A stretch of DNA of 64,000 nucleotides from Microbacterium capsulatum (GTDB taxonomy: Bacteria; Actinomycetota; Actinomycetes; Actinomycetales; Microbacteriaceae), in the NCBI RefSeq assembly GCF_030865425.1, contig NZ_JAVFCB010000006.1, forward strand, positions 124,001-188,000. Direction: 5' to 3'. Numbering within the stretch: the stretch's first letter is position 1; each line of letters starts with the position of its first letter. The notes below the pieces were generated by a model. It saw nothing but the letters and a program-made list of their open reading frames with translations, did no database searches and was not told the origin of the DNA. Made by a program: the position numbers and the translations under genes. Shown here one piece after another: positions 1 to 64,000 of this stretch.

Positions 1-749
1 GCACGCCCGAGCTCATCGCGCGCGGCGACCGGTCGTACTTCAAGGTCAGCCTCATGCTCGCCGGCACCGGACTGCTCATCCAGGACGACAGGGAGGCCGT
101 GCTCACCCCCGGCGACCTCGCGGTCTACGACACCGACCGGCCGTACTCGCTCGTCTTCGACGAGGACTTCCGCACCATGGTCGTGATGTTCCCGAAGCAT
201 CTGCTGAGCCTGCCTCCCGACATGATCGGCCAGCTCACCGCCGTGCGGATCTCGGGCCAGGAGGGCCTCGGCGGCATGGTCGTGCCCTATCTGCGCCAGC
301 TCGCCGCGAACCTCGATCAGCTGGCGGGCTCCACCGGCGCGCGTCTGGCGCACAGCGCGCTCGACCTCGTGTCCACGGTGTTCACCCGCGAACTGGGCCT
401 GGACGAGGCCGCTGCCGACCCGCATCGCGCGCTCCTGCAGCGCATCCGCGGGCACATCGACCGCAATCTCGCCTCCGCGGACCTCGGCCCGTCCTCGATC
501 GCCGCCGCGCACTTCATCTCCACGCGGCACCTGCACGGCCTGTTCCAGGGTCAGGGCACCACGGTGTCGACCTGGATCCGCACCCGCCGCCTCGAGCAGT
601 GCCGTCGCGACCTCCTCGACCCGGTCCTCGCCGACCGTCCCGTCGCCGCGATCGCCGCCCGCTGGGGATTCGTCGACGCCGCGCATTTCAGCCGCGCGTT
701 CAAGACCGCGTACGGCGTCTCGCCGAGCGAGTACCGCTCCACGCGCTGA
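1..749 (+). CDS. AraC-family transcriptional regulator, 5' end cut by window edge
   Basis: The reading frame is already open at base 3, so the true start lies upstream of the window. About 249 residues are visible. The N-terminal part resembles the AraC-binding-like cupin domain (LLIQDDREAVLTPGDLAVYD, then DRPY and MVVMFPK). The C-terminal third carries two helix-turn-helix units, from SSIAAAHFISTRHLHGLF to VAAIAARWGFVDAAHFSRAF, and ends with the AraC signature GVSPSEYR. It is probably a ligand-responsive activator of the catabolic and transport genes that follow on the same strand after 189 bases; that link is inferred from position only. Confidence 0.88.
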   Translation, partial: TPELIARGDRSYFKVSLMLAGTGLLIQDDREAVLTPGDLAVYDTDRPYSLVFDEDFRTMVVMFPKHLLSLPPDMIGQLTAVRISGQEGLGGMVVPYLRQLAANLDQLAGSTGARLAHSALDLVSTVFTRELGLDEAAADPHRALLQRIRGHIDRNLASADLGPSSIAAAHFISTRHLHGLFQGQGTTVSTWIRTRRLEQCRRDLLDPVLADRPVAAIAARWGFVDAAHFSRAFKTAYGVSPSEYRSTR

Positions 750-938
750 TCCGCGCCCTCCGCCGCCCGCGTCGGACGGCGCGGCGCGCCCGGACGACCC
801 TCCCTTGCCCCTCCGGGCACGCCGGTTGACTGTCGGCGCGCGATCCGCCCCGCGCCGTTGAGCATCGGATCGCCCCCGGCGAGCATGGGCACACGCCTCG
901 CATTCCCGCGAGGAGACTGGGTCGAAGGAGTCCCGAAC

Positions 939-1739
939 GTGTCCGATGAACTGATCGCACCCGCCGTGGATCCGGCGCTCGACGAGTGGCGGACGTATGA
1001 CGAGTTCGCCGCGGGGATCGACGCCTACCGCCTGCCGTCGACGAGCCTCGACGGCACCGACCTGATCCTCACCCTCGAGGACGGCGCGACCCTGTCCCTG
1101 CGCTTCGGTGCCGGCACCGTCGCCTGGGAGGGTTTCGGATCCTCCGGCACCGACCCGTACGACGCCGTCGCCGTGCGCGAGGACGTCGTTTTCGTCAACC
1201 TTCCGCTCGAGACCCGCGAGCGCGAGGCCGTCACGATCGTGTACTCGACGCGCACGCACCGCGCGACCGTGATCCGCTCCCGCATCGCGGCGGAGCCCGT
1301 CGAGGGCACCCCGCAGGTCGGGCAGGAGTTCTGGGCCGCGACCACGGACGGCGGCGCGGCGACCGGCGAGGTGCCCGGGCCCAGCCGCGACCTCATCGGC
1401 AAGCGCAACGTGTACCGGTACAGCCCGCACCACCTGTACGAGCACGTCTACGTCTCCAGCCGGCGCTACGCCTGGCAGTGCCTGGAGGGCGTGCAGCGCG
1501 GCCACGGCGACATGGACCTCTCGACCGTGTGGAAGTTCGCGGACGGCCTGTACCTGTTCTGCTTCCGCGAGTTCCGGATCGCCGTCGCGAGCGTCTGGCT
1601 GCACGATCTCGGCTACCAGCTCCGCACGACGGGGATCTTCCTCGGCCTGAACGGCGCGGGCGCCTCCGAGCACTCCCGCGCCGGCGGCCACATCTATCCG
1701 CTGGGCTCGGTGTCGTACCCCGACGCCCAGCCGGTCTGA
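939..1739 (+). CDS. MoaF-family protein, paralog 1
   Basis: A 266-residue protein of the MoaF family, with an N-terminal calycin-like beta-rich half (about residues 30-140) and a C-terminal half carrying LYEHVYVSSRRYAWQCLEG. The GTG start at 939 is chosen because GAAGGAG (924-930) lies 8 bases upstream; a longer frame from 858 has no ribosome site. The name MoaF is often expanded as molybdenum cofactor biosynthesis, but as far as I recall it comes from the Klebsiella monoamine regulon, and no cofactor role is evident here. A second paralog lies at 12736-13584 with the same C-terminal motif. It starts a rightward gene set with a SnoaL-like protein and a Liv-type importer. The biochemical role is unknown. 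Confidence 0.8.
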   Translation: MSDELIAPAVDPALDEWRTYDEFAAGIDAYRLPSTSLDGTDLILTLEDGATLSLRFGAGTVAWEGFGSSGTDPYDAVAVREDVVFVNLPLETREREAVTIVYSTRTHRATVIRSRIAAEPVEGTPQVGQEFWAATTDGGAATGEVPGPSRDLIGKRNVYRYSPHHLYEHVYVSSRRYAWQCLEGVQRGHGDMDLSTVWKFADGLYLFCFREFRIAVASVWLHDLGYQLRTTGIFLGLNGAGASEHSRAGGHIYPLGSVSYPDAQPV

Positions 1740-1786
1740 CCGCGGTCGCCGTGGACCCGTCCACCCCGATCCCGCAGAGGAGCACG

Positions 1787-2176
1787 ATGACCAACGCCGA
1801 CATCATCCGCGCGCACTACGCGGCCAGCGACCGCGGCGACCTCGACGGGATGCTCGCCCCGCTCGGCGCCGGCGTGCGCTGGACCGAGGCGGCCGGGTTC
1901 CCCTACGGGGGCACATACGTCGGCCCCGAGGCCGTCGCCGAGAACGTGTTCGCGCGGATCCAGGAGGACTGGGACGACTACACGCTCGCCGTGGACGAGG
2001 TCGTGGACGGCGGCGACACCGTCGTCGGGATCGGCACCTACTCCGGCACGCACAAGAGGACAGGACGGTTCTTCGCCGCCCGGGTCGCCCACGTGTGGCG
2101 GCTGGAGGACGGCGAGGTCGTCGCCTTCGAGCAGTTCACCGACACCGAGATGATCGGTCGCGCGATCCGCGACTGA
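1787..2176 (+). CDS. SnoaL/NTF2-like protein
   Basis: A 129-residue single-domain protein of the SnoaL-like (NTF2/ketosteroid-isomerase) fold. It shows the typical start IIRAHYAASDRGDLDGML, a central RWTEAAGFPYGGTYVG segment and the C-terminal VAHVWRLEDGEVVAFEQF. The ATG at 1787 follows GAGGAG-like bases (1776-1782); an upstream extension in the same frame overlaps MoaF and is rejected. It sits 47 bases after the MoaF gene and 82 bases before the importer genes, so co-transcription is likely. Proteins of this fold are isomerases, cyclases, hydrolases or ligand binders; the reaction cannot be assigned. Confidence 0.8.
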   Translation: MTNADIIRAHYAASDRGDLDGMLAPLGAGVRWTEAAGFPYGGTYVGPEAVAENVFARIQEDWDDYTLAVDEVVDGGDTVVGIGTYSGTHKRTGRFFAARVAHVWRLEDGEVVAFEQFTDTEMIGRAIRD

Positions 2177-2258
2177 GCTCCCCGCCGGCGCAGGCACCGC
2201 TGCCCGGCAGCTGCACCCCCTGCGGGCTCCCGCCCGTCACCCGAGAGACAGGAATCAC

Positions 2259-3431
2259 ATGAACAAGCGCATCACCGCCGCAGCAGCGCTGCTGACCGCG
2301 GGCGTGCTGGCCCTGGCCGGCTGCTCCGGATCGGGCGGATCCGGCGGATCGGGCTCCTCGGACCCGATCGTCGTCGGATCCGTCAACACGATCAGCGGCC
2401 CGGCGACCTTCCCCGAGGCGTCGCAGGCCGCGAAGGCCGTGTTCGACCAGTTCAACGCCGACGGCGGCCTGAACGGCCGGAAGATCGACTACAAGGCGCT
2501 CGACGACAAGGGCGACCCCGCCACCGCCACGGCGAACGCCCGCGAGCTCGTCGGCAGCGACAACGCCGTGGCGATGGTCGGCTCGGCCAGCCTCATCGAG
2601 TGCGACCTGAACAAGAAGTACTACGAGCAGGAGGGGATCCTCTCCATCCCCGGCATCGGCGTGGACACCGGATGCTTCGACAGCAAGAGCATCTCCCCCG
2701 CCAACGTCGGCCCGTACAACGACATGACGCTCACGCTCACGTACGGCTCCGAGGTGCTGCACATGCAGGACATCTGCGTGCTGCTGGAGATCGCCGGATC
2801 CACCCGCCCGACCTACCAGGCCGCGATCGACAAGTGGACCAAGGCCACCGGCAAGAAGCCGAAGTACGTCGACGACACGGTGCCCTACGGCGCCAGCGAC
2901 TACACGCCGTACATCGTGAAGGCCCGCGCGGCCGGCTGCAAGGCGCTCGCCGTGAACCCGATCGAGCCGGACGCGATCGGCCAGATCAAGGCCGCCAACG
3001 CGCAGGGCTGGAACGACGTCTCCTGGCTGCTGCTGACCAGCGTCTACAGCGAGAACTTCGCGCAGGCCGTCGACAACGCCGGCGCCGGCGTCTACGTGCC
3101 CGCCGAGTTCTACCCGTTCACCGACGACAACGCCGTCAACAAGGGCTGGCGCGACCTGATGACGAAGAACAAGATCCCGCTGACCTCGTTCAGCCAGGGC
3201 GGCTACCTCGCCGCCACGCACTTCATCCAGGTGCTGAAGTCGATCAAGGGCGACATCACCCGGGACAGCGTCAGCGCGGCGCTGAAGAGCATGAAGCCGA
3301 TCGACGACAAGATGATCGGCACGCCGTACACCTTCGGCGTGAACAACAACGCCGGCTGGCCGATCGTGCTCAAGAGCGGCACCCACAAGTGGGAGAAGGT
3401 CGCGGACGACTGGTTCCGCCTCGCCAAGTGA
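2259..3431 (+). CDS. ABC importer substrate-binding lipoprotein, branched-chain amino acid type
   Basis: A 390-residue periplasmic-binding-type protein of the Leu/Ile/Val family (Peripla_BP_6). The first 21 residues form a lipoprotein signal ending LALAGC, followed by a Gly/Ser-rich tether (about residues 22-37), so it is probably anchored outside the membrane. The mature part begins DPIVVGSVNTISGPATFPEA and has the family's two-lobed repeat. The ATG lies after ACAGGAAT. It is the first gene of a four-gene importer (binding protein, permease, fused permease-ATPase, ATPase). Family members carry many small organic acids, amides and aromatic acids besides amino acids, so the name does not fix the substrate. 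Confidence 0.92.
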   Translation: MNKRITAAAALLTAGVLALAGCSGSGGSGGSGSSDPIVVGSVNTISGPATFPEASQAAKAVFDQFNADGGLNGRKIDYKALDDKGDPATATANARELVGSDNAVAMVGSASLIECDLNKKYYEQEGILSIPGIGVDTGCFDSKSISPANVGPYNDMTLTLTYGSEVLHMQDICVLLEIAGSTRPTYQAAIDKWTKATGKKPKYVDDTVPYGASDYTPYIVKARAAGCKALAVNPIEPDAIGQIKAANAQGWNDVSWLLLTSVYSENFAQAVDNAGAGVYVPAEFYPFTDDNAVNKGWRDLMTKNKIPLTSFSQGGYLAATHFIQVLKSIKGDITRDSVSAALKSMKPIDDKMIGTPYTFGVNNNAGWPIVLKSGTHKWEKVADDWFRLAK

Positions 3432-3439
3432 TCCCCTTG

Positions 3440-3559
3440 GGTCGTTGAGCGAGGACGCGCGAAGCGCGACCGAGACGAAACGCGGTTTCTGAGATCACCG
3501 CGTTTCGTCTCGGTCGCCCGCGGCCGGTCCCTGAGCCTGTCGAAGGGCGCTCAACGACC
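3440..3559. repeat. Nested inverted repeat (REP-like) between binding-protein and permease genes
   Basis: Two nested inverted repeats fill most of the 153-base gap. The outer arms are GGTCGTTGAGC at 3440-3450 and its exact complement at 3549-3559. The inner arms are 20 bases each (3466-3485 and 3498-3517) and perfectly complementary around a 12-base loop. The right part also carries GGTCCCTGAGCCTGTCGAAG. A related, shorter element lies at 29013-29059. It could form a very stable RNA hairpin that stabilises the upstream binding-protein message or attenuates the permease genes. Confidence 0.9.
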
Positions 3560-3584
3560 GATACGACAACGAAAGGACGACGCC

Positions 3585-4445
3585 ATGTTGCAGGGCGCCA
3601 TCGCCGGCCTCGCCGCCGGCGGCCTCTACGCGGTGCTGGGCGTGTGCCTCACCCTGATGTCGCGGCTCGTGCGGGTGGTGAACTTCGCACAGGCCGCCAC
3701 CGGCATGTTCGGCGCGTTCGCCGCGGTGTGGCTGGTGCGCCAGGCCGGACTCCCGGTCTGGATCGGATCCACCCTCGGCGTGCTGCTCGCCGGGATCCTC
3801 GCGGTCGCGATCGGCTGGATCGCCGCGACCTGGCTGTCCGAGGCCTCCACCACGACCCGCTCGGCGATGACCGTCGGGCCTCTCCTGCTGCTCATCTCGC
3901 TGTCGTTCATCCTGTTCGGCAACAAGCCGCAGCCGTTCGCCCCGCTGATCGCCGGCCCGGCCTTCTCCGTCGGCGGCGTCGTGGTCAGCCAGGTCACCGT
4001 CGCCACGGTGCTCATGGCGGTCGTGACCGCGGTGCTGGTGAAGCTGGTGCTCAGCCGCACCCGGGTCGGCATCCAGCTGCGCGCGCTGTCCGAGCGCCCC
4101 ACCACCGCCGAGCTGCTCGGGATCCGTTCCCGCCCGCTCTCGATCGCGGTGTGGTTCGTGACCGGCGTGATCAGCGCGATCGCGATCATCATCATCGCCC
4201 CGTCGCAGTCCAACGACGCGACGAGCCTGGCGATGCTGATCATCCCCGCGGCCGCCGCCGCGCTCCTCGGCGGGTTCAAGCGTCTCGATCTCACCGTGGT
4301 CGGCGGGCTCGTGCTGGGCGTGCTCGGCGGTCTCGTCGCGCAGATCAATCAGGTCGCCCTCGTGCGCAACTTCCTGCCGTTCCTGTTCATCGTGATCCTG
4401 CTGCTCTGGACGCAGCGGAAGGAGGTGTGGGATGCCGCACGCTGA
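3585..4445 (+). CDS. livH: Branched-chain amino acid-type ABC permease LivH
   Basis: A 286-residue integral membrane permease of the LivH family, nearly the family's usual length, with about eight hydrophobic segments. It starts MLQGAIAGLAAGGLYAVLGV, the common LivH opening, and contains the coupling segment RTRVGIQLRALSERPTTAEL (about residues 158-177), which contacts the ATPase. The ATG follows AAAGGA. Its last 14 bases overlap the start of the next gene, so the two subunits are translationally coupled. It forms the channel with the permease half of the fusion protein encoded next. Confidence 0.93.
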   Translation: MLQGAIAGLAAGGLYAVLGVCLTLMSRLVRVVNFAQAATGMFGAFAAVWLVRQAGLPVWIGSTLGVLLAGILAVAIGWIAATWLSEASTTTRSAMTVGPLLLLISLSFILFGNKPQPFAPLIAGPAFSVGGVVVSQVTVATVLMAVVTAVLVKLVLSRTRVGIQLRALSERPTTAELLGIRSRPLSIAVWFVTGVISAIAIIIIAPSQSNDATSLAMLIIPAAAAALLGGFKRLDLTVVGGLVLGVLGGLVAQINQVALVRNFLPFLFIVILLLWTQRKEVWDAAR

Positions 4446-6237
4446 CCGCCCGCTCGCCCCGAGCCGGGGCCTCGCCGAGAACCCGCTGTTCCGCAGCGCC
4501 TGGCCGTTCGCGGTCGGGATCGCCGCCGTGCTCGTCGGTCTCGTGCTGTCGAATACGCTCTCGGGCTACTTCGTCTTCCTCGCGATCAGCGCCGTCACCG
4601 CCGCGATCTCGATCCTGGGCCTCGGCATCGTGACCGGATCGGCCGGCATGATCGCGCTGTGCCAGCTCACGTTCGCAGCCGTCGGCGCCTGGATCGTCGC
4701 CCTGCTCAACCTCTGGCACGCTCCGGGCGGGTTCCTCGTCTGGCTCCTCGCCGGCGGGATCGCCGCGGGACTGGTCGGGGTGCTCGTGGGCCTGCCCGCG
4801 CTGCGCCTGCGCGGGGTCAACCTCGCCGTCGTCACCCTCGGGTTCGCGGCGGCGGCCGACGTCACCCTGGTGCAGATCCAGTTCCCAGGCTCCGCGAACA
4901 GCATCCCGGTCGACCGGCCCGCCGGCTTCACCAGCGACAAGCAGTTCTTCTTCCTCTCGGTGATCGTGCTCGTGGTCTGCTGCCTCGTCGTGTTCTTCCT
5001 GCAGCGCGGCCGGTGGGGCGCGAGCTGGAAGGCGGTCGCCTTCTCGGAGCGCGGCACCGCCGCGGCAGGGCAGAGCGTGGAGATCGCGAAGCTCACCGCG
5101 TTCGCCGTGTCCGCCGCGCTGGGCGGGATCTCCGGCGGTCTGCTCGCCGGTCAGGTGCAGCTCCCCTTCGCCTCGAGCTTCTCGCCGCTGCAGTCGCTGG
5201 CGCTGTACGTGCTGGCGATCATGTCCGGGGCGCACCTCATCGACATGGCGGTGCTCGGCGGCATCCTCTGGGTGCTCGTGCCGGAGCTGCTCAAGCGCTG
5301 GGGCGTCCCGCAGGACTGGGCGTTCGTCGTGTTCGGCGTGCTCGGCGTGCAGGCCCTGACCAGCGGCACGAGCCTGGGCCAGGGGGTGCGCAACCTCATC
5401 TGGAAGCGGCAGGACCGCCGTACCGCGAACGCGCATCTCACGGCGCTGCCCCCCGGCGCATCCGAGGACGCCGAGGAGGTCCGCACGACGACCACCGCCA
5501 CGCTCGACGAGGCCGCCCTCTCCGGCGAGCCGGTCCTGACCGTCGAGCATCTGACGGTGCAGTTCGGCGCGCTGAAGGCCCTCGACGACGTGTCGTTCCA
5601 GGTGCCGGCGGCGTCGATCATGGGGCTCATCGGCCCGAACGGCGCCGGGAAGTCGACGTTCGTCGACGCGATCAGCGGCTTCCTGCCCAAGCACGGCGGG
5701 AGGGTGCTGCTGGGCGGCCGGGATCTCGCCGGACTCTCCCCGACCCGTCGCGCCCGCCGGGGCCTGCGCCGCACCTTCCAGCAGGACCGGGTTCCGCCGC
5801 TGCTCACCGTGGGCGGCTATGTGCGCTTCGTCGCACGCCGCCGGCTGTCCCGTGCCGACATCGACGAGGCGCTGGCCTTCTTCGGCTGCCCGCCCGCCCG
5901 AGCCCGCCTGTCCAGCGTCGACGTGGGCACGCGGCGGCTCGTCGAGGTCGCCGCGAACGTGCTCGCCCAGCCCCGGCTGCTCATCCTCGACGAGCCCGCC
6001 GCCGGCCTCTCGCACGAGGAGCACCTCGCCCTCGCCGCGCGCCTGCGCGAGCTGCCCGCCCGGTACGGGGTGGCGCTCGTCATCATCGAGCACGACCTCG
6101 ATCTCGTCCGCTCGGTGTGCCCGATGCTCACCGTGCTGAACTTCGGTCAGGTGCTCGCCACCGGGCCGCAGGACGAGGTGCTCGCGAACCCCGACGTGGT
6201 CAGGGCCTACATGGGAGAGACGGAGCTGCTGTCATGA
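4432..6237 (+). CDS. Fused LivM permease - LivG ATPase
   Basis: A 601-residue fusion. Residues about 1-320 are a LivM-type permease with repeated hydrophobic segments. After a linker of some 35 residues, an ATPase domain follows with Walker A GPNGAGKST (near residue 400), Q-loop TFQQ, Walker B LLILDEPAAGLS and H-loop IIEHD. The ABC signature, normally LSxGQ in LivG, reads SSVDVGTRRLVE and so is degenerate. Usually LivM and LivG are separate proteins, although fusions occur in actinobacteria. There is no internal stop or frameshift, so this is a genuine fusion. The last four bases (ATGA) overlap the LivF gene. Together with LivH, LivF and the lipoprotein it forms one importer. Confidence 0.92.
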   Translation: MPHADRPLAPSRGLAENPLFRSAWPFAVGIAAVLVGLVLSNTLSGYFVFLAISAVTAAISILGLGIVTGSAGMIALCQLTFAAVGAWIVALLNLWHAPGGFLVWLLAGGIAAGLVGVLVGLPALRLRGVNLAVVTLGFAAAADVTLVQIQFPGSANSIPVDRPAGFTSDKQFFFLSVIVLVVCCLVVFFLQRGRWGASWKAVAFSERGTAAAGQSVEIAKLTAFAVSAALGGISGGLLAGQVQLPFASSFSPLQSLALYVLAIMSGAHLIDMAVLGGILWVLVPELLKRWGVPQDWAFVVFGVLGVQALTSGTSLGQGVRNLIWKRQDRRTANAHLTALPPGASEDAEEVRTTTTATLDEAALSGEPVLTVEHLTVQFGALKALDDVSFQVPAASIMGLIGPNGAGKSTFVDAISGFLPKHGGRVLLGGRDLAGLSPTRRARRGLRRTFQQDRVPPLLTVGGYVRFVARRRLSRADIDEALAFFGCPPARARLSSVDVGTRRLVEVAANVLAQPRLLILDEPAAGLSHEEHLALAARLRELPARYGVALVIIEHDLDLVRSVCPMLTVLNFGQVLATGPQDEVLANPDVVRAYMGETELLS

Positions 6238-6926
6238 GCGAACTGGTGCTGGACACGGTCACGGTCAGCCGCGGCGCGGGTCCGGTGATCTCCGACGTGT
6301 CGCTGACCGTGCGCGGCGGCGAGGTGGTCGCCCTCGTCGGCCCGAACGGCGCGGGCAAGACCAGCCTGATCGAGTCGATCTCGGGTGTGACCGGGCATTC
6401 GTCCGGATCCCTGACGCTGGATGGCGAGCGCATCGACAAGCTCTCCCGGGTCACCCGGGCGCGCAGGGGCATCGTGCACATCGAACAGGGCAGGGCCGTG
6501 TTCCCTTCGCTGACCGTGCGGGAGAACCTCTCGCTGACGGCGCGCACCCCGGCCGACCTGGAGGCGGCGCTGGCGTCGTTCCCCGAGTTGGAGAAGCGCA
6601 TCGACTCCCCCACCGCACTGCTGTCGGGCGGGGAGCAGCAGATGGTCGTGCTCGCGCGCGCCTTCGCCGCGAAGCCGCGGATCCTGCTGATCGACGAGAT
6701 GTCGCTCGGCCTCGCCCCGGTGGTGTTCATGCGGCTCATGCCGATCGTGCAGTCGATCGCCGAATCGGGCGTGGGCGTGCTCCTCGTCGAGCAGTTCACG
6801 CACCTCGCGCTCGGCCTCGCCCGTGAGGCCGTGGTCGTGGCCGGAGGCCGGGTGTCGTTCCAGGGGACGGCGTCCGAACTGCAGTCGGACCCGCAGTTGC
6901 TGCATCGGGCCTATCTCGGCGGGTAG
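6234..6926 (+). CDS. livF: Branched-chain amino acid-type ABC ATPase LivF
   Basis: A 230-residue ATP-binding subunit with Walker A GPNGAGKTS, intact ABC signature LSGGEQQMV, Walker B ILLIDEMSLGLAP and H-loop VEQF, all in LivF order and at about the usual length. The ATG at 6234 overlaps the stop of the fusion gene (ATGA); the same frame is open far upstream but only as a shadow of the fusion gene. Because the partner ATPase has a degenerate signature, this intact subunit may supply most of the signature-dependent ATP site; that is inferred. It is the last gene of the importer set. Confidence 0.93.
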   Translation: MSELVLDTVTVSRGAGPVISDVSLTVRGGEVVALVGPNGAGKTSLIESISGVTGHSSGSLTLDGERIDKLSRVTRARRGIVHIEQGRAVFPSLTVRENLSLTARTPADLEAALASFPELEKRIDSPTALLSGGEQQMVVLARAFAAKPRILLIDEMSLGLAPVVFMRLMPIVQSIAESGVGVLLVEQFTHLALGLAREAVVVAGGRVSFQGTASELQSDPQLLHRAYLGG

Positions 6927-6953
6927 CGTCCGTCCGGCGGGTGGCGTCGGTCC

Positions 6954-7015
6954 GTCCGGCGCGGCGCCGGTCCGGGTTCGTCCGGGTTCGTCCGGCGCAG
7001 CGCCGGTCGGGTTCG
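6954..7015. repeat. GC-rich direct repeat upstream of DUF222/HNH gene
   Basis: Two near-identical copies of a unit starting GTCCGGCGC and ending GGTTCG (6954-6980 and 6990-7015) lie between livF and the HNH gene. Each contains a small palindrome, CCGGCGC paired with GCGCCGG. Shorter GTCCGTCCGG copies precede them (about 6927-6953). The frame is not coding on either strand. Confidence 0.7.
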
Positions 7016-7169
7016 AGGCCTCGGCGACCGAACGCTGCGGATCGCGTCACCGGGGTTCTCGGCGTTTCCGGGGGCCAGCGGCCTTTTCGTGATCCGACCG
7101 TGATCTCTCCGGCGTCGGATCCGCTCGAATCTTCGTTCGAATGTCGGTGGTCCGGAGTTGACTGGGGTC

Positions 7170-8654
7170 ATGACGAACTCGACCACCGCCGCCGCGGATC
7201 CGGGCATCGACCCGGACGGGCTGCTCGCCGTGCTCGTCGACGGCCTGGAGGCGACCGAGGCCTCGATCCGGCGTCTGCAGGCGGTGCGGGAGGCGCAGCT
7301 CGCGCTCGCGCATCGGATCGCGGACGAACGGTGCGCTCGGGATGCGGCGGCATCCTCGGCATCCTCGTCGACGGTGCCGGGGGTGGCGTCCGAGCTCGCG
7401 CACCGCGCGGTCGCGGCGGAGATCGCGGCGGTGCTGCACATGTCGGACCGGGTCGTGCAGGGCCGCATGGCCCAGGCCGCCGAGCTGGTCAGCCGCTTCC
7501 CCGCCACCCTGCAGGCGCTGGCGGAGGCGCGGATCGGGTTGCCGCACGTGCGCACGATCCAGGACGCCGGCGCGCGTCTCGCCGACGACGCCGTGCGCGC
7601 ACGGTTCGAGACCGTCGCAGTCGCCGCGTCGGTCGGGGAGACGCCGCATCGGGCCCGCCGGGCGGTCCAGCGGGCGGCGGAGCACCTCGCTCCCCGGTCG
7701 CTGACCGAGCGGCATCGAGATGCGCAGGAGTGCCGCAGGGTGTGGCGGGAGGATCTGGCGGACGGGCAGAAGATGCTCGGCCTGATCCATTCGGCTGCGG
7801 TCATCGACGGGATCTACGACCGGCTCACCCAGCAGGCGAGGGCGGTTCAGGTCTCGAACTCCCGGGCCGCCACGTCGACCCGCACCGGGGTCATGGCGCC
7901 AGGTGACGAGGAAGGGAATGCCTGGTCGGGCGATCCGACCGATGCGAGGACCCTGGATCAGCTGCGCGCCGACCTCGCCGTCGACACGCAGCTGACCGGC
8001 GCCCCCTCGGGGCACGACACGCCCGACGGCCTGCTCTCCGCGATCCGGGCACGGGTCGAGATCACGGTTCCCGCGCTCACCCTGATCCGTGCGACGACCG
8101 ACAGCGACCTCGGCGGCGACCTCGGCGGCGAGCGGCCGGGCGAGTTCGCGGGCGGGCAGCCGATCGACACCGACACGGCCCGGATCCTCGCCGCGGGCAT
8201 CCCCGGTTGGGAGCGGGTGCTCACGCACCCCCTCACCGGGGCGGTCCTCGCGGTCGATCGGTACCGGCCCAACGCCGATCTGCGAAGGCTCCTGCACGCG
8301 CGCGATTCCCGCTGCCGGTTCCCGACGTGCGGGCTTCCTCCCGCCGCCCACGACCTCGATCACACGATCGACGCCGCGTTCGGGGGCGCCACCGAGGAGG
8401 ACAATCTCGGCGGGTGCTGCCGGCGTCACCATGTCCTCAAGCACCACGGCCTCTGGACGGTGAAGCAACTCGGCGCCGGCGTCCTCGAATGGACCAGCCC
8501 CGTCGGACGCACCTTCATCGACCGACCGCCGTCACCTGTCACGTTCATCGTCTCGGAGCCGGATCCGCCGCCCCCGAGTCCGCCGCCTCATGATCAGCCG
8601 CCTCCGGATCCGCCGCCTCCTGTTCCGCCGCCTCGTGATCCGGCACCATGGTGA
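7170..8654 (+). CDS. DUF222 / HNH endonuclease (13E12 repeat-type)
   Basis: A 494-residue protein with an N-terminal DUF222 helical domain (about residues 10-340, with VVQGRMAQAAELVSRFPAT) and a C-terminal HNH nuclease core (CRFPTCGLP, then HDLDHTIDAAFGG, then CCRRHHVLKHH). The tail after residue 465 is Pro/Asp-rich, encoded by repeats of a GATCCGCCGCCTC-like unit. The ATG at 7170 is preferred; a TTG at 7158 would add four residues. The family is multi-copy in Microbacteriaceae and mycobacterial genomes and its role is unresolved. It interrupts an otherwise metabolic region and is bordered by direct repeats on both sides. Confidence 0.88.
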   Translation: MTNSTTAAADPGIDPDGLLAVLVDGLEATEASIRRLQAVREAQLALAHRIADERCARDAAASSASSSTVPGVASELAHRAVAAEIAAVLHMSDRVVQGRMAQAAELVSRFPATLQALAEARIGLPHVRTIQDAGARLADDAVRARFETVAVAASVGETPHRARRAVQRAAEHLAPRSLTERHRDAQECRRVWREDLADGQKMLGLIHSAAVIDGIYDRLTQQARAVQVSNSRAATSTRTGVMAPGDEEGNAWSGDPTDARTLDQLRADLAVDTQLTGAPSGHDTPDGLLSAIRARVEITVPALTLIRATTDSDLGGDLGGERPGEFAGGQPIDTDTARILAAGIPGWERVLTHPLTGAVLAVDRYRPNADLRRLLHARDSRCRFPTCGLPPAAHDLDHTIDAAFGGATEEDNLGGCCRRHHVLKHHGLWTVKQLGAGVLEWTSPVGRTFIDRPPSPVTFIVSEPDPPPPSPPPHDQPPPDPPPPVPPPRDPAPW

Positions 8655-8733
8655 TCCGATCACGGCGGCACCGCAGATCCGGAGCACGCCGGCCGATCAG
8701 CCCCGCCGCTGCAGGCCCGGGCGTCGGGGGACG

Positions 8734-9213
8734 TCAGGAGTAGCGGTGTCCCCTCCAGACCAGCCATCCCGCCTGGTGCCGGCCGGACGGATCGTGGTGC
8801 GTCCAGTGCACCGTGCCGCCCTTGTCGCTCCACTCGTAGTCGCCGAGGAAGTCGACCCGGTCTCCGGTCGACAGTCCGTCCAGCCGCGGGGCGATGTCGA
8901 TGTTGTGGGCGACGAGGATCGTGATCCCCGCGGGCGTCGTGAGGATGAACCTCTGGTGCCGCGAGCCGCTGTCGTCGTCCGGGAGGATGCGGGTGACGAC
9001 GCCGGCGCCCTGGACCTCCACCCCGCTGCGCCGGCCGTCGAAAAGCGCACGGACGGGGTCGTCGGCTCCCACCGGTGCGCTCACGACCACCGGGGACGGG
9101 GCCGCCACCGGGCCGGGACCGCCCGGGATCCACCCCTGCGCGACGCCGAGGACCGCGAGCGCGCCGACGGCGACGACCGCCGCGATCGCCGTCCACCGCG
9201 CCCTCCGCGTCAC
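8734..9213 (-). CDS. DUF3465-family protein, membrane-anchored or secreted
   Basis: A 159-residue protein beginning VTRRARWTAIAAV followed by one hydrophobic segment, so it is exported or anchored. The rest matches the DUF3465 pattern: GVVTRILPDDDSGSRHQRF, then ILVAHNIDIAPRLDGL, GDRVDFLGDYEW and a C-terminal VHWTHHDPSGRH. The GTG at 9213 is chosen because a TAGGCT box (9226 to 9221 on this strand) sits seven bases upstream, the spacing of a leaderless transcript; a frame from 9252 is longer but has no ribosome site. The family may bind nucleic acid or act as a nuclease; no function is established. It is convergent with the HNH gene. Confidence 0.78.
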   Translation of the reverse strand: MTRRARWTAIAAVVAVGALAVLGVAQGWIPGGPGPVAAPSPVVVSAPVGADDPVRALFDGRRSGVEVQGAGVVTRILPDDDSGSRHQRFILTTPAGITILVAHNIDIAPRLDGLSTGDRVDFLGDYEWSDKGGTVHWTHHDPSGRHQAGWLVWRGHRYS

Positions 9214-9240
9214 GGCGCCCAGCCTAGACCCGAGGGTCTG

Positions 9241-9309
9241 CGGACGAGGCACGACAGGCGCCCGGCCGAGCGGAGCGGACGAGGCACGACGGGCGCCCGG
9301 CCGAGCGGA
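9241..9309. repeat. 34-bp tandem direct repeat
   Basis: Two copies of a 34-base unit beginning CGGACGAGGCACGAC lie at 9241-9274 and 9276-9309 and differ at one base. Further degenerate copies of the ending CCCGGCCGAGCGGA / TGCCCGGCCGAAC follow to about 9400. They fill the divergent-looking gap between the DUF3465 gene and the first dehydrogenase gene; no promoter is evident inside them. Confidence 0.8.
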
Positions 9310-9424
9310 ACCGCATGCCCTCCGTCATTGCCCGGCCGAACCGTTGCCCGTCCGAACCACTGCCCGGCCGAACGGCGATCCGGCGAACCAACGCCGGCCC
9401 GAGACCCGGTCCGAGCCCCGTCCG

Positions 9425-10234
9425 CTACATCCCGGCGTGCTCGAACGCCGTGGTGGGCAGGTCGACGATGTGCGCGCCGCCGTCGACGACGAGAACCGAT
9501 CCGGTCATGTACGACGACTCGGAGGATCCCAGGAAGCGCACCACCGAGGCGATCTCGCCGGGCTGCGCGGGGCGGTGCAGGGGCACGTCGGCGGTGACGG
9601 TGGCGTACGCCTCCTCACGGCTGTCCAGGCCGGCGTGCGCGGCGAACTCGTCCATCTCCTCGTCGGCCATGGGCGTCTGCACCCAGCCCGGGCACACCGC
9701 GTTCACGCGCACGCCGTGCTTGCCGTAGTCGCGGGCGAGGGTGCGGGTGAGCCCGATCAGGGCGTGCTTGCCGACGGTGTACCCCGCGACCGAGGGGCCG
9801 GCGAACAGGCCGGCGAGCGACGAGATCACGACGATCTGCCCCTTGGCCTCGATGAGCGCCGGCAGCGCCTCACGGGCCATCGTGAACGCCGTGGTGAGGT
9901 TCGCCCGGATCGCGGCCTCCCAGCCGGCGTCGTCCGTCTCGCCGACGGGCGCGAACCCGTGCCCTCCGGCGTTCGCCACGAGCACGTCGATCCTCCCGAA
10001 CGTCGAGAGCACCTCGGCGACGGCGTTCCGGGCGTCCTCGGTGGAGGCGGCATCCGCGACGATCGGGTGCGCGCCGACCGCGCGCTGCACCTGGAGGAGC
10101 GGCTCCTCGCGGCGTCCGACGACGACGACGTGCGCTCCCTCCGCGGCGTAGCGGGCGGCGATCGCGGCGCCGATGCCGGTGCCGCCGCCGGTGATGACGA
10201 CGACGCGTCCGGCGGATCCTGCGCTGATGGGCAT
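9425..10234 (-). CDS. Short-chain dehydrogenase/reductase 1
   Basis: A 269-residue classical SDR with the cofactor motif TGGGTGIGAAIA (about residues 16-27), NAGG near residue 90, the catalytic Ser in SSLAGLF and the YTVGK active-site pair, and a C-terminal SYMTGSVLVVDGG. It should oxidise or reduce an alcohol/carbonyl with NAD(P). The ATG at 10234 has AGGAGA just upstream; the frame extends further upstream only through an unrelated region. It is the second gene of a leftward pair with SDR 2; a short tandem repeat sits between them. Confidence 0.92.
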   Translation of the reverse strand: MPISAGSAGRVVVITGGGTGIGAAIAARYAAEGAHVVVVGRREEPLLQVQRAVGAHPIVADAASTEDARNAVAEVLSTFGRIDVLVANAGGHGFAPVGETDDAGWEAAIRANLTTAFTMAREALPALIEAKGQIVVISSLAGLFAGPSVAGYTVGKHALIGLTRTLARDYGKHGVRVNAVCPGWVQTPMADEEMDEFAAHAGLDSREEAYATVTADVPLHRPAQPGEIASVVRFLGSSESSYMTGSVLVVDGGAHIVDLPTTAFEHAGM

Positions 10235-10281
10235 GGGGTCTCCTGTCGTGGGTGGATCTGATGTCGTAGGGGGATCTGAAC

Positions 10282-11028
10282 TCAGGCGGGGAAGCCGGAG
10301 CGGGCACTGAAGCCGAAATCGCTGAGGATCCCGGAGCCGTTCACCGCCGCCGCGCGCGGCGAGGCGAGGTAGACGACGTGCGCGGCGACCTCGTCTGCGC
10401 TCTGCACGGGGAAGGAGCGGGCGGCGAACGCGTCGTCGCCGAGGTCGCCGCGGCTCATCGGGGTGTCCACGATCGACGGCGACACGGTCGTGACGCGCAC
10501 GTCGTCGCCGGCGAGGTCGACGCTGAGCGCGCGGCCGAACTGCACGAGAGCCGCCTTGGACGCGCAGTACGCCGCCATGCCCGGCGAGGCGACGTACGCG
10601 GAATCGCTGGCGACGAGCACGACCGAGGCGGCCGGAGCCTTGCGGAGCGCCGGCAGGGCACGGCGCAGCACGAGGAACGCCCCGGTGACGTTGACGGCGA
10701 ACACGGCCTGCCACGCCGACAGCGACGTCTGTTCGATCCCGGATCCGACCGGGCCGGAGATCCCGGCGCAGCACACCACCGTGTGCAGCGCCCCGAGCAC
10801 GTCGATCGCCCGGTCGACCCCGGCGGCGACGGATCCCTCGTCGGTCACGTCCGCGACGACCGCGACGGATCCGGGGCAGAGCGCGGCGGTGCCCGCGAGG
10901 CCCGCCGCGTCGCGGTCCAGGAGCGCCACGCGGACGCCTTCCGCGGCGAGCGCGCGCGCCACCGCGCGGCCGATTCCACTCGCCGCCCCCGTGACCAGGG
11001 CGGTCCTGCCCTGCAGCTCCAGCTCCAT
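10282..11028 (-). CDS. Short-chain dehydrogenase/reductase 2
   Basis: A 248-residue SDR with the dinucleotide motif TGAASGIGRAVA (about residues 14-25), CCAGISGP in place of NAG, Ser in LVASDSAYV and active-site YCASK. It starts at the ATG at 11028 behind GGAGGGA. It is divergent from the APC permease gene 217 bases away and is followed by SDR 1 on the same strand. The pair probably oxidises alcohol intermediates of the compound imported by the neighbouring transporters; the substrate is not readable. Confidence 0.92.
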   Translation of the reverse strand: MELELQGRTALVTGAASGIGRAVARALAAEGVRVALLDRDAAGLAGTAALCPGSVAVVADVTDEGSVAAGVDRAIDVLGALHTVVCCAGISGPVGSGIEQTSLSAWQAVFAVNVTGAFLVLRRALPALRKAPAASVVLVASDSAYVASPGMAAYCASKAALVQFGRALSVDLAGDDVRVTTVSPSIVDTPMSRGDLGDDAFAARSFPVQSADEVAAHVVYLASPRAAAVNGSGILSDFGFSARSGFPA

Positions 11029-11245
11029 CGCCGTTCCCTCCGGATGCGGACCCGCCCTGGGATGCGGGGCCCGTCCCGCCATCCTGCTCCGAGGCTCCGG
11101 CGACGCGGAGGGCGGCGCCCGCGGGTGTGCGCGCTGGCACCATCGTCCTTCGCTGACGGGCAAGCCGCATCGCCACGCAGGCGGCAGACTCGCTGAAGAC
11201 AGCAACGCACGTCGTCGTGCCCGTCACCCGAGCGAAGGAGCCGAT

Positions 11246-12688
11246 GTGACCACCACCTCAGAACAGGCGCACACCACCCTGCGAACCGGCGCGCTGGGCG
11301 TCGCCGGGATCGTCTTCCTGGTGCTCGCCGCAGTCGCCCCGCTCACCGGCATCGTCGTCGTCGCGTCGCTCGCGATCGCACTCGGCAACGGCGGCGGCGC
11401 TCCGATGTCGTTCTTCCTCGTCGCCGTGATCCTGCTGCTGTTCGCGGTCGGCTACGCGCAGATGTCGAAGCAGCTCGTCAACGCCGGCGGCTTCTACGCG
11501 TTCGTCGTGCGCGGCCTCGGCCGCACGGGCGGGCTCGTGGCGGGCCTCATCGCGACCCTCGGCTACAACTTCTTCGTCGTCGGTACGATCGGCACGAGCG
11601 GCTTCTTCATGCAGACGATCATCAAGGACCTCACCGGTTTCGACCTGAGCTGGATCGTCTGGGGCCTGCTCTCGATCGCGGTCTGCTTCGTCCTCGCCCG
11701 GATCGGCGTGGACTTCTCCTCGAAGGTGCTCGGTGTCTGCCTGGTGCTGGAGACGCTCATGCTCGTCGTCTTCGACATCTCCGTGTTCGTGCAGCGCGGC
11801 TTCGACATCGCCGCGTTCAGCCCGGAGTGGGTGTTCTCCGGATCCCTGCCCATCGGCATGCTGCTCGCCGCGACCGGCTTCCTCGGCTTCGAGGCGACCG
11901 CGCTGTTCGGCGAGGAGGCGAAGGAGCCGCTGCGCACGGTCCCCCGCGCCACCTACACCGCCATCATCGCGATCGCCCTCATCCTCGGCATCACCGCCTG
12001 GGCCGTGGTCAGCGCGATCGGCGTGCCGAAGGCACAGAAGGTCGCCACCGATCACCTCGCGAACGGCGACCTCGTCTTCTCGCTCGCGCAGCGCTACCTC
12101 GGCGGCCCGCTCACCACGGTGATGATGGTCCTGCTGCTGGTCAGCCTGTTCGCCGCCATGCTCGCCTTCCACAACTCCGCCAGCCGCTACCTGTACGCGC
12201 TCGGCCGCGCGCGGGTGCTGCCGAGCGTCCTCGCCCGCACCCGGGAGAGCGGATCGCCCGCGGTCGCCGGGATCGTGCAGGCCGGTTTCGCCGCGATCGT
12301 CGCGGTGATCTTCTTCTTCGCAGGAGCGGATCCGATCCTCACCGTCGTGCCCGCGATGCTCGGCTTCGGCACGCTCAGCGTGCTCATCCTTCAGGGCCTC
12401 GCCGCGCTCTCGATCGTCGTCGCCTTCCGCCGTCAGGGCGACGCCCGCTGGTGGAGCACCTTCATCGCCCCCGGGCTCGGCTTCCTCGGCATCACCGCGA
12501 TCTCGATCCTCGCGATCGTGAACTTCGACATCGTCGCCGGATCCGACGCCCTCGCCATCCGGCTGATGCCACTGCTGCTCGTCCTCGCCCTCGTCGGCGG
12601 GATCGGGTACGCCGCCTACCTGAAGCGCGCGAAGCCCGCCGTGTACGACGGGCTCGCCACCGACCTCGAGAAGGTCGGTGCCCGCTGA
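11246..12688 (+). CDS. APC-superfamily amino acid/amine permease
   Basis: A 480-residue integral membrane protein with about 12 hydrophobic segments. TM1 has the unwound GIVFLVLAAVAPLTGIVVV segment and TM6-like GFLGFEATALFGEEAKEP carries the APC family GFE(a) motif. The GTG at 11246 is used because GAAGGAG (11234-11240) lies five bases before it. It is the first of three rightward genes (permease, MoaF paralog, amidohydrolase). Secondary transporters of this group bring in amino acids, amines or polyamines with cations; the exact substrate is unknown. Confidence 0.9.
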   Translation: MTTTSEQAHTTLRTGALGVAGIVFLVLAAVAPLTGIVVVASLAIALGNGGGAPMSFFLVAVILLLFAVGYAQMSKQLVNAGGFYAFVVRGLGRTGGLVAGLIATLGYNFFVVGTIGTSGFFMQTIIKDLTGFDLSWIVWGLLSIAVCFVLARIGVDFSSKVLGVCLVLETLMLVVFDISVFVQRGFDIAAFSPEWVFSGSLPIGMLLAATGFLGFEATALFGEEAKEPLRTVPRATYTAIIAIALILGITAWAVVSAIGVPKAQKVATDHLANGDLVFSLAQRYLGGPLTTVMMVLLLVSLFAAMLAFHNSASRYLYALGRARVLPSVLARTRESGSPAVAGIVQAGFAAIVAVIFFFAGADPILTVVPAMLGFGTLSVLILQGLAALSIVVAFRRQGDARWWSTFIAPGLGFLGITAISILAIVNFDIVAGSDALAIRLMPLLLVLALVGGIGYAAYLKRAKPAVYDGLATDLEKVGAR

Positions 12689-12735
12689 CCGGGCGTCCGA
12701 CAGACCGCACAACAGACCACACGAAGGAGAGATCC

Positions 12736-13584
12736 ATGACGACCATGAACCCCGCCGACACCTCCACCTGGCTGCCGCTGGACGGCCTCGCCCCCGGATT
12801 CGACGCGAACAAGGCCCCGCACACCACGGCCCTGGCCGGCCGGCGGATCGACGTCACCGCGCCGAACGGCACCCGCATCGCGCACGCCTTCGCCGAGAAC
12901 GAGGTCACCTGGACCTACAGCCCCGGCGAGGGAGACCCGACCGCCCCGGCGACGGACACCGACGCGTACGAAGCGATCGAGGTCGACGACGACCTGTTCT
13001 ACGTGCAGTTCCACCACGACTACAAGCCGAACGAGGCGGTGTCGCTCGTGATCGACCTGCGCGCGGGACGGGTGCTCTCGGTGATCAGCGAGATCCTGCC
13101 CGAGGCGGAGCAGGGACGCACCCGCGTGCAGCACCACTTCGGCACGGCGACCATCGACGGCGTCGAGGTGTCCGGCGCCGAACCGCACCCGACGACCGCC
13201 CTGATCGGCCGGCGCGTCGAGTGGGTGTACAGCGAGGTGCACGCCTACGAGCACGTCTACCTCTCCGAGCGCTGGTACTCGTGGCAGTGCCTGGCCGGCC
13301 CCGAGCGCGGCCTCGCCGACACCGACGAGAACAGCGTGTGGGAGATCCGTCCGGGCATCTACCTGTTCGCGTGGCGCGAGAAGGTCATCCCGTGCGCCTC
13401 GGTGACGATCGCCGACCACCGCGACGTCACCCGGATCCGCTCGCACGGCGTGCTGTTCGGCCTGGACGAGACCGGCGAGATCCCGACGCACTTCACGTTC
13501 GGCGCCTGGGGCCGGCTCATCTCGGTGACCCACCACGCGCCCGAGCTCGAGCCGGCCGGATTCGGCTCCGCGACCGGGGCGTGA
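12736..13584 (+). CDS. MoaF-family protein, paralog 2
   Basis: A 282-residue MoaF-family protein, paralogous to that at 939-1739. The C-terminal halves share YEHVY, an S/RxY step and WQCL (here AYEHVYLSERWYSWQCLAG). The N-terminal half has TTALAGRRIDVTAPNGTRIA, and a second copy, TTALIGRRVEWVYSEV, starts the C-terminal half, so the protein looks internally duplicated. AAGGAGA precedes the ATG. It lies 47 bases after the permease gene, and its stop is one base from the next gene's start. The function is unknown; co-occurrence of two copies with transporters suggests substrate binding or an isomerase/hydratase role. Confidence 0.8.
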   Translation: MTTMNPADTSTWLPLDGLAPGFDANKAPHTTALAGRRIDVTAPNGTRIAHAFAENEVTWTYSPGEGDPTAPATDTDAYEAIEVDDDLFYVQFHHDYKPNEAVSLVIDLRAGRVLSVISEILPEAEQGRTRVQHHFGTATIDGVEVSGAEPHPTTALIGRRVEWVYSEVHAYEHVYLSERWYSWQCLAGPERGLADTDENSVWEIRPGIYLFAWREKVIPCASVTIADHRDVTRIRSHGVLFGLDETGEIPTHFTFGAWGRLISVTHHAPELEPAGFGSATGA

Positions 13585-13585
13585 G

Positions 13586-15229
13586 ATGACCGGGCCCGCC
13601 GACCTCATCGTCACCGCGGCGACGATCCGCACCTCCTCCCCCGCCGGCACCGCCACGGCCTTCGCCGTGCGCGACGGCCGGATCGTCGCGATCGGCGGGG
13701 CCGCCGAGGTCGAGGCGCTCCGGGGCCCGCAGACCCGGTCGCTCTACCTCGGGGACGCGGCGGTCTACCCCGGCTTCGCGGACGTGCACAACCACCACGC
13801 GCTCGCGGGCCGCACCGAGCTCTTCGAGCTCGTGCTGCCGCCGGCGCTGACGCCGGACGAGATCCTCGACCGCGTGCGTGCGAAGGCCGCGACGCTGCCG
13901 GAGGACGCCTGGATCGTCGGCGGGGCCGTCGCCAGCACGGTGCTGCCGACGCTCGCGAACACCGCGGCGCGGCGGCGGTTGGACGAGGCGGCGGGCGGGC
14001 GCCCGGTGATGATCGTGGAGGACTCCCGGCACAACCGCTGGGCGAACTCGCGGGCCCTGGAGCTCGCCGGGATCACCGCGTCGTCGCTTCCCGCGGGCGG
14101 TGTCACGATCCTGGACGACGAGGACGGCACTCCGACCGGGGTGCTGCTGGAGGCGGCGGGGATCCCCGTGCAGGAGGCGTACGACCGCTCGGGCGGGCTC
14201 ACCGCCGAACAGCACCGGATGGCGTCCCGCCACGGCGTGCACCTGGCGAACTCGTACGGGATCACCGCGTTCCAGGACGCCGGCGTCTCCACCGACATCC
14301 TCGGCGCACTGGCCGCGCTGGACGGCGACGGTGAGCTGGACGCGTGGGTCGTGTCCTCGCTGCTGGTGAACGACGAGATCTTCGGGTTCGACCCGGTCGG
14401 ATCCCCGCTCATCGCGCGCGGCGAGGAGTTCCGCACGGCGCACCACCGCCCGGACTTCGTGAAGATCTTCCTGGACGGCGTGCCGCCGGCGCGCACGGCC
14501 TCGTTCCTCGAGCCGTACGTGCCCGACGCCGCACACGGCGCGCACTTCCACGGCGAGACGACGATGGACTTCGATGAGCTCTACGGCTGGCTGCGCCGCG
14601 TCGCCGACCGCGGACTCGGCGCGAAGGTGCACTGCACCGGCGACGGATCCGCCCGGCTCGTCCTGGACGTCGCCGAGCGGCTGCGCGGCGAGGGCGTGAC
14701 CACGCCGATCCAGATCGCGCACGGGCAGTTCCTCGCCCCCTCGGACATCCCCCGTCTCGCGGAGCTCGACGTCGTCGCCGACATCTCGCCGTTCCTCTGG
14801 TTCCCCGGCGTCATCCCGCAGATGCTCACCGAGGTGCTCGGCGAGCGCGCGGAGCACTCCCAGCCGAACCGCGCGCTGCTCGACGCCGGCGCCCTCGTCG
14901 CGGGCGGCTCGGACTGGCCGGTGAGCGAGTCCCCGAACCCGCTCGAGGGCATCCAGGGGCTCGTCACCCGCGCGGATCCGCTGCGCCGGGCGCCGGGCAC
15001 GCTGTGGCCCGAGCAGGCGATCACCGCGGAGGAGGCGCTGCAGGTGTTCACCCGCAACGCCGCCGTCGCCATGGGCCTGGGCGCCGAGACGGGCTCGCTC
15101 GAGGTCGGCAAGTCGGCGGACTTCGTCGTGCTCGACCGCGACGCGATCGGTGGGCCGGCGGACGGCATCGTCGACGCGACCGTGCTGTCCACCTGGTTCG
15201 CCGGCCGCGAGGTGTACACCGCAGGCTGA
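13586..15229 (+). CDS. YtcJ-like metal-dependent amidohydrolase
   Basis: A 547-residue member of the Amidohydro_3/YtcJ group. Metal-binding HNHH occurs in GFADVHNHHALAG (about residues 65-77), further His ligands occur in AKVHCTGDGSA and IQIAHGQF, and the conserved Asp in GGSDWPVSESP. The C-terminal composite domain ends with GKSADFVVLDRD. Family members hydrolyse amides, imides or enamines. The ATG at 13586 follows the MoaF stop directly, implying translational coupling. A strong hairpin follows the stop codon. Confidence 0.9.
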   Translation: MTGPADLIVTAATIRTSSPAGTATAFAVRDGRIVAIGGAAEVEALRGPQTRSLYLGDAAVYPGFADVHNHHALAGRTELFELVLPPALTPDEILDRVRAKAATLPEDAWIVGGAVASTVLPTLANTAARRRLDEAAGGRPVMIVEDSRHNRWANSRALELAGITASSLPAGGVTILDDEDGTPTGVLLEAAGIPVQEAYDRSGGLTAEQHRMASRHGVHLANSYGITAFQDAGVSTDILGALAALDGDGELDAWVVSSLLVNDEIFGFDPVGSPLIARGEEFRTAHHRPDFVKIFLDGVPPARTASFLEPYVPDAAHGAHFHGETTMDFDELYGWLRRVADRGLGAKVHCTGDGSARLVLDVAERLRGEGVTTPIQIAHGQFLAPSDIPRLAELDVVADISPFLWFPGVIPQMLTEVLGERAEHSQPNRALLDAGALVAGGSDWPVSESPNPLEGIQGLVTRADPLRRAPGTLWPEQAITAEEALQVFTRNAAVAMGLGAETGSLEVGKSADFVVLDRDAIGGPADGIVDATVLSTWFAGREVYTAG

Positions 15230-15238
15230 CGCACGACC

Positions 15239-15271
15239 GCCGGCCCCGGGCGATGCGCGCCCGGGGCCGGC
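15239..15271. terminator. Bidirectional GC hairpin terminator
   Basis: A perfect 14-base stem (15239-15252 with 15258-15271) encloses a 5-base loop between the convergent amidohydrolase and sulfatase genes. There is no T-run on either side, as is common in high-GC actinobacteria. Confidence 0.75.
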
Positions 15272-15283
15272 ATCGTGGCGCGG

Positions 15284-17593
15284 TCAGTCCACGAGGTCCT
15301 GCACCTCGCGTGCGATCGCCCGGAGCACGGTCGGGTCCTCGGGCGACCTCTCCCCCGGCAGGTAGTCCACCGCGAGGATCCTTCCGCCGTCGAACCGGAA
15401 CGTCCCGTGCGCCTCGTGCAGGTCCCAGTCGACCGGCCCGCCGTAGTCGTAGCCGACGCTGATCCCCGTGAAGGGCGCCATCCCGAGGAGCATCGGCAGG
15501 TCGTCGATCCGCACCCTCTCGGCGCCGTCGACGTCCACGGCGAAGCTCCAGCGCAGCCCGACGTCGGCGCGCACGCGCAGCACGACCTCGTGCAGGCCTG
15601 GTCCCGGTGCGGCGGCCCGCGCCCGCCGCATGGCGCCGTACGCGTTGTAGCCCAGGAGCAGCTCGCCGTCCTCGAGCGCGAGCAGATAGCCGCCGCCCTG
15701 GTCGCCGTGCGCGACGATCACGCCCGCCGCACCGGGTTCGAGCAGCAGATCGACGTGCACCTCGAACGAGCGCAGCACGGTCAGTCGCGCGGAGCGGAAG
15801 CGCTCGAGCGGAGGGCGGAACGGCACGAGGCGCACGGGCTCGGAGAGCGCCGCCTCGGTGTCCGGACGCACGGTGTGCAGCGTCCCGTCGTCGTCCAGCG
15901 GGAACACCGTGTTCCGCCAGGCCTCCTGACGCCATCGCTCCGCGAGGCCGCGCAGCCGGTCCGGCTCCTGCCACGCCCGGTCGACCGTCTCGGTGGGGTC
16001 GCTGCCGAGATGGTAGAGCTCCCAGACGCCGCCCGCCGCCCCCTCCGCGGCCGAGGGCGGCACCGGCGAGACCGCCTTCCAGTCCCCGTCGACGAGCGCG
16101 CGGCGCCCGATGCACTCGAAGTACTGCCGTTCCCGGCCGGGTGCGGACCGGTCGGCGAGCACGTCGACGATGCTGCTGCCGTCGATCTCGAGCGCCTCGG
16201 CCCCGTTCCACCGCGCCGGCCGGCCCACCCCTGCCAGTTCCAGGAGGGTCGGGGCGAGGTCCGACACGAACACGAACTGGTCGCGGATCCCGGCGGAGGC
16301 GGCCCCCGCGGGCCAGGACACCACGAGGGGCGCATGCACGCCGCCCTCGTAGGTGGTGCCCTTGAAGGATCGGAACGGCGTGTTGGAGACCCGTGCCCAC
16401 CCGGTCGGGTACTGGCCGAAGAGACGGGGGCCGCCGATGTCCTCGATCGGGCGGGGAACGTCGGAGACCCAGCCGTCCGGCACTGCGCCGTGCAGGCCGA
16501 ACTGGGAGAAGTAGCTGCGGGTGCCGCCCGGACCGCCCTCGGCGGTGCCGCCGTTGTCGCTGGCCAGCACGACGATCGTGTTCTCCCGCTCGCCGAGCTC
16601 GTCCAGGCGCGCGAGCAGCCGGCCGAGGCTCTGGTCGATCTCGTCGACGGCCGCGGCGTAGACCTCCATGTGCCGGGCGAAGCGCGCGCGCTCCTCGTCG
16701 GTCAGGGCGTCCCAGTGCGGGATCCGGTCGCCGTCCGCGATCGGATCCGCGGGCAGTGCGGCGTGCGGGGGAACGATCCCCCGGGCGCGCTGGCGGGCGA
16801 AGCGCTCCTCCCGCAGGGCGTTCCATCCCCGCTCGTAGCGTCCGCGGTACTTCTCGATGTCCGCGGCCTTGGCCTGGATCGGCCCGTGCACAGAGGTGTG
16901 CGCGTAGTAGAGGAAGAAGGGTTTGCGGCGGTCGTTCACCCGCAGCTCGTCGATCATCGCGATCGCCCGGTCGGTGAGCTCGTCCGTGAGGAAGAAGCCC
17001 TCGGGGTATTCCGGCACGTCGACGACCGAGTTGTCCTGTACGAGCCGGTGCGGGTGGTGCAGGGAGGTGAAGCCGTCCATCGCCCCGAAGTAGCGGTCGA
17101 ACCCGCGCTGCAGAGGCCAGGAGGAGCGATCGGCGCCGTCGTGCAGCCGGGACTCCAGGGTGAGGTGCCACTTGCCGACCATGAACGTGGCGTAGCCGCC
17201 CGCGCGCAGTGACTCCGCGAGCGTCGGGGCGTCGGCGGGCAGCTCGCAGGCGAATCCCGGGTACCCCGGATCGATGTGCGCGACGTAGCCGAACCCGGCG
17301 CGATGCGGGTTGAGGCCGGTGAGCAGGGCCGCACGGGCGGGCGAGCACATCGGGGCGGTGCGGTAGTTCGTGAACACCCAGCCCTCGTCGGCGAGGCGGT
17401 CGATCACGGGGGTCTCGATCTCGCCGCCGAACGGGCCGAGGTCGCTGAAGCCCAGGTCGTCGACGAGCATGACGACGATGTTCGGCGCGCCGGCCGGCGC
17501 GGTCGCCCTGGCCGGCCAGGAGGGCTCGGACTGCGAGGTGAACTCGCCGACGCGGCCGTCGAACCTCTCGTAGCCGCGGGCGCCCTCGTCCAT
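15284..17593 (-). CDS. Arylsulfatase (type I, formylglycine-dependent)
   Basis: A 769-residue sulfatase. The metal-binding DD lies in VMLVDDLGFSDLG (about residues 41-53), and the formylglycine motif CSPAR at residues 83-87 within MCSPARAALLTG; the second signature is GYATFMVGKWHLT. The Cys must be converted to formylglycine by a separate enzyme not present here. No signal peptide is visible, so it is probably cytoplasmic, matching an importer for intact sulfate esters encoded immediately upstream. The stop of the ATPase gene abuts the ATG with no gap. The length and the extra C-terminal 250 residues fit the large bacterial arylsulfatases. Confidence 0.92.
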   Translation of the reverse strand: MDEGARGYERFDGRVGEFTSQSEPSWPARATAPAGAPNIVVMLVDDLGFSDLGPFGGEIETPVIDRLADEGWVFTNYRTAPMCSPARAALLTGLNPHRAGFGYVAHIDPGYPGFACELPADAPTLAESLRAGGYATFMVGKWHLTLESRLHDGADRSSWPLQRGFDRYFGAMDGFTSLHHPHRLVQDNSVVDVPEYPEGFFLTDELTDRAIAMIDELRVNDRRKPFFLYYAHTSVHGPIQAKAADIEKYRGRYERGWNALREERFARQRARGIVPPHAALPADPIADGDRIPHWDALTDEERARFARHMEVYAAAVDEIDQSLGRLLARLDELGERENTIVVLASDNGGTAEGGPGGTRSYFSQFGLHGAVPDGWVSDVPRPIEDIGGPRLFGQYPTGWARVSNTPFRSFKGTTYEGGVHAPLVVSWPAGAASAGIRDQFVFVSDLAPTLLELAGVGRPARWNGAEALEIDGSSIVDVLADRSAPGRERQYFECIGRRALVDGDWKAVSPVPPSAAEGAAGGVWELYHLGSDPTETVDRAWQEPDRLRGLAERWRQEAWRNTVFPLDDDGTLHTVRPDTEAALSEPVRLVPFRPPLERFRSARLTVLRSFEVHVDLLLEPGAAGVIVAHGDQGGGYLLALEDGELLLGYNAYGAMRRARAAAPGPGLHEVVLRVRADVGLRWSFAVDVDGAERVRIDDLPMLLGMAPFTGISVGYDYGGPVDWDLHEAHGTFRFDGGRILAVDYLPGERSPEDPTVLRAIAREVQDLVD

Positions 17594-18376
17594 TCAGCCC
17601 GCCTTCCGGATGTGCTCGAAGATGCGCGTGCGCAGCTCCGCGAACTCCGGCAGCGCCCGGGTGCGCAGCTGGTCGCGGGGCTCCGGGAACGCGATCTCGA
17701 TCACCTCGGTGACCCGGGCGGGACGCTCGCCGAGCACGACGACGCGGTCGGACAGGTAGACGGCCTCGTCGATGTCGTGCGTGACGATGACGATGGTCAT
17801 GCCGAACTGCTCGCGGATCCGCAGGCACAGGTCCTCGAGCTCGAAGCGGGTCTGCGCGTCGACCGAGGCGAACGGCTCGTCCATCACGAGCACCTCGGGG
17901 CGGTACGCGATGGCCCGGGCGATCGCGACGCGCTGCTGCATGCCGCCGGACAGCTGCCACGGGTACTTCGTCTCGGCGCCGGAGAGGCCGACGGCGGCGA
18001 GCGCCGCTGTGATCCGCTCCTCCCGCTCCGCCGCGGGCAGCCGCAGGTGACGCAGCGGGAGCCGCACGTTGCGCTCCACCGTGAGCCAGGGCATCAGCGA
18101 GCGGGTGTACTCCTGGAACACCAGCGCCATCTCCTGCGGCGGACCGTCGATGGGGACGCCGTCGATCGCCGCCACACCGGCCGTGTACGGCTGCAGGCCG
18201 GTCAGGCACTTCAGCAGCGTCGTCTTGCCGATGCCGGACGGCCCGACGATGCAGGCGACCTCTCCGACGTGCACGTCGAACGTGAGGTCGGCGATGACCG
18301 GCACGTCCCCGCTCTTGGTGCGGTAGGTCTTGGCGAGACCCTGGACGCTCAGGCGCACGGGCGTGACGATGCTCAT
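17594..18376 (-). CDS. SsuB/TauB-type ABC ATPase
   Basis: A 260-residue ATP-binding subunit with Walker A GPSGIGKTT (about residues 45-53), Q-loop VFQEYTRS, signature LSGGMQQRVAIARA, Walker B VLVMDEPFASVD and H-loop THD. This pattern fits the nitrate/sulfonate/taurine importer ATPases. The ATG at 18376 overlaps the stop of the permease gene upstream (ATGA). With two permeases and one binding protein it forms an importer next to an arylsulfatase, an arrangement like the sulfate-ester transport genes (atsRBC) of pseudomonads; that comparison is from memory. Confidence 0.92.
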   Translation of the reverse strand: MSIVTPVRLSVQGLAKTYRTKSGDVPVIADLTFDVHVGEVACIVGPSGIGKTTLLKCLTGLQPYTAGVAAIDGVPIDGPPQEMALVFQEYTRSLMPWLTVERNVRLPLRHLRLPAAEREERITAALAAVGLSGAETKYPWQLSGGMQQRVAIARAIAYRPEVLVMDEPFASVDAQTRFELEDLCLRIREQFGMTIVIVTHDIDEAVYLSDRVVVLGERPARVTEVIEIAFPEPRDQLRTRALPEFAELRTRIFEHIRKAG

Positions 18377-19209
18377 TCGCTCTTCTCCAATTGTTGCGAG
18401 GCGATGTACCAGCGCAGGATCGCGCGGCGGAACAGGGTGAACAGGGCGGTCGCGGCGTATCCGATGACGCCGAGGACGAGGATGCCCGCCCACATGTCGG
18501 TGATCGCGAACGACTGCTGCGCGAGCAGGGTCGCCGCGCCCAGACCGGTCGAGGAGCCCAGCATCTCGCTCGCGATCATGACGACGAACGCCGTGATCAG
18601 GCTCACCTGCATCCCGGAGAGGATGCGCGGGCTCGCCGCGGGCAGGACGAGCTGGAACACCCGCTCCGCGCGGCTGAGCCGGTAGACCCGCCCGACCATC
18701 TCGAGCGTCGGATCCCCGGCCCTGACGCCGTCGATCGTCGAGATGAGGATCGGGAACAGCGCGGCGAGCGAGATGGACAGGATGCGCGTCTCGTTCCCGA
18801 AGCCGATGATCGAGACGAAGATGGGGACGAGGGCGACCGGCGGGATCGCCCGGAAGAAGTGGATCGTCGGCTCGACGAACCAGCTCAGCCAGGCGATCAG
18901 GCCGAGCGCGCAGCCCAGCAGCACGCCGACGACGGTCGCGATCGCGAACGACAGGACGAGGTTCAGCACCGAGACCCCGATGTCGCCGAGGAACGCCGGT
19001 GTGGCCAGGAGCTGACCGAGGCGGCCGACGATGGCCGACAACGGCGGGAAGAACGTGTTGGTCGATCCGGCGGACACGATCCACCACAGCGCCACGAGGA
19101 CGACGGGGACCGCGATCTCGGTGCCGATCAGCGCCCACCGCGGTGCGCCGCTCGTGCGGCGTCCGCGACGCAGCCGCGCGGTCGTCTGGACCGAGGACGT
19201 GAGGGTCAT
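18373..19209 (-). CDS. SsuC-type ABC permease 2
   Basis: A 278-residue permease of the nitrate/sulfonate/taurine family with six hydrophobic segments. The conserved loop is FFRAIPPVALVPIFVSIIGF, and the ATPase-coupling EAA-like segment is YRLSRAERVFQLVLPAASPR. The ATG at 19209 overlaps the stop of the preceding permease by one base (TGATG). The presence of two different permease genes suggests a heterodimeric channel, unlike the single SsuC of Escherichia coli. Confidence 0.9.
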   Translation of the reverse strand: MTLTSSVQTTARLRRGRRTSGAPRWALIGTEIAVPVVLVALWWIVSAGSTNTFFPPLSAIVGRLGQLLATPAFLGDIGVSVLNLVLSFAIATVVGVLLGCALGLIAWLSWFVEPTIHFFRAIPPVALVPIFVSIIGFGNETRILSISLAALFPILISTIDGVRAGDPTLEMVGRVYRLSRAERVFQLVLPAASPRILSGMQVSLITAFVVMIASEMLGSSTGLGAATLLAQQSFAITDMWAGILVLGVIGYAATALFTLFRRAILRWYIASQQLEKSE

Positions 19210-19997
19210 CAGTGCTGCTCCTTCCGGTACTGGGGGTGCCAGTGCAGCAGCGTGCGCTCTCCCCACTGGCTGAGCCCCTGGATGACGAGCCCGAGGACGC
19301 CGAGGATGAGCACGTAACCGAACAGCTGCGCCTGGTTCCCGGAGATCTGGGACATCAGCAGGCTCTGCCCGAGCCCGGGCCCACCGCCGAGCAGACCAGC
19401 GACGACGGCGATGACGAGCGACGTCGGCGCGGCCACCCGGATCGCCGTGCCGATGTACGGCAGCGCACTGGGGAGCACGATCCGGCCGAGGATCTCGGCC
19501 CGGCTCATGCCGTACGACGCGCCGGTCGCGCGGGTGACCGGGTCCGTGTCGAAGACGCCGGCCGAGCTCTGCACGGCGATCGCGATGAACGACCCGAAGA
19601 ACACGAGGAACGTGCCCATGCCCGAGGTGGGGCCGAGAACCAGGACGACCACGGGCAGGATGACGATCGGCGGGATCGGCTTGAGGAACTCCAGGGGCAC
19701 CCTCGTCGCATGCATCGCCAGCGGCGAGGATCCGATCGCGACCCCCAGCAGCACCCCGACGAAAGCGGCCGCGATGAGGCCCGTGAAGGCCATGACGAGG
19801 GTGTCGCCGGTCGCCTGCCACAGTCCGGGGGTGCCGAGGAGGCCTCCCGCCGCCTCCAGCGCCTGCAGCGCCGAGGGCAGCGGGGCCCGGGAGAGCGGCC
19901 CGACGGTGGCCACGAACTGCCACATCGCCAGCGCGACCAGCACACCCGCAGCCCCGGTGAGGGTGGGCAGCGTCCTCGAACGTGTCATCGCCGTCAT
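19209..19997 (-). CDS. SsuC-type ABC permease 1
   Basis: A 262-residue permease homologous to its downstream neighbour, with the loop FLKPIPPIVILPVVVLVLGP and the coupling segment YGMSRAEILGRIVLPSALPY. The ATG at 19997 overlaps the stop of the binding-protein gene (ATGA); a second in-frame ATG lies three codons later. It is the partner of permease 2 in the sulfate ester or sulfonate importer. Both frames extend upstream only as shadows of neighbouring genes. Confidence 0.9.
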   Translation of the reverse strand: MTAMTRSRTLPTLTGAAGVLVALAMWQFVATVGPLSRAPLPSALQALEAAGGLLGTPGLWQATGDTLVMAFTGLIAAAFVGVLLGVAIGSSPLAMHATRVPLEFLKPIPPIVILPVVVLVLGPTSGMGTFLVFFGSFIAIAVQSSAGVFDTDPVTRATGASYGMSRAEILGRIVLPSALPYIGTAIRVAAPTSLVIAVVAGLLGGGPGLGQSLLMSQISGNQAQLFGYVLILGVLGLVIQGLSQWGERTLLHWHPQYRKEQH

Positions 19998-20998
19998 TTC
20001 GCGACGATGACGCCCGTGAGGTCGACCGGCTTCGGCAGGAAGCCGAGGTCGACCATCTTCGTGTCCGGTCGCTGCAGATCCTCCTGGGCGACCACGGTGG
20101 GCCAGAACGGCACCTTCACCTGGTCGAGGGTCAGCGTGGACTTCGTGTAGGCGAGGCCGGCCTTGATGGCCTCGTCGGGATGCGCGGTCGCGTACTCGTT
20201 CGACTTCACGATCGCGCGCTGGAAGGCGCGGATCACGTCCTTCTTCGCCTGAACCGTGGACGAACCGGACGTCCACAGGCCGGTGGCGCCCTGCTCGAAG
20301 AAGCCGACGGACGGCGCGGACAGCTGCGTGGAGCCGTTCGCGAGCGCCTGCGCGGTGAACGGGCTCACCAGGCCGGCCGCGTCGACGGTGCCGTTCTTGA
20401 GCGCGGCGACCGCCGAGGTGAAATCGAGCACGACCCACTTGACGCCGCTCGCCGGATCGACGCCGGCCTTCTTCAGCTCCTCGGAGATCACGACCTCGAG
20501 CTGGGCCTTGCGCGCGGGGATCGCGATGGTCTTGCCGGCCAGGTCCTTCACCGAGGTCACCCCGCCCTTGGCGCTCGCGAACAGCCCGGTGTCGTCCAGC
20601 TTGGCCGGGTCGGCGGCGGTGGACGCGCCCTGCGGGTAGCCGTCGGCGGCTCCGACCACCTTGATCGGCACGCCCTGGTTCAGCGCGTTCAGCAGCGGGA
20701 TGCTCGGGGCGTAGGCCACGTCGACCTGACCGCTCTGCACCGCCGCGAGGCCCGCCGGCGGGTTCGCGACGATCGACGTCTCGATCTTCAGGCCCTCGTC
20801 GGCGAAGAAGCCCTTGGCCATGCCGGTGAGCAGGCTGCCGTCCGAGGTGAGTCCGATCGTGGCGACCTTCACCGTCGTGAGCTGGCCGCCGTGGCCGGGC
20901 TCGGCCGATCCGGAGGAGGACGAGCAGCCGGCGAGGGCGACGGCGGCGCCGACCGCGGCCAGGGCGGCGACGGCACGGAGTGCGCGGGTGATTTCCAT
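19994..20998 (-). CDS. ABC importer binding lipoprotein, nitrate/sulfonate/taurine type
   Basis: A 334-residue binding protein (NMT1/SsuA-like). The start MEITRALRAVAALAAVGAAV leads into the lipobox LAGC, giving a membrane-tethered lipoprotein. The body opens with TVKVATIGLTSDGSLLTGMA and contains IETSIVANPPAGLAAVQSGQ, the usual first-lobe features. The ATG at 20998 is preferred over a longer frame because it directly begins the signal peptide and has AGGAAG upstream. It is the first gene of a leftward operon (binding protein, two permeases, ATPase, sulfatase) with a good promoter at 21119-21092. Confidence 0.92.
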   Translation of the reverse strand: MEITRALRAVAALAAVGAAVALAGCSSSSGSAEPGHGGQLTTVKVATIGLTSDGSLLTGMAKGFFADEGLKIETSIVANPPAGLAAVQSGQVDVAYAPSIPLLNALNQGVPIKVVGAADGYPQGASTAADPAKLDDTGLFASAKGGVTSVKDLAGKTIAIPARKAQLEVVISEELKKAGVDPASGVKWVVLDFTSAVAALKNGTVDAAGLVSPFTAQALANGSTQLSAPSVGFFEQGATGLWTSGSSTVQAKKDVIRAFQRAIVKSNEYATAHPDEAIKAGLAYTKSTLTLDQVKVPFWPTVVAQEDLQRPDTKMVDLGFLPKPVDLTGVIVAK

Positions 20999-21072
20999 GG
21001 GGTGCTTCCTGTCTTGGCGCTTCTCTGCGGGATCGGACGGAGGGCCTCTTGGCGCGACATCCTCGTCTTTAA

Positions 21073-21151
21073 TCACCACTTGGTCACTCAAAGAATACTC
21101 AGGCGACTAGTGTTGTCAAGGGATTCTCACGTTTTAGTCTCCAATTGGTTA
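21073..21151. promoter_or_regulatory. Divergent promoters with overlapping -35 boxes and paired operator sites
   Basis: Leftward: -35 TTGACA (21119 to 21114 on the minus strand), a 16-base spacer and -10 TATTCT (21097 to 21092). Rightward: -35 TTGTCA (21113-21118), a 16-base spacer and -10 TAGTCT (21135-21140). The two -35 boxes share bases. Near each predicted start lies a similar site, CCACTTGGTCA at 21076-21086 and CCAATTGGTTA at 21141-21151, related as ACCANNTGGT-type imperfect palindromes. They are candidate TetR operators controlling both the sulfatase operon and tetR. Confidence 0.65.
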
Positions 21152-21217
21152 TCTTTCCGCGGAGACCTGGGCGAGCACGGCTCCCCCTAGGATCGACAGC
21201 ATCAGGAGGGGGAACAC

Positions 21218-21841
21218 GTGCCCAAGATCGTCGACCACAACGAGCGGCGCGAGCACATCGCCGACGCCGCGACGCAGGTGATCATCCGCGAGGGCTTCGA
21301 GCGGCTCACCATGCGCGAGATCGCCGCGGCGGCCGGGTACAGCCACGGCGCGATCGCCCGCTACTTCCCCACCAAGGAGAGCCTGCTCACCGCCTCCTTC
21401 GTGCGGCTCCACGTGGAGGCCAACGGACGGATCCTGACCGAGGTCGCGGGCAAGCGCGGCCTCGACGCGCTGGAGCAGATGTGCCGCGAGATCCTCCCGT
21501 TCGGGGAACTCGGTCCCAAGTACGCCCGCGTCGTCATCGCGTTCTGGGACCACGCCTCGCAGGACACGAGGATCACCCAGATCCACCGCGAGAACAATCA
21601 GCGCTGGCGGGACCAGTTCCGCCGCTTCCTCGTCGAGGCGCGGGAGGACGGGGAACTCGCCGCGCACATCGACATCGACACGGCGGTCGGCGAGGTCGCC
21701 TCGCGCAACGCCGGTTGGCAGATGGTGTCGGTGCTGCTGCCGGAGGCCGCCGGGGACGAGCGCATCGAGGCCGGACTGCAGGCCCTGCTCGCGGAGCTGC
21801 GCGGCCGGACCCCTGACGAGCCCGGCCGCGCGGCCTCCTAG
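21218..21841 (+). CDS. TetR-family transcriptional regulator
   Basis: A 207-residue TetR repressor. The N-terminal helix-turn-helix is TMREIAAAAGYSHGAIARYF (about residues 28-47), followed by TKESLLTASF; the all-helical C-terminal part should bind the ligand. The start is a GTG at 21218 with AGGAGG upstream (from 21204). It is divergent from the sulfatase/importer operon and convergent with the GMC oxidoreductase gene. The two stop codons interlock in one CTAG. Paired operator-like sites in the intergenic region make it the likely repressor of that operon. Confidence 0.9.
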   Translation: MPKIVDHNERREHIADAATQVIIREGFERLTMREIAAAAGYSHGAIARYFPTKESLLTASFVRLHVEANGRILTEVAGKRGLDALEQMCREILPFGELGPKYARVVIAFWDHASQDTRITQIHRENNQRWRDQFRRFLVEAREDGELAAHIDIDTAVGEVASRNAGWQMVSVLLPEAAGDERIEAGLQALLAELRGRTPDEPGRAAS

Positions 21842-23331
21842 TCCGCGTCCTCCAGAACGAGCCGCGCGCCGATCTCGCCGATCACGGCGGCCGGGGCGTT
21901 GGTGTTGCCCGTCGTGATCGTGGGCATCACCGACGCGTCGATCACGCGCAGGCCGGCGATGCCGCGGACGCGCAGACGCGGATCCACGACCGCCCGGTCG
22001 TCAGAGCCCATCCGGCAGGTGCCGACCTGGTGGTGGTAGGTGATCGAGGTCCGGCGGACCCAGTCCTCCACGTCCTCATCGGCCACCTCGGGTCCCGGAT
22101 ACGCCTCGGTCGCGCCCCAGGCCTCGGCGAGCGCCGGGCGGGCGCCGATGCGGCGGGCCTGACGCACGGAGGCGGCGAGAGCGGCCACGTCGCGCTCGTC
22201 CTCGAGGGCTGCGAGGTCGATGAGCAGCGGATCCGCGAGCCCCGCGCCGGACAGGCGCAGGCTGCCGCGGCTGTGCGGCGTCACGAGTCCCGCCATGAGC
22301 GAGAAGCCGTCGCCGGGGCCGTGGGTGCCGGGACGCGGCTCCAGCTCGCCCCACATCGGCACGGAGAAGTGGATCGGCTGGGTGTCCGGCTCCGCCAGGT
22401 CGTCCCGGCTGCGCCAGAACAGGTGCGTCTGCGTGACCGAGACGCCGGGCTGCGGCGGACCGACCGGTTCGCGGGTCGTGAAGATCACCGGGGAGAGCAG
22501 GTGGTCGTGCAGGTCGGCGCCCACAGCGGGCGCATCCCGGACGACGTCGATGCCGAGGGTCTCCAGATCCGCGCGGGGGCCGATGCCGCTGCGCAGCAGG
22601 ATCGCCGGGCTGCCCAGCGCACCTGCGGCCAGGACCACCTCGTCGGCCCGCAGGTCCCGCTGTTCCGAGCCCTCGCCGAGGCGCACGCCCACCGCGCGGC
22701 CGTCCTCGACGATCACGGAGTGCACCTCCGCGTCGGTGACGACCCGCAGGTTCGCGGCGTCCTCGACGGGCCGCACGTACGCCATCCAGGTGTTCACCCG
22801 GCGCCCGTCGCGCATCGTCACCTGCTCCTGGGAGATCCCGTCGAGCGTGCCGCCGTTGTAGTCGGGGTTGCGCTCGAGGCCCTCCTCGACGGCGGCGTCG
22901 ACGATGGACCGCTGGATCGGGGTCAGCGGGTAGTCGTCGGTCACCGGCAGCAGGTCGTTCTCGATCGCCTCGAACACGGGCGCCACCGCCGACCAGCCCC
23001 AGCCGGTCGCGCCGGAGCGCTCCCAGCCGTCGTAGTCGCTCGCGGCGCAGCGCACCCAGATCATCGCGTTCAGCGCATGGGATCCTCCGGTCACCCTGCC
23101 GCGAGGAAGGTGCAGCCGACGGCCGGCCGCATGCTCCTGCGGCACCGTGTACAGGTCCCAGTCCTCGGCGGCGTGCCACAGCTCCCCCGCACGGGCGGGA
23201 TCGTGGATCGCGGGGTTCGTGTCGTAGCCGCCGGCCTCGACGAGCGTGACGTCGTATCCGGCATCGACGAGCCGGCGGGTCACGATGCTGCCGGACGTGC
23301 CGGCGCCGACGACGACGACCGAGCGCGGCAC
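21838..23331 (-). CDS. GMC-family FAD-dependent oxidoreductase
   Basis: A 497-residue glucose-methanol-choline oxidoreductase. The FAD-binding motif is VVVGAGTSGSIVTRRL at residues 5-20; the GMC signature is GRVTGGSHALNAMIWVR; the catalytic His is in SITYHHQVGTCRMG; the C-terminal NTNAPAAVIGE closes the FAD site. It oxidises an alcohol to an aldehyde. The GTG start at 23331 follows GAAGGG and lies three bases after the aldehyde dehydrogenase stop, so the two enzymes are made together and probably act in sequence. Choline dehydrogenase activity is possible but not shown. Confidence 0.92.
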   Translation of the reverse strand: MPRSVVVVGAGTSGSIVTRRLVDAGYDVTLVEAGGYDTNPAIHDPARAGELWHAAEDWDLYTVPQEHAAGRRLHLPRGRVTGGSHALNAMIWVRCAASDYDGWERSGATGWGWSAVAPVFEAIENDLLPVTDDYPLTPIQRSIVDAAVEEGLERNPDYNGGTLDGISQEQVTMRDGRRVNTWMAYVRPVEDAANLRVVTDAEVHSVIVEDGRAVGVRLGEGSEQRDLRADEVVLAAGALGSPAILLRSGIGPRADLETLGIDVVRDAPAVGADLHDHLLSPVIFTTREPVGPPQPGVSVTQTHLFWRSRDDLAEPDTQPIHFSVPMWGELEPRPGTHGPGDGFSLMAGLVTPHSRGSLRLSGAGLADPLLIDLAALEDERDVAALAASVRQARRIGARPALAEAWGATEAYPGPEVADEDVEDWVRRTSITYHHQVGTCRMGSDDRAVVDPRLRVRGIAGLRVIDASVMPTITTGNTNAPAAVIGEIGARLVLEDAD

Positions 23332-23334
23332 GGT

Positions 23335-24765
23335 TCAGCCCTTCCGGCCCGGGCCCGAGACGACCTGCGTCACCGAGACCGACTTGAGCCCCTCCACGCC
23401 GAACTCGAGGCCGTAGCCCGAGGCCTTCACGCCGCCGAACGGCACCATCGGGTGGATCCCGCCGTGCGTGTTGATCCACACCGTGCCGGACTGCATCCGC
23501 GTGGCGGCCTCGCGGGCGGCCTCCGGATCGCTCGACCAGACCGAGGCGCCGAGACCCGCGTCGATCCCGTTGGCCCACGCGAACGCCTGGTCCACGTCGG
23601 AATAGCGGATGACCGGCAGCGCGGGGCCGAACTGCTCCTCCTGCACGAGGTCGGCGTCGTTGGAGATGTCCGCGACGATCGTGGGACGGTAGAAGAGCTC
23701 CCCCAGCTCGGGCGCCGCCTCGCCACCGGTGACGATCCGGGCGCCGCGGGCCCTCGCGTCCTCGACGAGGCGCGAGACGATGTCGAACTGCGGCCTGTTC
23801 TGCAGCGGCCCGAGCACATTGTTCTCGTCCAGGCCGTTGCCCATCGGCATGCTCGCGGCGATCCCGGCGAGCGCTTCCACGACCTGGTCGTAGACCGAGT
23901 CGTGCACGTAGAGGCGCTTCAGCGCCGCGCAGGTCTGGCCGGTGTTCAGGAACGCGCCCCAGAACAGATCCTCGGCGATGGCGGCGGGATCCGTGCCCGG
24001 GAGCACGATGCCCGCGTCGTTGCCGCCCATCTCGAGCGTGAGCCGGGCGAGGTTGCCCGCGGAGGCCTCGATGATCTTGCGGCCGGTCGCGGTGGATCCG
24101 GTGAACATGATCTTCGCGATGTCGGGGTGCGAGCTCAGCCGGGCGCCGACCTCGCGGTCGCCCGAGATGCCGGTCAGCACGTCGGCGGGCAGCACGTCGT
24201 TCATGACCGCGAGCATCGCGAGCACGCTCAGCGGCGTGTACTCGCTGGGCTTGACGACGACCGTGTTGCCCATCCGCAGCGACGGTCCGATCTGCCAGAT
24301 CGTGATCATCAGAGGCCAGTTCCACGGGCCGATCGCGCCGACGACTCCCGCCGCCTTGTAGACGAGTTCGGCGTGCATGCTCTCGTCGTCGATCAGCACC
24401 TCGGGCTCGAGCACGGTGGTCGCGTTGGTGCGCAGCCACGCGGTGCACGCGCCCAGCTCGAAGCGCGCGTTCGGGCCGTTCAGCGGCTTGCCCTGCTCGC
24501 GGGACAGGATGTGCGCGAGCGCCTCGGCGTTCGCGTCGATCGCGTCGGCGGCGGCGAGCAGCAGCTCGCTGCGCTCGGCGTGCCCGAGCCCCTCCCACGC
24601 CGGCTGGGCCGCCTTCGCACGCGCGATCGCGTCATCGAGGTCGGCGACGGTGTGCACCGGGGCGCGGCCGATCGTCTCCCGCGTCGCGGCGTCCGGGATC
24701 TCGCGGCCGGATCCCTCCGGAGCCTGGATGCGGTCGAGCAGGGCTGCTGCGGACGTGTCGGTCAT
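23335..24765 (-). CDS. Aldehyde dehydrogenase
   Basis: A 476-residue NAD(P)-dependent aldehyde dehydrogenase. The substrate-tunnel motif is GAIGPWNWPLM, cofactor loop FTGSTATGR, the general-base Glu is in TLEMGGND and the catalytic Cys in NTGQTCAALKRL. The ATG at 24765 is behind AAGGAGA. It precedes the GMC oxidoreductase gene on the same strand, so an alcohol would be taken through its aldehyde to an acid. It resembles betaine-aldehyde and related dehydrogenases, but the substrate is not assigned. Confidence 0.93.
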   Translation of the reverse strand: MTDTSAAALLDRIQAPEGSGREIPDAATRETIGRAPVHTVADLDDAIARAKAAQPAWEGLGHAERSELLLAAADAIDANAEALAHILSREQGKPLNGPNARFELGACTAWLRTNATTVLEPEVLIDDESMHAELVYKAAGVVGAIGPWNWPLMITIWQIGPSLRMGNTVVVKPSEYTPLSVLAMLAVMNDVLPADVLTGISGDREVGARLSSHPDIAKIMFTGSTATGRKIIEASAGNLARLTLEMGGNDAGIVLPGTDPAAIAEDLFWGAFLNTGQTCAALKRLYVHDSVYDQVVEALAGIAASMPMGNGLDENNVLGPLQNRPQFDIVSRLVEDARARGARIVTGGEAAPELGELFYRPTIVADISNDADLVQEEQFGPALPVIRYSDVDQAFAWANGIDAGLGASVWSSDPEAAREAATRMQSGTVWINTHGGIHPMVPFGGVKASGYGLEFGVEGLKSVSVTQVVSGPGRKG

Positions 24766-24910
24766 CGGTCTCTCCTTCGAGCGTGCGGGCGACGAGTCGT
24801 CCCCTCCATTCTCGGCACGAGCTCCGCCGGCCGGTTGTCGTCGAGCGCGCCGCACATGTCGTGGCGCGAAGGATCTCGGCCTCGGGCGGCCTGGCCGCCG
24901 ACACCGGACG

Positions 24911-25975
24911 TCAGTGCACCGCGACGAAGTCCGCGTAGCGGCGCAGGGCGGCGGCGACCTGCTCGAGATCGAGCGCGGCGTCGAAAAGCTCGGGGATCGG
25001 GTGCTCGCGGTGCCGGCCGACGGCGGCCGAGTGCGTCCAGGCACCGGCGATCCTGCCGGCGGCGAGCAGGCTCGCGCGGACCATGCCGTTCTTCCCGGGG
25101 CCGATCAGCGCCATGCTCTCGGCGGACGCGACCGCGGACCGGTCGGCGTAGGAGATGTAGTACTCGTCGAACATCGGCAGCGCGAGGACCCGCGTGTCGT
25201 CGGATCCCGCGGCCCGGCGTGGATGCGAGGCCGCGACGTATACGCCGTCCGCGGTCTCGGTCACACGGTGCCGTCCGCGCTCGACCGCCTCGCGGGCGGC
25301 GGTGATCGGCAGCCCCGACCACCACGCGAAGTCGTCCACGGTCGCGGGGCCGTGCCCGTCGACGTAGCGGACGAAGAACTCGGCGAGCGGATCCGCCGGC
25401 GCTGCGGTCTCGGGGATCCATTGTTCGGCGAGCACGAAGAGCTGCTCGCGGGAGACCGCGCCGTCGCGGCGCACGACCGGACCCTGCACCAGGATCCCGC
25501 GCACGTTCAGCGCGTAGATGAGGTGCACGCCGCGCTGTCCGCCCGGGTCGATGCCGAGGTCGGTGAGATCGTCGAACAGCTGCGCCCTGTTGCGGCCGCC
25601 GTCGGCGAGGCGATCGCGGAACGCCGCCTCGACACGCGCGATCAGGGCGTCGTCGATGCCGAGCTGGCGCTGCCGGGTCGCATCCTGGCGCAGCTGCCTC
25701 TCCCCCGTGACCGAGAGCACCCAGCGCACGTCCTCGGCCGGGACGGTGTGCAGAGTGCCGCGCATCGTGTGCGTGCGGACGAGCTCTCCGCGGTCGAACG
25801 CGGCGTCGACCGCCGCGAGCGTCGCGGATCCGGCCGCGCGGATGCCGAGGGCCCAGCGCCCGGCGAGGAAGTCCTGGCTCTGCACGGCGAGCATGTGCCG
25901 CGCGGCCTCGACCGGGGTGCGCGCGGGTGCGGTGAGCCGGTGCGAGCGGAGCCGTTCCTTCAGCAGAGCCGTCAT
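24911..25975 (-). CDS. Winged-helix DNA-binding protein (DUF1006/AlkZ-like)
   Basis: A 354-residue protein of the HTH_42 (winged helix, DUF1006) family. It contains the family's AARHMLAVQSQDFLAGRWAL near the N-terminus and VRTHTMRGTLHTVPAEDVRW, the recognisable core. Later segments are FAWWSGLPITAAREAV and LPMFDEYYISYADRS. Some members (AlkZ) are DNA glycosylases that unhook interstrand crosslinks; others are uncharacterised. The ATG at 25975 starts MTALLKERL; an upstream extension to 26092 runs through a repeat and is rejected. It is divergent from the ferric-reductase-like gene. Confidence 0.8.
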   Translation of the reverse strand: MTALLKERLRSHRLTAPARTPVEAARHMLAVQSQDFLAGRWALGIRAAGSATLAAVDAAFDRGELVRTHTMRGTLHTVPAEDVRWVLSVTGERQLRQDATRQRQLGIDDALIARVEAAFRDRLADGGRNRAQLFDDLTDLGIDPGGQRGVHLIYALNVRGILVQGPVVRRDGAVSREQLFVLAEQWIPETAAPADPLAEFFVRYVDGHGPATVDDFAWWSGLPITAAREAVERGRHRVTETADGVYVAASHPRRAAGSDDTRVLALPMFDEYYISYADRSAVASAESMALIGPGKNGMVRASLLAAGRIAGAWTHSAAVGRHREHPIPELFDAALDLEQVAAALRRYADFVAVH

Positions 25976-26005
25976 GGAGCCCATCCTGCCGGGTGCCGCC
26001 GACAT

Positions 26006-26150
26006 CCCCGCGCACCGCGACCGGCTCACGGACGGGACGGGCTCCGTCCGGGTCCGCCGCGAACCCGATGGATACCCCCATCCCCCGCGCACCGCGACCG
26101 GCTCACGGACGGGACAGGCCCCGTCCGGGTCCGCCGCGAACCCGATGGAT
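26006..26150. repeat. 68-bp direct repeat (77-bp period) in divergent intergenic region
   Basis: Two 68-base copies (26006-26073 and 26083-26150) differ at two positions and are separated by nine bases. Each begins CCCCGCGCACCGCGACCGG and ends CGAACCCGATGGAT. The repeat occupies most of the 244-base gap between the AlkZ-like gene and the ferric-reductase-like gene. Confidence 0.9.
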
Positions 26151-26219
26151 TCCCTATGACCCCGCTCAAGGGGGCCGATTCTTGGCCTTCTCTGTCAAAC
26201 CGGCGCGGACGATGGTGCC

Positions 26220-27632
26220 ATGGCCTCGCTCACCTCCCTCGCCCCGGCGCCGCGACCGCTCCTCGCGTCGACGCCGCGCAGGGGCCCGCTGCTGTGGCGG
26301 CTGACCGCGGTGACGCTGATCTGGGCGACCAGCCTGTTCGTGCTCGCGCTGTGGGTGAGCGGGGGCGGCATCCAGTCGACCTTCGCCTTCGACGGCGACA
26401 CGTTCACGACACTCGGGCGCGTGACCGGACTCGGCTCGGCCAACCTGCTGCTGTACCAGGTGCTGCTCATGGCGCGGGTGCCGGTGTTCGAGCGCGGCTT
26501 CGGCCGCGACGGCATCACCCGGATGCACCGCCTCGTCGGCTTCTGGTCGTTCTGGCTGCTGATGGCCCACCTCGTGCTCATCACGATCGGCTACGCGATC
26601 ACGTCCTCGACGAACGTGTTCGTGCAGGCGTGGGACTTCGTCTGGGACTACCCGGGCATGCTCCTGGCCACCGCCGGCACCGGCCTGCTGATCCTGGTCG
26701 TGGTGACCTCGATCCGCCGTGCCCGCCGCCGGCTCCGCTACGAGTCGTGGCACCTGCTGCACCTGTACGGCTACCTCGGCGCCGGCCTCGCGATCCCGCA
26801 CATGCTCTGGACCGGGGCGGACTTCACCGCCTCCGTCGGCGCGACCGTGTACTGGTGGGCGCTGTGGGCCGTGACCGCCGCGTGCGTGCTGTGGTTCCGG
26901 ATCGCGCTGCCGCTCATCCGCAGCGCCCGGCACCGGCTGCGGGTGATCGCGGTCGAGGCCGACGGGCCGGACGGGATCTGCGTCCACATCGCCGGGCGGC
27001 AGGTGCACCGCCTCGGCGCGCAGGCCGGCCAGTTCTTCGTCTGGCGCTTCCTCGACGGACCCGGCTGGTCGCGCGGCCACCCTTTCTCGCTCGCGGCCGC
27101 CCCGCTCGGTGAGGAGCTCGTGCTCTCCGCGCGCCGGGTCGGCGACGGCACCGAGCGCCTCGCCGGGCTGCGCCCCGGCACGCGCGTCATGATCGAGGGC
27201 CCCTACGGCTCGATGACCGGCGAACGGCGCACGGGATCCAAACTGCTCATGCTCGGCGCCGGCGCCGGCGTCGCCCCCCTCGTCGCGCTCCTGCAGGCCG
27301 AGCCCTACGCGCCGGGAGAGGCGATCCTGATCACGCGCGACCACTCCGCCGCGCACGGCCTGCGCCGCGCCGACATCGACCGGCTGGCCGCCTCGCGCGG
27401 GCTCGTGCACTACACCCTGAACGGGCGGCGCGCGGCCTCGGGGGCGAGTTGGCTGCCCGCCAGCCACGCGCAGTGGGACGGCGTCGGGCTGCTGCGCCAC
27501 GTCGCCCCCGATCTCGAGGAGTACGACGTCTACCTGTGCGGACCGACCCCGTGGATGCGGAGCATCCACCGCGATCTGCGCACCGCGGGTCTGGGCCCCG
27601 ACCGCATCCACAGCGAGGCGTTCGCCGTCTGA
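26220..27632 (+). CDS. Ferric-reductase-like transmembrane flavocytochrome/oxidoreductase
   Basis: A 470-residue membrane oxidoreductase. Residues about 25-245 form a ferric-reductase-like six-helix region with paired His in RMHRLVGFWSFWLLMAHLVL and YESWHLLHLYGYLGAGLAIP, which could bind haem. The C-terminal half has the FAD site (RGHPFSLAAAPL), a nucleotide site (LMLGAGAGVAPLVALL) and the reductase ending VYLCGPTPWM. It should move electrons from cytoplasmic NAD(P)H across the membrane. It is followed by an FMN-binding protein and ApbE, so an extracellular covalent flavin is a likely acceptor. The ATG at 26220 has no strong ribosome site. Confidence 0.9.
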   Translation: MASLTSLAPAPRPLLASTPRRGPLLWRLTAVTLIWATSLFVLALWVSGGGIQSTFAFDGDTFTTLGRVTGLGSANLLLYQVLLMARVPVFERGFGRDGITRMHRLVGFWSFWLLMAHLVLITIGYAITSSTNVFVQAWDFVWDYPGMLLATAGTGLLILVVVTSIRRARRRLRYESWHLLHLYGYLGAGLAIPHMLWTGADFTASVGATVYWWALWAVTAACVLWFRIALPLIRSARHRLRVIAVEADGPDGICVHIAGRQVHRLGAQAGQFFVWRFLDGPGWSRGHPFSLAAAPLGEELVLSARRVGDGTERLAGLRPGTRVMIEGPYGSMTGERRTGSKLLMLGAGAGVAPLVALLQAEPYAPGEAILITRDHSAAHGLRRADIDRLAASRGLVHYTLNGRRAASGASWLPASHAQWDGVGLLRHVAPDLEEYDVYLCGPTPWMRSIHRDLRTAGLGPDRIHSEAFAV

Positions 27633-27657
27633 CGGCCCCCGACCGGGAGGAATCATC

Positions 27658-28197
27658 ATGAAGAGGATCGTCTACGCGGTGCTGGCCACCGTGGCCGGGC
27701 TCGTGCTGCTGTTCAGCTACCGCACCTCCCTCGAGGGCGAAGCCGCTCCGCTCGCGGGCGGGACAGGCGCGACGACGTCGGGCGCGACGGGATCGACCGG
27801 ATCCGGATCCGCGGGATCGTCGTCGGGATCGTCGTCGTCCGGATCGTCGTCATCGTCCGGGTCGTCCGGATCCTCGTCGTCCGGGTCGTCCGGATCCGCC
27901 TCCTCGTCGAGCACCCTCAAGGACGGCACGTTCACCGGGCGGGCGGCGGACACCCGCTACGGGCCGGTGCAGGTCAGGATCACGGTGTCCGGCGGGAGGA
28001 TCACGAACGTCTCGGTGCCGCAGTACCCGAACACCGAGCGCCGCGATCAGCAGATCAACTCGTACGCCGTCCCGCAGCTGATCTCGGAGACGATCAGCGC
28101 GCAGTCGGCGAAGGTCGACATGATCTCCGGCGCCACGTTCACCTCGGACGGCTACCAGCAGTCGTTGCAGAGCGCCCTCGACCAGGCGAAGGCATGA
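27658..28197 (+). CDS. Secreted/anchored FMN-binding domain protein
   Basis: A 179-residue protein with one N-terminal hydrophobic helix (about residues 4-20), a long Gly/Ser linker (about 41-86) and a C-terminal FMN_bind domain. The flavinylation motif DMISGAT (residues 154-160) matches the Dxx(S/T)GAT consensus, so Thr160 is the expected site for covalent FMN. The linker is encoded by repeated GGATC/TCGTC units and could vary in length. GGAGG lies before the ATG, and the last four bases overlap the ApbE gene. It probably relays electrons outside the membrane from the preceding oxidoreductase. Confidence 0.92.
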   Translation: MKRIVYAVLATVAGLVLLFSYRTSLEGEAAPLAGGTGATTSGATGSTGSGSAGSSSGSSSSGSSSSSGSSGSSSSGSSGSASSSSTLKDGTFTGRAADTRYGPVQVRITVSGGRITNVSVPQYPNTERRDQQINSYAVPQLISETISAQSAKVDMISGATFTSDGYQQSLQSALDQAKA

Positions 28198-29021
28198 GCG
28201 CGGGCCCGCACCGGCACGTCCGCACGGCCGCGCTCATGGGGACGGTCGCGAGCGTGCACGTGCTCGCCGCCGAGTCCGAGCCCGGGGCCGGGACGTCCGC
28301 ACGGATCACCGCGGCGATGACGGCCGCGCTCGACGAGCTGCACGAACTCGACCGGCTGTTCTCCCCGTTCCGCCACGACTCGCAGATCTCCGCGCTGCGC
28401 GACGGCCGGATCGGCTGGGACGACGCGGATCCACGGATCCTCGAGGTCGCGGACGCCTGCGCCCGGCTCACGACCGTCTCGGCCGGTCGCTTCGACGCGC
28501 GCCGGCAGGGCTGGTTCGACCCGACCGGTCTGGTCAAGGGCTGGGCGGTCGAGCGCGCGGCGATGCACCACCTCGCCCCGCTGGTCGCCGAGGCGGGCAC
28601 CGTCGCGGCCGGCCTCTCCGCGGGCGGCGACATGCAGCTGCTCACCGCGCCGGACGCCGCCTGGACCTGGAACGTGGGGATCGCGGATCCGCTCTCCCCC
28701 GGCGCCCTGCGCGCGACCGTGCCGGTGCGGGACGGGGCCGTTGCGACGTCCGGCGCTGCAGAACGCGGGGCGCACATCGTCGATCCGCGGACCGGGAGCG
28801 CGGTCGTCGACCCGGCGACCGCGACCGTCCTCGCTCCCCGGCTGAGCGATGCCGACGCCTGGGCCACGATCGCGGTCGTGGCCGGATTCGACGACCTCAC
28901 CTGGCTGCGCAGCGCCCCGGACACCTCGGGGATGCTGATCGCCTCAGACGGCCGGATCCGGCGCTGGGCGCACGGCGTCGAGATCGCGGAGGCCGCGGAC
29001 CTGCTCGTGCCGGGTCGTTGA
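28194..29021 (+). CDS. apbE: FAD:protein FMN transferase ApbE
   Basis: A 275-residue ApbE-family enzyme that attaches FMN to a Thr of a partner protein. It shows the N-terminal MGTVASVHVLAAES, the DRLFSPFRHDSQISAL motif, LVKGWAVERAA, LSAGGDM and ATSGAAERGAHIVDP with the metal-binding C-terminal Asp in SDADAWATIAVV. The start overlaps the FMN-binding protein stop (ATGA). The most likely substrate is that neighbour. No obvious signal peptide is visible, although ApbE is often exported. Its TGA stop lies inside a REP-type repeat. Confidence 0.93.
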   Translation: MSAGPHRHVRTAALMGTVASVHVLAAESEPGAGTSARITAAMTAALDELHELDRLFSPFRHDSQISALRDGRIGWDDADPRILEVADACARLTTVSAGRFDARRQGWFDPTGLVKGWAVERAAMHHLAPLVAEAGTVAAGLSAGGDMQLLTAPDAAWTWNVGIADPLSPGALRATVPVRDGAVATSGAAERGAHIVDPRTGSAVVDPATATVLAPRLSDADAWATIAVVAGFDDLTWLRSAPDTSGMLIASDGRIRRWAHGVEIAEAADLLVPGR

Positions 29022-29059
29022 GCGAGCACGGCGACGTCGCGTCGACGGGCTCAGGGACC
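29013..29059. repeat. REP-type element between convergent genes
   Basis: GGTCGTTGAGCGAG (29013-29026) and CGACGGGCTCAGGGACC (29043-29059) are the two ends of the element seen at 3440-3559, brought closer together. The stop codon of apbE (29019-29021) and that of the histidine kinase gene (29053-29051) both fall within it. Confidence 0.75.
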
Positions 29060-30058
29060 GGTCGTGGCGGCGGGCAGCCGGAGCAGGAACGTCGTCCCCT
29101 CCGCGGAGGTGCGCTCGATGCCGACCGCGCCGCCGTACCGCGTCGCCACGTCCCTCACGAGCGCGAGCCCGAGCCCGAATCCGCGCCGGCGGCCGGTCTC
29201 CGGCCCGCGGGCGAAGCGCGTGAAGATCCGCTCCCGGTCCTCCGGGCGCACGCCGGGGCCGCGGTCGGCGACCCGGATCTCGACGTACCCGGCCGGGCCG
29301 GAGCCTGCCGCGATGGTCACGGCGGATCCGGCCGGCGCGTGCTGCACGGCGTTGTCGAGCAGCGCCGTGCACAGCCGGGTCAGGGTGACCGCCGGCGCCG
29401 CGACCGCGAGGCCGGCACCGGCCCTCTGCTCGAGCACGACTCCCGCGCCCTCGGCGATCGGCTGCAGCAGCTCGACCGCGGCGCGCACCGCCTCGGCCGC
29501 GTCGGTGCTCCCAGCCTCCACGGGCGCCCCGTCGGCCACCGCCTGATCCGCCTGCGCGGCCAGCAGCAGCTCCGTGAGGATGTCGTCCATCGTCGCCGTG
29601 TCCCGGCGCAGCCGCTCGAGCGCGTCGTCGATCGGCTCGCCGCGGCGCAGGCGGCGCTGCAGGATCTGCACCCGGCTCGACATCGCGGTGAGCGGGGTGC
29701 GCAGCTCGTGGCTCGCGTCGGCGACGAAGTCCCGCTGGGCCCGCAGCGCCACCTCGAGCGGGGCGACCGCCCGCCGCGCCGTGGCCCAGGCGATCAGCCC
29801 CAGCACGGCGACCCCGACCACGCCGAGCACGACCACCCAGGGCAGCACCCGGTCCACGTCCACGACGATGTGGTCGGGGTTGGCCGGCAGCCCGGCCGGC
29901 CCGCCGAAGCCCGGCCCCTGCGGACGCGAGGTGCTGAGGATCACCGCGATGAGGATCCCGACGCCCGCCGCGATCACGACGGCCGAGGCGACACCGGTCC
30001 ACAGCCCGATCTGCCGGGCGGACCGGCGCACCCGGTCCCGGTCGGCGGATCCGCTCAT
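29051..30058 (-). CDS. Sensor histidine kinase
   Basis: A 335-residue membrane histidine kinase. Two hydrophobic helices (about residues 17-37 and 77-98) enclose a short outside loop of some 38 residues. The phosphoacceptor region is RDFVADASHELRTPLTAM, the N-box is LLDNAVQHAP, and DRGPGVRPEDRERIF and GFGLGLALVRD form the G boxes. No HAMP domain is obvious. The ATG at 30058 overlaps the response regulator stop (ATGA), so the two are a pair. It is convergent with the electron-transfer operon and may control it; that is positional inference only. Confidence 0.92.
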   Translation of the reverse strand: MSGSADRDRVRRSARQIGLWTGVASAVVIAAGVGILIAVILSTSRPQGPGFGGPAGLPANPDHIVVDVDRVLPWVVVLGVVGVAVLGLIAWATARRAVAPLEVALRAQRDFVADASHELRTPLTAMSSRVQILQRRLRRGEPIDDALERLRRDTATMDDILTELLLAAQADQAVADGAPVEAGSTDAAEAVRAAVELLQPIAEGAGVVLEQRAGAGLAVAAPAVTLTRLCTALLDNAVQHAPAGSAVTIAAGSGPAGYVEIRVADRGPGVRPEDRERIFTRFARGPETGRRRGFGLGLALVRDVATRYGGAVGIERTSAEGTTFLLRLPAATTGP

Positions 30059-30723
30059 GCCGGCATCCCCGCCCGGTAGCCGCGCCCGCGCACCGTGTCG
30101 ATCATGTCGGTCGTGGTCTTGCGGCGGATGTAGTGCACGTAGGTGTCGACAGTGCCCACGCCGTCGGCCGAGCCGAAGACGGCGCGGAGGATCTCCTCGC
30201 GGCTGAACACCCGCTCCGGGCTCGCGGAGAGGAACTCCAGGAACGCTGCCTCGGTCGCGGTCAGGGCGACCCGCAGCCCGTTCGGTGCGTACAGCGCCCA
30301 GGAGTCGGGGACGAACACCCACTCCCCGATCGCGCGCCGGCGTCCCTCGGCCTGGAATCCGCGGCGCAGCGCGCGCAGCCGGGCGAGCAGTTCGTCGAAG
30401 TCGAACGGCTTGGTCAGATAGTCGTTCGCGCCGGCGTCGAGGCCCTCGACCCGGTCCGGCACGGCGCCGAGGGCGGTGAGCATGAGCACGGGCGTGGTGA
30501 TCCGCGCGGTCCGGATCGCCTCGACCAGGCTCGCGCCGTCCATGCCGGGCAGGCGCCGATCGACCACCATGACGTCGTACCGCTCGTCCAGCGCCCGGCG
30601 GAGGGCCGCCGCGCCGTCGGCGACGTGGTCGACGTCGTACGCCTCGGAGAGCACCTCGACGGTCATCTCGGCGATGTCGGCGTCGTCCTCGACGTAGAGC
30701 AGCCGCGCCCGGGTGTCGGCCAT
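30055..30723 (-). CDS. OmpR-type response regulator
   Basis: A 222-residue two-domain regulator. The receiver (residues 1-120) has acidic YVEDDAD, the phosphoacceptor Asp in MVVDRRLPGMDG and the Lys in YLTKPFDFDELLARL. The DNA-binding winged helix ends with VDTYVHYIRRKTTTDMIDTV and RGRGYRAGMPA. The ATG at 30723 has an excellent AGGAGGT site upstream. It is the first gene of the pair with the sensor kinase. The upstream 272-base gap toward gap contains GC-rich repeats. Confidence 0.94.
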   Translation of the reverse strand: MADTRARLLYVEDDADIAEMTVEVLSEAYDVDHVADGAAALRRALDERYDVMVVDRRLPGMDGASLVEAIRTARITTPVLMLTALGAVPDRVEGLDAGANDYLTKPFDFDELLARLRALRRGFQAEGRRRAIGEWVFVPDSWALYAPNGLRVALTATEAAFLEFLSASPERVFSREEILRAVFGSADGVGTVDTYVHYIRRKTTTDMIDTVRGRGYRAGMPA

Positions 30724-30841
30724 GGGACCTCCTGTCCCCAGGATTCCATCACACGGCCTCCAAGACGGCGCCCAGGATCCCGGATCCCCCGCCGAAAACG
30801 ACGCTCGCTGGTCGCGACACGCCCTCAAATCGCGGGCCTGT

Positions 30842-30998
30842 GGGGGGGGGGCGGCCCGCGCGGCGGGGTGGGTCGGAGCCGGGGGCCGGGGGCGCCGGGA
30901 CGGAGGGGCCGGGCCGGAGAGCCGGGGGCGCCGGGCCGGAGAGCCGGGGGCGCTGGGCCGGAGAGCCGGGGGCGACGCGCCGGAGAGCCGGGGGCTCA
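30842..30998. repeat. G10 tract and four 22-bp tandem repeats downstream of gap
   Basis: A run of ten G residues (30842-30851) is followed by purine-rich DNA and then four tandem copies of a 22-base unit, GGGCCGGAGAGCCGGGGGCG plus two bases, at 30911-30932, 30933-30954, 30955-30976 and 30977-30998 (the last one diverged). The array runs into the last codon and stop of the gap gene. The tracts can slip and could vary in number. Confidence 0.85.
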
Positions 30999-32441
30999 GG
31001 CCTGGAGCGTCACCTCGCGGCGGGCCGGGAGCACGACGGGGTGCGAGCCGGCCATGACCTCGAGCACGCGGATGACCTGGCTCGAGTAGCCGAACTCGTT
31101 GTCGTACCAGACGTAGAGGATCACGTCGGTCGCGTTCGCGATCGTGGCGAGGCCGTCGACGATGCCGGCGCGGTGCGAGCCGACGAAGTCGGTCGAGACG
31201 ACCTCGGGCGACTCGACGTAGTCGATCTGCTGGCGCAGCTTCGAGTGCAGCGAGACGCGGCGCAGGTAGTCGTTGATCTCGGCCTTCTCCGCCGGGCGCT
31301 CGAGCGTCAGGTGCAGCACCGCGAGCGAGACGTCCGGGGTGGGCACGCGGATCGCGGATCCGGTCAGCTTGCCGGCGAGCTCGGGCAGCGCCCGGGCCAC
31401 GGCCTTGGCGGCGCCGGTCTCGGTGATGACCATGTTCAGCACGGCGGAGCGGCCGCGGCGGTCGCCCTTGTGGAAGTTGTCGATGAGGTTCTGGTCGTTC
31501 GTGAACGAGTGCACCGTCTCGACGTGGCCGCGCACGATGCCGTAGGCCTCGTCGACGGCCTTGAGCACCGGGGTGATCGCGTTGGTCGTGCAGGACGCTG
31601 CGGACAGGATCCGGTCGGAGTCGTCGATCGTGTCGTGGTTGATCCCGTGCACGATGTTCTTCAGCTCGCCCTTGCCGGGCGCGGTGAGCAGCACGCGGGC
31701 GACGCCGGTGGACTCGAGGTGGCGGCTGAGGCCGGCCTCGTCGCGCCAGCGGCCCGTGTTGTCGACGACGATCGCGTCGTGGATGCCGTAGGCGGTGTAG
31801 TCGATGGTGCCGGGGTCGTCGGAGTAGATGACCTGGATCCGGGTGCCGTTGGCGACGATCTGCGAGTTCTCCTCGTCGACGTCGACGGACCCCTCGAAGC
31901 GGCCGTGCACGGAGTCGCGCAGCAGCAGCGAGGCGCGCTTGACGAGGTCGTTCTCGGCGCCCTTGCGCACGACGATCGCACGCAGGCGCAGGCCGCTGCC
32001 GCCGCCGGTGTGCGCGATGAGGATGCGGGCGAGCAGGCGCCCGATGCGGCCGAAGCCGTAGAGCACCACGTCGGTCGGCTCGGCCGCGGCGGCGTCGCCG
32101 AGGGCCGGGGCGAGCTCGGAGCGCAGGCGCTCGACGAGGTCGGCGCCCTGCGCGAACTCGACCAGGCGGCCGATGTCGAGGGAGGACGCGGAGGGGGCGA
32201 GCTCGCGCAGCGCCTCGAGCACGGCGAGCGTGTCCTCGAGCTCCAGGGCGTCGTGGCCGAGCGAGGCAACGCGCTCGTGCACCTCGAGGATCTCGTTGGT
32301 GGACAGGCCCAGCAGGCGGTGACCGTGCAGCGACGTCACGACGTCCCTGTCGCGGTTCAGTCCGCCGATCAGCGGGATCATCCGCTCGGCGAGTTCTTCT
32401 CGGGCCTTCCAGTCGTCGCGGCGCGCGGCGAAATCGTTCAT
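30996..32441 (-). CDS. gap: Glyceraldehyde-3-phosphate dehydrogenase, long form
   Basis: A 481-residue GAPDH, about 140 residues longer than the classical enzyme, with an N-terminal extension typical of the long actinobacterial form (GapB of corynebacteria is similar in length). The cofactor motif is VLYGFGRIGRLLARIL (about residues 129-144), and the catalytic Cys is in SAASCTTNAITPVLK. The ATG at 32441 follows AAGGA. It oxidises or forms glyceraldehyde-3-phosphate in glycolysis or gluconeogenesis; the long form is associated with the gluconeogenic direction in Corynebacterium. It stands alone between the two-component system and the MurQ genes. Confidence 0.93.
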   Translation of the reverse strand: MNDFAARRDDWKAREELAERMIPLIGGLNRDRDVVTSLHGHRLLGLSTNEILEVHERVASLGHDALELEDTLAVLEALRELAPSASSLDIGRLVEFAQGADLVERLRSELAPALGDAAAAEPTDVVLYGFGRIGRLLARILIAHTGGGSGLRLRAIVVRKGAENDLVKRASLLLRDSVHGRFEGSVDVDEENSQIVANGTRIQVIYSDDPGTIDYTAYGIHDAIVVDNTGRWRDEAGLSRHLESTGVARVLLTAPGKGELKNIVHGINHDTIDDSDRILSAASCTTNAITPVLKAVDEAYGIVRGHVETVHSFTNDQNLIDNFHKGDRRGRSAVLNMVITETGAAKAVARALPELAGKLTGSAIRVPTPDVSLAVLHLTLERPAEKAEINDYLRRVSLHSKLRQQIDYVESPEVVSTDFVGSHRAGIVDGLATIANATDVILYVWYDNEFGYSSQVIRVLEVMAGSHPVVLPARREVTLQA

Positions 32442-32513
32442 CAGCGTCCTTGGTGCACAGGCGCGCCGAGGAGATGGCGGCGCGGGATCGAGAGGGCGGA
32501 TCTGCCCACTACC

Positions 32514-32600
32514 AGCGTAAAGCCGCGCAGGGGGCGTTCTGAGCCGTTCCGGGTCGCAAGAATCCCGAAACTTATCTTTCAGTATAAGAGATAGAACTTC
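32514..32600 (-). promoter_or_regulatory. AT-rich upstream region of gap with possible -10 boxes
   Basis: The 195-base gap between murQ and gap holds an AT-rich island (about 32568-32598) with CTTAT/ATAAG inverted arms and a minus-strand TATACT (32586 to 32581). A second candidate -10, TACGCT, lies at 32519 to 32514. No convincing -35 box accompanies either. It presumably contains the gap promoter. Confidence 0.35.
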
Positions 32601-32636
32601 CGCGATGAGAAATATGCCGACGCGCCATGCGAATCC

Positions 32637-33587
32637 TCAGGAAAGCGCGGCGATCGCGTCCCTCAGGATGCCGTCGGCGTCGGCGAGCGCCGGGGCGGCC
32701 GCCTGCGCGGATGCCCCGGTGAACAGCATCAGCAGGGCGAGCTTGACCGATCCGTCCGCCTCGACGAGGGCGCGCACCGCATCGTCCTGCGCGGCACCGG
32801 TGAGCTGGATCAGGGTGCGCACCGAGCGGGCGTGCAGCTTCTCGTTCGTGGCACGCAGGTCGACCATCACGCCGCGATAGGTCTTGCCGAGCCGGATCAT
32901 CGACAGCGTCGAGAGCATGTTCACCACGAGCTTCTGCGCGGTGCCGGCCTTGAGCCGGGTCGAGCCGGTGACGAACTCGGGGCCGACCACGACCTCGATC
33001 GGGATCTCGGCGGCGGCGCCGATCGCGGAGCCCGCGTTCGCGGCGATCGCGACCGTCAGGGCGCCGATCCCCCGCGCGTAGGTCAGCCCGCCGACGACGT
33101 ACGGCGTGCGGCCGGAGGCGGAGATCCCGACCACGGTGTCCGCCTCGGTGAGGCCGAGCTCGCGCAGCGACGCGACGGCGGCGTCGGCGTCGTCCTCGGC
33201 GTTCTCCACGGCCGAGCGGATCGCGGTGTCGCCGCCGGCGATCAGCCCGACGACCATGCTCGGGTCGGTGCCGAACGTGGGCGGGCACTCCGAGGCGTCG
33301 AGCACGCCCACGCGCCCGGCCGTGCCGGCGCCGATGTAGATGAGTCGCCCGCCGCGGCGGAACCGCGCGGTGATGCCGTCGACGGCCAGGGCGATGTTCC
33401 CGGCCTGGGCGGCCACGGCCTCGGGCACGCGCCGGTCCTCGGCGTTCATGGCCGTGACCAGGTCGATCGTCGACAGCAGGTCGAGGTCGCCCCGGTCGGT
33501 GTTCGCCTGCTCGGTGGAGAGCCCGGCGAGCACGTCGATCAGGCCGGAGAGCCGGGAGGGGTCTTCGAAGGCGGACTCATTCGGCAC
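32637..33587 (-). CDS. murQ: N-acetylmuramic acid 6-phosphate etherase MurQ
   Basis: A 316-residue SIS-domain etherase that cleaves the lactyl ether of MurNAc-6-phosphate to GlcNAc-6-phosphate. It shows the MurQ signatures IYIGAGTAGRVGVLDASECP and MVVGLIAGGDTAIRSAVENA, plus VVGISASGRTPYV and STRLKAGTAQKLVVNMLST. The length is typical. The first 11 bases of the gene overlap the end of the sugar kinase gene, so the two are coupled. It recycles cell-wall muramic acid or uses peptidoglycan fragments from other bacteria. Confidence 0.96.
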   Translation of the reverse strand: MPNESAFEDPSRLSGLIDVLAGLSTEQANTDRGDLDLLSTIDLVTAMNAEDRRVPEAVAAQAGNIALAVDGITARFRRGGRLIYIGAGTAGRVGVLDASECPPTFGTDPSMVVGLIAGGDTAIRSAVENAEDDADAAVASLRELGLTEADTVVGISASGRTPYVVGGLTYARGIGALTVAIAANAGSAIGAAAEIPIEVVVGPEFVTGSTRLKAGTAQKLVVNMLSTLSMIRLGKTYRGVMVDLRATNEKLHARSVRTLIQLTGAAQDDAVRALVEADGSVKLALLMLFTGASAQAAAPALADADGILRDAIAALS

Positions 33588-34470
33588 GGTGCACGAACCT
33601 TTCGTGAAGAGGGGCGCGCCCCTCGGCGATCATGGCCGCGCCGTCCAGCGCGTCCCCTCGGGAGTCGCGGGCGTCGAGCCCGCGGGCGGAGAGCGCGGCT
33701 TCCACGGTGGCGCGGAAGCCGGGGTGCGACATCAGGCCGCCGTGCAGGGCGACGGCGGTGGAGTCGCCCGCGGCGGCGCGCGCGGTGTCGGCCAGGAGGC
33801 CGGCGGCCTCGTCGCGGATCGCGACCGAGACCGGATCGCCCTGATCGGCGCCGTCGAGGACCGCGGGGGCGAAGGTGGCGAGCAGGCGGGCGGGGGCCGC
33901 GGCCTGCCCGACCCAGGAGATCGGGGATTCGGCGTCGCCCATGAGCAGCACGAGCGCGTCGGAGAGCGGAGTCGCGGCGCCCAGGCCGTCCCGGGCGCGG
34001 AGCACCGCCCGCACGCCCTCGCGGCCGAGCCAGGATCCGCTGCCTAGGTCGCCGAGATCCGGCCCCCAGCCGTCGACGCTGCGATGCCCGTGCGCGGTGA
34101 TCCCGAGCGCGACCGCGCCGGTCCCGGCGATGAGCAGCACCCCCGCGTCTCCGCCGAGGGCCCCGACGTGGGCCGAGACCACGTCCGAGGCGACCGCGGC
34201 CGGGGCCCGCACGGCGTCGGCGAGGGCTCGGGCGAGCTCCGCGGCGGGCCCGGCGGCGTACAGCGCTCCGGCGGCGCCGACCCCGACGCGCTCGGGGCGG
34301 ACGTCGGCGAGCAGCGGCAGGATCGCGTCGAGCGCGAGCTGCACCCCGTCGCGGGCGGCGAGGCCGGGGGCGCCGGCCCCCTCGCGCCGCAGCGGCCGGT
34401 CGGAAACGGTGCCGCGCACGCGGCAGAGGGACTTGCCGAGATCGACCGCGAGGGTCCCGGAGGAAGGCAT
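33577..34470 (-). CDS. BadF/BadG-type N-acetylhexosamine kinase
   Basis: A 297-residue ASKHA-fold kinase of the BadF/BadG/BcrA/BcrD group. The phosphate-1 motif is LAVDLGKSLCRVRG, the phosphate-2 motif is LLIAGTGAVALGI, and GDLGSGSWLGREGVRAVL is typical of N-acetylglucosamine/N-acetylmuramic acid kinases. With MurQ it would phosphorylate MurNAc or GlcNAc. No ribosome site precedes the ATG. Instead TAAATT (34482 to 34477 on this strand) lies six bases upstream, the spacing of a leaderless transcript, and overlaps the end of the lysR gene. Confidence 0.88.
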   Translation of the reverse strand: MPSSGTLAVDLGKSLCRVRGTVSDRPLRREGAGAPGLAARDGVQLALDAILPLLADVRPERVGVGAAGALYAAGPAAELARALADAVRAPAAVASDVVSAHVGALGGDAGVLLIAGTGAVALGITAHGHRSVDGWGPDLGDLGSGSWLGREGVRAVLRARDGLGAATPLSDALVLLMGDAESPISWVGQAAAPARLLATFAPAVLDGADQGDPVSVAIRDEAAGLLADTARAAAGDSTAVALHGGLMSHPGFRATVEAALSARGLDARDSRGDALDGAAMIAEGRAPLHERFVHRAE

Positions 34471-34471
34471 G

Positions 34472-35458
34472 TTAATAATTTACACGATCGGCCGAGATTG
34501 AGGAAGTAGGAATCAAGACATTCCCCTCCGCATGCCAGGGCGTGACGAACTCGCCGGATCCGGCGAGGCGCTCGGCGGTCGCGATGATCGTGTCGCGCAG
34601 GGCCGCCGCGGCTCGGGTCGGCGCCATGTCGGCGCGGTGGGTGAGGCTCACGGTGCGGGTCATCCGCGGCGTGGCCAGCGGCACCGCGCGGAGACCCGGT
34701 CTGCCGAGGGCGACCATCGCGGGCACGATCGCGACACCGACGCCCCGCTCGACGAAGCGCAGCACGGTGTCCATCTCCGGCCCCTCCACGACCACCTCGG
34801 CGGCGAGCCCGGCGGCGGCGAACGCCGCGTCGGTCGCCGCGCGCAGCTCGTAACTGCGCGGGAACGCGATGAGCGGCAGGTCGGCGACCGCGGCGAGCGC
34901 GATCGCCCGGCCGGAGCAGATCGCGGGCCGCTCGGCCGAGGAGATCACGACGAGATCCTCGGTGAGCAGGGGGGTGCGGGTGAGACTCACGGGGGAGGCC
35001 GCGGCGGCATCCGAGGAGGCGAGCAGGGCGAGATCCAGCCCGCCCTCGGCGAGCGCCGCGACCAGCCGCCGGGATCCGCGTTCGGTGATCTCCAGCTCGA
35101 TGCCGGGGTGCGCCTCGCGGAACGCGCTCACGACGTCGGAGACGATGCTCGCGCACAGCGACGGCGGCGCCCCCAGGCGCACCCGTCCGCGGCTGAGCCC
35201 GGCGATCTCGGCCATCTCCCGACGCACGGATGCGGCATCGGCGAGCATCCGCCGGGCGTACGGCAGCAGCAGCTCCCCCGCGGCGGTGAGCGAGATGTTG
35301 CCGCGGGCGCGGTGGAACAGGTCGGAGCCGAGCTCGCGCTCGAGCGTCGAGATCTGCCGGCTCAACGACGGCTGCGCGAGATGCAGCTCCTCCGCGGCAC
35401 GCGTGAAGTTGCCGAGACGGGCGATCTCGACGAATCCGCGCAGCTGCTCGAGGTTCAT
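34472..35458 (-). CDS. LysR-family transcriptional regulator
   Basis: A 328-residue LysR regulator starting MNLEQLRGFVEIARLGNFTR with the helix-turn-helix continuing through AAEELHLAQPSLSRQISTLE; the C-terminal part is the usual two-lobed effector domain. The ATG at 35458 is chosen over one six bases upstream because TACCCT lies exactly six bases before it, fitting a leaderless start. It is divergent from the GntR gene and one base upstream of the sugar kinase start. What it controls is not clear; divergent gntR or the downstream kinase-etherase pair are candidates. Confidence 0.92.
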   Translation of the reverse strand: MNLEQLRGFVEIARLGNFTRAAEELHLAQPSLSRQISTLERELGSDLFHRARGNISLTAAGELLLPYARRMLADAASVRREMAEIAGLSRGRVRLGAPPSLCASIVSDVVSAFREAHPGIELEITERGSRRLVAALAEGGLDLALLASSDAAAASPVSLTRTPLLTEDLVVISSAERPAICSGRAIALAAVADLPLIAFPRSYELRAATDAAFAAAGLAAEVVVEGPEMDTVLRFVERGVGVAIVPAMVALGRPGLRAVPLATPRMTRTVSLTHRADMAPTRAAAALRDTIIATAERLAGSGEFVTPWHAEGNVLIPTSSISADRVNY

Positions 35459-35584
35459 GGCCATAGGGTACGTCTATTCAGATGATCTCGACGATGCCGT
35501 GGCGTCATCGTCGGCGGATTCCTAGCCGATATCGCGCGGGCACCCGACGGCCGCGCGTGCACCCGCGCTGCGACGCCCGCCGGA

Positions 35585-35614
35585 TACACTCTGTGCAGAC
35601 CTGGGGTTACCAAG
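35585..35614 (+). promoter_or_regulatory. Candidate gntR promoter and operator half
   Basis: TACACT (35585-35590) fits a -10 box. GGTTACCAAG (35605-35614), just downstream of the expected start point, shares ACCAA with the palindrome at 36327-36336. It could be an autoregulatory site. No clear -35 was found. Confidence 0.3.
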
Positions 35615-35631
35615 GGGATAGCGAGGTTGGC

Positions 35632-36324
35632 ATGCCAGAGGCAGCGGAGGGGCAGCACGCCCCGGTGGACGCCGACCAGGACACCGCTCTCGACGTCCTC
35701 GCCTACGAGTGGATCCGGGACAGGATCATCGACGGCACCATGCTGCACGGCAGCCGCGTGCGCGAACGCGACATCGCCGCGCAGCTCAACGTCTCGCGCA
35801 ACCCGATCCGCGAGGCCCTGCCCCGACTCGAGGCCGAGGGCTACATCCGCACCCTGCACCGCCGCGGTGCCGTGGTCACCCCGATGCGGATGCAGGAGGT
35901 CGCCGAGCTGTTCACGGTGCGCTCGGTCCTCGAGCCCCTCACGGCGCGCGAAGCGGCGATGCGCTGCGCCGAGGGCGCCTCGCCGGCGCGGCTGCTGGAG
36001 AGCCTCGAGGCCGAGGAGCGCGCGATGCGCTCGGGCGACGCACGCACCGTCGCCAACGCGACCGCGGACTTCCACGACGAGATCGTCGAGCTCAGCGGCA
36101 ACGTGCTGCTGCAGCAGATCATGATGCCGATCCGCGGGCGGGTGAAGCGGTTCTTCAACATCATCACCCAGGAGGGCAGCGACAACACGCACTCCGAGCA
36201 CAGCACGTTGTGCAAGGCCATCGTGCAGGGCCACGTCGACTGGGCGGGCTCTCTGGCGGCGGCCCATCTCGAACACGGTCGGCTGAGTTCGCTCGCGGTT
36301 GTGGAGAGCCTGTTCGAGCGCTAA
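35632..36324 (+). CDS. GntR-family (FCD-type) transcriptional regulator
   Basis: A 230-residue regulator with a GntR winged helix (RVRERDIAAQLNVSRNPIRE, then ALPRLEAEGYI) in the first third and an all-helical FCD effector domain after residue 95 (LFTVRSVLEPLTAREAA; HDEIVELSGNVLL holds a metal-binding His). The ATG at 35632 follows GAGG; an upstream in-frame ATG at 35482 overlaps the promoter and is rejected. It ends three bases before a perfect TGGTATACCA palindrome in front of the MFS gene, so it probably represses that exporter. Confidence 0.92.
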   Translation: MPEAAEGQHAPVDADQDTALDVLAYEWIRDRIIDGTMLHGSRVRERDIAAQLNVSRNPIREALPRLEAEGYIRTLHRRGAVVTPMRMQEVAELFTVRSVLEPLTAREAAMRCAEGASPARLLESLEAEERAMRSGDARTVANATADFHDEIVELSGNVLLQQIMMPIRGRVKRFFNIITQEGSDNTHSEHSTLCKAIVQGHVDWAGSLAAAHLEHGRLSSLAVVESLFER

Positions 36325-36326
36325 GA

Positions 36327-36336
36327 TGGTATACCA
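36327..36336. promoter_or_regulatory. GntR/FCD-type operator palindrome TGGTATACCA
   Basis: A perfect 10-base palindrome of the type bound by FCD regulators such as UxuR/ExuR lies directly after gntR and 65 bases before the MFS start codon. Confidence 0.6.
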
Positions 36337-36401
36337 AAAGTAGCTTTCGGCGATCAGGGCCCGCACCTCCGCACCCGCGTGCGAAGGAGGACCGGAGACA
36401 G

Positions 36402-37700
36402 ATGACCGCCGAGAACGTCGACCCGAGCCCGCCCACCCCGGGAGTCCGGCTGTCCGCAGCCCTGCTGCGCCCCTTCAGCTCCCTGCACGGCAACCGCGAC
36501 TTCTCCGCCCTCCTCGTCTCCAACGTCCTGTTCTTCGGCGGCGTGTGGACGCTCTCGTTCGTTCTCGGCTGGATGGTGTTCGCGCAGACCGGATCCGAGG
36601 TCCTCGTCGCCGTGTTCACGACCGTGCGCCTGCTGCCGCTCCTGCTCGGGCCCGTCGCCGGGGCGATCACCGACCGGATGGATCGCCGACGGCTGCTCGT
36701 GATCGCCTGCATCATGGCGGCGGTCGCGGTCGTCGTGGTGGCCGCGCTGGCCACGGCCGGTCTGGCGTCGTTCTGGGTGCTCACCGCCGCCGGGCTGCTG
36801 CTGGGGCTCGCGCACTCCCCCTCGCAGCCGGCCCGTGCCGCTCTCGTCGCCGAGCGCGTGCCCGCCGAGCACCTGAGCAACGCCAACGCGCTCAACGCGC
36901 TCACCTTCAGCGTCACGCTGATGATCGGCCCCGCGATCGGCGGGGTCGCGGTGAGCACCCTGGGAGCACCCGCGGCGCTGTGGCTGTGCGTGGCCTGGTT
37001 CCTGGGCTCGCTGATCGCGCTGCGCTGGACCCGCGGCGGGTACACCCCGCCTGAGGAGCCGCACGGCTCGATCTGGCGGATGCTGTGGGACGGCTTCCAC
37101 GCGATCGTGCGGCTGCGCGTCGTGCTCGCCGTGCTGCTCGTGACGATCGCCACGAACGCCCTGGTCTGGACGATCCTGCAGGGCTTCATGCCGGTGTTCG
37201 CCCGGGAGCAGGGCCTGGATGCGGCGGGGCTCGGCCTGCTGCTGACCGTCTACGGCCTGGGCGGGATCGTCGGTTCCTTCACGATCGCCGCGCTCGGCGA
37301 CATCCGCTGGAAGGGCGCGGTCTTCGTCATCGGCACCGCGACGATGGCCTTCTTCTGGATCCTGTTCGCCGTGCTCCATCCGCCGGTGCTCTCCGCCGTC
37401 GCGTTCACGATCGCCGGGCTGATCTCCGCGACCTTCGGCGTGATGCAGACCACCCTCATGCTGTCCGCGACCCCGCCGGAGCTGCAGGGCCGCGCGATGG
37501 GCCTGCAGGAGCTCGCGATAGGCGCGCAGCCGATCTCGGCGATGGTGATCGGCGTGGTCGCGCAGCTCATCGGGATCTCACTGACGACGGTGATCAGCGC
37601 GTCCCTGGAGATCGTCCTGCTCATCGTGATCGCCGTCGCGGTGCCGGCGCTGATGCGCTACCACGGCACGGCGCCCGAGGACGCCGTGCCGCGGCGGTGA
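36402..37700 (+). CDS. Major facilitator superfamily transporter (MFS_3-like)
   Basis: A 432-residue transporter with about 12 hydrophobic segments. The MFS A-motif equivalent is GAITDRMDRRRLLV between TM2 and TM3, then SQPARAALVAERVPAEHLSN and later GLGGIVGSFTIAALGDIR at the B-half equivalent. It fits the enterobactin-exporter-like/MFS_3 group. GAAGGAGG lies at 36383-36390, 11 bases before the ATG. The GntR regulator gene ends 77 bases upstream, with a palindromic operator between. It is probably an exporter of a small molecule or drug. Confidence 0.88.
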   Translation: MTAENVDPSPPTPGVRLSAALLRPFSSLHGNRDFSALLVSNVLFFGGVWTLSFVLGWMVFAQTGSEVLVAVFTTVRLLPLLLGPVAGAITDRMDRRRLLVIACIMAAVAVVVVAALATAGLASFWVLTAAGLLLGLAHSPSQPARAALVAERVPAEHLSNANALNALTFSVTLMIGPAIGGVAVSTLGAPAALWLCVAWFLGSLIALRWTRGGYTPPEEPHGSIWRMLWDGFHAIVRLRVVLAVLLVTIATNALVWTILQGFMPVFAREQGLDAAGLGLLLTVYGLGGIVGSFTIAALGDIRWKGAVFVIGTATMAFFWILFAVLHPPVLSAVAFTIAGLISATFGVMQTTLMLSATPPELQGRAMGLQELAIGAQPISAMVIGVVAQLIGISLTTVISASLEIVLLIVIAVAVPALMRYHGTAPEDAVPRR

Positions 37701-37713
37701 GCGCGCCGGACCG

Positions 37714-38610
37714 CTACTTGAGCCCCGACCGGACGAAGGCGTCCACGACGTAGCGCTGCAGGAACACGTAGATCAGCAGCACCGGCACGCAGGCGAGGCC
37801 GGCGGCGGCCATCGTCGCGCCCCAGTTGTTGCCCTCCGCCGTGAGGAAGCTGCGCACGCCGACCTGGATCAGCGCGTCGCCCTGCCGCATGATCAGCGAC
37901 GGCCACAGGTACTCGTTCCACGCCGAGATGAACGCCATGATGCCGAGAGCGGCGAGCGCCGGCTTCATGTTCGGCACGACGACGGTCCACAGCGTCGACC
38001 AGCTCGAGCGGCCGTCCAGCTGCGACGCCTCGAGCAGCTCCCGGGGGAACGCCCGCATGTGCTGCACCATCAGCAGCACCGCGAACGCGCCCGCGAGCTG
38101 CGGGACGACCACGCCGCCGACCGTGCCGAGCAGCCCCATCTGCGAGACGAGCACGTAGTTCGGGATCATCGTCACCTGGAACGGCACGAGCCAGGATCCG
38201 ATGAACAGGAACATCAGGAGCTTCCGTCCGGCGAACTCCCACATCGCGAACCCGTACGCGGCGAGCACGGCGATCAGCAGCTGGGCGCCCGCGAGCAGGA
38301 CCGACATCCCGAACGTGTTCAGCAGCATGCTGCCGATCGGGATCGTCTTCCACACGTAGGCGAAGTTGTCGAAGCTGATCGGCCACGGCAGCAGCGACTG
38401 GTCCAGCGCGTGGTCCGGCGAACGCAGCGCGGTCGCGAACATCCAGTACACGGGGAACATGCTGAACAGCGCCAGCAGGGCGAGGACCACGTGCCCGACG
38501 ATCACGCCGCCGCGGCGACGCGATCCGACCGCGAGATCCTCGGACTTCGACTGCACGCGGTTCACGGAGCCGGAGACGGCGGCCGGGGCGGCGACGGTCA
38601 CGAAGGCCAT
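37714..38610 (-). CDS. Ugp/Mal-type ABC permease (UgpE/MalG-like)
   Basis: A 298-residue carbohydrate-type permease with six hydrophobic segments and a hydrophilic N-terminus. The EAA loop is ELLEASQLDGRSSWSTLWTV (about residues 193-212), the MalG/UgpE form. Its partner is the gene just upstream, 10 bases away. It is the last gene of a leftward operon whose order is ATPase, binding protein, phosphatase, phosphoesterase, permease, permease. The import substrate is likely a sugar, a polyol or a phosphorylated glycerol. Confidence 0.92.
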   Translation of the reverse strand: MAFVTVAAPAAVSGSVNRVQSKSEDLAVGSRRRGGVIVGHVVLALLALFSMFPVYWMFATALRSPDHALDQSLLPWPISFDNFAYVWKTIPIGSMLLNTFGMSVLLAGAQLLIAVLAAYGFAMWEFAGRKLLMFLFIGSWLVPFQVTMIPNYVLVSQMGLLGTVGGVVVPQLAGAFAVLLMVQHMRAFPRELLEASQLDGRSSWSTLWTVVVPNMKPALAALGIMAFISAWNEYLWPSLIMRQGDALIQVGVRSFLTAEGNNWGATMAAAGLACVPVLLIYVFLQRYVVDAFVRSGLK

Positions 38611-38620
38611 GTCACACCTC

Positions 38621-39577
38621 TCAGTTGTCGTAGAAGCTCAGGCGATCCTGCAGCTCCAGGAAGAGCAGCGCGATCACCCCGAACCCGAGGAAGAAGATCA
38701 CTCCGGCGGCCGACGAGGTGCCGGCGTCGAAGTTCTGGAAACCGAACTGGTACAGCAGGTAGTAGATGTTCGTCGTGGCGTTCGTCGGCCCGCCCTGGGT
38801 GAGCAGGTCGATGATCGGGTACGTCCACTGCGCCGAGAGCAGGATCGTCATGAGCGCGAGGAAGACGATCGTCGGCGACAGCAGCGGCATCGTGATCGTG
38901 CGGAGGATCCGGCCGAAGCCGGCGCCGTCGAGCGCCGCCGCCTGACCGTACTCCGGGCTGATCCCGGCGAAGCCCGCCGCGACCACCAGCACACCGAAGC
39001 CGAGCATCTGCCAGCCGACGATCACGATGACCGCCCAGATCGCGAACGCCGGGTCGCGGAACACGTTCGACAGGTGCACGCCGAACTGCGCCAGCACCAC
39101 CGAGAACGCGCCCTGATCGGCGAACAGCCAGCGCCACACGGCACTCGTGGCCACCGGGGTGATCAGGAACGGCACGAAGATCAGCGCCTGGTAGAACGTG
39201 CGCGCCCGGCCCTGCACCTGCCGTGACATCAGCGCGACGAGGATCGGCAGCACGAGCGAGAACACCAGGAACGCGCCGATGTAGACGACCGTGTTGAGGA
39301 TCGCGGTGTGCAGCTCGGGCAGCTGCACGACGTCGACGTAGTTCTTCACCCCGACGAACGTCTTCGGGCTGGTCGGCAGCAGGTTCCACTCGAAGAACGA
39401 CAGCAGGAAGGTCTGCACGAGCGGGCTGTACGTCCACACCAGCAGGAACGCGACGCCGGGCAGGACGTAGAGGTAGGGCACGAGCGTCCGGGGACGGAGG
39501 CCGCGCCGCGCGCGCGGAGCGGCCTCCGTCCCCGCCGCCGCGGCCGTGGCCGCGGGGGCGGTGACTGCGACGAACAC
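38621..39577 (-). CDS. Ugp/Mal-type ABC permease (UgpA/MalF-like)
   Basis: A 318-residue permease, longer at the N-terminus than UgpE, starting at a GTG. It shows the UgpA/LacF pattern VPYLYVLPGVAFLLVWTYSP and the EAA loop YGQAAALDGAGFGRILRTIT. With the UgpE-like partner it forms the channel of the importer. The GTG lies only two bases after the phosphoesterase stop, so it is coupled to that gene. Confidence 0.92.
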   Translation of the reverse strand: MFVAVTAPAATAAAAGTEAAPRARRGLRPRTLVPYLYVLPGVAFLLVWTYSPLVQTFLLSFFEWNLLPTSPKTFVGVKNYVDVVQLPELHTAILNTVVYIGAFLVFSLVLPILVALMSRQVQGRARTFYQALIFVPFLITPVATSAVWRWLFADQGAFSVVLAQFGVHLSNVFRDPAFAIWAVIVIVGWQMLGFGVLVVAAGFAGISPEYGQAAALDGAGFGRILRTITMPLLSPTIVFLALMTILLSAQWTYPIIDLLTQGGPTNATTNIYYLLYQFGFQNFDAGTSSAAGVIFFLGFGVIALLFLELQDRLSFYDN

Positions 39578-39579
39578 GA

Positions 39580-40485
39580 CTACGCCCGCATCGAGGCGTC
39601 GGCCGCCTCGAGCCGCTGCTGCGCGCTCATCGCGAGGTAGCCGGCGAGCATCTCCGGCGTCATCTCGTACGTGGTCGGGTACTGGCCGAGCGGCACGATC
39701 GAGTGCAGCACCCGGTCGCCGTAGACGTGCACGAGGTTGTACGACTGGCCGCCGTCCTGCCCGCGCGCGGCAGGGTAGACGACGTTCAGGTCCTGCGTGT
39801 AGCAGGTGGCCGACGCGACCGACACGGGCACGCCCGCGAACATGCTGTGCGTCGAGTAGTGCAGGTGACCGCCGAGGATCCCGCGCACGTCGGTGCCGCG
39901 GATCACCTCGGCCAGGCGCTCCTGATCCTGCAGCTCGACGAGCGCGAGCAGACCGAGCGGGCTCGGCACGGGCGGGTGGTGCAGCGCGATGAGCGTGCCG
40001 TCGGGCGCGGGAGTGGCGAGCTCGGCGGCGAGCCAGGCGAGCTGCTCCTCGCTGATCTCGCCGTGGTGGTGGCCGGGGACCGTCGAGTCGAGGGCGATGA
40101 TCCGCAGGCCGTTCACGTCGAACACCCGGTCCACGGGCGCGGTGTCGTCCATCTCCTGGTCGAGCAGGCCGCGGCGGAACGCGACGCGCTCGTCGTGGTT
40201 GCCCATCACCCAGATCACCTGGGCGCCAAGGCGCTCGGCGGCGGGCTCGACGAGCTCGCGGAGCCGGCGGTAGGCGTCGGGGCGGCCGGTGTCGGCCAGG
40301 TCGCCGGTGAACACGATCGCCTCGGGGCGGGCGTTCACGCGCTCGAGGCCCTCGAACAGCTCGGCGAGGTTCTTGTCGGGGTCGACCCGGTCGTACAGCA
40401 GGGCGCTGTCGGCCACGAAGTGCGTGTCGGAGATGTGCAGGATGAAGTGCTCGGGGGCGGGGAACTGCCCGGGGTAGTCGGTCAT
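39580..40485 (-). CDS. CpdA-like metallophosphoesterase 1
   Basis: A 301-residue calcineurin-fold phosphoesterase. Metal ligands are visible in [33 protein letters not shown] and [10 protein letters not shown], the full CpdA/Icc set. The enzyme should cleave a phosphodiester or monoester. It is embedded in the importer operon between the tyrosine-phosphatase-like gene and the permease genes, suggesting that it acts on the imported compound, for example a glycerophosphodiester. AAAGGA lies upstream of the ATG. No signal peptide is seen. Confidence 0.92.
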
Positions 40486-40505
40486 GGAAGGTCCTTTCGG
40501 GGTTG

Positions 40506-41264
40506 TCAGCGGACCAGCGCCGCGGTCAGGCGGTCGAGCTCGTCCTCGGTCATGCCGTGGGCGGCGAGGTAGGCGCGCACGGACCCGTGCTCGCGGTCGA
40601 CGCGCTCCAGCAGCGCCGCCAGCACCGGAGCCGGGCTCGCGGTGACGAGCTCCACGACCTCGGGGGTGAGCTCGGCGCCGCTGTCGCGGAAGCCGGCCAG
40701 CATCGCGTCGGCCCACTCCCCCTGCAGGTTCGCCGCGGTCTGGGCGTAGTCGGCCACGACCTCGTCGCGGTCGACGCCGGCGGCGCTCAAGGCGAACGCC
40801 ACCACGAGCCCGGTGCGGTCCTTGCCCGCGGTACAGTGCACGAGCACCGCCTCGTCGTCGCCGGCCAGGGCGATCACCCGGATCGCGTCGGCCAGGTTCG
40901 CGCCGCGCTCGTCGACCATGTGGTCGTAGATCGGGGCGAGCCCGACCTGCAGGCCGGCCCGCGACGCCGGGGCCGCGTCGTCGAACACGGGCAGGTGGTG
41001 CACCTGCACGGCGAGCCCGTCGAGGCTGCTCGGCGCGGTGCGCAGCTCGTCCGCACCGCGCAGATCGACGATGTGGGCGACGCCCAGCTCGCCGAGCAGG
41101 TCGCGGCCCGAGGCGTCCAGCCGGTGCAGCGCATCGGAGCGGAGCAGCTTGCCCCACCGCGAGGTGCGGGTCCCGGCGCGGTAGCCGCCGGTGTCGCGCA
41201 GGTTGTAGACGCCCGGTGTCTCGTGCCGGCGGTTCGCGGCCGAGGTCGTGGATCCGGGGGTCAC
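40506..41264 (-). CDS. Tyrosine-phosphatase-like enzyme (Y_phosphatase3)
   Basis: A 252-residue dual-specificity/tyrosine phosphatase with the Cys-x5-Arg loop [14 protein letters not shown] and the family's N-terminal [11 protein letters not shown] and upstream [10 protein letters not shown]. The GTG start overlaps the binding-protein stop (GTGA). Homologues dephosphorylate phosphotyrosine, phosphoinositides or small phosphate esters. Its place inside a carbohydrate/glycerol-phosphate importer operon suggests a small imported phosphate ester as substrate rather than protein; this is inference. Confidence 0.9.
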
Positions 41265-42610
41265 TTGATCATCCCCTGGGCGCGCTGGGCGGCGTCCTTC
41301 ATGGTCGCGGACGGGTCCTTGCCGTAGTACACCGAGTTCTCGATCGCGGTGGCGAGCACCTGGTCGATCTGCACGTAGCTGTTGCCCGGGTAGGACACCC
41401 ACGGCTGCAGCGCGTCGAGCTGCTTCAGGTTGGGCTTGACGAGCGGGTTCTGCTCGACCCAGTCGTACAGCGGGCCGCCCTTCTGCGTCATCGAGCTGCG
41501 CAGCGGCAGGTAGCCGATCTTGGTCGAGATGGACTCGTACGCGTGCGAGCTGGTCATCCACTGCATCAGCTCCCAGGCGGCGGCCTGCTTCTTCGGGTCC
41601 TTGGAGAACATCGCGAGGAAGGATCCGGAGTTCGTGGGCACGACGGCCTTGCTGCCGAAGGACGGCAGGGGGCGGGCGTCGAGCGTCCAGTTGCCGGCCT
41701 TCGCGCCGGCCATGAACGCGCCCTGCAGCGCCGAGGTGTTCACGTGGATCGCGGTCTGGCCCTTCGCGAAGGACTCGTACTGCGTCGTGCCGTCCTGGTT
41801 GGCCAGCACGCCCGCCTCGAACATGTCGCGGAACGTCTTGACGGTCGAGACGGCTTCGGCGGATCCGAACCCGATCTTCTTGCGGTCGTCGCTGAGCACC
41901 TGCGCGCCGTTGGAGCGGAACAGGCTCTGCATGCACCAGTTGCCGCCGGTCACCGTGCAGGTGACGCTCACGGACGGCTTGCCGGTGGCGGCGCTGATCT
42001 TCTTGCCCGCGGCCTCGACCGCGTCCCAGGTGGACAGGTCGACCGTGGCCGGGTCCAGGCCCGCCTGGGTGAACATCGCCTTGTTGATCCAGAGCACCGG
42101 GGTGGAGAAGACGTAGGGCAGGCCGTAGGTCGCGCCCTTCCAGTCGGCGAGCACCTTGGCGCGGGGGTTGTACGGGTACTTGCCGCCGAACTCGTCGTCG
42201 AGGGCGGTCTTGCCGACCACCGAGGTGAGGTTCTGCGCGCCGAGAGTGGTGGCCGCGAAGTCGAGCTCGCCGAACGTGATCTGCGCGACGTCGGGGGCGC
42301 CGCCGGCGAGGATCTCCTTCTGCACGCTGCCCGCGGTCGACGAGGAGTCGGACGGCTGGGCCTTGACCGTGATGTTCGGGTGCTCCTTCTGGAACTCGTC
42401 GAGCAGCGTCGTGATCGTGTTCGACCAGATGCCTGCGTTCGACAGGTTGTACGACTCGAACGTGATCGCCACCTTGTCGGACGGCGACAGCGTGGCCATG
42501 CTGCCGGCGACGGGCGTCGTGCTGGCGTTCGCGCTGGCGCAGCCGGCGAGGGCGATCACGGTCAGGGCGGCGAGACCGGCGATGCCGGCGCCGCGGGTGC
42601 GGAGGTTCAT
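41261..42610 (-). CDS. Carbohydrate ABC binding lipoprotein (UgpB-like)
   Basis: A 449-residue extracellular solute-binding protein (SBP_bac_1 type). The N-terminal signal ends in the lipobox ALAGC, so it is a lipoprotein. It shows [20 protein letters not shown] and the domain's [17 protein letters not shown], and ends GYLPLRSSM ... NPLVKPNLK. The family binds sugars, polyols and glycerol phosphates. It is the second gene of the operon and overlaps the phosphatase gene by four bases. Confidence 0.92.
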
Positions 42611-42671
42611 GGGTTCTCTCTCTTGTTCGGGATGCTTCGGGTTCGGGAGGGGGCGGAGGGAGGGGGCGGGG

Positions 42672-43820
<1,149 letters not shown>

Positions 43821-43865
43821 GGGTCGCCTCCTGCAAGCGACCTGTGCAGCGGGACCCTCCCGCGT

Positions 43866-43905
43866 AATTCGCTTACATGAGGAGTTTCAGTGCCGTAAGT
43901 AAATT
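43866..43905. promoter_or_regulatory. Candidate RpiR operator upstream of importer operon
   Basis: AATTCGCTTAC (43866-43876) and GTAAGTAAATT (43895-43905) form inverted arms matching at nine of eleven positions, separated by 18 bases. They lie in the only AT-rich part of the gap between the rpiR stop and the ATPase start. Confidence 0.5.
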
Positions 43906-43921
43906 GCGGGGAAACGCCGGG

Positions 43922-44917
43922 TCAACGGCCGCCGCTGCGAGCGCGAACGTTTCCGCCGTCGGCGTCGCCGCCGTCCGCGTCGTCCGCGTCACCGCCGCCG
44001 TCCGCGTCATCCGGGTCGTCCGCGTCATCCGCGTCATCCGCGTCATCCGCGTGAGTCTCGGCGACGATCCCGACGAGCTCCTCGCGCACCGCCCCCCTGG
44101 CCCGCTCCGCCGCGTCGGACATCCGCTCGGCGACCGCCATCTGCAGCGACGACAGCAGCAGGGTCTGCGCGAGGCCGATCGCGAGCCCGCCCTGATCCCA
44201 GGACTGGAAGCGCGCGCCGGCGACGAGGAGCAGATCGGCGTGCTCGGCGAGCGCGGACCGCGAGAAGCTGGTGACGCCGATCACCGTCGCCCCGGCCTCC
44301 TCGGCCGCGGCGGCGGAGGAGAGCGTGACGCCGTTCGCGCCGCTGGAGCTGACGACGAGGCAGACGTCGCCGGGAGACAGCACGCGCGCGGTGAGCTGCT
44401 GCGCGACGCCGTCGACGGGAGCCTCGCACGGGCGCCCGTTCATCGTGAGCTTGAAGGCGAAGGACTGCGCGGCGGGACCGGATCCCCCCGTTCCCGCGAC
44501 GAGCACGCGCGGAGCGGCGACGATCGCGTCGGCCGCCGCGTCGAAGGCGGCCGGATTCACCGAGGCCAGGGAGGTCTGGATGATCTCGGCGGATCCGTCC
44601 GCGATCATCTGCAGCCAGCCGGAGGTGCCGGTCACCTGGGGACCTGCCGCGCGCGCGGCGGCGCCGAGGTCGCGCACGAGCAGCATGCGCAGATGCTGGA
44701 ACCCCTGGAAGCCGAGCGCCTGGCACGTGCGGCTCACGGTTGCGGCCGACGTGTCGGCGGCGGTGGCCAGGTCGGCGCCGGACATCTCCACGACCTCCTC
44801 GGGCCGCTCCGCGCAGATGCGGGCGACGCGCTGGGCGCTCGGGATGAGCGAGGGCAGCACGGAGAGGATGTGATCGATCGTGCCGCCGATCGGCGGCTCG
44901 GCGATGGGCGCATTCAT
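43922..44917 (-). CDS. RpiR/MurR-family regulator with acidic repeat tail
   Basis: A 331-residue regulator with an N-terminal HTH_6 domain (DLATAADTSAATVSRTCQAL, about residues 50-69) and a SIS sugar-phosphate-binding domain (VLVAGTGGSGPAAQSFAFKL and VCLVVSSSGANGVTL). The last 50 residues are an acidic low-complexity tail of DDA/DADD/DGG units, encoded by short tandem DNA repeats at about 43970-44052. Other family members end near the SIS domain. It is upstream of the importer operon on the same strand and is its likely regulator, with a sugar phosphate as ligand. Confidence 0.9.
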   Translation of the reverse strand: MNAPIAEPPIGGTIDHILSVLPSLIPSAQRVARICAERPEEVVEMSGADLATAADTSAATVSRTCQALGFQGFQHLRMLLVRDLGAAARAAGPQVTGTSGWLQMIADGSAEIIQTSLASVNPAAFDAAADAIVAAPRVLVAGTGGSGPAAQSFAFKLTMNGRPCEAPVDGVAQQLTARVLSPGDVCLVVSSSGANGVTLSSAAAAEEAGATVIGVTSFSRSALAEHADLLLVAGARFQSWDQGGLAIGLAQTLLLSSLQMAVAERMSDAAERARGAVREELVGIVAETHADDADDADDADDPDDADGGGDADDADGGDADGGNVRARSGGR

Positions 44918-44942
44918 GGTTTTCGGTCTATCACGTGTCGAT

Positions 44943-44986
44943 GCCCGTGCCGTGACGCCGCGGTGAACGGGCGCCACGGCACGGGC
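44943..44986 (-). terminator. GC hairpin after metallophosphoesterase 2
   Basis: A perfect 12-base stem, GCCCGTGCCGTG (44943-44954) with its complement at 44975-44986, has a 20-base loop and lies downstream of the second phosphoesterase gene and before the rpiR start. No T-run follows. Confidence 0.55.
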
Positions 44987-45019
44987 GGGCGGATCGGGCG
45001 AGGGGCTTGACCAGGGATC

Positions 45020-45865
45020 TCAGGCGGGGAGCACGACGCCCATCGCGTCCAGCGCGATGCGAGCCTGCTCGACCTCGAGGAACTCCGGCTCGACGATTCC
45101 GAGCGGGGCGCGGAACAGCGGCAGCACGCGCTCGTCGAGCTCGTACTCCACGACGCCGAGCTGGGTGAGGCCGGGGCCGATCACATCCGCCGACACGGCG
45201 CTGCGGTGCACGAACGCGGTCGAGGGTGCGGAGACGACGACGGCGCCGTCGCGCTCGGTGACGGCGTAGCGATGCAGGTGGCCGCTGCCGAAGGCGCGCA
45301 CGTCGAGCTCGGCGAGCACGGCCTCGAGCCGCGGCAGCGAGTCGGGTCCGACCGTCAGGTGGGTGTTCTGGTGCTCCGGCGTGTGCGCCCAGATCGGCTT
45401 GTGGGTGAACAGTGCGACGGGGCGGGGGCCGACCAGCTCGGGCAGGGTCTCGATCCACGCCCACTGCTCCTCCTCCTCCGGAAGGCCGGAGTCGAACAGC
45501 TCGCTGTTCAGGCCCACGACCGCCCAGCCGTCCACGATCTCGACGAAGCGGTCGATGCCGAAGTGCGCGCGGAACGCCGCGATCCTCTCGCTCGTGACCG
45601 GGCGGTCTCCGAACGGGTCATCGCCGGGCTCGCCGACGTCGTGGTTGCCGGGGAGCACCCGCATCGGGGCGGAGATGCCGGCGAGGATCTCCTTCGCCGC
45701 GACCCGATCGCGATCCTCGTCCGGGTCGAGGATCGTCACGTCGCCGGTGTGCACGACGATGTCGGGGGCGAGCTCGTCGATGAACTGCACGAAGAGCCGC
45801 GCGTTCTCGGACGGGCTGCCGCCCAGGTGACTGATGTGGGTGTCGGTGATCTGGACGAGCTTCAT
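45020..45865 (-). CDS. CpdA-like metallophosphoesterase 2
   Basis: A 281-residue calcineurin-fold phosphoesterase starting MKLVQITDTHISHLGG. Metal ligands lie in ITDTHIS, VVHTGDVT, VLPGNHDVG, LFTHKPIW and GSGHLHRYAV. It is a distant paralog of the enzyme at 39580-40485. The ATG at 45865 is chosen because it begins the conserved domain; a longer frame to 45943 is not needed. It lies upstream of rpiR on the same strand, behind a hairpin, so it may be separately transcribed. It is probably another phosphodiesterase acting on compounds brought in by the importer. Confidence 0.9.
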   Translation of the reverse strand: MKLVQITDTHISHLGGSPSENARLFVQFIDELAPDIVVHTGDVTILDPDEDRDRVAAKEILAGISAPMRVLPGNHDVGEPGDDPFGDRPVTSERIAAFRAHFGIDRFVEIVDGWAVVGLNSELFDSGLPEEEEQWAWIETLPELVGPRPVALFTHKPIWAHTPEHQNTHLTVGPDSLPRLEAVLAELDVRAFGSGHLHRYAVTERDGAVVVSAPSTAFVHRSAVSADVIGPGLTQLGVVEYELDERVLPLFRAPLGIVEPEFLEVEQARIALDAMGVVLPA

Positions 45866-45962
45866 CGAGGGCTCCGCTTCTGCGAGGGGATGCCGCGGGC
45901 GCGACGCCGCCACGCTAGACGGGCCGGATGACGGCCGTTCCAACGTCAGGTGAACGATGCGT

Positions 45963-47141
45963 TCACTCGACGTCGAGTTGGTGGAACTCCGTTACTTCGC
46001 GCACTGCAGCGGCAGCCCGACGCCGTTCGAGCTCGACGTCCCACGGTCCGTGGTCGACGCTGGCCGCGCGCAGGAACACGATGATCCAGCTGAGGATCAG
46101 CACGCCCGCGATGAGCTCGACCACGGTGAGGTTGTAGTAGCCGGTAGCGAAGAACACGCCGAGCAGCGCGATCACGAGCACGTACGCCCAGCCCAGCGCC
46201 ACGAAGACCCGCGAGATCCGGCGCAGCAGCCACGGCAGCCCGACGACGATCCCCGCGAACACCACGGCCATCCCGGTCGCGACGGTGTTGTGCAGCACGA
46301 AGAACGCATCGACGGGGAACACGCCGACGCACGCGAGGAGCACGCCGATCAGCACCAGGCCGATCCGCACGAGGTCGCGCCCCCGGCGGTCGCGCGGCTC
46401 GGGGATCGGCACCGACGCGGTGGCGTACCGGGCGATCGTGGTGACCATGATCCCGGCCACGATGAGCGTGCCGTTGAACGCGGGCGCCGACGCGTTGGCC
46501 GCCATGCCCAGCGCCGACAGGTTGTCGCGCCACCAATGCGGATCCGTCGCCTCGAGCATCGCGGTGAGCGCGCCGATGACGAGGAAGACCGCGAGGATCA
46601 GAGAGATCGACGAGGGGCTGAGCGCCGCCGCGCTGAGATGGCAGACGTAGGCGGTCAGGGCGAGCGCGACGCCCACGAGCACCGCGCCGGGGAACGGGAA
46701 GACCGGGGCGTCGCGGAATCCCGCCGCGAGCAGCTCCGCGAGTCCGAACAGGGCGAGCAGGGCGACGGCGGCGTGCGCCAGGCCGATCGCCGCGAGCTCG
46801 TACCAGCGCAGGCGCTGACCCGGCTCCGGGAAGCCGTCGCGCGGGTCCACCGGATCCGGATCCCTGCGCGCGTCCCTCACCTCGAGCCGCAGCGCGACCC
46901 GCCCCAGCGCGAAGCTCAGCGCGGCGACGACGGCGCCGCCCGCAGCGGCGACGACGCCCACCGACCACGGGCCGGCGATCGACAGCGTCCGGTGCCAGAA
47001 CAGCGCGAGCGCGACCAGGAAGCCGAGCACGAAGGCCGCGATGCCCACGAGCAGCGCGTCCGTCTCGTGGATCTCCTGGGGCGAGGCCGTGGCGCGCGCC
47101 CGGCGCATGCGCTCCACGAGCCGGTTCCACTGCGTCCTCAT
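45963..47141 (-). CDS. Integral membrane protein with DUF998-like C-terminus
   Basis: A 392-residue membrane protein with about nine hydrophobic segments. The region from about residue 175 resembles the DUF998 family (DPHWWRDNLSALGM, then NASAPAFNGTLIVAGIM). The N-terminal part adds two helices and a charged loop. The ATG at 47141 is behind GGAGGG with a TAGGGT -10-like box (47163 to 47158). The end is hydrophilic (LERRRAAAAVREV). It is a single gene divergent from the HAD gene; its function is unknown. Confidence 0.8.
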   Translation of the reverse strand: MRTQWNRLVERMRRARATASPQEIHETDALLVGIAAFVLGFLVALALFWHRTLSIAGPWSVGVVAAAGGAVVAALSFALGRVALRLEVRDARRDPDPVDPRDGFPEPGQRLRWYELAAIGLAHAAVALLALFGLAELLAAGFRDAPVFPFPGAVLVGVALALTAYVCHLSAAALSPSSISLILAVFLVIGALTAMLEATDPHWWRDNLSALGMAANASAPAFNGTLIVAGIMVTTIARYATASVPIPEPRDRRGRDLVRIGLVLIGVLLACVGVFPVDAFFVLHNTVATGMAVVFAGIVVGLPWLLRRISRVFVALGWAYVLVIALLGVFFATGYYNLTVVELIAGVLILSWIIVFLRAASVDHGPWDVELERRRAAAAVREVTEFHQLDVE

Positions 47142-47217
47142 CCGCCCTCCGAGTCCCACCCTAGGTGGCCCCGGCGCGCGCGTGCCCGTCGCGCCCGTCC
47201 CCGGGCGCGCCCGCGGG

Positions 47218-47232
47218 TACCCTGGGGACGTG
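47218..47232 (+). promoter_or_regulatory. Leaderless promoter box for HAD gene
   Basis: TACCCT (47218-47223) stands six bases before the GTG start, which would itself be the transcription start point. No ribosome site is seen. Confidence 0.5.
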
Positions 47233-47880
47233 CCCCAGACCTTCCGCGCTCGCGCCGCCCTGCTCGACATGGACGGCACCCTCGTCGACTCGTCGACCGT
47301 CGTGGAACGGCTGTGGCTGGAGTGGGCGGAGCCGCACGGACTCGACCCGGAGTACGTGCTCAGCGTGATCCACGGCCGCCAGGGCCACCTGAGCATGGCG
47401 ATCATGCTGCCGGACCGCCCGCACGAGCAGAACATCACGGAGAACCGGTCGATGCTGCGCGCCGAGAGCGCCGACGTCGACGGCGTCGTCGAGATCCCCG
47501 GCGCCGGCGCGTTCCTGGCCGCGATCGCCCCGTTCCCGCACGCGATCGTCACCTCGGCCGACGACCGGCTGCTGCGCGTGCGCATGGACGCCGCGCGGCT
47601 CGCGGTGCCCGGGTCTCCGGTCACGGCCGAGCACGTCCACGCCTCCAAGCCGGATCCGGAGGGCTTCCTGCTCGGCGCCGAGCGGCTCGGAGTGGATCCG
47701 GCAGACTGCATCGTCTTCGAGGACTCCAGCGCGGGCATCGCGGCCGCCCGCGCCGCCGGGATGCGCGTGATCGGCGTGGGAGCCGGATCGGCCGCGCACT
47801 CCCCCGACGCCGTGGTGCCCGACTTCACGCACGTGCGGGTCGAGGCCGACGGCGACGGATTCCTGCTCGCGCTCGACTGA
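47230..47880 (+). CDS. HAD-superfamily phosphatase (sugar-phosphatase-like)
   Basis: A 216-residue haloacid-dehalogenase phosphatase. The nucleophile motif is LLDMDGTLVDSS (residues 12-23), followed by a small helical cap. Motif II is IVTSAD, motif III the Lys in HASKPDPEGFLLGAERLG, and motif IV IVFEDSSAGIAAARAAG. It fits the beta-phosphoglucomutase/sugar phosphatase subgroup. The GTG at 47230 is a leaderless-type start. It should dephosphorylate a small sugar or polyol phosphate, consistent with the neighbouring phosphate-ester genes. Confidence 0.9.
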   Translation: MPQTFRARAALLDMDGTLVDSSTVVERLWLEWAEPHGLDPEYVLSVIHGRQGHLSMAIMLPDRPHEQNITENRSMLRAESADVDGVVEIPGAGAFLAAIAPFPHAIVTSADDRLLRVRMDAARLAVPGSPVTAEHVHASKPDPEGFLLGAERLGVDPADCIVFEDSSAGIAAARAAGMRVIGVGAGSAAHSPDAVVPDFTHVRVEADGDGFLLALD

Positions 47881-47893
47881 CGCCCGCACCTCT

Positions 47894-47908
47894 GACGCCC
47901 GCGGCGTC
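47894..47908. terminator. Small hairpin between convergent HAD and phosphoribosyltransferase genes
   Basis: GACGCC and GGCGTC (47894-47899 with 47903-47908) can pair around a three-base loop in the 50-base convergent gap. It is weak but well placed. Confidence 0.3.
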
Positions 47909-47930
47909 GGCCCGGGGCGTGCCCGTCCGG

Positions 47931-48440
47931 TCAGGCCGTGGGCGGCAGGCCCAGGTCCTCTTCGCGCACGGTGCCCTTGGCCGACCAGGGGAAGTCGATC
48001 CAGCGATCGGTGTCCTTCCACGCGTAGTCGGGCTGGATGATCGTGGTCGGCTTGGTGTAGATCGTCACCGAGCGGACGTCGGCGCCCTTGTCGCGCAGCA
48101 GCTGCACGGCGAGCGCGAGGGTGCGCCCGGAGTCGGCGACGTCGTCCACGAGCAGAACGCGGCGGCCGTTCAAGTACTCCATGTCGAGCGCCGGGGGCAG
48201 CACCTCGGGGGCGTCCAGCACCGTGCCGATGCCGGTGTAGAACTCGACGTTGATCGCGCCGCAGTTCTTCGCGCCGAGGCCGTACGAGATCGCGCCGGCC
48301 GGCAGCAGACCGCCGCGGGCGATCGCGACGACCACCTCGGTGTCGAAGCCCGAATCGAGGATCCTCCGCGCGAGATCGCGCATCGCTTCGCCGAAACCGT
48401 CCCAGGTGAGCACTTCGCGCTCGATCACCGCATCCGTCAT
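47931..48440 (-). CDS. Purine-type phosphoribosyltransferase
   Basis: A 169-residue type I phosphoribosyltransferase. The PRPP-binding loop is RVLLVDDVADSGRTLALAVQ (about residues 94-113), preceded by VVAIARGGLLPAG. The end YAWKDTDRWIDFPWSAKG is shared with the xanthine/hypoxanthine group. It salvages a purine base to its nucleotide in the cytoplasm. No ribosome site is present; CAGAAT six bases before the ATG hints at a leaderless transcript. It is convergent with the HAD gene and downstream of the Lrp gene on the same strand. Confidence 0.88.
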   Translation of the reverse strand: MTDAVIEREVLTWDGFGEAMRDLARRILDSGFDTEVVVAIARGGLLPAGAISYGLGAKNCGAINVEFYTGIGTVLDAPEVLPPALDMEYLNGRRVLLVDDVADSGRTLALAVQLLRDKGADVRSVTIYTKPTTIIQPDYAWKDTDRWIDFPWSAKGTVREEDLGLPPTA

Positions 48441-48493
48441 GGGTACATTCTGCCGTGCGGCGCGGCGCGGGAGAACCACGGATCCGGTCGGAT

Positions 48494-48931
48494 TCAGTGC
48501 TGCGCGAAGTCCTCGAAGATCAGGGTGGTGCGGGTGGACCGCACGGCCGGGATCGCCTGGATGTCCTCGAGCACGATGCGGCGCAGATCGCGGGCGTCGC
48601 CCGCACGCACGAGCAGGATCACGTCGAAGTCGCCTCCGACGAGCGCCATGTGCTCGACCTCGGGGATCTCCCGCAGCCGGTCCCGCACCTCCTGCCACGC
48701 CGGCTGCTCGAGCGACAGCATGACGTACGCCGAGGCGTGGTGGCCGAGCAGCACCGGATCCGTGCGCACGGTGTAGCCCGTGATGATCCCGGCGTCGGTG
48801 AGGCGCTTGATCCGCGCGTGCGCCCCCGCTCGGGAGATGTGCACGACGTCGGCGATCGCCGTCATGGACACCCTGGCATCGCGTCGCAGCTCCTCCAGGA
48901 TCGCGCGGTCGACGTCGTCGAGGCTCGTCAC
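48494..48931 (-). CDS. Lrp/AsnC-family regulator
   Basis: A 145-residue Lrp-type regulator. The helix-turn-helix is VSMTAIADVVHISRAGAHAR (about residues 19-38) after LDDVDRAILEELRRDAR. The C-terminal RAM domain includes VEHMALVGGDFDVILLVRAG. The GTG at 48931 follows AAGGAG; a frame extending to 49105 crosses the divergent promoter. It faces the branched-chain 2-oxoacid dehydrogenase genes, the usual place of BkdR-type activators that respond to branched-chain amino acids. Confidence 0.92.
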   Translation of the reverse strand: MTSLDDVDRAILEELRRDARVSMTAIADVVHISRAGAHARIKRLTDAGIITGYTVRTDPVLLGHHASAYVMLSLEQPAWQEVRDRLREIPEVEHMALVGGDFDVILLVRAGDARDLRRIVLEDIQAIPAVRSTRTTLIFEDFAQH

Positions 48932-48965
48932 GGGCACTCCTTCCGATGAGGGTTCTGGATGACAC

Positions 48966-49012
48966 TTTGCACCATCACCACGGATAATGCGAGCAATCAT
49001 CCATACTCGCCT
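48966..49012. promoter_or_regulatory. Divergent lrp/bkd control region
   Basis: The 152-base gap contains an AT-rich segment with GATAAT (48983-48988, a good rightward -10) and imperfect dyads around GAGCAATCATCCATACTC (48991-49008) that could bind the Lrp regulator. A -35 at correct spacing was not found. Confidence 0.4.
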
Positions 49013-49083
49013 CGATCTGGTTGGACGACTGCTGCCCCGGGCGCACACTGGACTCATCCCGTTCGGCAAGGAAGGCGGACCCG

Positions 49084-50220
49084 ATGCAGCAGACGACGTC
49101 CTCACCCGCGCATGGCGCAGATCCTCGTGATCTGCTGCCCCGCGACGTCCCCGTGCGACTGATCGACGAGACCGGCGCCGTCACCGTCGACGACGGCTAC
49201 CCGATGCCCGGCGACGATCTGCTCGGCCGCGCGTACCAGGGGCTCGTCGAGGGCCGCCGGATCAACGACCAGGCGAACGCGCTGGTCCGTCAGGGCCGCC
49301 TCGCCGTCTACCCGTCCTCGCACGGGCAGGAGGCCTGCCAGGTCGCCGCCTCCCTCGTGCTCGGCGCGCACGACTGGCTGTTCCCGACCTACCGCGACTC
49401 GGTCGCCGTGATCGCGCGCGGCGTCTCCCCCGCCGACGCCATGGTGCTGCTCAAGGGCGACTGGCACTCCGGTTACGACCCGCGCGAGCACCGCGTCGCC
49501 CCGCAGACCACGCCGCTCGCGACCCAGCTGCTGCATGCGGTCGGCTTCGCGCAGGCCGCGAAGCACCGCGGGGAGGACACCGTCGTGCTCGCGATGTGCG
49601 GCGACGGATCCACGAGCGAGGGCGACTTCCACGAGGCGATGAACTTCGCCGCCGTCTTCCACCTGCCCGTCGTCTTCTTCGTGCAGAACAACGAGTTCGC
49701 GATCTCGGTCCCGCTCTCCCGGCAGACCGCGGCGCCGTCGCTCGCGCACAAGGCGATCGGCTACGGCATGCCCGGCCAGCGCGTCGACGGCAACGACGTC
49801 GCGGCCCTGCTCGCGGTGCTCGGCGAGGCCGTCGACCGCGCCCGCTCGGGCGGCGGCCCGACCCTGATCGAGGCGCACACCTACCGGATGCAGGCGCACA
49901 CGAACGCCGACGACGACACCCGCTACCGGGAGCGCGCCGAGGTTCAGGCGTGGGCGGAGCGGGATCCGCTGCTGCGGCTGCGCGCCCATCTCACCTCTCG
50001 CGGACTCCTCGACGAGGCCCGCGAGCAGGAGCTCGCCGACGGTGCGGAGACGATCGCCGCGGCCCTCCGCGACGCGCTCAACGCCGACGCCGACCTCGAC
50101 CCCGAAGACCTGTTCCGCCACGTCCGCAGCACCCGTTCGCCGCAGCTCGACGAACAGTGGCACCAGCTGCGCGACGAAATCGAACGATCCGGATCCGCGA
50201 CCGCAGGAGGCCACCGATGA
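49084..50220 (+). CDS. bkdA: 2-oxoacid dehydrogenase E1 alpha subunit
   Basis: A 378-residue thiamine-diphosphate-dependent E1 alpha subunit. The ThDP motif runs from CGDGSTSEGDFHEAMNFAAV to FFVQNNEFAIS, and the substrate-channel HGQEACQVAASLVL and phosphorylation-loop-like YRMQAHTNADDDTRYR are present. The fold and length fit the branched-chain/pyruvate E1 alpha. The ATG at 49084 has AAGGAAGG upstream. It is the first of three coupled genes (E1 alpha, E1 beta, E2). It decarboxylates branched-chain 2-oxoacids, from valine, leucine and isoleucine, to feed acyl-CoA pools. Confidence 0.92.
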   Translation: MQQTTSSPAHGADPRDLLPRDVPVRLIDETGAVTVDDGYPMPGDDLLGRAYQGLVEGRRINDQANALVRQGRLAVYPSSHGQEACQVAASLVLGAHDWLFPTYRDSVAVIARGVSPADAMVLLKGDWHSGYDPREHRVAPQTTPLATQLLHAVGFAQAAKHRGEDTVVLAMCGDGSTSEGDFHEAMNFAAVFHLPVVFFVQNNEFAISVPLSRQTAAPSLAHKAIGYGMPGQRVDGNDVAALLAVLGEAVDRARSGGGPTLIEAHTYRMQAHTNADDDTRYRERAEVQAWAERDPLLRLRAHLTSRGLLDEAREQELADGAETIAAALRDALNADADLDPEDLFRHVRSTRSPQLDEQWHQLRDEIERSGSATAGGHR

Positions 50221-51245
50221 CCATCGCGCACGACGACGTCCGCGTCGACACCCCCGCCCCGACCACGCAGACCATGACGATGGCCGCGGCGCTGAACCGC
50301 GCCCTGGCCGACGCGATCGAGGCCGATCCCGAGGTCGTCGTCTTCGGCGAGGACGTCGGCGCGCTCGGCGGCGTCTTCCGCATCACCGACGGCCTCACCG
50401 CGCGCTACGGCGAGGACCGTTGCTTCGACACCCCGCTCGCCGAGTCCGGCATCGTCGGCACCGCGGTCGGCATGGCCATGAACGGCATGCGGCCGGTCGT
50501 CGAGATGCAGTTCGACGCCTTCGCCCTGCCGGCGTTCGAGCAGGTGGTCAGCCACGTCGCGAAGATGGGCAACCGCACCCGCGGCGCCCTCGCCCTGCCG
50601 ATGGTGATCCGGATCCCGACCGGCGGCGGCATCGGCGGCGTCGAGCACCACTGCGACTCCTCCGAGGCGTACTACGCGCACACCCCCGGGCTCACCGTGC
50701 TCTGCCCGTCGACCCCGCAGGACGCGTACTCGCTGCTGCGGGCGGCGATCGCGTCGCCGGATCCGGTGGTCTTCCTCGAGCCGAAGAAGCTGTACTGGAC
50801 CAGGGGCGAGGTCGACACCTCGCTCGTCGCCGAGATCGGATCCGCCCGGGTCGTCCGCGAGGGCACCGACGTCACCCTCCTCTCCTACGGATCCTCCGTG
50901 GCGACCTGCCTGGAGGCGGCGGAGATCGCCGCCTCGGAGGGTCGCAGCGTGCAGGTCGTCGACGTGCGCTCGCTCTCCCCGATCGACGACGCCACGATCA
51001 CCGCCGCCGTGCGCTCGACCGGCCGGGCCGTGGTGGTCGCCGAGGCGCCCGGGTACGTGAGCGTCGCGAGCGAGATCCAGTCCCGCGTGTTCGAGCGCTG
51101 CTTCGAGTACCTCGAGGCGCCGGTACGCAGGGTGACCGGGTTCGACACCCCGTATGCGCCGCCGAAGTTCGAGCACTGGTACCTGCCCGACGCCGACCGC
51201 GTGCTGGACGCGATCGACTCCCTGCACTTCGAGGACGAGCGATGA
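50217..51245 (+). CDS. bkdB: 2-oxoacid dehydrogenase E1 beta subunit
   Basis: A 342-residue E1 beta subunit with VVFGEDVGALGGVFRITDGL, FDTPLAESGIVGTAVGMAMN and the His-containing GIGGVEHHCDSSEAYYAHTP, all typical of branched-chain E1 beta. The C-terminal domain ends with VTGFDTPYAPPKFEHWYLP. The start overlaps the E1 alpha stop (ATGA), and the end overlaps the E2 start likewise. It pairs with E1 alpha in an alpha2beta2 tetramer. Confidence 0.93.
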   Translation: MTIAHDDVRVDTPAPTTQTMTMAAALNRALADAIEADPEVVVFGEDVGALGGVFRITDGLTARYGEDRCFDTPLAESGIVGTAVGMAMNGMRPVVEMQFDAFALPAFEQVVSHVAKMGNRTRGALALPMVIRIPTGGGIGGVEHHCDSSEAYYAHTPGLTVLCPSTPQDAYSLLRAAIASPDPVVFLEPKKLYWTRGEVDTSLVAEIGSARVVREGTDVTLLSYGSSVATCLEAAEIAASEGRSVQVVDVRSLSPIDDATITAAVRSTGRAVVVAEAPGYVSVASEIQSRVFERCFEYLEAPVRRVTGFDTPYAPPKFEHWYLPDADRVLDAIDSLHFEDER

Positions 51246-52702
51246 CGGCGGCGACGAAGGTGTTCCGCCTGCCGGACCTCGGCGAGGGCCTCACCGAGGC
51301 CGGGCTCGTGCAGTGGCTGGTGCAGGTGGGCGACACGATCCGCACCGACCAGCCGATCGCCGAGGTCGAGACCGCGAAGAGCGTCGTCGAGCTGCCCTCC
51401 CCGTTCGCGGGCGTCGTGACGGCGCTGCACGGCGAGCCGGGCGAGACGATCGACGTCGACGCTCCGGTGCTCGAGGTCGCCGATCCCGACGCCGCGGCAT
51501 CGGGTCCCGTCCCGGTCGCCGAGGCGGCGTCCCCGGCGGTGGAGAAGGAGGCGTACCGCACCGAGGAGCGGGCAGGATCCGGCAACGTGCTGATCGGGTA
51601 CGGCACCTCCGAGCGGGCGGGCTCCGGCCGCCGTCGGGTGCGCCGCGTGCCCGCGGTCGCCGCGGCCTCTGCAGCCCCGGCCTCGGTCGCCCCGCGGGAC
51701 GAGGTCCGCCCGGTCCCGGAGGCGCCCGTCGCCCGGGTCCCCGTCGCCGTGCGCTCCCCGCTCGTGCGCCGACTCGCCCGCGATCTGCACCTCGACGTGC
51801 GCACGATCACCCCGACCGGCGCCGACGGCGCGATCACCCGGGCCGACGTGCTCCGTGCCGCGGTGGACCAGGCCGTGGACGGCGTCGCGCTGCACACGCT
51901 CGCGTCCGCTCCGATCCCTGACGCCGCCGCTTCGGTCCCCGGGCCTGTCGATCGGACCGCGCCCCCGCGGGTCGCTGCGGTCGGCTCCGACACGGTCGAC
52001 GGCCTGCGGATCCTGCACCGCGAACGGATGTCGCCGCTGCGCAAGGCCGTCAGCGCGAAGCTCACCCGCAGCCGCTCCGAGATCCCCGAGGCGACGGTCT
52101 GGGTCGATGTCGACGTCACCGACCTGTGGAACCTGCGCGCCGCCATGGCGCCCGCGGGCGGCCGCGCCCCCTCTCTCACCGCCCTGGTCGCGCGGTTCGT
52201 GCTGATCGCGCTCTCCGAGCACCCGCTGCTCGCGTCGCGGCTCAGCGACGACGCGAGCGAGATCCTCTCCTTCGACGGGATCAACCTGGGCGTCGCCGCC
52301 GACACCGACCGCGGCCTCCTGGTGCCGGTGATCCCGCGCGCGCACGAACTGAACGTCGAGGAGCTCGACATCGCCCTCCGCGAGCTCGCGGCGACGGCCC
52401 GCGCCGGCACCATGCCGCCCGAGCGGCTGCGCGGCTCGACGTTCACGCTGAACAACTACGGCGGCCTCGGCGTCGATGGGTCGGCGGCGATCATCAACCA
52501 CCCCGACGTCGCGATCCTCGGCATCGGCCGGATGATCGAGCGCCCCTGGGTCGTCGACGGCGAGATCGTGGTGCGCCGGATCGCGCAGCTGTCGCTCGTG
52601 TTCGATCACCGGGTGTGCGACGGCGGCTACGCGGCCGGGTTCCTGCGGCGGGTGATGGAGCTCCTGGAGCACCCCGCCCGCGCGTTCGGCCGGGTGCGCT
52701 GA
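51242..52702 (+). CDS. bkdC: 2-oxoacid dehydrogenase E2 (dihydrolipoyl acyltransferase)
   Basis: A 486-residue E2 with one lipoyl domain (residues 5-80; lipoyl Lys46 in VETAKSVVELPSPF), a peripheral-subunit-binding domain (VRRLARDLHLDVRTITPTG) and a C-terminal acyltransferase domain with LSLVFDHRVCDGGYAAGF holding the catalytic His. The Ala/Pro-rich linkers are usual for the flexible arm. It transfers the acyl group to CoA. No lipoamide dehydrogenase gene follows, so E3 must come from elsewhere. A strong terminator lies 16 bases after the stop. Confidence 0.94.
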   Translation: MTAATKVFRLPDLGEGLTEAGLVQWLVQVGDTIRTDQPIAEVETAKSVVELPSPFAGVVTALHGEPGETIDVDAPVLEVADPDAAASGPVPVAEAASPAVEKEAYRTEERAGSGNVLIGYGTSERAGSGRRRVRRVPAVAAASAAPASVAPRDEVRPVPEAPVARVPVAVRSPLVRRLARDLHLDVRTITPTGADGAITRADVLRAAVDQAVDGVALHTLASAPIPDAAASVPGPVDRTAPPRVAAVGSDTVDGLRILHRERMSPLRKAVSAKLTRSRSEIPEATVWVDVDVTDLWNLRAAMAPAGGRAPSLTALVARFVLIALSEHPLLASRLSDDASEILSFDGINLGVAADTDRGLLVPVIPRAHELNVEELDIALRELAATARAGTMPPERLRGSTFTLNNYGGLGVDGSAAIINHPDVAILGIGRMIERPWVVDGEIVVRRIAQLSLVFDHRVCDGGYAAGFLRRVMELLEHPARAFGRVR

Positions 52703-52718
52703 CCGGCCCAGACGTGAG

Positions 52719-52750
52719 AAGGCCCCGGACGTCGGGTCGTCCGGGGCCTT
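52719..52750. terminator. Rho-independent-type hairpin between bkdC and amidase
   Basis: AAGGCCCCGGAC (52719-52730) pairs perfectly with 52739-52750 around an 8-base loop. It lies between convergent genes and, through the flanking AA/TT pairs, can act in both directions. Confidence 0.85.
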
Positions 52751-52772
52751 CCTCCTGCGCCGCGGGGACGGA

Positions 52773-54185
52773 TCAGCGCGGGTCGAGGGGCACGCGTGCC
52801 CGCCAGGGCGCCGCCTGCTCGTAGCGCTCGGCGAGGGCGAGGATCTCGGCGTCCCCGTTCCACCGTCCGAGCAGATGCATCCCGACCGGGCCCGCCTCCA
52901 CCTCCCCACAGGCGACACTGAGCCCGGGCAGCCCGGTGAGGTTCGCCGCGCAGAGCATGCGCAGGGCGCTGCCGAGGGACTCCGCATCGCCTGCGCTGGT
53001 CAGCTCGGCGGCCATGCCCGCGAGCCGCGGCGCGCCGGCGGGCAGCGTCGGACTGACGATCGCGACGAGGCCCCGGGCGGCGAGGAGCTCCTCGAGGCGC
53101 CGCCTCAGGGCGCCCCGCAGGCGCCGCGCGAGCTCGACGTCGTCCGCCCGGAGCAGGGCGCCGGACGCGATCATCACCCGGGTCTCGGGGAGATAGTCGC
53201 CGGCGGCCGCCTGCAGACGGTGCCGATGCAGCTCGGCGGCCTCCGAGAGCGAGACCAGGAGCCCCGCCGTGAGTGCGAGGTCGAGGTCGGAGGCGTCCAC
53301 CTCGACGATCTCGACGCCGTTCCGCTCCAGCACGACGATCGCCTCGTCCACGGCGGCGCGGACGGGGCCCGCGACGCCCCAGCGCTCCCACTGCGCGCGG
53401 TCGACGCCGACACGCGTGGCCACGGCGCGGTCGGCGGCGCCGACGACCGAGCCGCCGAAGTGCGTGGCGAGTGCGGCCGGCTCGGCGATCGCATCGAGGA
53501 CCAGCGCGGCCCCGCGCACCGATGCGGCGATCGGCCCGATCGCGTCCATCGTGCCGCTCACGGTCATCGATCCCGTCCTGGAGACGAGCCCGGAGGAGGG
53601 CTTGAGCCCGACGAGACCATTGATCGAGGCGGGGTTGCGCACGGAACCGCCGGTGTCGGTGCCCAGGGTGGCCGGCACGGATCCCACGGCGACGGCGACA
53701 CCCGATCCGATGCTCGATCCGCCCGCGTAGCGCTCCGGGTCGCGCGGATTCCGCGTGGGCGGCCGGCCCTGGCCGAACGCGAACTCATAGGTCACGGTCT
53801 TGCCGAGCAGCACGCCGCCCGCTGCGCGGAAGCGACCCACGGCGACGGCGTCGTGTCGCGCCGGCATCGCGTCCCGGAAGACTTCCGATCCGCCCCGCGT
53901 CGGCATGCCGGCGACGTCGATGACGTCCTTCACGCCGATCGGGACGCCGTCCAGGGGTCCGCGGGGCCTTCCCGCGCTCCGGCGCTCGTCGCTGGCCCGC
54001 GCGGCGGCCAGCGCGCCTGCGGCGTCCAGGTGCGCCCAGGCGTGCACGCGGTCCTCGGTGGCCCGGATCCGCTCGAGCGCCGCGGCCACGAGCTGCGCGC
54101 TCGTGACCTCGCCGTCTGCAAGCGCGGCGGCGGCCTCGGGCACGCCCCAGCGCCAGGTCTCGGTGATCGCGCCGGTTCCGGTCAT
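52773..54185 (-). CDS. Amidase (amidase-signature family)
   Basis: A 470-residue amidase. The Ser-cisSer-Lys triad is visible: Lys in GVPIGVKDVIDVAGMPTRGG, the cis-Ser in YAGGSSIGSGVAVAVG and the nucleophile in GTDTGGSVRNPASINGL. It hydrolyses a carboxamide or similar C-N bond. The ATG at 54185 overlaps the stop of a 56-residue gene upstream (ATGA), as seen for AtzE-type amidases with a small GatC-like partner. It is the last gene of a three-gene leftward unit (amidohydrolase, small protein, amidase) that ends at the bkd terminator. Confidence 0.93.
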   Translation of the reverse strand: MTGTGAITETWRWGVPEAAAALADGEVTSAQLVAAALERIRATEDRVHAWAHLDAAGALAAARASDERRSAGRPRGPLDGVPIGVKDVIDVAGMPTRGGSEVFRDAMPARHDAVAVGRFRAAGGVLLGKTVTYEFAFGQGRPPTRNPRDPERYAGGSSIGSGVAVAVGSVPATLGTDTGGSVRNPASINGLVGLKPSSGLVSRTGSMTVSGTMDAIGPIAASVRGAALVLDAIAEPAALATHFGGSVVGAADRAVATRVGVDRAQWERWGVAGPVRAAVDEAIVVLERNGVEIVEVDASDLDLALTAGLLVSLSEAAELHRHRLQAAAGDYLPETRVMIASGALLRADDVELARRLRGALRRRLEELLAARGLVAIVSPTLPAGAPRLAGMAAELTSAGDAESLGSALRMLCAANLTGLPGLSVACGEVEAGPVGMHLLGRWNGDAEILALAERYEQAAPWRARVPLDPR

Positions 54186-54352
54186 CGGGCCGCCTCCTCG
54201 GCGAGCACACGCGCGGCGTCCCGGCGGAACGCCGGCAGACCGGCGCGAAGATCCTCGATCGCGGAGGCCACGGCCGCCTCATCCTGATCGGCGAGCATCT
54301 CGCCGATCAGGGTCCGCACGAGCGCCCGATCCCGCGCATCCAGACCCGTCAT
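54182..54352 (-). CDS. Small 56-residue protein coupled to amidase (possible AtzG/GatC-like partner)
   Basis: This short gene runs from the ATG at 54352 to the TGA at 54182 and encodes MTGLDARDRALVRTLIGEML followed by ADQDEAAVASAIEDLRAGLP and a tail ending AEEAAR. Both ends overlap the neighbours by ATGA, which argues that it is real. The protein is acidic, Ala-rich and predicted helical. A small protein directly before an amidase recalls AtzG, the GatC-like subunit that AtzE needs for folding. I cannot claim homology from sight, only a matching context, size and helical character. Confidence 0.6.
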   Translation of the reverse strand: MTGLDARDRALVRTLIGEMLADQDEAAVASAIEDLRAGLPAFRRDAARVLAEEAAR

Positions 54353-55716
54353 GCGTGCACTCCCGCGAGGACCTGCCCGTGCCGCACGACGTCCTCGCCG
54401 CCGACCAGGACCGCGCGCACGTCGCGCAGATCGTCCCGGCGCGCGATCACGACATCGGCGGGAGCGCCGCGGCGGAGCATCGCGCCGCCGTCGACGAGCC
54501 CGGGGATGAGCGCGGCGGGAACCGAGGTGGCCATCTCCACGGCCTGCGCGAGCGTGCGGTGCCCGGCGTCGATGAGGTCCTGCACGCCCGCGATGAGCGG
54601 GTCGTGCCGGCCGTCGTGGCCGTAGTCGGTGGCGAGCACGTCGACCAGGCCGGGCGCCGAAAGAAGCGCGTCCCAGTGCTCCCGGGTGCGCACCGTCTCG
54701 CGCCCCTCGAGCAGGTCGAAGACGCTGGCCTCACCGTGCCATCCGGCGTCCCGCCCGGCCTCGGCCAGCCGCATGGCCTCCTCGACCGTGTGCGAGGTGT
54801 GGTTCACATGCCCGGCGATCACGGTCCCGCGCGCCCGGGGAAGAGACAGGAGGCTCCGGATCAGGTCCGCCGAGGCGGCGGCCGAATGCACGAGCGCGGG
54901 CACGCCGAACCGCACCGCGGCCTCGATGCCTTCGCGGATCCCGTCCCTGGCGTGCCCCACCGAGGGCATCACCGTGCCGACCACGAGGGCGCGGAGCTCG
55001 TCCCGCGGGACGTCGCCGAGGCCCGCCTCCGCCGCCCGCGCCGCGAACAGCTCCGCGTCGCCCGAGCCCTCGTCCATGAATCGGCCGAGCACGGCCTCCT
55101 TGAGCCCCCTGGCCTGCTCCTGCGTGACCGTTCGCCCCGTGAGCCTGCGGATCGCCGCCGGAAGGTAGACGAGATCCTGCCCGCCCCCGCCCAGGGTCTG
55201 CCCTCCGCCGAGTTCGCCGATCGCGACCGCGCCGTCCTCGAGCATGCGCTCGACGGTCGACGCGCGATGCGCGGGGCCGAGCCCCGCGCCGTCGGCGGCG
55301 AGGGCCGCGGCGAGCGCCCCCGGCGTGTGCGCCGTCGCGCCTCGCACGTGCACGGCGTGCCGGCGGTCCGCTTCGCGGATCTCCGCCATCGTGCCGAGCC
55401 CGCAGGTGCTGAGCACCGTTGTCGTGCCCGCCGCGAGGTGGCGATCGAGATGGCCGAGCCAGCGCTCCTCGGGAAGCGCGGCGGCGCCGCTCGGGAACAG
55501 CGGAGACGGGCTCACTCCGTGCGTGTGGATGTTCACGAGGCCGGGGATCACGGCGCAGTCGGGCACGTCCACGATCCGTCCGGCGAACGGCTCCCCGGCG
55601 GTGCGCGCACCCAGCACATCGAGGATGCGCCCGTTCTCGATGACGACGCCGCCGTTCTCCACGGTCCTCCCGCCCGTCGCGGGAACCACCACCCCGGCTC
55701 GGATCAGCGTCCTCAT
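54349..55716 (-). CDS. Enamidase-like metal-dependent amidohydrolase
   Basis: A 455-residue amidohydrolase. The first metal site is PGLVNIHTHGVSPS (HTH, about residues 60-62). The middle holds VHSAAASADLI and VIAGHVNHTSHTVEEA with further His residues, and the catalytic Asp in DVLATDYGHDGRHDP. N- and C-terminal strands form the usual composite sandwich (ending ADVVIARRDDLRDVRAVLVG). It resembles enamidase/dihydroorotase-type enzymes that open cyclic amides or imides. The ATG at 55716 follows AGGAAG. It is the first gene of the amidase unit, behind the shared operator box at 55755-55783. Confidence 0.88.
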   Translation of the reverse strand: MRTLIRAGVVVPATGGRTVENGGVVIENGRILDVLGARTAGEPFAGRIVDVPDCAVIPGLVNIHTHGVSPSPLFPSGAAALPEERWLGHLDRHLAAGTTTVLSTCGLGTMAEIREADRRHAVHVRGATAHTPGALAAALAADGAGLGPAHRASTVERMLEDGAVAIGELGGGQTLGGGGQDLVYLPAAIRRLTGRTVTQEQARGLKEAVLGRFMDEGSGDAELFAARAAEAGLGDVPRDELRALVVGTVMPSVGHARDGIREGIEAAVRFGVPALVHSAAASADLIRSLLSLPRARGTVIAGHVNHTSHTVEEAMRLAEAGRDAGWHGEASVFDLLEGRETVRTREHWDALLSAPGLVDVLATDYGHDGRHDPLIAGVQDLIDAGHRTLAQAVEMATSVPAALIPGLVDGGAMLRRGAPADVVIARRDDLRDVRAVLVGGEDVVRHGQVLAGVHA

Positions 55717-55754
55717 CGCGCTTCCTCTCGACGCCGGCCTCTTCACCGGATAGA

Positions 55755-55783
55755 TTCATCATATCGAAGCATCTTCACTATAA
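55755..55783 (-). promoter_or_regulatory. Shared -10/operator block, copy A
   Basis: On the minus strand a TATAGT -10 box (55782 to 55777) is followed by TGAAGA and, after a short spacer, ATGATGAA. The same arrangement recurs at 60325-60354. It drives the amidohydrolase-amidase unit leftward and lies 12 bases before the start of the rightward deacetylase gene. Confidence 0.6.
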
Positions 55784-55795
55784 CCAGGAGGATCG

Positions 55796-56689
55796 ATGAC
55801 GGCCTTCCCCCTCCCCCGGGATCTCCGCGGCTACGGCGAGACCCCGCCGGACGTGCGCTGGCCCGGCGGCGCCCGGGTCGCGGTGTCCCTCGTCGTGAAC
55901 ATCGAGGACGGCGCGGAGCGGAGCGTCGCCCGCGGCGGCGTCGCCGACGACCTCGGCGGGCACTGGATGCAGCACCGGGCGCTCCCCGGCCAGCGCAACC
56001 TCGACCTGGAGTCCGCGTTCGAGTACGGCGCGCGCAGCGGCATCTGGCGCGTGCTGCGCACCCTGCGCCGTCACGACGCCAAGGCCACGGCCTTCTGCTG
56101 CGCGACCGCGCTCGAGGCGAACCCCGCGATCGCCGAGGCGCTCGCACGGGACGGGCATGAGATCGCCGATCACGGCCTGGGCTGGGACGCGCACTCGCAG
56201 CTCGCCCCCGAGGTCGAGGCCGACCTCATGCACCGCTCCCGCACGATCATCGAGGACCTCACCGGCGCCCGTCCGACGACCTGGTATTCGCGGGACGGCC
56301 TCACCCTGCACTCCCGGAGCGCGATGATCGACGAGGGGTTCGGCTACGACTCGAACAGCTTCGACGACGACCTGCCGCACCCCGGCGCCGACGGTCTGCC
56401 GCTGCTCGTGATCCCCTACGCGGGCGACACGAACGACTCGGCCCTGCTCTCCCAGTACCCGACGGCCGACGCGTTCGCCTCGTTCCTCTGCGGCGCACTG
56501 GAGATGCTGCAGACCGAGGGCCGGCACGGTCCGTCGGTGCTGAGCGTCGGCCTGCACCCGCGGATCATCGGGCGGCCTGCCTACATCGGCGCGCTGGACG
56601 CCTTCCTCGACCGCGCCGCGGAGGCCGAGGCCTGGATCGCCACACGCCAGGAGATCGCCGACGCCTGGCAGGCGGTCACCGCCGTCTGA
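55796..56689 (+). CDS. PuuE-like polysaccharide deacetylase-family hydrolase 1
   Basis: A 297-residue NodB/PuuE-type protein. It has VRWPGGARVAVSLVVNIEDG, the acidic motif NIEDGAE, GHEIADHGLGWDAHS with a His and WYSRDGLTLHSRSAM; the ending LSVGLHPRIIGRPAYIGALD is diagnostic for the PuuE/allantoinase-like branch. These act on cyclic ureides such as allantoin or related amides. AGGAGG lies just before the ATG. It is the only rightward gene in this part of the region, divergent from the amidohydrolase, and paralogous to the gene at 59339-60262. Confidence 0.9.
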   Translation: MTAFPLPRDLRGYGETPPDVRWPGGARVAVSLVVNIEDGAERSVARGGVADDLGGHWMQHRALPGQRNLDLESAFEYGARSGIWRVLRTLRRHDAKATAFCCATALEANPAIAEALARDGHEIADHGLGWDAHSQLAPEVEADLMHRSRTIIEDLTGARPTTWYSRDGLTLHSRSAMIDEGFGYDSNSFDDDLPHPGADGLPLLVIPYAGDTNDSALLSQYPTADAFASFLCGALEMLQTEGRHGPSVLSVGLHPRIIGRPAYIGALDAFLDRAAEAEAWIATRQEIADAWQAVTAV

Positions 56690-56695
56690 GGCGGA

Positions 56696-57481
56696 TCACG
56701 CCTGCAGCAGCGCGCCCCACCCGGCGATCGGGCGCGCTGCGCCGGCGAGGCGCAGCAACTGCCACAGCGTCGCGGTCGCACTGTCGATCACGGGAACCCC
56801 GAACTCGGCCTCGAACGCGCTGACGCGGTACGCCGAGCGCAGGTTCGTCCCGATGCACACGACGCCGTCGACGTCGCCCTGGAACGCCGGGCGCAGGAGG
56901 GCGTCGATCCAGTCCTCGCCGACCCGGGCGATCTCCGCATTGGCGAGCTCGACCTCGGGGGCGGAGATCACCGGCATCGCCACGCCGTCGGCGGCGTACT
57001 GCACGGCGATCTGCTCGGCGATCGGGCGCGGACCGGGGAAGACCAGCCCCACCCGGCGCAGGCCGAGCGCGTCGAGGGCGGCACGCACGGCGAGCGTCGC
57101 GGTCGTCGCGGGAGCACCCACGACCACCTCCAGCTGCGCGCACAGCTCGCGCTCGCCCGCGAACCCGGTCCAGGATCCGGAGGTCCCGTGGAAGGCGATC
57201 GCGTCGGGCTCGACGTCGGCGAGCATCGCCGGGGCGTCCCCGAGCACGCCGGCGTCGATGCGGTCGCCCAGGTCGGGCGGCAGCCGGAACCGGCTGAAGT
57301 GCGCTGCCACGTCGGCCTCGCCGGCCAGCATCCGCAGAATCGAGGACTCGGCGTTGGAGTTCGACGACGGGACGAGCACGCCCAGGCGGCGCCGAGGCCC
57401 GGGCGCCGAGCCGGTCGGCCGCTCGACGGCCGCAGCGGCAGTCGCGGGCGCAGCGCCCGTGGTCACGGCGTCAGTGCGCAC
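56696..57481 (-). CDS. Asp/Glu racemase-superfamily protein, arylmalonate-decarboxylase-like site
   Basis: A 261-residue protein of the maleate isomerase / arylmalonate decarboxylase (AMDase) group, with RRLGVLVPSSNSNAESSILR near the N-terminus. Maleate isomerases and racemases carry two catalytic Cys. Here the first position reads HGTSGSW (Gly99-Thr100-Ser101) with no Cys, while the second Cys is kept in VVCIGTNLRSAYR (Cys209). This Gly/Cys pattern is that of AMDase. The protein may therefore decarboxylate or isomerise by a one-Cys mechanism. The first 11 bases overlap the XRE-cupin gene. Confidence 0.85.
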   Translation of the reverse strand: MRTDAVTTGAAPATAAAAVERPTGSAPGPRRRLGVLVPSSNSNAESSILRMLAGEADVAAHFSRFRLPPDLGDRIDAGVLGDAPAMLADVEPDAIAFHGTSGSWTGFAGERELCAQLEVVVGAPATTATLAVRAALDALGLRRVGLVFPGPRPIAEQIAVQYAADGVAMPVISAPEVELANAEIARVGEDWIDALLRPAFQGDVDGVVCIGTNLRSAYRVSAFEAEFGVPVIDSATATLWQLLRLAGAARPIAGWGALLQA

Positions 57482-58088
57482 GGCCGAGCGACGGCGGCGT
57501 CGAGATGGCGAGCATCACGGCGGCGGATCCCGTGCGGTTGCTCCACCAGTGCGGCAGGGACGCGTCGTAGGTGAGGCTGTCGCCGGCCTCGAGCTCGACC
57601 TCACGGCCCGCCACCGAGGCGACCAGGCTTCCGGCCGTGACCAGCACGCACTCCTCGCCCTCGTGGGAGTGCGGAGTGCTCGCACCCTCGAAGCTGGCCG
57701 GGATCGTCATGCTCACGACACCGAGTTTGCGCTCGGAGTCGGGAACGATGAGCTCCATGATGATGCCCTGCGACGGGATCTCCATGCGCCGGCGGTCCGC
57801 ACGGCGCACCACCATGTGGTCGCTGCCGACGACCGGATCCGCGAACATGCTCGCCAGCGGCAGGTCGAGGGAGCTCGCCAGGCGCAGCAGCGTCGCGAAC
57901 GACGGATTGCCGATTCCGCGCTCGATCTGACTGATGAGGCCCGCGCTGACGCCGGCGCGCTCCGCCAGCTCCTCCACCGTGAACCGCCCGGTGCGCTGCT
58001 CGCGCAGCTGCGCTCCGAGATGAGCGATCCAGAAGTCGCGGTCGAGTCCCTCGTCCGCCGTCTTCGCTGCTGCTGCCGTGCCGTCCAC
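57471..58088 (-). CDS. XRE-cupin transcriptional regulator (PuuR-like)
   Basis: A 205-residue regulator with an N-terminal HTH_3 (FTVEELAERAGVSAGLISQI, about residues 36-55) and a C-terminal cupin (HSHEGEECVLVTAGSLVASV, then GDSLTYDASLPHWWSNR). The GTG at 58088 is preferred for the GAAGAAGGA site upstream; a TAGAAT -10-like box lies at 58128 to 58123. It is the only local regulator in this region of amide-related enzymes and the likely reader of the shared operator blocks at 55755 and 60325. Confidence 0.9.
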   Translation of the reverse strand: MDGTAAAAKTADEGLDRDFWIAHLGAQLREQRTGRFTVEELAERAGVSAGLISQIERGIGNPSFATLLRLASSLDLPLASMFADPVVGSDHMVVRRADRRRMEIPSQGIIMELIVPDSERKLGVVSMTIPASFEGASTPHSHEGEECVLVTAGSLVASVAGREVELEAGDSLTYDASLPHWWSNRTGSAAVMLAISTPPSLGRAH

Positions 58089-58203
58089 AGGCCGTCCTTC
58101 TTCGTTCGCTTGGAGGAGCGTCATTCTATCCGCCCGCGGGTCCATTCTCGTCCGCACCATCGTCATCCCCCGGAGATCCGTGTGCAGGTTCCGCGTGTCC
58201 CGG

Positions 58204-58935
58204 TCATCGGCCCGCGGGCCCGTGTGGGCCCTCGCCCGCCTCGTGCAGGGTGCGCAGGGTCAGGGCGACCTCGCGCTCCCAGTAGATCGCCGCGCGATCG
58301 GCGCCACGGGAGTGCACGTCGCCTGCCCGGGCCGCACTGGGCGCCGGCATGCCGATGCGATGCCCCGCGCCCGCCACGGCGTCGATGATGCGCTGCACCG
58401 CCGCGTCCACGGACTCGTCCCGCCCGTGCCGCTGCAGGTCGTCGACGAGATCGGTCGGCCCGATCCACCCGCCCTGGAACAGCGGGTGCCGGACGAACTC
58501 GTCGACGCCGTCCAACGCGTCCACGGTCTCGAACAGCACGGAGAGCACCGGGACGTGCTCGTACCGGGTGCCGTAGCGGGACGCCGGCGACACCTGACGC
58601 GGCCGCTCGCCGACCGGCGGGAAGCGGGTCGCGCGATGCGCGGCCTCCAGCTCGGCCGTCGTGCGCACACGGGGAAGTACGAGCTCGTCCACCCCGGTGT
58701 TCGCGAAGGTGAGCAGGCAGTCGGCCTCGAGCGAGGGCACCCGCACGCCGACGGCGACCCCGCTGCCGCGAAGCCGGTGCACCGCCTCGGCGCACTGAGC
58801 CGGTCCCAGCCCGGTCTGCTCGGCATCGATCACGATCGACCCGATGCCGACGACCTCGAGGAGTCCCAGCAGCGTCGGCGTCGGATCCGCGGTGATGAGC
58901 CCGACCTCGGGACGGCGGGCGGTCTGCGCGCTCAT
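58204..58935 (-). CDS. HpcH/HpaI-like aldolase-family protein lacking the catalytic His
   Basis: A 243-residue TIM-barrel protein of the HpcH/HpaI group. Metal and substrate residues are kept: Arg65 in GVRVPSLEAD, Glu136 in FETVDALDGV and Asp162 in GWIGPTDLVDDL. The general-base His normally found in DxEH is replaced by Gln40 (VIDAEQTG). Either the enzyme uses a different base or it has changed chemistry, for example as a lyase or dehydratase. The ATG at 58935 overlaps the cupin stop by four bases. Confidence 0.82.
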   Translation of the reverse strand: MSAQTARRPEVGLITADPTPTLLGLLEVVGIGSIVIDAEQTGLGPAQCAEAVHRLRGSGVAVGVRVPSLEADCLLTFANTGVDELVLPRVRTTAELEAAHRATRFPPVGERPRQVSPASRYGTRYEHVPVLSVLFETVDALDGVDEFVRHPLFQGGWIGPTDLVDDLQRHGRDESVDAAVQRIIDAVAGAGHRIGMPAPSAARAGDVHSRGADRAAIYWEREVALTLRTLHEAGEGPHGPAGR

Positions 58936-59342
58936 TCGTCCGACACGAATTCCCAGTCGGCGGGCTTGCTCATCCCGACCACGAGCTCGACGTTCTCGTC
59001 GGTGTCGTTCGTGATGCCGTGGCTCGTGCCCCGCGGGATGTAGATGCCGTCCCCCGGCCGGGCGCGGTAGTCGCTGCCGTCCAGGTGCACGAGCGGCGTG
59101 CCCGCGATCACGACATAGAACTCCGACGCATCCGGATGGTGGTGGCAGAGGTGGTGCTGACCGGGCAGGATCCGGCCGAGGCTCACGTTGAGGTCGTCGG
59201 ACCCGCTGAGGTCCCGCGAGATCAGGTTGCACACCTGCCCCTGATCCTGTTGCCCCTTCAGCCCGGTCTTCGCGAGGTCGGAGAATCCGATGTCGTGCGC
59301 GTTGTGCACGAGACGGTCGAGATCGGCCGGCGGACGGCTCAT
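58932..59342 (-). CDS. Small cupin protein
   Basis: A 136-residue single-domain cupin. The metal-binding motif 1 is HHHPDASEFYVVIAG and motif 2 PGDGIYIPRGTSHGI, so the His/Glu/His ligands are complete. The final residues are polar. Such cupins are isomerases, dioxygenases or decarboxylases; no reaction is assigned. It overlaps the deacetylase 2 stop (ATGA) and the HpcH-like gene start, in a three-gene coupled unit. Confidence 0.88.
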   Translation of the reverse strand: MSRPPADLDRLVHNAHDIGFSDLAKTGLKGQQDQGQVCNLISRDLSGSDDLNVSLGRILPGQHHLCHHHPDASEFYVVIAGTPLVHLDGSDYRARPGDGIYIPRGTSHGITNDTDENVELVVGMSKPADWEFVSDE

Positions 59343-60262
59343 CGGCTCGCCCCTTCCATCTCGGTCGCGGGCGCGGTCGCCGGCGCGTTCTGCAGCCACC
59401 AGCGCGCGATCTCCTCGCGGGTTCCGAACCAGACGCCCTGCTGAGCCTGGGCGTACTCGATGAAGCGGCGCACCGCCATCGCGACGCTCGGCCGGCCGCC
59501 GATGCGCAGGTGGACGCCCACCGACATCATCCGAGGCACTTCGTCGGCCTCGAGCAGCAGGCAGTCCAGGGAGTCCTTGAGCACGGAGAAGAAGTCGTCG
59601 GGGCTGCCCAGACTGCCCGTGCCCCAGAACCTCGCGTCGTTCGTGTCGCCCGCGTAGGGCACGACGAGGTGCGGCCCCTCGGCGGTGTCGACGTAGTACG
59701 GGAGGTCGTCGGAGTACGAGTTCGAGTCGTACAGGAAGCCCTCCTGCACGAGCACGGCCCTGGTCTCCTCGGTGATGCCCTCGCGGACGTACCAGCCGGA
59801 CGGGCGGACGCCCGCGGTCTGCTCGATCGCGGCGACGCAGCGGCGGATCTCGGCACGCTGCTCCTCCGCCGTCATCCCGACCAGGCCCTGCCATTTGTAG
59901 CCGTGCCCGCAGATCTCGTGGCCGTCGCGGGCGATGGCCTTGGCGGCCTCGGGATTGCGCTCGAGCGCGATGCCGCAGGCCATGACCGTGGAACGGACGC
60001 CGTACTCCCGGAACAGGCCGAGGTAGCGCCAGATGCCGACGCGGCTGCCGTACTCGAAGAAGGACTCCTTCATGAGGCTGCGCCGGGTCGGATCCGCCGA
60101 CCAGCCGCCGAAGATCGAGATGTCCTCGTCCCGTGCGTCGCCCGCCTCGATCGAACTCTCGGCCCCCTCCTCGAAGTTGAGCACGAGCGACACCGCGACG
60201 CGCGCGTCGCCGGGCCAGCCGACGACCGGCGGATGCTCTCCATAGCCGATGAGATCACGCAT
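59339..60262 (-). CDS. PuuE-like polysaccharide deacetylase-family hydrolase 2
   Basis: A 307-residue PuuE-type protein paralogous to 55796-56689, with VVGWPGDARVAVSLVLNFEE, FEEGAES, DGHEICGHGYKWQ and SVGVHLRIGGRPSVAMAVRR. It keeps the acidic and His residues of the family. The first gene of a leftward coupled unit (deacetylase 2, cupin, HpcH-like), it sits behind the shared -10/operator block at 60325-60354. Like its paralog it probably hydrolyses a ring amide or ureide; the two copies may differ in substrate or act as a heteromer. Confidence 0.9.
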   Translation of the reverse strand: MRDLIGYGEHPPVVGWPGDARVAVSLVLNFEEGAESSIEAGDARDEDISIFGGWSADPTRRSLMKESFFEYGSRVGIWRYLGLFREYGVRSTVMACGIALERNPEAAKAIARDGHEICGHGYKWQGLVGMTAEEQRAEIRRCVAAIEQTAGVRPSGWYVREGITEETRAVLVQEGFLYDSNSYSDDLPYYVDTAEGPHLVVPYAGDTNDARFWGTGSLGSPDDFFSVLKDSLDCLLLEADEVPRMMSVGVHLRIGGRPSVAMAVRRFIEYAQAQQGVWFGTREEIARWWLQNAPATAPATEMEGASR

Positions 60263-60324
60263 TGTCTCCGCCTGCTTCCTTGCCGGGATCCCGACGCATC
60301 CTCGCGTCCCGATCCGCCCTGTAT

Positions 60325-60354
60325 TTCATCATTTCAAAACTGTCTTCATTATAG
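60325..60354 (-). promoter_or_regulatory. Shared -10/operator block, copy B
   Basis: On the minus strand a perfect TATAAT -10 box (60353 to 60348) is followed by TGAAGA and, after a spacer one base longer than in copy A, ATGATGAA. It lies upstream of deacetylase 2 and just after the stop of the upstream metallo-beta-lactamase gene. No -35 consensus is found. Confidence 0.65.
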
Positions 60355-60361
60355 TGAACGT

Positions 60362-61174
60362 CTAGCCGACGGCGCTTCCCTGATACACCGCGCGGTGCGC
60401 GGCGAGCGAGGTGCGCAGCATCCCGTCGACGTCGTCGATGACGTTGCCGTGCGCGGGGCCGATGAACGACGTCGGATGGGAGTCCAGGATCCGCTCGATC
60501 GCCGTGAACGCATCGCTCACGTCCACGAACTTGGTCCAGTACAGGGCCCGTCCCGTGCCGTACGCGGCCTGCGCCACGCTCGGCGGCTCCGGCATCTCGC
60601 CGGAGAAGAGCCGGCACTGCCCCGGACGGTGCACGGGCTCGTCCTCGTCGTCGGGGCCCGGGACGTCATGGATGAAGGAGAAGCCGTCCGAGACGAACAG
60701 CACCCCGGCCCCCGAATCCCATGCCCACGTCGTGTTCTCCAGATCGCGGATGTGCGCGGGCAGGAGCTCGAGCTCGCGCCCGCCGAGGTCGATCGACTCG
60801 CCCGCCGCGAGCGGGCGCAGCCGGTGCGCATGCTCGGGGAAGTGCAGGTGGTAGTCGCGCGTCTCTCCGACCACCACGGCGTCCGGATAGCGCTCCAGCA
60901 GGGCGGGCAGATTGCCCGCGTGCGGGATCTCCGGGTGGGTCGGGACCAGGTAGTCGAGCGGACGCCCGGCGAGCGCCTCCTCCAGCTGGGCGAGCACCAC
61001 CGCGCGGTGCGCGGGGTCCCCCGTGTCGACGAGGGCGGTGCGCTCCTGCCCGATCACCAGGTATGCGTTGACGTGGTAGTGCACCTCCTCGCCGTGGCCG
61101 AAGGCGGACAGGCATCCGCCGAGCCAGAACACGCCGTCGGCGATCCGCCGGGCGCTCTCGAATGCGGTGCTCAT
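60362..61174 (-). CDS. Flavodiiron-type metallo-beta-lactamase protein, ligand-bearing member of pair 1
   Basis: A 270-residue MBL-fold protein resembling the oxygen-reductase domain of flavodiiron proteins (ODP family) rather than classical HxHxDH hydrolases. Metal ligands: His80, Glu82 and His85 in THPEIPHAGN, His141 in LPAHIRDLENTTWAW, Asp163 in LFVSDGFSF and His242 in GPAHGNVI. The flavodiiron Asp before the second His is Pro here. There is no flavodoxin domain. It overlaps the stop of the ligand-poor partner (ATGA). The reaction may be a diiron oxygen chemistry or hydrolysis; it is not assigned. Confidence 0.85.
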   Translation of the reverse strand: MSTAFESARRIADGVFWLGGCLSAFGHGEEVHYHVNAYLVIGQERTALVDTGDPAHRAVVLAQLEEALAGRPLDYLVPTHPEIPHAGNLPALLERYPDAVVVGETRDYHLHFPEHAHRLRPLAAGESIDLGGRELELLPAHIRDLENTTWAWDSGAGVLFVSDGFSFIHDVPGPDDEDEPVHRPGQCRLFSGEMPEPPSVAQAAYGTGRALYWTKFVDVSDAFTAIERILDSHPTSFIGPAHGNVIDDVDGMLRTSLAAHRAVYQGSAVG

Positions 61175-61875
61175 GCGATCCCGATCCTCTCGATCTCGTC
61201 CGCGACCGCCCGCGTCGCGGACGGCACCTCGTCCTCCGTGAACGGGCGGCCGTATCCGGGCCCGAGCGTGCGGATCCCGCGCTCGCCGACCACCGTGCGC
61301 ACGTGCGCCGCGATCGGCCGGGTGTCGGCGAGCGTGAACCAGCGGAACTTGCTCAGCCCGTCCGCGGGGGCGGCGTCGCCGTGCGTGAATGCGTCCGAGG
61401 TGAGCAGCCAGCCGGTGTCCGGCTCGTGCACCCACAGCGTCGGCAGCAGCCGCAGCAGGGGCGAGATCAGCTCGATCCTCATGCCCGGATAGGGCTCGAT
61501 CCACTGCGCCGTCCCCGGTTCGACGCTCACGCGACGCACCTCGGCGGTGCTGCGCGGCACGGTGATGCCTCCGGTGTACCAGACCGCGTCGAGGCCGAAG
61601 CGCTCCTCGATCGCGGGCAGGTTCAGGCAGCACTCCATCTCGGTGCGGGTCAACAGCACCGAGAGCGGCGTCCCGTCCTCGAGCAGCGCGTCCAGGCCCT
61701 CCAGCACCGCGGTCTCGTGCACGCGCAGGCCCGTGTCGACGAGCAGGGCGCCGTGCGCACCGCGGATCAGATAGCAGTTCACCGGCTGCGTGGTGCGCGT
61801 GCCGGGAGGGCACCAGCTCACCCGCTCGTCGAGGTCGATCTCCCCGCCCAGGCGGTGGATGCTCGTGATTGACAT
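61171..61875 (-). CDS. Flavodiiron-type metallo-beta-lactamase protein, ligand-poor member of pair 1
   Basis: A 234-residue MBL-fold protein related to its neighbour but with lost metal ligands. The THPEIPHAGN motif reads TRTEMECCLN (His to Arg77 and Cys82, Glu79 kept), the middle His is absent from SPLLRLLPTLW, the Asp is kept in LTSDAFTHG, and the last His is Tyr in GPGYGRPF. It is probably not able to bind two irons in the usual way. Translational coupling to the ligand-bearing protein suggests a structural or regulatory subunit of a heteromer. It is homologous to the gene at 63434-64000. Confidence 0.82.
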   Translation of the reverse strand: MSITSIHRLGGEIDLDERVSWCPPGTRTTQPVNCYLIRGAHGALLVDTGLRVHETAVLEGLDALLEDGTPLSVLLTRTEMECCLNLPAIEERFGLDAVWYTGGITVPRSTAEVRRVSVEPGTAQWIEPYPGMRIELISPLLRLLPTLWVHEPDTGWLLTSDAFTHGDAAPADGLSKFRWFTLADTRPIAAHVRTVVGERGIRTLGPGYGRPFTEDEVPSATRAVADEIERIGIA

Positions 61876-61895
61876 CCCGGTGCCCCCAGCCCGCC

Positions 61896-62567
61896 TCAGC
61901 GGGTGGCGCCTTCCCAGACGGAGATGGCCTCGTCCAGCGAGCAGTGATCGTGCCGCGCGCGCATCACGGTGAGCGCCGCGTCGTGCACGGTCTCGTCGTA
62001 GGCGCCGACGGCGTCGTCGAGGAGGACCGCGTAGAAGTCGTTGGAGCCCGCGTCGCGCAGCGTCGCCTCGACGCAGCCGCCCGTGGAGACGCCCACGATC
62101 GCGACCGACTCGATGCCCTGGCTGCGCAGCAGCAGCGCGAGCTCGGTGCCGACGAAGGCGCTCTGCCGGCGCTTGCGGATGACGACCTCGTCACCCTCCG
62201 GAGCGCAGGACTCGGTGAACTCGGTGAGCGGGTCGCCCTTCGCGCTGAGCCGGCCGAGGTCGGTGGAGCGGCCGTGGCCCACCGTGTAGAGCGCGCGCAG
62301 CCACGCCGCCGTGGAGCTCTTGCCGTCGGGAAGGTTCTCCACGCAGATGTGGAAGACGGGCACGCCGTTCTCGCGTGCAGCTCGGATCGCCCTCGCGCAC
62401 TGATCCACGATGCGCGGCATCATGCTCATGTCGTGACCGGAGTCGGCGATCGCGCCGCCCTTCGAGACCGCGCCCTTCTGCATGTCGATCACGACGAGCG
62501 CGGTCGAAGTCGGGTCGAGCAGCTCGGCGAACGTGTCGCGCACCTGCTTGCCGCAGATCTCGATCAT
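61896..62567 (-). CDS. Isochorismatase-like hydrolase
   Basis: A 223-residue cysteine hydrolase of the isochorismatase/nicotinamidase superfamily. The Asp of the catalytic triad is in ALVVIDMQKGAV, the Lys in VIRKRRQSAFVGTEL and the Cys in GVSTGGCVEATLRDAGS. Family members include maleamate amidase, biuret hydrolase and ureidoacrylate hydrolase, so hydrolysis of an amide product is likely. It lies 20 bases after MBL pair 1's first gene start and 37 bases after the MBL pair 2 stop, i.e. between the two pairs. Confidence 0.93.
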   Translation of the reverse strand: MIEICGKQVRDTFAELLDPTSTALVVIDMQKGAVSKGGAIADSGHDMSMMPRIVDQCARAIRAARENGVPVFHICVENLPDGKSSTAAWLRALYTVGHGRSTDLGRLSAKGDPLTEFTESCAPEGDEVVIRKRRQSAFVGTELALLLRSQGIESVAIVGVSTGGCVEATLRDAGSNDFYAVLLDDAVGAYDETVHDAALTVMRARHDHCSLDEAISVWEGATR

Positions 62568-62604
62568 GGGATTCTCCTTTCAGCCCCGCGACGGGGCGGG
62601 TTCG

Positions 62605-63423
62605 TCAGTAGCGGTAGGCCTGCTTGTGACCTGCGCGGATGATGGGCTCGACGTCGCGGACGTTCGTGATGACGTTCCCGTGGGTGGGAGCGACGAGCTC
62701 GACACCGAGCTCGTCGACCAGCGCGAGCACACGGTCGTAGACCTGGTCGGCGTCGTCGTTGAAGCGCGCCCAGTACAGTGCGCTCCCGGTGAAGAAAGCG
62801 GCGTTCTCCACCGCGATCGGCGTGGACAGCTCGTCCGTGGTGAGCGCGCACTCCCCCGGAAGGTGCAGCGGATCCTCGTCATCCAGCTCTGGACGATGCA
62901 TGTAGCAGAACCCGTCGGCGGTGAAGAGGACCTTCTCCCGTCGGGCGAACGCCCACTGCGTGTTCGGAAGGTCGCGGATCATCGCCTCGACGATGAGGAC
63001 CTCCTGGCCACCGCCCAGATCGATCACGTCCCCGGGGACCCGCGAGTGCAGGTTGGGCACGATCTGCGGATAGAACAGGTGGTAGTCGTGCATGTCGCCG
63101 ACGACCTGGACATCGGGGTACTTCTCGACGAGTCGAGGCAGGTTCCCGGTGTGCGGAAGCTCGGGATGCGTCGGGAAGACGTAGGTGAGCGGCTCGTCGC
63201 CGAGCAGTTCGTCGAGCTTGGCGGAGATCGTGGTCCAGCTCGACGGGTTGCCCGTGTCGACGATCATCGAGCTCTCACTGCCCTTGATCACATAGGCCGA
63301 GTTGTGGCCGTGGATGACGCGGTCGGCGAGGTGGAACGGCAGGCACGCACCCATCCAGAAGACGCCGTCCCGGATCTCCCGCGGAAACTCGGCCGCCATC
63401 GTCTCGGTGATGATGTTCTCCAT
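62605..63423 (-). CDS. Flavodiiron-type metallo-beta-lactamase protein, ligand-bearing member of pair 2
   Basis: A 272-residue paralog of 60362-61174. It keeps His86, Glu88 and His91 in THPELPHTGN, Asp170 in LFTADGFCY and His247 in APTHGNVITN. The middle His is replaced by Met (EAMIRDLPNT), so the metal set is less complete than in pair 1. AGGAG precedes the ATG at 63423; an upstream frame to 63594 is a shadow of the neighbour. It follows the ligand-poor partner gene after 10 bases. Confidence 0.85.
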   Translation of the reverse strand: MENIITETMAAEFPREIRDGVFWMGACLPFHLADRVIHGHNSAYVIKGSESSMIVDTGNPSSWTTISAKLDELLGDEPLTYVFPTHPELPHTGNLPRLVEKYPDVQVVGDMHDYHLFYPQIVPNLHSRVPGDVIDLGGGQEVLIVEAMIRDLPNTQWAFARREKVLFTADGFCYMHRPELDDEDPLHLPGECALTTDELSTPIAVENAAFFTGSALYWARFNDDADQVYDRVLALVDELGVELVAPTHGNVITNVRDVEPIIRAGHKQAYRY

Positions 63424-63433
63424 GCGAGGTCTC

Positions 63434-64000
63434 CTATGCGGCGTCGTCGGCCAGAGCGGCCAGCATGAGGTCGAGGTGGTGGCGGACGCTGGCGCGTCCG
63501 CGGATGACGGATCCGCGCGAAGGCGCGATGATCTCAGGATCGAAACGGTCGAAGGTCTCCACGAGCCAGTCGCGCAGCGGATGCTTGGTCGCACGCGGCA
63601 GCCACTCGTACTTGGCGAACAGGTGCGCCGCGACCTGCTCGGGCGTCGTGTCGTCCTCGACGGATCCGTCGATCACCCGCGGGCCGTCAGGCCGCTCCAT
63701 CACGCCGTGCGTGAAGGTGTCGGAGGTGAACAGCGCACCGGTCTTGCCATCCCACCCCCAGAAGGTGGGCAGGAGACGCAGCAGAGGCGATTGCACGTCG
63801 AGGATCCGCCCCGGAGCGATCTCGATGCTCATCGAGCGCTCGAGGGCATCCCCCTCGACGGTACGGGTGCCGTCGATCTGCTCGCGGCGGCCGCGCAGCG
63901 CGAACCGGCTGACGTCGTCGAACGCGTCGAAAGGATTGATCACGCCACCGGTGAAGAGACGGAGGATGTCGAAGCGGCGGGAGATCGGCTCGAGGTTGGA
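63434..64000 (-). CDS. Flavodiiron-type metallo-beta-lactamase protein, ligand-poor member of pair 2 (5' end beyond window)
   Basis: The frame is open from the window edge to the stop at 63434 (about 188 residues visible, starting SNLEPISRRFDILRLFTGGV), so the N-terminal part is missing. It is homologous to 61171-61875: both share SPLLRLLPT and the TSD-FTHG step (here FTSDTFTHGV). The last metal His is replaced by Arg in APSRGSVI. The internal GTG at 63943 is not the true start. Together with 62605-63423 it forms the second tandem pair. Confidence 0.8.
   Translation of the reverse strand, partial: SNLEPISRRFDILRLFTGGVINPFDAFDDVSRFALRGRREQIDGTRTVEGDALERSMSIEIAPGRILDVQSPLLRLLPTFWGWDGKTGALFTSDTFTHGVMERPDGPRVIDGSVEDDTTPEQVAAHLFAKYEWLPRATKHPLRDWLVETFDRFDPEIIAPSRGSVIRGRASVRHHLDLMLAALADDAA

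Follow-up and report, generated by a model that had tools for sequence, protein, structure and literature searches.

Tandem pairs of flavodiiron-type MBL proteins in Microbacterium capsulatum that probably form an undescribed two-part enzyme

The window, a stretch of 64,000 nucleotides from Microbacterium capsulatum (contig NZ_JAVFCB010000006.1), ends in two tandem pairs of flavodiiron-type MBL proteins, A2/B2 and A1/B1, all encoded on the minus strand (Table 1). An earlier note on this DNA had described two such pairs, and they are present, each with one member (A) that is stripped of metal ligands further than the other (B). A2 and B2 share an ATGA overlap, and 10 bases lie between A1 and B1. 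The A1 gene runs on outside the window; in full it occupies positions 187434-188258 of genome contig C14 and encodes 274 aa. A2 is shorter than most of its relatives. In the trees described below this locus (L002) was labelled by coordinate, so that L002_B1 is P0001 (here B2) and L002_A1 is P0002 (here A2).

Table 1. The two A/B pairs and neighbouring genes, with positions in the window.
Feature	Position	Strand	Description
A1 (P0004), 3' part in window	63434..64000	-	ligand-stripped paralogue; start lies past window end
B1 (P0003)	62605..63423	-	272 aa; flavodiiron-like MBL protein; HxExPH ... D ... D ... HG
Isochorismatase-family hydrolase	61896..62567	-	between the pairs; nearest models biuret amidohydrolase and RutB, far below cut-offs
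A2 (P0002)	61171..61875	-	234 aa; ligand-stripped paralogue; R-x-E ... R ... D ... Y
B2 (P0001)	60362..61174	-	270 aa; flavodiiron-like MBL protein; HxExPH ... D ... D ... HG; extra conserved His/Cys
PuuE-like polysaccharide-deacetylase-family protein	59339..60262	-	next downstream of B2; TIGR03212 below cut-off
Cupin protein	58935..59348	-	same gene row as B2
HpcH/HpaI aldolase family protein	58207..58932	-	same gene row as B2
HTH-cupin transcription regulator	57471..58166	-	
Arylmalonate decarboxylase / EutA-type (Asp/Glu racemase superfamily) protein	56696..57481	-	
Amidohydrolase-family protein	54349..55746	-	

Both members have the same fold, that of the flavodiiron/ODP branch, as judged from predicted models and from alignments to solved proteins. 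The single-chain models were predicted with pLDDT 93 for A and 89 for B, and the top 25 solved-structure matches of each were all flavodiiron/ODP proteins (Z 19.3-22.3, rmsd 2.7-3.4 over 205-221 residues for A; Z 20.3-28.3, rmsd 2.6-3.4 over 225-248 residues for B), with ordinary MBLs coming next at Z 19.1 for A and 19.9 for B, a tie with the lowest of these matches. The earlier note had allowed for the stripped proteins belonging to a different fold; A instead matches flavodiiron/ODP structures. A and B each correspond to the MBL domain that is the N-terminal domain of an FDP, and the four proteins stop after it, at 234-274 aa. A Pfam scan found no C-terminal flavodoxin (FMN) domain in them, which argues against classical O2 reduction. 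When checked against the ODP family PF19583, P0001 scored 31.9 bits against a cut-off of 27.2, P0003 scored below the cut-off, and neither A protein gave a match.

B was described in the earlier note as ligand-bearing, and part of that description stands: HxExxH is present as THPEIPH in B2 and THPELPH in B1, the central Asp follows in SDGF and ADGF respectively, and both have the late HG. The canonical ligands are another matter, since Pro replaces the Asp of HxExDH in 104 of 105 B proteins and the ligand His after HxExPH (the fifth ligand, positioned by alignment to solved flavodiiron proteins) is Asp in all 105. The flavodiiron set HxExDH ... H ... D ... H is thus incomplete in B and stripped further in A, and with two canonical ligands missing, a flavodiiron-type diiron site in B is not established. 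A canonical flavodiiron protein was rejected as an identity on these ligands and on the missing flavodoxin domain. Ten of 11 weak B-profile matches fetched from other genomes retain HxExDH. B also has HxExPH in place of the HxHxDH of canonical MBL hydrolases, which use the Asp that B lacks, and the lack of that Asp makes a plain hydrolase less convincing.

A2 has Arg, Cys, Arg and Tyr at or beside the ligand His positions, in agreement with the Arg/Cys/Tyr/Arg reported before; A1, with Arg, Cys, Arg and Arg, agrees in only three of the four. Two Arg, a Glu, an Asp and two Trp of A are kept in 100-102 of 102 proteins. The counts cover 102 A and 105 B, omitting pieces under 500 bases or with a best score under 140 bits (the A of L043, L046 and L055, at 116-128 bits, and the broken B copies of L034 and L071) and dropping L010, L016 and L017 as copies of L033, L041 and L048. 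R77, E79, W148, D161 and W179 are invariant in alignment A4, which includes the A proteins of L043, L046 and L055. The second Arg is not firmly placed in these alignments: alignment to flavodiiron proteins sets it on a ligand His, hhalign and the joint alignment place it in the column next to that of B's Asp, and four A proteins show Val or Leu there. The earlier idea that the stripped partner is structural is not supported as worded, because the conserved pocket residues suggest more than filler.

The earlier note had also asked whether the pairs co-occur elsewhere, and stripped and ligand-bearing members do lie side by side in other genomes. In a genome-contig scan, for which 80 of 135 confirmed stretches were retained, B has A as its companion in 71 of 73 loci (Actinomycetota, Pseudomonadota, and Nitrospinota and Gemmatimonadota MAGs), and the other two loci are cut by contig ends. 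This recurrence, in loci that are not all independent (several come from close relatives or from one contig), and a profile-profile E of 3.7e-27 for A against B put the arrangement beyond chance. Among 633 sampled genomes, where scoring was limited to the 7 or 8 top first-look candidates of each genome, strong A and strong B matches always fell together, in 20 genomes with 23 A and 23 B, all adjacent. In a 297-genome sample 17 genomes carry 18 A and 18 B, and in a 336-genome sample 3 genomes carry 5 of each; each sample included one genome already known to carry the pair. Apart from the two loci cut by contig ends, no lone A or lone B was seen among the strong matches. Gene order was A-B in 43 loci, A-B-A-B in 14 and B-A in 12. 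Fusion was dropped as a proof of contact: none of 104 A/B neighbour combinations, a figure that counts inter-pair neighbours and three copied loci, is an A-B fusion.

The pair was duplicated as a unit, since the pair-1 and pair-2 clades in the A tree mirror those in the B tree. For alignments A3 and A4, 70 and 69 of the recovered proteins were chosen by hand for spread; the trees have 68 and 66 rows. Over 84 pairs the A and B distances correlate at 0.966, a value inflated by shared descent, against a maximum of 0.096 in 1000 permutations; when the comparison is limited to pairs over 40% diverged, A and B have only 168 of 420 neighbours in common among their five nearest. Comparison with five loci gave dN/dS of 0.11-0.44 for A1 and A2 and 0.07-0.23 for B1 and B2, values that indicate purifying selection on A. 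A evolves faster than B, with longer branches and an A2 dN/dS of up to 0.44.

Nine related pairs, on six haloarchaeal plasmids, in Paracoccus and in two genomes (12 of 14 plasmid records were examined), carry the altered ligand set H-D/E-P-H-D-D-H in both members, in 18 of 18 proteins. This speaks for a working site, and on this evidence pairing probably preceded ligand loss. In a tree without Flv proteins, HxExDH flavodiiron proteins from one alphaproteobacterial order fall in a group separate from the pair families (100/100). The data do not reject a single ancient duplication for all pairs (p 0.193), nor do they reject separate duplications, whether in haloarchaea (p 0.117) or among the Paracoccus-type pairs (p 0.127).

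Several C-N hydrolase families are among the window neighbours of the pairs. Across loci the neighbours vary by clade, with TctC in 32, PuuE-like proteins in 26, isochorismatase-family genes in 16 (the M. capsulatum locus and 15 actinobacterial ones) and luciferase-like monooxygenases in 11 of 88 loci, counts for which the seeds were drawn from these same loci, some of which overlap. Since the gene families differ between clades, no single pathway stands out, and reading one from the neighbours was rejected. Redox genes lie near some pairs, including a Rieske protein, FAD oxidoreductases, a ferredoxin, a flavin reductase with an LLM oxidoreductase, and flavoprotein monooxygenases: the Rieske gene is immediately upstream of one haloarchaeal pair, an FAD oxidoreductase gene is directly before another, and flavin reductase and ferredoxin occur in two plasmid loci. 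No flavin or ferredoxin partner was found among the seven window neighbours scanned.

The closest precedent is cyanobacterial Flv1/Flv3 and Flv2/Flv4, which, according to PMC4390876, likewise pair paralogous flavodiiron MBL domains, a canonical with a non-canonical member, at two pairs per organism; there the Flv2/Flv4 heterodimer was seen on native gels and that of Flv1/Flv3 was inferred from mutants. The Flv proteins differ in having flavodoxin and flavin-reductase domains, both absent from A and B, and in serving O2 reduction or photoprotection, whereas the A/B genes sit in catabolic rows. Unlike in the Flv pairs, even the metal-keeping member of an A/B pair is altered, and the case for a heteromer here comes from adjacency and paired evolution. 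ODP (PF19583; T. maritima, T. denticola) is the best PDB match of the A profile, and its flavodiiron-type MBL domain is comparable in length (about 250 residues in PDB entries), but it is named a chemotaxis sensor in PDB titles and is not a paired catabolic gene. CPSF73/CPSF100 and INTS11/INTS9 are alike as an idea: these eukaryotic RNA nucleases are MBL heteromers of an active and a degenerate subunit, with one inactive member each. An MBL-fold hydrolase does serve as a catabolic step in the Bosea acesulfame sulfatase, whose ligands H61, H63, D65, H66, H172 and H251 are canonical HxHxDH; its distant relatives are annotated RNase Z, and the cluster table shown has one MBL gene (PMC10413263). 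On that motif it is no close relative and was rejected as a functional guide. No such pair in a catabolic row was found within the open-access titles and abstract starts and the terms searched.

We lean towards the reading that each pair makes a heteromeric enzyme, A:B or A2B2, of a metal-dependent, probably hydrolytic B and a conserved pseudoenzyme subunit A, and that A and B together probably form one undescribed two-part enzyme for breaking down small molecules. The complex would be built from two paralogous MBL domains of flavodiiron type and contain no flavodoxin domain. B would hold the metal in a rearranged flavodiiron site of His, Glu, His, Asp, Asp and His, with Pro for the HxExDH Asp and Asp for one His, and would probably hydrolyse a small acid or amide intermediate in a metal-dependent way, or carry out a related non-redox step on it. 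In A, two arginines and two acids would fill the old metal pocket, probably as a salt-bridge cage or anion-binding patch, and A would stabilise B and may help substrate binding. The near-constant pairing, the conserved pockets, the ATGA overlap and the C-N hydrolase neighbours speak for this reading; the lack of A-B fusions, the limited neighbour agreement among diverged pairs, the Asp missing from B, the redox genes and the variation of neighbours between clades tell against it. A bolder and doubtful form has a shared active site, in which B's rearranged metal centre would act on an anionic substrate held in A's Arg/Arg/Glu/Asp/Trp pocket; the class would extend over several bacterial phyla and haloarchaea, with ancestral pairs, carrying the full altered set in both members, surviving in haloarchaea and Paracoccus.

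Because redox genes lie next to some pairs, the chemistry might instead be of oxygen type. The pair would then be an oxygen- or NO-reacting diiron unit (an oxidase, an oxygenase or an ODP-like sensor) fed with electrons by a separate flavoprotein or iron-sulfur protein. Flavodiiron and ODP proteins are its closest kin in fold and sequence, and the luciferase-like flavin monooxygenases and the Rieske, FAD oxidoreductase, flavin reductase and ferredoxin genes near haloarchaeal and plasmid pairs would fit it; we consider it unlikely, given the missing flavodoxin domain, a diiron ligand set altered at the fifth ligand in every B, and seven scanned window neighbours that offer no flavin or ferredoxin partner.

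That A is a separate ligand-binding or regulatory protein, co-expressed with B and forming no stable complex with it, seems rather improbable. Its conserved, Arg/Trp-rich pocket is what would be expected of a binding site and both gene orders occur, but a complex accounts better for the shared fold, the matching trees and the unbroken adjacency, and Flv2/Flv4 provide a known heterodimer of this design (PMC4390876). A as a decaying duplicate carried along with B was rejected on conservation and selection, and we give it hardly any weight: its faster evolution and the short A2 would suit decay, but its retention beside B across these phyla and its nearly invariant pocket residues would not.

In the four annotated plasmid A-B pairs, B is called an "MBL fold metallo-hydrolase" and A a "hypothetical protein", so that two conserved genes belonging together are taken for a single hydrolase gene. 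Should they encode one enzyme, as we favour, expression of B by itself would not succeed, and a testable step would be added to several catabolic gene rows. The series from pairs with both sites to pairs with one would be a natural experiment in which a metal site is replaced by charged residues in a subunit that is kept.

The earlier note had paired each metal-ligand-bearing protein (B) with its ligand-stripped neighbour (A), and a B-profile scan of one genome per species (84,980 species) bore this out: B was accompanied by A in 71 of 73 loci. Hosts include Microbacterium, Arthrobacter, Sinomonas, Amycolatopsis, Rhodococcus, Bradyrhizobium, other Alphaproteobacteria and Betaproteobacteria, with further loci in MAGs assigned to Nitrospinota, Gemmatimonas and others. 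The other two, L063 and L078, lie at contig ends: with 509 and 260 bases, respectively, between the end and B, an A gene upstream of B would fall outside the assembled sequence. Gene order is A-B in 43 loci, A-B-A-B in 14 and B-A in 12; at L058 A and B lie about 2 kb apart. Broken B copies, found in two loci, could be sequencing error or loss.

Run at E 1e-8 against 20 genomes known to carry the pair, the A profile matched 27 genes for A and 26 neighbouring genes of B type, with no other match. Two genome samples were picked irrespective of pair content, apart from known carriers: the first sample was centred on one such genome, and the second included three, namely the window's genome and two identified beforehand. 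Above 200 bits, every genome with A also had B and vice versa, always as neighbours: one alphaproteobacterial order gave 18 of each gene in 17 of its 297 sampled genomes, and the actinobacterial sample gave 5 of each in 3 of 336. Two genomes of the alphaproteobacterial sample additionally have a looser pair, scoring near 100 bits. The A-B unit is patchy, since A was found in 2 of 299 genomes of the window's own family and in none of the five other listed genomes of its genus. The near-alike Rhodococcus pairs at L039 and L195, the latter on a plasmid with IS5 copies nearby, suggest that this pair is mobile.

Aligned to solved flavodiiron proteins, B places His, Glu, His, Asp and a late His on ligand positions, and departs from them in that Pro replaces the Asp of HxExDH and Asp replaces the fifth ligand His. 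In flavodiiron-style numbering, His79, Glu81, His84, Asp146 and Asp165 are each present in 105/105 aligned B proteins, Pro83 in 104 and His226 in 104 (the other is a gap); five additional His or Cys positions are kept in 105, 105, 105, 105 and 104. Weaker B-profile matches in other genomes keep HxExDH in 10 of 11, and seven are putative flavodiiron proteins, called by motif and length alone. The 102 A proteins conserve a different pocket: Arg79, Asp165 and two Trp (102 each), Glu81 (101), Ser or Cys at 84 (100) and a second Arg (100, otherwise Lys), while position 226 is Tyr in 66, Arg in 19 and His in 15. Placement of the second Arg varies with the alignment: profile-to-flavodiiron alignments put it on a ligand His, and hhalign and the joint alignment put it one column from B's Asp.

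The earlier note's flavodiiron assignment stood in part. Against the Pfam oxygen-binding diiron protein (ODP) family, PF19583, B2 (P0001) scored above the cut-off and B1 (P0003) below it; A proteins matched only the general metallo-beta-lactamase (MBL) family, under its cut-off. Profile comparisons extend this: flavodiiron proteins are matched by the B profile (best E 3.8e-23) and, together with ODP, by the A profile (best E 3.9e-11), and A matches B over 214 columns (E 3.7e-27). For the predicted structures of A2 (pLDDT 93) and B2 (pLDDT 89), the first 25 structure-search rows are flavodiiron or ODP proteins, followed by ordinary MBLs, although for A the boundary scores, 19.3 vs 19.1, are a tie. 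Two of the features that define flavodiiron proteins are lacking in both families, which are therefore not filed as such.

A and B each form one clade in a careful 66-row tree (100/99 and 98/100) and in a quick 68-row tree (99 and 89, with long-branch warnings), and both divide into corresponding pair-1 and pair-2 groups. Two pairs stand in tandem at fifteen loci including the window's own, all actinobacterial; identity is 32% for A1 vs A2 and 41% for B1 vs B2. A is under purifying selection, weakest in A2, whose dN/dS of 0.16-0.44 against five loci is the top value of six genes compared. A plasmid protein search gave 14 records, of which 12 were opened, one without a gene table; in all 11 annotated records a second family gene adjoins the first, four being A-B pairs. 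In pairs with altered ligands in both members, 18/18 proteins (six haloarchaeal records, one Paracoccus record, two sampled genomes) share His, Asp/Glu, Pro, His, Asp, Asp, His. In the careful tree the first members of Paracoccus-type pairs make up the clade closest to A (92/91), so A most likely lost its ligands after pairing already existed. A third, alphaproteobacterial pair type is a possible ancestral state, and tree tests leave alternatives for the deep branching order standing.

Genes and gene pairs discussed in the text
Location	Feature	Remark
Window 60362-61174	B2	A2/B2 frames overlap at ATGA
Window 61171-61875	A2	234 aa, below length of most relatives
Window 62605-63423	B1	10 bases from A1
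Window 63434 to beyond window end	A1	start codon side past window end
Window 55796-56689	PuuE-like, polysaccharide-deacetylase type	judged from its sequence; strand opposite to next
Window 59339-60262	PuuE-like, polysaccharide-deacetylase type	
L002:4424-6748	sulfatase-like gene (window's own locus)	immediately 5' of A1, same strand; called from its sequence; transporter genes divergent
L034:14043-14760	interrupted B	Arthrobacter genome
L071:4761-5504	interrupted B	Rhizobiales MAG
L039:9175-10738	A-B pair	Rhodococcus genome
L195:5160-6807	A-B pair	721-kb Rhodococcus rhodochrous plasmid
L189:7724-9363	third pair type	HTELPH and other ligands in both members
L190:8109-9829	third pair type	as L189
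L198:4917-6523	third pair type	as L189
L199:3329-5463	Rieske (2Fe-2S) protein and amidohydrolase genes	immediately 5' of haloarchaeal pair

In the 4.0-Mb genome holding the window (C14:124001-188000), the minus strand reads, in the direction of transcription, A1 and B1, then an isochorismatase-family gene, then A2 and B2, and PuuE-like, cupin and aldolase-family genes, followed by a regulator and more hydrolase-like genes. On the best reading, A and B would form a heteromer in which the metal would sit in B and A would be a pseudoenzyme partner. We infer that its chemistry would be hydrolysis. Hydrolysis is favoured because A and B have no electron-transfer domain and C-N hydrolase families ring the window's pairs, but redox neighbours at other loci (Rieske, ferredoxin, FAD/FMN oxidoreductases, dioxygenases, molybdenum dehydrogenase) speak against hydrolysis. 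Cyanobacterial Flv1/Flv3 and Flv2/Flv4 are the precedent (PMC4390876, PMC6616624), which the A/B families resemble in paired design but probably not in chemistry.

Among 88 loci, a few of which overlap and which are skewed to close Actinobacteria, neighbours include TctC receptors (32), PuuE-like (26), EutA-type (17), isochorismatase (16) and luciferase-like monooxygenase genes (11). Six small low-GC genomes (L180, L181, L182, L183, L184, L191; 1.0-1.6 Mb, local GC 0.33-0.38) have in common the pair and, with it, genes of PuuE-like, cyclase-family and histidinol-dehydrogenase-like type; near the pair of L180 there is also one gene for a 2OG-Fe(II) oxygenase and one for a CoA-transferase. Haloarchaeal plasmids (L193, L196, L199, L200, L201, L202) carry adjoining MBL gene pairs with altered ligands in both members, beside TctABC (3 records), TRAP (1), or acetate-CoA ligase and CoA-ester lyase (2); the Rieske gene at L199 hints at a redox role for that pair. 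What the surroundings of the pairs share is not a single pathway but a theme of small-molecule uptake and breakdown.
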